Shown piece after piece: positions 1 to 17,821 of a stretch of DNA of 17,821 nt. The translations under genes and the position numbers were made by a program. The stretch's first letter is position 1. Each line of letters begins with the position of its first letter. The notes under the pieces were generated by a model that worked only from the letters and a program-made list of their open reading frames with translations, did no database searches and was not told the DNA's origin. Source of the DNA: Muribaculaceae bacterium (GTDB lineage Bacteria; Bacteroidota; Bacteroidia; Bacteroidales; Muribaculaceae); assembly GCA_017545095.1 (NCBI GenBank), contig JAFYCU010000274.1:1-17821 (forward strand). Reading direction: 5' to 3'.

Positions 1-282
1 CAGGTTGTAAATCTCGTCTGGCTTCACCTGCTCGATGATGCGGATGAGCGAGCTGGAGTCGGTCATGTCGGCATAATGCAGGTCGATGAGTCGGTGCTGC
101 TTCATGTCGCGCACCCACTCGTCGAGGTACAGATGCTCGATGCGCCCGGTGTTGAAACTGCTGCTGCGCCGCAGCGTACCATGCACCTCATAGCCTTTCT
201 CAAGCAGGAACTCGGCCAGATAGCTGCCGTCCTGCCCCGTGATGCCCGTAATCAGGGCCACCTTATGTTGCTTGTCGGTCAT
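1..282 (-). CDS. gmd: GDP-mannose 4,6-dehydratase, N-terminal part (cut by window edge)
   Basis: The first 94 residues of a short-chain dehydrogenase/reductase that converts GDP-D-mannose to GDP-4-keto-6-deoxy-D-mannose, the first step toward GDP-L-fucose and related surface sugars; it acts in the cytosol with NADP(H). Visible are the Rossmann glycine motif G13-ITG-QDG19, directly followed by [16 protein letters not shown], the R-R-S-S-S-F-N-T cofactor-binding stretch at about 38-45, and [12 protein letters not shown] at about 68-79. All are characteristic of Gmd. The frame is open to the edge, so about 250-280 C-terminal residues are missing. The ATG at 282 is chosen because it gives the family's usual short N-terminus and lies about 27 bases after a good TTG-N20-TAnnTTTG promoter. 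Colonic Bacteroidales usually carry gmd beside a GDP-fucose synthase gene, but that neighbour would be outside the window. Confidence 0.95.
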
Positions 283-308
283 ATTTTGCTAAGGTTTGAT
301 TGAAAGTG

Positions 309-340
309 CAAATTTAGCAATAATCGGCGGCTGAGCCAAC
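309..340 (-). promoter_or_regulatory. Bacteroidetes-type promoter for gmd
   Basis: On the minus strand a -7 box TAAATTTG (309-316) is preceded, after exactly 20 bases, by TTG (337-339). This matches the Bacteroidetes sigma-ABfr consensus TTTG-N19-21-TAnnTTTG. The start codon of gmd follows after a short leader. The -33 box lies within two near-copies of a GGCTGAGCC palindrome (about 329-349), which could be a regulator site or chance. The rest of 283-449 shows no gene. Confidence 0.7.
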
Positions 341-449
341 TGCTGAGCCGTTTTTTTTGCGACAGCCTGCGAAAAGTTTCCGTTTTCTGCCGCACATCGA
401 GTTGTGGCTCAGGATGAATCAGGCACTGCAACGCCTCGTGTGGATAGAT

Positions 450-824
450 TTACGACAGCCATAACAACCGGGAGACAATGCCTTCGAACCAGTAGTCGCC
501 CAGCTTCATGCAGCCGAATGCCTTGATGATGCTGAACGGGTTGTAGATTTCGGTCAATCCCCGCCCGAAACGATAGCCGTCATAACGATCGCGCAACGCC
601 TGCGACACCCGTTCATGGTTGTAGCCATACTGCTTGCCCAAATCCTCGTAGTCGTAGCCGAAGTAGTCTTCCAGCTCCTGCGACGTGATGCCGCAAAGAG
701 CCTCCATGCGACTGACGAAACTGATGTTGTCGAGGTTGTTGATGCTCGAGAAGATGCTCATCTGCGAAAACTTGGTGATGCTCGTGATGAACACGAAGCG
801 CAGGTACTCGTACATCGACTTCAC
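450..824 (-). pseudogene. Remnant of an AAA-ATPase-like / PDDEXK_9 (DUF1703-type) protein, middle part
   Basis: This is a 124-residue open frame whose core resembles the end of the AAA-ATPase-like domain (PF09820-type) of a very abundant Bacteroidetes/Prevotella family. Recognisable blocks are EYLRFVFITSITKFSQMSIF, the N-N-L motif, L-C-G-I-T-S-Q-E-L-E-D-Y-F, and Y-D-G-Y-R-F-G...E-I-Y-N-P-F-S-I-I. Full proteins are about 500-600 residues, with an N-terminal P-loop region and a C-terminal nuclease domain. Both are missing here: a TGA lies seven codons upstream of the first in-frame GTG, and similarity ends just after Y-W-F-E near 485, followed by unrelated codons to the TAA. It is therefore a fragment truncated at both ends. 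A C-terminal fragment of the same family lies at 8834-9040 on the same strand, but I cannot tell whether both come from one ancestor. Confidence 0.75.
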
Positions 825-913
825 CGGGCCTGTTGCTCCTCATTTTGCCCCGATTATGATGGAAAGGCAATATTCGGCAATAATCCTCGGCGATGCCAAC
901 ACCTGCTTCGATT

Positions 914-933
914 TTTCGCCATGAAAGGCGAAA
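914..933. repeat. 7-bp perfect inverted repeat (hairpin) in gene-free stretch 825-1093
   Basis: TTTCGCC and GGCGAAA flank a 6-base loop. On the + strand a T-rich run follows, so it could be a decayed terminator, but no + strand gene ends upstream. The rest of 825-1093 shows no convincing gene, only the -7 box described separately. Confidence 0.35.
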
Positions 934-980
934 TGTTTTCATTTCCCGCCTCGAAACGAAGCCAATTCATGAAAAATGAC

Positions 981-988
981 TAATTTTG
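981..988 (+). promoter_or_regulatory. -7 box before the DUF1016 nuclease gene
   Basis: TAATTTTG fits the Bacteroidetes -7 consensus TAnnTTTG. No TTG is present at the expected distance upstream, so the -33 half is weak. The 17 bases around it (974-990) are identical to those around the lipoprotein promoter at 6069-6085. Transcription would leave a leader of about 100 bases before the ATG at 1094. Confidence 0.5.
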
Positions 989-1093
989 CAGATTCAAGCG
1001 ACAACAAACATTTGGTAGCAAAAAAACAATGTATAACAACCATTCAAATTGCCTCAACCATCCACACGCAAGACAACGTTGCAATAACAAAAT

Positions 1094-2188
1094 ATGAGTA
1101 ATATGTCAATTCATCAACCTCAACAATATGCCATCGTACGTGATGTGAGAGAAATCGTGGAACGAGGCATTAAGAAAGCCTATTACAACGTATCCACAGA
1201 GGCCCTCATGACATACTGGAAAGTAGGCCGCCGAATTGTGGAAGAAGAACAGACTGGCGAAAGACGAGCCGAATACGGAAAGCAATTAATTAAACTACTG
1301 GCCGACAATTTGACTAAAGATTTTGGCAACAGTTTCAATGAAAGAAATTTACGCTCATTCCGCATTTTTTATCTATCATTCAATGATTTTGAGATTTGGA
1401 ACGCGCGCGTTCCAAATCTTACATGGACACACTATCGGGCTTTACTCAGAGTTGTTGATGACGATGCCCGTTATTGGTACTTACAGGAAGCGTCCAAACA
1501 AATGTGGAGCTCTCGAACTTTAGACCGAAACATTGCTTCACAATATTATTATCGCCTATTGCAATCACCAAAAAAAGAAGATGTAATTGCAGAAATGCAG
1601 CAAATCACAACACAACTTCAAGATTCGCACGAGTTTATCAAGAATCCCATTGTTGCTGAATTTCTGGGGTTGAGTCCCAATCCTGCTTTCACAGAAAGTG
1701 AACTAGAACGAGCCATACTATGTCATTTGAAAGAATTTCTTCTTGAACTCGGGAAAGGCTTTGCTTTTGTTGCTGAACAACAACACATACGCACTGAACA
1801 AAACGATTATTTCATTGACTTAGTATTCTATAATTACCTGCTCAAAAGTTTTGTCCTTATCGACCTAAAAACATCGAAATTATCATATCAAGATGTGGGT
1901 CAAATGGATATGTACCTACAAATTTATGACGAATTAAAGCGAGGTATTGATGATAATCCCACTGTGGGTATCATACTATGTGCAGAAACTGACGGTGACG
2001 TGGCTCGATATTCAACTCTCGCAAAAAACGACAAATTGTTTGCCTCAAAATATCTCACCTATATGCCAAGTGAACAGCAATTAAAAAATGAGATTGAGCA
2101 GCAAAAACTACTTTTCAATCAAAACAATATTCAAGTCTCAAATATCACTGATAATAATCAGGATCCATCAACTGAATGTAATCTTTGA
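1094..2188 (+). CDS. DUF1016/YhcG-family PD-(D/E)xK nuclease
   Basis: A 364-residue protein with the two parts typical of this family. The N-terminal DUF1016_N-like helical region covers about 15-165 and includes Y-W-K-V-G-R-R-I-V, F-N-E-R-N-L-R-S-F-R and W-T-H-Y-R-A-L-L-R-V. The YhcG_C nuclease domain covers about 175-345. Catalytic residues of a PD-(D/E)xK fold are visible as D242 in YFIDLVFYN and D257-L-K259 in VLIDLKTSK, with G-Q-M-D-M-Y at 269-274. The length is normal and the gene looks intact. Members often sit near restriction-modification or other mobile defence genes; no methylase is visible here. The gene is clearly more AT-rich than the ygiQ-like gene that follows, which suggests acquisition. 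A second ATG three codons downstream (1103) is an alternative start. Exact biological role of the family is unsettled; DNA cleavage is inferred from the fold. Confidence 0.9.
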   Translation: MSNMSIHQPQQYAIVRDVREIVERGIKKAYYNVSTEALMTYWKVGRRIVEEEQTGERRAEYGKQLIKLLADNLTKDFGNSFNERNLRSFRIFYLSFNDFEIWNARVPNLTWTHYRALLRVVDDDARYWYLQEASKQMWSSRTLDRNIASQYYYRLLQSPKKEDVIAEMQQITTQLQDSHEFIKNPIVAEFLGLSPNPAFTESELERAILCHLKEFLLELGKGFAFVAEQQHIRTEQNDYFIDLVFYNYLLKSFVLIDLKTSKLSYQDVGQMDMYLQIYDELKRGIDDNPTVGIILCAETDGDVARYSTLAKNDKLFASKYLTYMPSEQQLKNEIEQQKLLFNQNNIQVSNITDNNQDPSTECNL

Positions 2189-2238
2189 TTTGCCGTATCA
2201 GTTTATTCTTCAAGTCATGCTGTTGCACAAACTTGACT

Positions 2239-4125
2239 ATGCGAGGACAAAGTAACGACCACCACATTGCGGGGCAGTGGCTGCCCACGACGCGCAAGGA
2301 GATGGACCACCTGGGCTGGAACCAAGCCGATGTGATCCTCTTCACCGGCGATGCCTATATCGACCACCCGTCGATGGGTGCCGCCGTCATCGGGCGCGTG
2401 CTCGAGGCGCACGGCTACCGCGTTGCCATCGTGCCGCAGCCCAACTGGCGCGACGACCTGCGCGACTTCGGCAAGCTGGGCCGGCCGCGTCTATTCTTCG
2501 GCATCCACGCCGGTGCCATGGACTCGATGGTCAACCACTACACCGCCAACCGGCGCCGCCGAAGCGACGACGCCTACACGCCCGACGGACGCGCCGGGGC
2601 GCGCCCCGACTACCCCACCATCGTCTATGCCGAAGCCCTCAAACGGCTATGGCCCGATGTGCCCGTTGTGGCCGGCGGCATCGAGGCCTCGCTGCGACGC
2701 GTGGCGCACTACGACTACTGGCAGGACCGCCTGCGGCCGTCCATCCTCATCGACAGCCCCGCCGACCTGCTCATCTATGGCATGGGCGAGAAACCCATCA
2801 TCGCCATCGCGCAAGCCCTCGAGGGCGGTGCCTCCATCGACCAGCTCACCGACATCCCCCAGACCGTGGTGCGCCGCCCGCTGGGTGAGGTGCCTGCCGG
2901 CGACACCGGCGACGTGGTGCTGCATTCCTACGACGAGTGCCGGCAGTCGATGCGCGCGCAGGCCGAGAATTTCAAGACGGTGGAGGTGGAGAGCAACCTG
3001 TGGCACGGCCACACGCTGTGGCAGGCCACCGGCGACATCGCCATCAAAGTGAACCGCACCAACCCGCCGATGACCACCCAGGAAATCGACGCATCGTTCG
3101 ACCTGCCCTACACCCGCCTGCCCCACCCCCGCTACCACGGCAAACGCATCCCCGCCTACGAGATGATCCGCCACTCGGTGTGCCTGCACCGCGGCTGCTT
3201 CGGCGGCTGCGCGTTCTGCACCATCAGCGCCCACCAGGGCAAGTTCATCGCCTCGCGCAGCAAGCGCAGCATCATGCGCGAGGTGCGCCAAGTGACACAG
3301 ATGGCCGACTTCAAGGGCTACATCAGCGACCTGGGCGGTCCCAGCGCGAACATGTACGCCCTGGGCGGACGCAACCTGGAGCGATGCCAGCGGTGCGCTC
3401 GACCGTCGTGCCTGCACCCCAAGCCCTGCCCCAACCTGAACACCGACCATAGTGCCCTGCTCGACATCTATCACGCCGTGGACTCTTTGCCAGAAGTGAA
3501 GAAATCGTTCATTGGCAGCGGTGTGCGCTACGACCTGTCGATGCACCGCACCGGTGACCCTGCCATCGACCGCGTGAATGCTCAGTATAACGAGGAACTC
3601 ATCCGCTTCCATGTGTCGGGCCGTCTCAAGGTGGCACCCGAGCACACCAGCGATGCCGTGCTGCAAGTGATGCGCAAGCCGTCGTTTGAGCAGTTCCGGA
3701 AGTTCAAGGCCATTTTCGACCGCGTGAACCAGCGTTACGGCTTGCGACAGCAATTGATTCCCTACTTCATCTCGTCGCACCCCGGTTGCCATGAGGAGGA
3801 GATGGCCGAGCTGGCCGTGCTCACCAAGGAGCTGGACTTCCACCTCGAGCAAGTGCAGGATTTCACCCCCACCCCCATGACCGTGGCCACCGAGTGCTAC
3901 CACACTGGCCTGCACCCCTACACGCTCCAGCCCGTGTTCTGCGCCCGGAGCCAGGAGGAGAAACTCGCCCAGCGGCAGTATTTCTTCTGGTACGACCCTC
4001 AGCACCGCCGCGCCATCCAGGCCGCTCTGCGCCACCTGCACCGCCCCGACCTGCTCGCCCGTCTCTACCCTAACGCTCCCGGCGGCACCCGCCCGCAACG
4101 CAAGCCGCCCAAAGGAAAACGGTGA
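2239..4125 (+). CDS. YgiQ family radical SAM protein (UPF0313)
   Basis: A 628-residue protein with the full YgiQ layout. The N-terminal UPF0313 region begins WLPTTRKEMDHLGW and V-T/L-F-T-G-D-A-Y-I-D-H-P-S. A radical SAM core follows with the cluster motif C320-FGG-C324-AF-C327, which binds a 4Fe-4S cluster and S-adenosylmethionine. A DUF3362-like C-terminus lies around Q-E-E-K-L-A-Q-R-Q-Y-F-F-W-Y. The reaction catalysed by this family is not established. The frame is open upstream to 2185, but the ATG at 2239 is preferred because family members begin shortly before W-L-P-T-S/T-R-K-E-M, while the upstream residues are unlike the family and overlap the preceding gene. Base composition is GC-rich, like the genes after it and unlike the nuclease before it. 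Confidence 0.93.
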   Translation: MRGQSNDHHIAGQWLPTTRKEMDHLGWNQADVILFTGDAYIDHPSMGAAVIGRVLEAHGYRVAIVPQPNWRDDLRDFGKLGRPRLFFGIHAGAMDSMVNHYTANRRRRSDDAYTPDGRAGARPDYPTIVYAEALKRLWPDVPVVAGGIEASLRRVAHYDYWQDRLRPSILIDSPADLLIYGMGEKPIIAIAQALEGGASIDQLTDIPQTVVRRPLGEVPAGDTGDVVLHSYDECRQSMRAQAENFKTVEVESNLWHGHTLWQATGDIAIKVNRTNPPMTTQEIDASFDLPYTRLPHPRYHGKRIPAYEMIRHSVCLHRGCFGGCAFCTISAHQGKFIASRSKRSIMREVRQVTQMADFKGYISDLGGPSANMYALGGRNLERCQRCARPSCLHPKPCPNLNTDHSALLDIYHAVDSLPEVKKSFIGSGVRYDLSMHRTGDPAIDRVNAQYNEELIRFHVSGRLKVAPEHTSDAVLQVMRKPSFEQFRKFKAIFDRVNQRYGLRQQLIPYFISSHPGCHEEEMAELAVLTKELDFHLEQVQDFTPTPMTVATECYHTGLHPYTLQPVFCARSQEEKLAQRQYFFWYDPQHRRAIQAALRHLHRPDLLARLYPNAPGGTRPQRKPPKGKR

Positions 4126-4184
4126 AAGCTTCGCAAGACACAAGGCAAATACCGCGTAATCAATTAAAAAAACAGTTTATAGTT

Positions 4185-5267
4185 ATGGGAAAGATGCCTA
4201 ATCTGAATATGCTTGATGCCACACCAGCCGAGCTGGAATATGGTGTGATTTATGTGTTCACCAATCTGTATGCGCCCCAGTCGCTGCTTAACAACTACCG
4301 CACTGCCATTGGCCGTGCCGTTGGGCAGAGTGAGGCTCTAAACCGATTCGACGTGCAGGTGGTGTATGTCGACCGACAGCCCATGCTCGTGGCACGGCGT
4401 TTCAATGCCGGCAACATCGGCCACACGGCGGTGGTGACCTGCCCAGTGTGCGGCGACATCGCCATCGACGGAAAACTGGTGGAGGAGTTTTCGCGCGAGC
4501 TGTTCGATTTCGCGCAGCTCGACACAGGCGACCTCCAAATCAACATCGCCGACTTCCTCACGCCGGCCGAGCAGGTGCAGATGCAGGAAGCCATCGACGA
4601 CCCCGACCTATCGGCAAAGTTGGAAAACGCGCAGCTGCGTGCCGAAAGCGAGGACGCACAGCCGGTGGCGAGCGACACGGCCGATGCTGAAGGACGCGCC
4701 CTGGCCGAGGCAGAGCATGCCCGCGAGCAATATCTGGCATTGGTGGGGCAGCTGGTCACCAACTACGTGTCGCTCACCCACCGCGACCCGCAACCGCTGC
4801 TGGGCAATACGCTCACAGCCACCACATCGCTCATTTTCGGACCGCAGGACCTCAGCAGGCTGGAGATTGATGGCGACCTGCGCATTTGGCTCATCGACTA
4901 CGGCCATGCCGAGATTCGCCTGCATCCGCTCAGCAAAGCCCTCTACATCCTCTTCCTCAGACATCCCGAAGGCATCGAGCTGCGCAACATCGACGCGCAC
5001 CACGACGAGTTGGAACAAATCTACGACATCATCATGCCCGGCCGCGACATCGACACCGGCGACAGCATCATCCACAACGTGTTGAACCCATTGAGCGGCA
5101 CGCTGTTGCAAAACCTCTCGCGCATCAAGCGGTTTGTCAAGACGGTGATTATGGACGACGAGGTGGCCCGCCAATACTACGTTGCCGGCCGGCGTGGCGA
5201 GGCCTACCGCATAGCCCTGCCACGCCATCTCGTCGCCCTGCCAAGGGCGTTTGATGAAATCGACTGA
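4185..5267 (+). CDS. Conserved Bacteroidales protein of unknown function
   Basis: A 360-residue protein lying 59 bases after the YgiQ gene. I do not recognise a named family. The N-terminal part (about 1-130) holds a T-C-P-V-C-G element that could be half of a zinc knuckle. The middle (about 140-195) is acidic and Ala/Glu/Asp-rich, probably a flexible or coiled linker. The C-terminal ~130 residues (L-R-I-W-L-I-D-Y-G-H-A-E-I-R-L-H-P-L-S-K-A-L-Y-I-L-F-L-R-H-P-E-G-I and on to Y-Y-V-A-G-R-R-G-E-A-Y-R-I-A-L-P-R) resemble, from memory, a C-terminal domain found in several Bacteroides hypothetical proteins, with a winged-helix-like pattern. No signal peptide or membrane segment is seen, so it is probably cytosolic. 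The frame opens earlier with a GTG at 4122, but the ATG at 4185 gives a clean start outside the YgiQ gene. Confidence 0.75.
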   Translation: MGKMPNLNMLDATPAELEYGVIYVFTNLYAPQSLLNNYRTAIGRAVGQSEALNRFDVQVVYVDRQPMLVARRFNAGNIGHTAVVTCPVCGDIAIDGKLVEEFSRELFDFAQLDTGDLQINIADFLTPAEQVQMQEAIDDPDLSAKLENAQLRAESEDAQPVASDTADAEGRALAEAEHAREQYLALVGQLVTNYVSLTHRDPQPLLGNTLTATTSLIFGPQDLSRLEIDGDLRIWLIDYGHAEIRLHPLSKALYILFLRHPEGIELRNIDAHHDELEQIYDIIMPGRDIDTGDSIIHNVLNPLSGTLLQNLSRIKRFVKTVIMDDEVARQYYVAGRRGEAYRIALPRHLVALPRAFDEID

Positions 5268-5326
5268 AAATCAATTGAATAGAAATTGCAATGTTGCAGA
5301 AATCGAGCAAAGTTTTAATCTGGTTG

Positions 5327-5334
5327 TAATTTTG
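5327..5334 (+). promoter_or_regulatory. -7 box before the 5393 gene
   Basis: TAATTTTG matches TAnnTTTG and lies about 60 bases before the ATG. The best upstream TTG (5294-5296) is too far away (30 bases), so only the -7 half is convincing. Confidence 0.45.
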
Positions 5335-5392
5335 CATCGTCAATCGACGAGAAATCAATTTTTATACTAACCATATTAAAACTTTATCGATT

Positions 5393-5827
5393 ATGGATTA
5401 CACAATCAGTGACTTGCTCAGTGGAGCACGAGTGATGGCAAATAGCGTTTTTGGCCGCCGCAGCGAGTACACCCTTCAGTTCAACCACGAGGACGACGGC
5501 AAGTGGTATGTGGATTTCCCCGGCTGGCCATTCGACCACCACAACCTGATGATGGTGGCCGGAGCCGACAAGCTCTGCGCTTTCCTGAGCGACGACGACC
5601 GCTTCGCGCACATCAACGTGGTGCCCAGCAACACACGCCTCGACCTGCCCGGCTATGCCTGCCTGGAGCAGGGAGAGCACTCCCTGACCGGTGGCAGCAT
5701 CTACATGGTGACCGGCCTGCCCGGTTTCGAGCGCGAGATCTGGCTCTGCCCCGTCACCCTGTTCGTGCTCGGGCGTTACCCCAAGTTCCTCTACATCCGC
5801 AAGGCACAGCACGCCGCCACGGCATGA
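5393..5827 (+). CDS. Small conserved hypothetical protein, possibly DUF6717-like
   Basis: A 144-residue soluble protein without signal peptide or membrane segment. It contains YTLQFNHEDDGKWYVDFPGW, followed by L-M-M-V-A-G-A-D-K-L and a Trp/Cys-containing end (E-I-W-L-C-P-V-T-L-F-V-L-G-R-Y-P-K-F-L-Y-I). The W-Y-V-D-x-P-x-W...M-V-x-G-A-D pattern reminds me of the DUF6717 family, but this is from memory and unverified. It has its own -7 box and is followed by a gene-free hairpin-rich stretch, so it is likely transcribed alone. No function can be assigned. Confidence 0.75.
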   Translation: MDYTISDLLSGARVMANSVFGRRSEYTLQFNHEDDGKWYVDFPGWPFDHHNLMMVAGADKLCAFLSDDDRFAHINVVPSNTRLDLPGYACLEQGEHSLTGGSIYMVTGLPGFEREIWLCPVTLFVLGRYPKFLYIRKAQHAATA

Positions 5828-6051
5828 ACCTGAGCTGCGATGCCCCCCGGCACAATGGTGACGGGCGGGGCTGCACCGCGGCGGTGCACGCGAGCGAGAC
5901 TGCGTCTCGCCTTACACCCACATTGCCCGCATTGGGTTTTGCGTCTGATGCAAGCCCCTCCTCTTGGAGGGGTTTGGGGTAGGCATGCCCCAGACGGTGC
6001 ATCGGCAGCAAATAGCGTTCGGGGATATTTTTAGCTGATTGGTCTATTTGA
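5828..6051. repeat. Gene-free stretch with a series of perfect hairpins (REP-like or terminator region)
   Basis: No gene is visible between 5828 and 6113. Three perfect inverted repeats lie in a row: TGCACCGC/GCGGTGCA around one base (5872-5888), GCGAGAC/GTCTCGC around TGC (5894-5910), and CCCCTCC/GGAGGGG around TCTT, followed by TTT (5955-5975). A weaker TGGGG/CCCCA pair follows (5975-5992). The third resembles the CCCCTCC...GGAGGGG-TTTGGGGT intergenic elements that I recall as dispersed in Prevotella-like genomes, and it could also serve as the terminator of the 5393 gene. Confidence 0.5.
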
Positions 6052-6083
6052 TTTGGCACAATTCTTGCAAATGACTAATTTTG
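6052..6083 (+). promoter_or_regulatory. Consensus Bacteroidetes promoter for the lipoprotein gene
   Basis: TTTG (6052-6055), exactly 20 bases, then TAATTTTG (6076-6083): a full match to the Bacteroidetes consensus. Transcription should start near 6090. This rules out the upstream in-frame TTG at 6081 as a start codon and supports the ATG at 6114. Confidence 0.8.
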
Positions 6084-6113
6084 CAACGGAAAACCAAATT
6101 AAATGTCACGAAG

Positions 6114-6761
6114 ATGAAGAAGATGATGACTGCAGCGTGTGCTGCACTGCTGTTGTTGAGCGGCTGCTCGAGTGCCGACCAATTCTACGGAGCCGCCACC
6201 GGGGCCTCGTTGGGCGGATTGTTTGGCTCAGCCATCGGTGGCATCACCGGTGGCCGACGCGGCCACGACATGGGCACCGTGGTGGGCATGGCCGTGGGAG
6301 CCGCCGTGGGAGCCGCTGCCACGGCACCAAAGACCAGCGACGGCAACTACCGCTCGTCGGACTACTACGGCGGCTATGAGCAGGATGACTACCGCATGAA
6401 CAACTATTCCAGCCCCTATGCCGACATCGAGGTGGAGGATATCCGCTTTTCCGATGCCAACCGCAACGACTGCATCGACGCCGGCGAGCACGCCCGGTTG
6501 TCGTTTGTGGTGCGCAATCGCGGCAATCAGTTTGCCTACGACCTGGCCCCGGTAATCACCGTTACCGGCACGAAGCAGATCTACCTCTCGCCTACGGCCA
6601 TCATCAGCGAGCTGTCGCCCGGCGGGGCCGTGCGCTACCAAGCCGAAGTGGTGGCAACCAAAAAACTCAAGAGCGGCACGGCCGGGTTTGCCATCAGCTT
6701 GAGCGACGGCGACCACCTCTACACCCTGGGGTCGTTCCAGCTGCGCACCCGGGGTCGCTGA
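6114..6761 (+). CDS. Glycine-zipper lipoprotein
   Basis: A 215-residue predicted lipoprotein. The N-terminus MKKMMTAACAALLLLSGC is a lipoprotein signal peptide with lipobox L15-S-G-C18, so the mature protein would be anchored to a membrane through Cys18. A glycine-zipper stretch follows (about 25-65: G-A-S-L-G-G-L-F-G-S-A-I-G-G-I-T-G-G, then G-M-A-V-G-A-A-V-G-A-A), a pattern found in outer-membrane-associated proteins. A Tyr/Asp/Asn-rich linker leads to a C-terminal beta-rich region (about 105-210; D-A-N-R-N-D-C-I-D-A-G-E, then L-S-F-V-V-R-N-R-G) that resembles a CARDB-like Ig fold. The role is unknown; a structural envelope function is the plain inference. The HD-domain gene starts 33 bases later and may be cotranscribed. 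Confidence 0.85.
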   Translation: MKKMMTAACAALLLLSGCSSADQFYGAATGASLGGLFGSAIGGITGGRRGHDMGTVVGMAVGAAVGAAATAPKTSDGNYRSSDYYGGYEQDDYRMNNYSSPYADIEVEDIRFSDANRNDCIDAGEHARLSFVVRNRGNQFAYDLAPVITVTGTKQIYLSPTAIISELSPGGAVRYQAEVVATKKLKSGTAGFAISLSDGDHLYTLGSFQLRTRGR

Positions 6762-6794
6762 GCGCATGAGGGGAAATGAAGAAAGTGATTTGCC

Positions 6795-7475
6795 ATGCAC
6801 GCGCTCTACGATGAGATTGCGCCCGCATTGCGGGAATATGTGGAGCAGGCCGTTTTGCCGCACTACGATGCCTTCGACGCCGCCCACAGGCGCGACCACG
6901 CCTTGCTGGTGATGTCGCAAAGCCTGAAGCTCGTCGCCACCTTACGCCAGCAGGGAGAGTCGGTGGATGCCGCCATGGCGTGGACCATCGCCGCCTTTCA
7001 CGACACCGGCATGAGCGAGGGCAGAGCCACCCACCACCTGGCCAGCGGACGCATCATCCGCCACGACACGGAGCTGCGCCGCTGGTTCAGCGAGGAGCAA
7101 ATCGAGGTGATGGCTCAAGCGGCCGAGGACCATCGCGCTTCGGCACTGGAGCCGCCACGGAGCATCTACGGACGCATCGTGGCCGAAGCCGACCGGCACA
7201 TCGACCCCGAAACCATCGTACGCCGCACCATACAATACGGCCTAGAGCACTACCCCGCCCTGAGCCGCGACGAGCACTACCACCGCACCGTGGAGCACCT
7301 GCGCGAGAAATACGGCCCCGGCGGATACCTGCGGCTGTGGTTCCCGCACAGCCCCAATGCCGCCCGCCTGCAGCAACTGCACCAGCTCATGGCCGACGAG
7401 CGTGCCCAGCACGAGCTGTTCGACCGACTGTTCACCCAACTCACAACGGCAGACCACACCAGATGCCGAACATGA
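6795..7475 (+). CDS. HD-domain protein, probable metal-dependent phosphohydrolase
   Basis: A 226-residue soluble protein with the ordered residues of an HD domain: H31-R-R-D-H35 near the start, the H69-D70 pair in IAAFHDTG, H80/H81 and E112-D-H114 in the middle, and D133 in EADRHID. These would bind one or two metal ions. Members hydrolyse phosphate esters such as nucleotides or cyclic nucleotides; the substrate here cannot be told. The C-terminal third is helical, with a conserved-looking H-Y-H-R-T-V-E-H-L-R-E-K-Y-G-P-G-G-Y-L stretch. Its TGA lies inside an ATGA that could also start the next gene, so translation of the two may be coupled. Confidence 0.85.
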   Translation: MHALYDEIAPALREYVEQAVLPHYDAFDAAHRRDHALLVMSQSLKLVATLRQQGESVDAAMAWTIAAFHDTGMSEGRATHHLASGRIIRHDTELRRWFSEEQIEVMAQAAEDHRASALEPPRSIYGRIVAEADRHIDPETIVRRTIQYGLEHYPALSRDEHYHRTVEHLREKYGPGGYLRLWFPHSPNAARLQQLHQLMADERAQHELFDRLFTQLTTADHTRCRT

Positions 7476-7489
7476 ACCAACCTAGAATT

Positions 7490-8818
7490 ATGAAAAAATT
7501 ACTCCTCCTCGCCTTCCTTGCCGTCGCATCGTTCCTGCCCTTGCAGGCGGTCCATACGATAGAACACGTTGAGCATGATGGGTCACTGATTTATCCCAGC
7601 ATCAGCTACAGCTTCGACATCTACGTGCCGGAGCAATACACCGGCGAGCGCGATGCCTGCCTGTATGTGGGCCTCGACGGCGTGCTGTGCCGTGCCCCCG
7701 AGGTGATGGACTCGCTCATCGCCGCCGGAGCCATGCCGGTGACCATCGGGGTGTTTCTGCAACCAGGCGTGGTCAAAGACTCCCAGGGCGAGGTGTTGCG
7801 CTACAACCGCAGCAACCAGTTCGATGCCACCGACGCCACCTTTGCCAGCTATCTCGAACGCGAAGTGCTGCCGCAAGTGGCCGGCCGACGGCTGCCCGAC
7901 GGGCGCGTGATCAGCCTGTCGGCACGCGGTAGCGACCACATGATTTTCGGGTTGAGCAGCGGCGGCATAGCGGCCTTTGTGGCGGCTTGGCACCGGCCCG
8001 ACCTGTTTACGCGCGTGTTCAGCGGTGTGGGCACCTTTGTGGCCATGCGCGGCGGCAACGACCTGCAAGCCCTGGTGCGCAAGAGCGAGCCGCGCCCCAT
8101 CAAGGTGTTTCTGCAAGACGGCAGCAACGACGCCTGGAACCCGCTCTTCGGCCATTGGTACGAGGGCAACCAGCTGCTGGCCTCGGCACTGGAGTTTGCC
8201 GGATGCGACGTGGCGTGTGACTGGAGCGACGGGGGGCACAATGTGCGCCGCGCCACCGAGATTTTCGCCCAGGTGATGGAATGGATGTGGCAGGACTGGC
8301 CCCAGGCCGTGGCACCCGGCACCACACACAACGACCTGCTCGCACCGTTGCTGGCGGGCGGTGAGACGTGGCACATGGTGACCCTGAGCCGACAGCCCTC
8401 GACGCAGCAAGGTGCCGTATATCCCGACAGCACCCTTGCGGTGGCAGCCAAGCCGGGCGCCAACCAGCTGTGGCAATACCTGCGCAACCCCGACGGCACA
8501 CTCGCCCACGGACAGCGGTTCTACTGGCTGCACAGCTACGACAACGCCGCCCTGCATATCGGGCCGATGGCCTTCGACGGTGACGGCAACCTGTGGGTGG
8601 TGACCAACGCCGGCATCCAGATCTGCGACCAGAACGGCCGCGTGCGCGGCATCCTCATGCTTCCCCAGCAAGTGGAAAAAGTCGACGACGTGACCGCCAT
8701 CATCATCACCCACGGTCTGGTGACGCTCTGCCTGCGCACAGGCCTCGCCGCAGCACGTCGCTTCCACGTCACCGCCCCCACCCCCGGCACCCGCCCCAAG
8801 TCGCAAGGCCAAGGGTAA
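7490..8818 (+). CDS. Secreted alpha/beta-hydrolase esterase with C-terminal SMP-30/gluconolactonase-like region
   Basis: A 442-residue protein with a Sec signal peptide (about 1-20, MKKLLLLAFLAVASFLPLQA), so it is exported to the periplasm or surface. Residues about 25-275 form a putative-esterase domain (PF00756-like, as in enterochelin and feruloyl esterases). The nucleophile elbow is G154-L-S156-S-G158-G, D210 or D214 is a possible acid, and H250 in SDGGHNVRR is the likely catalytic histidine. Residues about 300-442 include A-F-D-G-D-G-N-L-W-V-V-T-N-A-G-I-Q-I-C-D-Q-N-G-R-V-R-G-I, typical of the last blades of SMP-30/gluconolactonase-like propellers. Such fusions are known in Bacteroidetes, though this part is short for a whole propeller. 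The substrate is probably a carbohydrate ester (inference). An ATG at 7472, overlapping the HD gene stop, is an alternative start; 7490 gives the standard signal peptide. Confidence 0.85.
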   Translation: MKKLLLLAFLAVASFLPLQAVHTIEHVEHDGSLIYPSISYSFDIYVPEQYTGERDACLYVGLDGVLCRAPEVMDSLIAAGAMPVTIGVFLQPGVVKDSQGEVLRYNRSNQFDATDATFASYLEREVLPQVAGRRLPDGRVISLSARGSDHMIFGLSSGGIAAFVAAWHRPDLFTRVFSGVGTFVAMRGGNDLQALVRKSEPRPIKVFLQDGSNDAWNPLFGHWYEGNQLLASALEFAGCDVACDWSDGGHNVRRATEIFAQVMEWMWQDWPQAVAPGTTHNDLLAPLLAGGETWHMVTLSRQPSTQQGAVYPDSTLAVAAKPGANQLWQYLRNPDGTLAHGQRFYWLHSYDNAALHIGPMAFDGDGNLWVVTNAGIQICDQNGRVRGILMLPQQVEKVDDVTAIIITHGLVTLCLRTGLAAARRFHVTAPTPGTRPKSQGQG

Positions 8819-8833
8819 GAAGCTTCTTGGTTC

Positions 8834-9040
8834 TTACTCGCACGACTCGCAAAGCCAATCATCCACGGTGCGGGTCTCCTTGCTGATGTTGATGCCCAGC
8901 AAGCGCACCGGGCGGCTGTCGTGCTTCCACTTGGTGGCATAGTCCTTAGTGTGTAGCTGCTCCATGGCCTCTTGTGCCGTGTGGCCGTATTTGACCTCCA
9001 TCACATAGATTTCCTGCGGCATGAGCAACACCAGAGATAT
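8834..9040 (-). pseudogene. Remnant of a PDDEXK_9 (DUF1703-type) nuclease domain, C-terminal end
   Basis: The last ~68 residues of the PD-(D/E)xK nuclease domain that ends AAA-ATPase-like proteins of Bacteroidetes. Recognisable are LVLLMPQEIYVMEVKYG with the catalytic E-x-K, then A-Q-E-A-M-E-Q-L-H-T-K-D-Y-A, R-P-V-R-L-L-G-I-N-I-S-K-E-T-R-T-V-D-D-W. The frame is open on to 9103, but the residues before about 9040 do not look like the family, and the ATPase part is absent. It is convergent with the esterase gene, whose stop is 15 bases away. It probably marks the left edge of the accessory island. Confidence 0.75.
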
Positions 9041-9071
9041 AAACAAGTAGACGAGTAACGTAGTTTGCCTG

Positions 9072-9185
9072 TCCGCCAGCCAGGTGCCACCTTGCAGCAC
9101 CATTCGGCAAAATAACCAGCTACCCCCTGGCCGAAGTTATCGGCACATACTGTTGCACAATCCGAAAAAAAGCGGTAACTTTGCC
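9072..9185 (+). repeat. Promoter-module repeat, copy A
   Basis: A 114-bp block nearly repeated at 10169-10280 (roughly 85% identical by eye, with one 1-base and one 3-base indel). It begins TCCGCCAGC, contains GCAGCACCATTCGGCAAAAT (9094-9113), and ends with a full promoter: TTG (9153-9155), 20 bases, TAACTTTG (9176-9183). The inner part has two interleaved inverted repeats: TTCGGC (9103-9108) with GCCGAA (9130-9135), and ATAAC (9112-9116) with GTTAT (9136-9140). It stands before the broken kinase-like gene at 9305. Confidence 0.75.
9153..9183 (+). promoter_or_regulatory. Promoter in repeat copy A (broken kinase gene)
   Basis: TTG, exactly 20 bases, TAACTTTG: a good Bacteroidetes promoter. 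The leader to the ATG at 9305 would be about 115 bases. It holds direct repeats of GTGCGCCA (9194-9201, 9212-9219) and CATTGAC (9205-9211, 9238-9244). Confidence 0.7.
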
Positions 9186-9239
9186 CCGTGACTGTGCGCC
9201 AAGTCATTGACGTGCGCCACACAAATGCAGCACAAGCCA

Positions 9240-9269
9240 TTGACTTGTCGAATTATATAGCAACCTTTG
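9240..9269 (+). promoter_or_regulatory. Possible second promoter before the broken kinase gene
   Basis: TTG (9240-9242), 19 bases, AACCTTTG (9262-9269). The -7 box departs from TAnnTTTG at its first base, so this is weaker than the promoter in repeat copy A. Confidence 0.35.
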
Positions 9270-9304
9270 CCATGTCGGTAGAGAGCCGAGAAAGTTATTG
9301 AATT

Positions 9305-10120
9305 ATGAACAACGCAGATTTTTGGGCGTCGGTCCGTGCCATCATCGCCGAGGGCTTCACCTCCGAGGGTCTGCAGAAACTGGATTGTTATGCAGCAGGA
9401 TTCATCAGCGGGAAACTGGTATATCAACGATTTTCACCGCAAGAACAGCATGGTTGCGCAGCGGGAGGTCATGCAAATGTCATTGCATCCCTGCTCGCGG
9501 GAACAGAAGTTGGCACAAATCGAGCGTATTCGCCAGCACTCAGCAGTTTCGAAAGAGAGCACCAACAAGGAGCGCAGCAGGAAAGAGCCATAGAGCTTTG
9601 GACCAAAGCCGTGGGGCTTTGGAGCGATGCAGTTGACTAAACATTGCCATTGTTGCTGGGCGAGCAAATCGCCGAAGGCGGAGAAGCCGTTGTCTATGAC
9701 CATGGAGCCACGCTCATCAAATCAATCGGCCTCGATTATTTTATCCAACCCATCTTTGCCCTGGACCGAATCACGCTCCACAACACCTATTTCCCAGAGA
9801 CATGTCTGAACGTAATAGGTTTCGGGCGTGACCAACATGATGACTTCAAAATCATCGCCGAACAACCATTTATCAAGGGCATGCCAGTAGATGAGGCAGT
9901 AATTGCCGAGCATTTGAGGCAAATGGGATTCGAGCTCAAGAATCCGCGCAACTGGACCTATGCCACTCCAGAGATTTACCTGAGCGATATGCACGATGAG
10001 AACGTGATTTCATCAGCTTCAAGAACCATTTTTGTGATTGATTGTGATATCCGCATCAATACACCCGAATTGAGGCAAGGCGGGACAAGAATCTTGACAA
10101 ATGAAGTAAAGTTCATTTAA
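9305..10120 (+). pseudogene. Polyvalent-protein-type kinase domain protein interrupted by one in-frame TAA
   Basis: Read through one TAA at 9638-9640, this is a single 271-codon frame with the same phase on both sides. The first part (111 residues; F-W-A-S-V-R-A-I-I-A-E-G-F-T, E-Q-H-G-C-A-A-G-G-H-A-N-V-I-A-S-L-L-A-G) and the second part fit one family, the kinase-like domain found in polyvalent proteins of Bacteroidetes mobile elements (identified from memory). The second part has a glycine-rich loop (G-E-Q-I-A-E-G-G-E-A-V-V-Y), a following Lys (T-L-I-K), a catalytic-loop-like S-D-M-H-D-E-N-V-I and a metal-site-like F-V-I-D-C-D. The break separates W-S-D-A-V-D from T-L-P-L-L-L-G-E-Q; a Lys codon AAA changed to TAA would explain it. 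No in-frame ATG follows until about 9880, past the glycine loop, so normal restart would not give a full kinase. It is probably a recent pseudogene; suppression of the stop is less likely. Confidence 0.8.
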
Positions 10121-10168
10121 TAGAGAAAAAGGCATTTGCACAATCCTACAAGGCTTGCAATTTGGTTA

Positions 10169-10280
10169 TCCGCCAGCGAGGCACCACCTTTGCAGCACCA
10201 TTCGGCAAAATAACCAGCCCCCCTGCCGAAGTTATCGTAGCCTGTTGTTGCACAATCCAGAAAAAAGCGGTAACTTTGCC
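10169..10280 (+). repeat. Promoter-module repeat, copy B
   Basis: The second copy of the block at 9072-9185, 112 bp, directly repeated 1,097 bp downstream. The interleaved inverted repeats are cleaner here: TTCGGCA (10201-10207) with TGCCGAA (10224-10230), and ATAAC (10210-10214) with GTTAT (10231-10235). It ends with the promoter of the WYL regulator gene. Recombination between A and B would remove the broken kinase gene and leave one intact promoter before the regulator. Confidence 0.75.
10248..10278 (+). promoter_or_regulatory. Promoter of the WYL regulator gene
   Basis: TTG (10248-10250), exactly 20 bases, TAACTTTG (10271-10278). The leader to the ATG at 10310 is about 25 bases. Confidence 0.75.
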
Positions 10281-10309
10281 ATCGTTTACAATCGGCCAAC
10301 TTATGATTT

Positions 10310-11341
10310 ATGCCACAAACCAAGAACTACATAGTGCGTTGCATGGTGCTGGATGAACTACTGAGCGACCTCCATCACTATTACGACATTCACGACTTCG
10401 TGGAAAAAGTGAATGAGAAACTGGAAAGTGATGGTTGTGGAAAGGTGACTCGGCGTTGCATTGAGAAAGACATCAAGTCAATCGAATTTGAACCTTTCTA
10501 CGCTGAGCTTGAACGTTATCAAGCTGCTGGGAAAAGATGCATCCGCTATAAAGATCCGGAGTTCTCCATTTTCAAGAAAAAACTTAGCAAAGACGAAAAA
10601 CTGCTGCTCAAAGAAGTGCTCGGCACACTGGGCCAATTCGACGGACTGGACAATTTCACGTGGCTCGGCTCTTTGGCCTCAGGTCTTGGGGTGGAAACGA
10701 CAGAACCTATCATTGAGTTTAGCACAAGTCCCATGGGGCAATCACCTCTCATGGGCCAATTGTACACGGCCATATCCAATAAGGTGGTGGTGGAAGTCTC
10801 GTATCACAAGTTTCATAACAAAACGTCGATAACAAGCATCCTTCATCCCTACAAACTCAAACAATACAATAATCGCTGGTACTTACTTGGATCACTGGAC
10901 AGTGATGGCTTCATTGTGAATTACCCATTAGACCGCATCAATAACGTCAACATGCGGCCTGAAATCAAGTATCGGGAAAACACCGACGACATCTCGGAAC
11001 GATTTGAGGACGTGATTGGTGTGACTGTTCACAGCGACAGACCTGTGGAGAAAATCATCCTGTGGGCTTCCGATGATGCATATCCCTACATCAAAACCAA
11101 GCCTATGCATGGGTCATTCAAGCCAATAAGGGGTGAAAAAGCCGACCACCTGCGCAAAGAACACCCCAAATTAAACGATGGCCATTTCTTCCAACTCGAA
11201 TGTGTCGAGAATTACGAACTAATCCGCGAACTATGCTCATTCGGAAAAGAACTGCTCGCACTCTCACCCAAGCATATCCAAGACAAAGTTTATGAAAGAA
11301 TTTCATCACACAACAAGGAATATGAATATCTGCGAACATAG
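10310..11341 (+). CDS. WYL-domain transcriptional regulator
   Basis: A 343-residue cytosolic regulator. The N-terminal ~80 residues form a winged-helix-like DNA-binding part (I-V-R-C-M-V-L-D-E-L-L, then V-T-R-R-C-I-E-K-D-I-K-S-I). The WYL domain lies at about 150-225, with the hallmark H-P-Y-K-L-K-Q-Y-N-N-R189-W-Y-L-L-G and Y-P-L-D-R-I; the C-terminal part has WCX-like character. WYL proteins bind a nucleic acid or nucleotide ligand and switch gene expression; several (BrxR, CapW type) control phage-defence loci. It stands directly upstream of the ATPase/partner pair in the same direction, and its stop codon lies in the centre of a palindrome that recurs before a later gene, so it is the natural candidate to control both units. 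Composition is AT-richer than the flanking chromosome. Confidence 0.92.
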   Translation: MPQTKNYIVRCMVLDELLSDLHHYYDIHDFVEKVNEKLESDGCGKVTRRCIEKDIKSIEFEPFYAELERYQAAGKRCIRYKDPEFSIFKKKLSKDEKLLLKEVLGTLGQFDGLDNFTWLGSLASGLGVETTEPIIEFSTSPMGQSPLMGQLYTAISNKVVVEVSYHKFHNKTSITSILHPYKLKQYNNRWYLLGSLDSDGFIVNYPLDRINNVNMRPEIKYRENTDDISERFEDVIGVTVHSDRPVEKIILWASDDAYPYIKTKPMHGSFKPIRGEKADHLRKEHPKLNDGHFFQLECVENYELIRELCSFGKELLALSPKHIQDKVYERISSHNKEYEYLRT

Positions 11342-11348
11342 TGTTCGC
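11332..11348. promoter_or_regulatory. Palindromic operator candidate, copy 1 (before the ATPase operon)
   Basis: GCGAACA-TAG-TGTTCGC is a perfect 7-bp inverted repeat around TAG, which is also the stop codon of the WYL gene. It ends exactly 10 bp before the -7 box TAATTTTG (11359-11366) of the ATPase gene and covers the place where a -33 box would be. A near-identical palindrome with the same spacing lies at 14555-14571. Binding by the WYL protein is inferred. Confidence 0.7.
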
Positions 11349-11358
11349 TCAGAGGCAG

Positions 11359-11366
11359 TAATTTTG
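11359..11366 (+). promoter_or_regulatory. -7 box of the ATPase/partner operon
   Basis: TAATTTTG fits TAnnTTTG and lies 26 bases before the ATG at 11393. No TTTG stands 20 bases upstream; the palindrome occupies that place, so the promoter may be weak alone or controlled by a bound regulator. Confidence 0.6.
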
Positions 11367-11392
11367 CAGCGAAGACTTAAAACGAACAAATT

Positions 11393-13612
11393 ATGAAGTC
11401 AACAATAACAATAAAGAATTTTAGGACATTTGATGAAGATGGCGCCTGTTTTGAAATGAGGCCGATCACTATAATGACCGGCAGCAACAGTTCTGGCAAA
11501 AGCAGTGTCAACAAATCTTTGGCACTACTTAAGACTTACGTTGACAGTGTGAAAGAAGATTTGCGCAAGGGGGTAACACCAAACTTGTCAGCCCACAAAC
11601 TGGATTTTTCGAAAACATCCGCCACACTTAATCTTGGCAACTTTCATCAAGTTCTTCATCGCGGAAGCAAGGAAGAGTCTATTTCATTTGAGGTAACGAC
11701 TCATTCAAGGCTATTAGGAGAGGATGTGGTGGTCGAACTCACATTTATACCTGACCCAAATGATATTCAAGATAATGGCTACCTAAGCAATCTCGAGATT
11801 AAAAAAGTGAGCGGTGAATTGCTGTACCAGAGTGGGCAAGATAGTGATCATTTCATGGGGAAATATATATCTGCAGGTAACTTCAACTTGCTTAAAGATA
11901 GTTTTTTCAAGTTCTTCAACACCATACTTTATTGGGACATCATTTTTGAGGGCACGCCACTCAACGACGCCCCGGATTTTTATAAATACTTCGCAAAGCA
12001 ATGGGGATATGATACTAATTCCATGGACGATGTCGATTATATATGCAGACATATTTTCAAAGAGAAACTTGAAACTTATAAAACGATAGTCAACGATTAC
12101 AGTCGGGATTATCTAAACGTTGTTAAAGAATTCTGCTATTCCAGTGAGAATATGCTGAATGTTGAGGGCTCCCCTATGGGTGATAATCCGTATATCCGAG
12201 AAGCGCACGAAGTTTTGAACCATAATTATTCCATTTTTGAAAAAGCGTTTCAGTACAATTCTCTTTTTCTCATGCCAGTACTCGAAGAAATATGGGACAT
12301 GGAGAAAACCGAAGTCCGTCAATATCTCATGAGTAATGTTTCAGATAAATATCAGGCTCCGTTAAATATTATAATCGAAGATTTTGAGAAGAGTGAATTC
12401 ACTGCTTTTGGTGAATACTTCAAAGACAAAGAGCGTGAATATTTTTACTTAGATATACGCCGTAAACGTATCTTGACTTTACCTAAAGCCGAGGATTTTT
12501 CCGATTTATTAATGATAAATTGGAGAGATTGGATAAATGATGATGAGATATTACATCAAGCAGAAGATGCTTTATCTCATTTAAAAAGGTTAAGTAAGAA
12601 AAGTGATAAATGTCGCAACATTTATAATGACCTCGCGAGTCTTGACAAAAACGGTCTGATAAAATGGCAAAAGAACGAACTCTGTCACCTCACTGCGATA
12701 CTCGAAATACTTAATCCTAATGCCCAAAATCATCAATATGAATTAGAAGCACTGGATCATTTATATGAGAGTTTCTCACTGTTCACCCACTTTGTTGAGT
12801 GGACATATGAGGACATCGTGGCCACGATGCTGCCAAACGAGATGTCTTATTTTGGCCCAAATTCTGCCGACGTTAAAAGATTGTACACTGAAGGGTCATT
12901 TTTTACAACACTGTCGGCATATTTAGAATGTAAGCGCAGTTTTTTGAATCTGCTATCTGATGATTATGATCATCCACAAAAAGCGAGTTTTATACCGATA
13001 GAAAGCGGATTCAAGCCTGGAGATTTCATCAACAAATGGCTTAAAGCATTGGGCGTTGCTGACGAACTGCTTATCACACAGGTTGAAGACGGATTAGGGC
13101 TGAAAGTGTCAACATTTAACAACAATAATGAAAAGACCTTATTGGCAGATCAGGGTGTGGGTGTAACTCAGTTGGTGGCATTGCTGCTTCGCATTGAGAC
13201 TTTGATTATGGATAATATACTGCACCACAGCAAGATGTGGAGGTCTAGCAATCAAGACGAAGTTCGCTGCGAAAAAAGCCTCATTATACTTGAGGAACCG
13301 GAGATGCATCTCCATCCCAAGTATCAATCGCTGCTTGCAGACATATTCTTGGAAGCTTACGAGAAATATAATATTCACTTTATCGTTGAGACTCATTCGG
13401 AATACCTTATCCGCAAATCGCAAGTAATTGTGGCTGAGGCAAATTATGCTGATGAAAAGGAATTAAATGCGGAAAATCCTTTCATGGTTTACTATCTGCC
13501 TGATAACGGCAAGCCATATAAGATGGAATATCGTACCGATGGCAAGTTCTCAAATGAATTTGGGTCTGGATTCTTCGATGAGGCAAGCAACCTTTTATTC
13601 AACATCCTATGA
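11393..13612 (+). CDS. AAA/ABC-type ATPase with DUF3696-like C-terminus, candidate defence ATPase
   Basis: A 739-residue P-loop ATPase of the AAA_15/OLD-like, SMC-related group. Walker A is G30-SNSS-G-K36-S, close to the N-terminus. A long insertion (about 60-570) with helical, charged sequence separates it from the C-terminal half: D-Q-G-V-G-V-T-Q-L at about 586-594 in the signature-motif position, Walker B L-I-I-L-E-E-P-E-M-H-L-H-P at about 630-642, and an H-loop V-E-T-H668-S-E-Y-L-I. The end (M-V-Y-Y-L-P-D-N-G-K...G-S-G-F-F-D-E) resembles DUF3696. Proteins of this build are the sensor/energy component of many two-gene prokaryotic defence systems; no named system is claimed. Its TGA overlaps the ATG of the partner gene (ATGA), so both are made together. 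AT-rich composition suggests transfer. Confidence 0.88.
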   Translation: MKSTITIKNFRTFDEDGACFEMRPITIMTGSNSSGKSSVNKSLALLKTYVDSVKEDLRKGVTPNLSAHKLDFSKTSATLNLGNFHQVLHRGSKEESISFEVTTHSRLLGEDVVVELTFIPDPNDIQDNGYLSNLEIKKVSGELLYQSGQDSDHFMGKYISAGNFNLLKDSFFKFFNTILYWDIIFEGTPLNDAPDFYKYFAKQWGYDTNSMDDVDYICRHIFKEKLETYKTIVNDYSRDYLNVVKEFCYSSENMLNVEGSPMGDNPYIREAHEVLNHNYSIFEKAFQYNSLFLMPVLEEIWDMEKTEVRQYLMSNVSDKYQAPLNIIIEDFEKSEFTAFGEYFKDKEREYFYLDIRRKRILTLPKAEDFSDLLMINWRDWINDDEILHQAEDALSHLKRLSKKSDKCRNIYNDLASLDKNGLIKWQKNELCHLTAILEILNPNAQNHQYELEALDHLYESFSLFTHFVEWTYEDIVATMLPNEMSYFGPNSADVKRLYTEGSFFTTLSAYLECKRSFLNLLSDDYDHPQKASFIPIESGFKPGDFINKWLKALGVADELLITQVEDGLGLKVSTFNNNNEKTLLADQGVGVTQLVALLLRIETLIMDNILHHSKMWRSSNQDEVRCEKSLIILEEPEMHLHPKYQSLLADIFLEAYEKYNIHFIVETHSEYLIRKSQVIVAEANYADEKELNAENPFMVYYLPDNGKPYKMEYRTDGKFSNEFGSGFFDEASNLLFNIL

Positions 13613-14544
13613 GACTATACATTGACAAAGAAAATTTGATCTCGTTGGTTGAATCCAGAAAACATGAATGTTTCGAAGATTGCGCCAGAGTTATTCGCAA
13701 AGAGCTTGATGTTCAATATAATTTCTCCAAACAAGATATACGGTCAAATGACTTTTTAATATCTTGGTTTAGTCAATTTGGACAAGGCATCAAAGGTAAA
13801 CAGAGCTTTGTTCCTGAGAATTCAGCCAATGTTGTTCCTCCGAGACCTTTGAAATCAAATTTTTATAATAGAGATTCGAGTGCTCTAACGGCTATATATC
13901 TGTTGAATGATGCTCATATTTGTGATGTTGTTCAACAGAAATCATGTGTTCTTGTTGGAAAAGTTGGTGACGAAATAAAAATTCTATCAAGCTTGCTGAT
14001 TGAAGACAAGGAAACACTATCGTCACAAATTGACTCTTGGAAGAATTATTGCCCAACCCTACCACTAACTGATGTTATTATTTGTGATAATTTTTATTTT
14101 AAAAATCTGGAGACATATAGCAGCAATGATAATGAGCTGATAAAAGCATTAGCCAGCATTCCCCATCAATCACCTGTGAATGTTGTTATATTTACCAAAA
14201 TAGGAGAAGTTGATAGCAGCATTAATCTGGACAACGAACAGAAGAAAATTTCTGGAGTTGTGAAAGAAGTGACTGGTAGCAAAAAGTCGTCTGTTACAAT
14301 CGTTCTTTCATATTCCACACATGACCGGTGTATAATCACGAATTATTATCGTATTAAACATGGCAGTTGTTTTCATTTAAAGGACAATAATTTGAAGCCT
14401 GATGTTATTACAGAGATTAAATCGCACGTGAATCGCAACAATGAAAAAATCACGCAAGATCTTATCGGAACTTTTCAGAAAATCATCGACAAATTGCCAG
14501 ATTGTATTGGCGATAAAAAATCAAATTTTTTGTGTTTCCCATGA
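13609..14544 (+). CDS. Partner protein of the ATPase, unknown function with H-D-R...T-N-Y motif
   Basis: A 311-residue soluble protein that overlaps the ATPase gene by four bases. I know no named family, though the pattern recalls hypothetical proteins next to AAA ATPases in Bacteroidetes. The N-terminal part starts M-R-L-Y-I-D-K-E-N-L and has helical sequence to about 60. The central part alternates beta strands and helices (V-L-V-G-K-V-G-D-E-I-K-I-L, then T-D-V-I-I-C-D-N-F-Y-F, then V-N-V-V-I-F-T-K-I). Near 230-250 comes T-I-V-L-S-Y-S-T-H238-D239-R240-C-I-I-T244-N245-Y, followed by K-H-G-S-C-F. An H-D-R element at the end of a strand is also seen in the phospholipase-D-like MIT_C fold, so a PLD-like domain is possible, but no HxK motif is visible. 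In this two-gene arrangement it is the candidate effector or target-recognition part (inference). Confidence 0.8.
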   Translation: MRLYIDKENLISLVESRKHECFEDCARVIRKELDVQYNFSKQDIRSNDFLISWFSQFGQGIKGKQSFVPENSANVVPPRPLKSNFYNRDSSALTAIYLLNDAHICDVVQQKSCVLVGKVGDEIKILSSLLIEDKETLSSQIDSWKNYCPTLPLTDVIICDNFYFKNLETYSSNDNELIKALASIPHQSPVNVVIFTKIGEVDSSINLDNEQKKISGVVKEVTGSKKSSVTIVLSYSTHDRCIITNYYRIKHGSCFHLKDNNLKPDVITEIKSHVNRNNEKITQDLIGTFQKIIDKLPDCIGDKKSNFLCFP

Positions 14545-14554
14545 GTCAAGGATT

Positions 14555-14571
14555 GCGAATATAGCGTTCGC
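14555..14571. promoter_or_regulatory. Palindromic operator candidate, copy 2 (before the acidic-protein gene)
   Basis: GCGAATATAGCGTTCGC matches copy 1 at 15 of 17 positions with the same TAG centre; the outer arms extend to TTGCGAA/TTCGCAA (14553-14573). It ends exactly 10 bp before the -7 box TAACTTTG (14582-14589), the same spacing as copy 1. Its two changed bases weaken the inner arms. A terminator role for the preceding operon cannot be excluded, but no T tract follows. Confidence 0.7.
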
Positions 14572-14581
14572 AACTTGGTGG

Positions 14582-14589
14582 TAACTTTG
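14582..14589 (+). promoter_or_regulatory. -7 box of the acidic-protein gene
   Basis: TAACTTTG fits TAnnTTTG. As in the ATPase promoter, the -33 position is taken by the palindrome and holds no TTTG, and the bases after the box (CAG-T/C-G) also match that promoter. Confidence 0.6.
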
Positions 14590-14635
14590 CAGTGTAAGTG
14601 ACAAAGTTCACAATATTGTTTAACCTTTAAATTTA

Positions 14636-14842
14636 ATGACTATGGCTTTTGAAGACGACATGATTGATGCTGGGTTCAACGACCCAATGGACTACATGGA
14701 TTACCTGATGGATGATGGCGACCGCCGGATGCAACGAATGCTTGAATATGAGGAACACTGCAACTCGGACGATTATGAGGAGGAACCTGAAGAAGAATAT
14801 GATGAGATTATTTTTGATGACTGGGAGGACTGGGAAGATTGA
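14636..14842 (+). CDS. Small, extremely acidic protein of unknown function
   Basis: A 68-residue protein in which 29 residues are Asp or Glu and only three are Arg, with no Lys. The acidic residues cluster at the C-terminus (Y-E-E-E-P-E-E-E-Y-D-E-I-I-F-D-D-W-E-D-W-E-D), mixed with aromatic residues; the first half holds M-D-Y-M-D-Y-L-M-D-D. There is no signal peptide or membrane segment. I recognise no family. Such charge is typical of DNA-mimic or nucleic-acid-competing proteins, but also of disordered tails, so no function is claimed. It has its own promoter with the same palindrome as the ATPase operon, which ties it to the upstream genes by regulation. An ATG at 14642 is a possible alternative start. 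Confidence 0.75.
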   Translation: MTMAFEDDMIDAGFNDPMDYMDYLMDDGDRRMQRMLEYEEHCNSDDYEEEPEEEYDEIIFDDWEDWED

Positions 14843-14943
14843 GATGCTTTGAATTGGTTTTTCTGTTTGTGGGATAAAATGCGATAACAGCTTATACCGC
14901 TCTATTGCGGCACGATTTTTGCAAGCATAGCAGATAAAAAAGC

Positions 14944-15258
14944 ATGAACATGAACTTAAACGACCGACATCATAAACCGCCTCGCCGTATTCGTCGCGCA
15001 CTGATAGGCGGCGCGATAGCGACCTACGCGGCCCTGCTAGGCGGTGTGGCCGTGAACGCGGGCAACTACCGCCTGGCGCACCCTGTCGCCTGCCAGCAGG
15101 CCGGCAACGAAGTGCTGATTTGCACCGGTTCGGGGGCTTACGCCTATCATTCGCATCGCTGCTGGGGGTTGAATCGCTGCAAGGCCAGCATTGTTAGGAC
15201 TACACGAAGCAAAGCGGAGCAGAAAGGCTACAGACCATGTAGAAATTGTTACAAATGA
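14944..15258 (+). CDS. Membrane-anchored protein with C-terminal Cys/His motif
   Basis: A 104-residue protein with a basic N-terminus (R-H-H-K-P-P-R-R-I-R-R), one hydrophobic segment at about 19-38, and a C-terminal Cys/His module: C60-T-G-S-G-A-Y-A-Y-H69-S-H71-R-C73-W-G-L-N-R-C79, then G-Y-R-P-C99-R-N-C102. The pattern (C-T-G, Y-H, C-x-G-L-x-x-C, G-x-x-P-C-x-x-C) is one that I recall at the C-terminus of many Bacteroidetes proteins; it probably binds a metal. The basic residues before the hydrophobic segment suggest that the Cys/His module faces the periplasm. A second ATG at 14950 is equally possible. No convincing promoter is seen in 14843-14943, only a CCGC/GCGG dyad (14897-14910). Confidence 0.7.
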   Translation: MNMNLNDRHHKPPRRIRRALIGGAIATYAALLGGVAVNAGNYRLAHPVACQQAGNEVLICTGSGAYAYHSHRCWGLNRCKASIVRTTRSKAEQKGYRPCRNCYK

Positions 15259-15272
15259 AATCTCATAGAACG

Positions 15273-15596
15273 ATGAAACGTCTACTATCCCTATTGCTTG
15301 CCGCAGCACTCACGCTGGGCTTTGCAGCCGAGGCGCGGCGCTGCCAGCACCCCACGATGCGTGGCACGCAGTGCAAGCGCGAGGCCAAAGTAAACGGCTA
15401 CTGTACACAACACTGGAAAAGCATCAACCGTTCTGACGAATACAAAGAGACGGCCCGCGAATGCTTCGACAGCAACGGCAAGCCCCTCAAAGCCACCAGC
15501 AACGCCGACCGGTGCCACGCCACCACCAAGAAAGGCACGCGCTGCAAACACAAAGTGATTCGCGGCACGCGCCTGTGCCCGCAGCACACGCCGTGA
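15273..15596 (+). CDS. Secreted small protein with two DUF5763-like Cys/His modules
   Basis: A 107-residue protein with a signal peptide (MKRLLSLLLAAALTLGFAAEA), followed by two similar modules: C24-Q-H-P-T-M-R-G-T-Q-C34...C44-T-Q-H47 and C81-H-A-T-T-K-K-G-T-R-C91...C102-P-Q-H105. Each has the order C, G-T-x-C, C-x-x-H expected of a small zinc-binding unit, and from memory fits DUF5763. The ATG at 15273 is chosen because the signal peptide starts there; the frame is open from 15246. It follows the previous gene by 14 bases, which suggests one transcript. Function unknown. Confidence 0.8.
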   Translation: MKRLLSLLLAAALTLGFAAEARRCQHPTMRGTQCKREAKVNGYCTQHWKSINRSDEYKETARECFDSNGKPLKATSNADRCHATTKKGTRCKHKVIRGTRLCPQHTP

Positions 15597-15647
15597 CAAA
15601 GAATTTCACCGAAGCTCCAGAGTTAAAACACCTATCATCAATTCGTC

Positions 15648-16184
15648 ATGACCGAGCATAACCCTCGCCAGAACACCTCGTGGCTGAAAGTAATTGCCAT
15701 CATCATGGTGATTGCTGCATTCTTCACGCAGGTGATCAAACGCACCTCGTCGCGGCAAACTTTGACAGAAACGCCTATTGAAGAGACTACCGCAGTCGTT
15801 GAGGACATTATCGATACGACCCTGCCACCTCACGCTACCAACTCCGACGCGAGCCACACGCTCCTGCAACAGCACGAGGAATACCTCGCTAGCCAAAGCG
15901 AACAAGCCACGGCGCAACGGCACAACTATTCGCAAGCTATTTATCTGCCTCGCCACTACTACGAAGCCGAATCCCCCGACGAGGCCTACGATGAGGGTTA
16001 TGACAACGGCTATGAGCAGGGACGGTATGACGGCGAGAACGGCGAAGAACACGGCAATGGATTCGATGACAGCTGCGACTACGACGGCGAACTGGAAGAA
16101 CAATATATCGAAGGTTATGACGATGGCTACAATGCAGGCTATGAGGAAGCCCGTGAGGAATATGAGAACAGTCATTCACGATGA
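15648..16184 (+). CDS. Single-pass membrane protein with acidic Gly-Tyr repeat tail
   Basis: A 178-residue protein: a short N-terminus, one membrane helix at about 12-30 (W-L-K-V-I-A-I-I-M-V-I-A-A-F-F), a Ser/Thr/Glu-rich linker, and from about 106 a low-complexity acidic tail with repeated G-Y-x-x-G-Y units (A-Y-D-E-G-Y-D-N-G-Y-E-Q-G-R-Y-D-G and I-E-G-Y-D-D-G-Y-N-A-G-Y-E-E-A). Basic residues just after the helix (K-R-T-S-S-R) leave the orientation uncertain. No enzymatic motif is seen. The third of three small envelope-type genes in a row. Confidence 0.75.
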   Translation: MTEHNPRQNTSWLKVIAIIMVIAAFFTQVIKRTSSRQTLTETPIEETTAVVEDIIDTTLPPHATNSDASHTLLQQHEEYLASQSEQATAQRHNYSQAIYLPRHYYEAESPDEAYDEGYDNGYEQGRYDGENGEEHGNGFDDSCDYDGELEEQYIEGYDDGYNAGYEEAREEYENSHSR

Positions 16185-16189
16185 TTGAA

Positions 16190-16214
16190 GGCTGAAAGCC
16201 GAATTCTCAATTCG
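16190..16214. terminator. Two small hairpins between convergent genes
   Basis: GGCT-GAA-AGCC (16190-16200) is followed at once by CGAATT-CTC-AATTCG (16200-16214). They lie between the stops of the 15648 gene (+) and the 16242 gene (-), where a shared terminator is expected. Stems are short and no clear T tract follows. Confidence 0.3.
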
Positions 16215-16241
16215 TAGCAGCCTCAGCGCGATGTGTCGTGA

Positions 16242-17396
16242 CTATTTTGCGGTGAACGTGCGCATGGCTAGAGTGATGGCTTCGCCCACGGGGGCGATGT
16301 TGGCAAGGAGGTAGTGGTGGCCGCCACAGGTGACGGTGTGACCGGCTATCTCGGCGGTGGTGAGCAGTCGCTTGCGGAAGGCAGTGTCACCGAAGTATGT
16401 GGCTGGACCAATAGCGAACGCTGTGCCCGACGGGCTGAGATTGGCGATGATGGGGCCGGCATCAATGTCCATGCCCCACCAACACGAATGGTCGTGGTAT
16501 TCCTTGATGCCGGCGATTAACCCGCCTTGCACAAGATGCTGTTTCAGTTTCAAGTACTGCTCGTGGGCAAAGGCTGTGTCGACATGGGCCAGATAGTAAC
16601 AGTTCAATGCCGAATAAGACCCTTTCACCGCGTAATTGCCAAGCGAGTCCACATCATTCAACGGCAGTATCGAAGCCAGCAAACCTGTTGAAGCATCAAT
16701 CCACTGCGTTTTGGCCTTGCGCAGCCATTGGTGCACGGTGGTTGCGCAAGGCTCATCGCCGGTGAGACGCGCATAATCGTGCAAGGCCACCACAGCCACG
16801 AGCACATCGGGCACATAGATGTCTTCGCCGGGATAGGTGGGGAGATTGAGCGTGGGGCTTAGCAGCATGCGGCGGTTCATCGCCTGACATACGAGGTGGT
16901 AGATGCTGTCGAACTGCTGGTCGCCACCCAACTGCTTGTAGTTGCCTATCATCCAAGCCAGATGACTTAAATAGGACACATGGCTTTGCGGCCCGTCGAG
17001 ACTGTCGAGCGGGTCTTCGCCCCAGCGCAGGGCATCGTAGCGGCGAAGTTCGGGCGCAAGCACCAGATGGATCAGTTTCTCGATGCGCTGGAGCGCAAGC
17101 CGGTGCGTCTCGGGATAGAGGTGCGCCGAGCAAGTGAGCGCCTCGGCAAGCATCGAGCAGCTGTAGAGTGCCCATTCGCCCTGGAATTGCTCTCCGATGC
17201 TACTGGGCATGCGCTGCAGCAGACTGTCGGGGGTGGTGAGCACTTGGCCGGAAAGGTAATCACAGCGGGCAAGGATATCTTTCTTCTCGCCTTGGAAATC
17301 GCCCACACCGTGCACGGCACACAGCACCCACACAACCTTTACAACGAGGAGGAGAAGTACAGCTGCAATAACCCAAATCATTTTCTTTCGCTTCAT
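16242..17396 (-). CDS. Membrane-anchored alpha-barrel protein, linalool dehydratase/isomerase-like
   Basis: A 384-residue protein with an N-terminal anchor (M-K-R-K-K-M then a hydrophobic run to about residue 28; no lipobox), so the domain is periplasmic or lumenal to the membrane. The rest is rich in helices and Trp/Tyr/His, as in (alpha/alpha)6 barrels: W-A-L-Y-S-C-S-M-L-A-E-A-L, S-H-V-S-Y-L-S-H-L-A-W-M-I-G-N-Y, N-L-P-T-Y-P-G-E-D-I-Y-V-P-D, G-S-Y-S-A-L-N-C-Y-Y-L and D-I-D-A-G-P-I-I-A-N-L-S-P-S-G-T-A-F-A. The last motifs and the fold pattern recall the linalool dehydratase/isomerase-like family of Bacteroidetes; glycosidase-like barrels are the alternative. The substrate is unknown. The start follows the position of the charged residues before the anchor. 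Confidence 0.75.
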   Translation of the reverse strand: MKRKKMIWVIAAVLLLLVVKVVWVLCAVHGVGDFQGEKKDILARCDYLSGQVLTTPDSLLQRMPSSIGEQFQGEWALYSCSMLAEALTCSAHLYPETHRLALQRIEKLIHLVLAPELRRYDALRWGEDPLDSLDGPQSHVSYLSHLAWMIGNYKQLGGDQQFDSIYHLVCQAMNRRMLLSPTLNLPTYPGEDIYVPDVLVAVVALHDYARLTGDEPCATTVHQWLRKAKTQWIDASTGLLASILPLNDVDSLGNYAVKGSYSALNCYYLAHVDTAFAHEQYLKLKQHLVQGGLIAGIKEYHDHSCWWGMDIDAGPIIANLSPSGTAFAIGPATYFGDTAFRKRLLTTAEIAGHTVTCGGHHYLLANIAPVGEAITLAMRTFTAK

Positions 17397-17420
17397 GGAG
17401 CTATATCACTCAACTAAAGC

Positions 17421-17474
17421 CACGAATCACCATGATTCCCTATACTTGCAGCTGAGAATCCATGGTGATTCGTG
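17421..17474. repeat. Long inverted repeat (14-bp perfect arms)
   Basis: CACGAATCACCATG (17421-17434) and CATGGTGATTCGTG (17461-17474) are exact reverse complements with a 26-base spacer; inside, GATTC/GAATC can extend the stem. It lies 45 bases after the stop of the iron-sulfur subunit gene and 24 bases before the start of the 16242-17396 gene, both on the minus strand. A terminator of the upstream operon or a binding site are the plain options; no strong T tract follows on the minus strand. Confidence 0.7.
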
Positions 17475-17519
17475 TATTACTCCCAATTGGTCAGGACCTA
17501 ACGGGCGGAGGTCACGCGT

Positions 17520-17821
17520 TTAGTCGCTGCACTTGGCGCAGATGAACTCGCGGTTGAGTCGTGCGATGTTGCTGAGCTTGATGTTCTTGGGGCACTCGGC
17601 GGCGCAGGCACCGGTGTTGGTGCAGTTGCCGAATCCCAGTTCGTCCATCTTGCTGAGCATGGCCTTCACGCGCTTCTTGGCCTCAGCGCGTCCCTGGGGC
17701 AACAGCGCGAACTGGCTCACCTTGGCGCTGACGAAGAGCATGGCCGAGCCGTTTTTGCAGGCAGCCACACAGGCGCCGCAGCCGATGCAGGTGGCACTGT
17801 CCATGGCCTCGTCGGCCGCCA
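17520..17821 (-). CDS. sdhB: Succinate dehydrogenase/fumarate reductase iron-sulfur subunit, C-terminal part (cut by window edge)
   Basis: The last 99 residues of the iron-sulfur subunit that passes electrons between the flavoprotein and the membrane cytochrome b subunit of succinate dehydrogenase/fumarate reductase. Visible are the 4Fe-4S motif [11 protein letters not shown], a helical spacer ([13 protein letters not shown]), and the second Cys set [13 protein letters not shown]. The last Cys-Pro of the first cluster is C-K here. The frame is open through 17821 ([10 protein letters not shown] precedes the cluster), so the internal Met at 17804 is not the start. In anaerobic Bacteroidales the enzyme mainly reduces fumarate; frdB would be an equally good name. 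Confidence 0.93.

Follow-up and report, generated by a model that had tools for sequence, protein, structure and literature searches.

Paired palindromes form a recurrent operator-promoter composite beside a WYL-domain regulator gene in a Muribaculaceae island

Introduction

Why should two transcription units of one bacterial island be preceded by nearly the same palindrome, at the same distance from the promoter, and which protein reads it? The question arises from a stretch of 17,821 nucleotides of a Muribaculaceae bacterium (assembly GCA_017545095.1, contig JAFYCU010000274.1), called the window below. The original prediction, made from this sequence alone, proposed that one regulator, probably the WYL-domain protein encoded in the island, controls both units, either as a repressor or by replacing a missing -33 contact.

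WYL regulators described elsewhere provide precedents for both modes. DriD, an activating HTH-WYL protein of Caulobacter crescentus, uses a pseudo-palindrome that lies over a poor -35 element at a single distance from the -10 in its promoters (PMC12340889, preprint). PafBC allows the primary sigma factor to use promoters lacking the usual -35 contact, by way of a -26 motif (PMC11804915), and the activator SiwR of Mycobacterium smegmatis binds a palindrome between -35 and -10 (PMC10693628). CapW, the repressor of CBASS operons, has palindromes that overlap the -10 (PMC9122588), and the first site of the BREX repressor BrxR lies after it (PMC9122601).

Results

Genes of the island

The WYL-domain transcription regulator (343 aa; 10310..11341, + strand) is the putative binder of the palindromes, judging by its Pfam WYL domain and its clade-specific operator. 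The WYL domain itself is well above threshold (PF13280, 45.7 bits, cut-off 21.8), and the C-terminal WCX domain falls under it (PF25583, 21.2 bits, cut-off 23.9). AlphaFold2 models residues 7-80 as a winged helix-turn-helix of three helices and two strands (pLDDT mostly 86-91), and Foldseek and VIA-align return near full-length alignments to DriD and PafBC; with a pTM of 0.43, the packing of the domains is uncertain. Foldseek ranks DriD and PafBC chains 1-13 with DriD at the top, CapW 14 and BrxR 19, with TM-scores to DriD below 0.5 for full chains, and the VIA-align scores (DriD 14.6 to 11.2, BrxR 12.5, PafBC 12.1, CapW 11.7) do not separate activators from repressors. By sequence comparison with the PDB, PafBC is also the closest entry (E 0.002, or 2e-8 with a profile), over residues 142-336 only.

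Downstream lies the gene for an AAA_15/AAA_21 ATPase of 739 aa (11393..13612, +), whose best PADLOC match is the NsnB model (5e-35). No PADLOC Nsn model is matched by the WYL protein or by the partner protein, and the three genes of the Menshen system, NsnA, NsnB and NsnC, are not found together here. The partner (311 aa; 13609..14544, +) has a predicted phospholipase-D-like fold at residues 131-309, based on an AlphaFold2 model with a pLDDT of 94.6 and on Foldseek and VIA matches to PLD-family structures. PLD enzymes carry an HxK motif, at the place of which the partner has H238 and R240, both invariant in the family alignment. The family search found 124 proteins, and no Pfam domain is listed for any of the 120 shown. 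A reading frame behind the second palindrome encodes a small acidic protein of 66-68 aa (14636..14842, +; pI 4.1) that has no match among plasmids at E 1. Family resemblance and genomic company suggest that these genes may serve in defence. A Kinase-PolyVal domain protein is encoded just upstream of the island (9644-10120), and a YhcG gene lies far from it (1094-2188).

Two palindromes in one promoter geometry

The first palindrome, GCGAACATAGTGTTCGC (11332-11348, +), and the second, GCGAATATAGCGTTCGC (14555-14571, +), are both 17 bp long and, as had been noted, agree at 15 of 17 positions with a shared central TAG. In the first copy this TAG (11339-11341) is the stop codon of the WYL gene, which ends inside the palindrome. 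Exactly 10 bp separate each palindrome from a -7 box, TAATTTTG (11359-11366, +) for the ATPase unit and TAACTTTG (14582-14589, +) for the acidic-protein unit, followed by CAGCG and CAGTG respectively. The two 10-bp spacers are identical at only three of ten positions. The WYL gene's own promoter (10248..10278, +) is of the ordinary type: it has TTG exactly at the -33 place (10248-10250), the box TAACTTTG at 10271-10278, and no operator. Allowing up to three mismatches to the palindrome, the window holds three matches, representing the two places with one read also on the other strand; shuffles of the window gave a mean of 0.21 matches, and none of 200 reached three.

Both promoters had been said to lack a -33 TTTG, the palindrome covering its place, and the ordinary promoters of the studied loci bear this out. 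Across 112 TAnnTTTG promoters, a set without the palindromic ones, TTG is most frequent 23 bp upstream of the box (21%, against 5% at 22 bp). The operator occupies the positions from 27 to 11 bp upstream of the box, with its centre at 19 bp, so that its left half, rather than its centre, lies on the -33 element. The 29 operator promoters have no TTG at the -33 place by definition of the pattern. Their -7 boxes are stronger than those of ordinary promoters (C at +3, 86% against 41%; C at +8, 100% against 57%), and they may therefore work unaided.

Recurrence in related genomes

The pattern CGAACANAGNNTTCG, a gap of 4 to 25 bases and TANNTTTG was sought in 201 genomes of a related family. Operator and TAnnTTTG box together gave 23 matches in 16 genomes, and all 23 have the gap of the window despite the range allowed; the spacer bases vary freely. 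Reading the pattern backwards gave no match in the same genomes. The two palindromes are thus copies of a recurrent operator-promoter composite and not a product of chance. That two promoters merely resemble each other by chance, or that one was recently duplicated, might be suggested by the presence of just two copies in the window; the shuffles, the unlike spacers and the recurrence in other genomes leave this a negligible probability, and the reading is refuted by that recurrence together with the sites found at every window-type WYL gene (below).

Loci with a window-type WYL gene hold 21 of the 23 sites (14 of the 16 genomes). In the other two genomes, G006 and G095, no window-type WYL gene was detected at E 1e-20, and relaxing the threshold for their two loci brought up nothing better than E 0.15. 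Each carries a full composite (L096 6215-6231, +; L097 9890-9906, -), with frames behind it that look HD-like and HAD-like by eye; these may be orphan sites or belong to another regulator.

Among 2.9 million viral contigs the composite pattern was matched 32 times, once at the gap of the window, which is chance level. The palindrome alone matched exactly in nine viral stretches; these had no TAnnTTTG box within 30 bp and no WYL match at E 1e-5, and were rejected as chance occurrences. The viral contig L135 has a full composite at 387-420, and the stretch examined has no WYL match.

Sites at the ends of WYL genes

A WYL search of the 201 genomes returned 24 genes of at least 41% identity (in 23 genomes, 14 with a strict site), and 30 genes of at most 37% plus one fragment. 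Adding the window and locus L067 to the 24 gives 26 window-type WYL genes, at least 39% identical by full-length comparison. Every one of the 26 carries a site in the window geometry at an end of the gene, which in 25 cases matches class A with no more than three mismatches and in L200 matches a variant. On a stricter count, a site stands just before the WYL gene in 20 of the 26 loci, at its end in 15 and at both in 10.

These 26 loci (366,169 bases) were scanned on both strands. Of 48 operators with at most one mismatch, 44 are followed at 10 bp by an exact box; for the remaining four, the box at this distance carries a single mismatch. With two mismatches allowed there are 73 operator-like places, 56 with an exact box and 17 without, and 13 of the latter have no box at all within 30 bp and look like background. 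On eight of the loci the real consensus has 17 matches, whereas none of 20 shuffled versions has more than one.

In 11 of the 26 loci the WYL stop codon lies within the operator. Read in frame, its left half is CGA ACA TAG, encoding Arg-Thr-stop, and this fits the Arg-Thr C-terminus of 76 of 120 WYL proteins (P0014-P0133, with P0014 that of the window; the best 120 of 2232 matches), a comparison made at the protein level. In two loci a DUF1016/YhcG nuclease gene separates the WYL gene from the operator that follows (L067 2888-3898; L194 6787-7797, -), and L070 has, by eye, a short DUF1016/YhcG piece in the same place.

Operator class follows WYL clade

When 65 WYL proteins are placed on a tree, class A operators are restricted to one clade with 100/100 support that includes the window (26 rows, comprising 25 of class A and the variant L200). 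Across the whole tree the operator labels require 14 changes, where shuffled labels require 35.8 on average. The palindromes of other clades differ, GTTCAnnTAnATTGAAC and ATGMAGAAAACCTGCA being examples, and five operator classes differing in sequence converge on one place. A scan for inverted-repeat symmetry, which uses no operator sequence, finds a peak only at the window spacing. Symmetry is present there for 35 of the 46 boxes belonging to the window's clade and for 25 of the 49 boxes belonging to 39 WYL genes outside it; for the latter, the 27 other distances score 2-9 of 49 each, and over both groups the counts at the other distances range from 0 to 9.

Among those 39 genes, 23 have a pattern B-E site in this geometry and 16 have none, including L056, L173 and L001, where a palindrome stands at the right distance from an imperfect box. 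Patterns B-E were composed after the palindromes of the other clades had been seen, so their counts are descriptive. In 101 genomes a loose class D pattern was matched 21 times, over gaps from 8 to 18, with six of the matches at 11 (reversed control 4), and a class C/E pattern gave 23 matches, six at gap 11 (reversed control 3); both are less specific than class A and make a weaker test of spacing. In the class D orthologues L178 and L180 the spacing is two bases longer, and outside the window's clade the fixed-spacing rule is not absolute.

Linkage of sites to WYL genes, covariation with clade and the palindromes of other clades at the same gap together indicate that the WYL protein is almost certainly what binds the palindromes, as far as sequence can tell. 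The proposal that one regulator, the WYL protein, probably serves both units is likewise strongly supported by the 21/23 linkage, by the match to a clade of 100/100 support, and by the matching pairs of some relatives (below).

Genes behind the operators

Eleven of the 26 window-type loci encode a retron-type reverse transcriptase (L095, L098, L104, L105, L107, L170 and L195-L199). In ten of these (L095, L098, L104, L105, L107, L170, L195, L197, L198 and L199) the operator starts 281-532 bp before the reverse transcriptase, leaving room for a putative retron RNA; Rfam, run on the gap of L105, gave only matches under the gathering scores. Eight loci have an ATPase of the window's type, three a HATPase-domain protein (L099 and L101 by Pfam, L103 by its similar N-terminus) and four other genes. 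The HATPase-domain protein of L099, L101 and L103 has about 780 aa and is accompanied behind the operator by a partner of 356-372 aa. The L099 pair has no PADLOC match and may be an unnamed defence system.

A small acidic ORF of 47-68 aa with a pI of about 4.1 stands directly behind the operator in four loci, namely the window, L054 (12530-12709, -), L095 (6804-6947) and L170 (3199-3396), which means that the window is not alone in having such a gene. By eye, the ORFs of L054 and L095 are alike and that of the window is not clearly related to them. One might guess that such a protein acts as a brake or a decoy.

Paired sites within one locus

The partner family led to further loci ordered WYL, ATPase, partner, with a type I restriction operon next in L001, L002, L004 and L016, among others (hsd names are those annotated in L016, or are given by similarity to that locus). 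Both gaps were read in 11 loci including the window, and in ten of them a candidate operator stands 10 bp before a -7-like box at the ATPase unit and at the unit after the partner; L063 has no candidate pair. The two operators of one locus agree at a mean of 13.3 of 17 positions, against 9.4 of 17 between loci, a difference reached in none of 20,000 permutations; the best pair of candidate boxes (up to two mismatches) was picked in each locus from 2 to 45 pairs, which favours a locus's own pairs. The pair of L057 agrees at only 9 of 17. Seven loci (L001, L002, L004, L016, L056, L057 and L063) consist of a WYL-ATPase-partner module followed by type I restriction genes, and a candidate operator of the local type also precedes hsdM in these modules, weakly in L057 and not in L063.

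The expectation that the palindrome would precede homologues of both genes thus holds in part. Matching pairs occur in several relatives, but of the seven window-type loci that have the ATPase and a complete partner gene, three (the window, L067 and L100) carry a site immediately downstream of that gene, and L052, L054, L069 and L070 carry none there; L102, cut by the contig end, was left out of this count.

Discussion

Of the two modes originally proposed, we favour ligand-dependent activation by the WYL protein at both promoters, with a probability of roughly 0.6. In the proposed mechanism, the WYL protein would bind the palindrome, probably as a homodimer, on the -33 place of two promoters that have no -33 element. 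A ligand arising from phage attack or DNA damage and recognised by the WYL domain would trigger it, and the ligand-bound protein would hold RNA polymerase, substituting for the absent -33 contact. The operon of the ATPase and its PLD-like partner and the acidic-protein gene would in this way be switched on together.

The preference for activation comes from the geometry, which resembles that of DriD in that a palindrome covers the -33 place and keeps a constant distance to the -7 box, and is unlike that of CapW and BrxR. In other respects DriD differs: it shares about 12% identity, responds to ssDNA and acts from a 20-bp site at sigma-73 promoters of DNA-repair genes, whereas the sites here are of 17 bp, at Bacteroidota -33/-7 promoters of apparently defence-like genes. 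PafBC is likewise a WYL activator that adapts sigma to promoters without a -35 contact, but it is a heterodimer in which PafB reads one -26 motif, and here there is a palindrome. SiwR is a homodimeric activator with a 19-bp imperfect palindrome beside its gene; it differs in that one operon is described, with DinB-like targets. Ordinary -33 to -7 spacing is called variable in Bacteroides thetaiotaomicron (PMC7366714). One spacing kept across regulators with differing operators suggests contact with the polymerase, and together with the position it favours replacement of the -33 contact over repression, at the level of promoter architecture.

That the WYL protein instead represses both units by covering the -33 region, until a phage-derived or DNA-damage ligand releases it, is a less probable but serious alternative. 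CapW and BrxR, the two defence-operon WYL regulators compared, are both repressors, and they resemble the present case in standing beside defence genes with palindromic or inverted-repeat sites, BrxR with two sites in one island (PMC9122601). In 20 of the 26 loci, on the stricter count, the WYL gene is itself preceded by a site, as it would be under negative feedback; the -7 boxes are strong, and polymerase might equally be blocked by a dimer sitting on the -33 place. The described sites of CapW and BrxR, however, overlap or follow the -10; here the site lies 10 bp upstream of the box in the window, as at 44 of the 48 near-consensus sites. A further difference of BrxR is that its homologues are mainly proteobacterial. 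Repression has to accommodate five operator classes of differing sequence at one place, promoters with no -33 element to block, and a WYL gene in the window whose ordinary promoter has no operator. A different host regulator acting on the palindromes would explain the two of 16 site-bearing genomes in which no WYL gene was detected, but this is very improbable given the 21 of 23 sites that share a locus with a window-type WYL gene, the tracking of operator class with WYL clade, the site at all 26 window-type genes and its position across the stop codon in 11 of them.

Titles and abstracts on WYL proteins in Bacteroides, Bacteroidetes or Bacteroidota, on WYL proteins with retrons, and on BrxR and CapW, with subscription journals mostly outside the search, describe no such promoter architecture. 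Activation by the WYL protein can be extended to a broader picture, for which we put the chances at about even: in Bacteroidota, members of a large WYL family may adapt the primary sigma factor from within islands, with a palindrome peculiar to each clade that lies mostly on the -33 place and at one fixed distance from the -7 box. A single infection signal would then reach retrons, ATPase/PLD-like pairs, type I restriction systems and small acidic proteins whose promoters are otherwise incomplete. The composite gives a readable sequence rule for genes switched together in defence-like islands, namely palindrome, 10 bp, TAnnTTTG, and since such genes sit directly behind it, the rule can be used to find new defence genes. 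It would place retrons, along with further probable defence genes, under one common sensor, and how such genes stay silent until needed may become a simple question of spacing.
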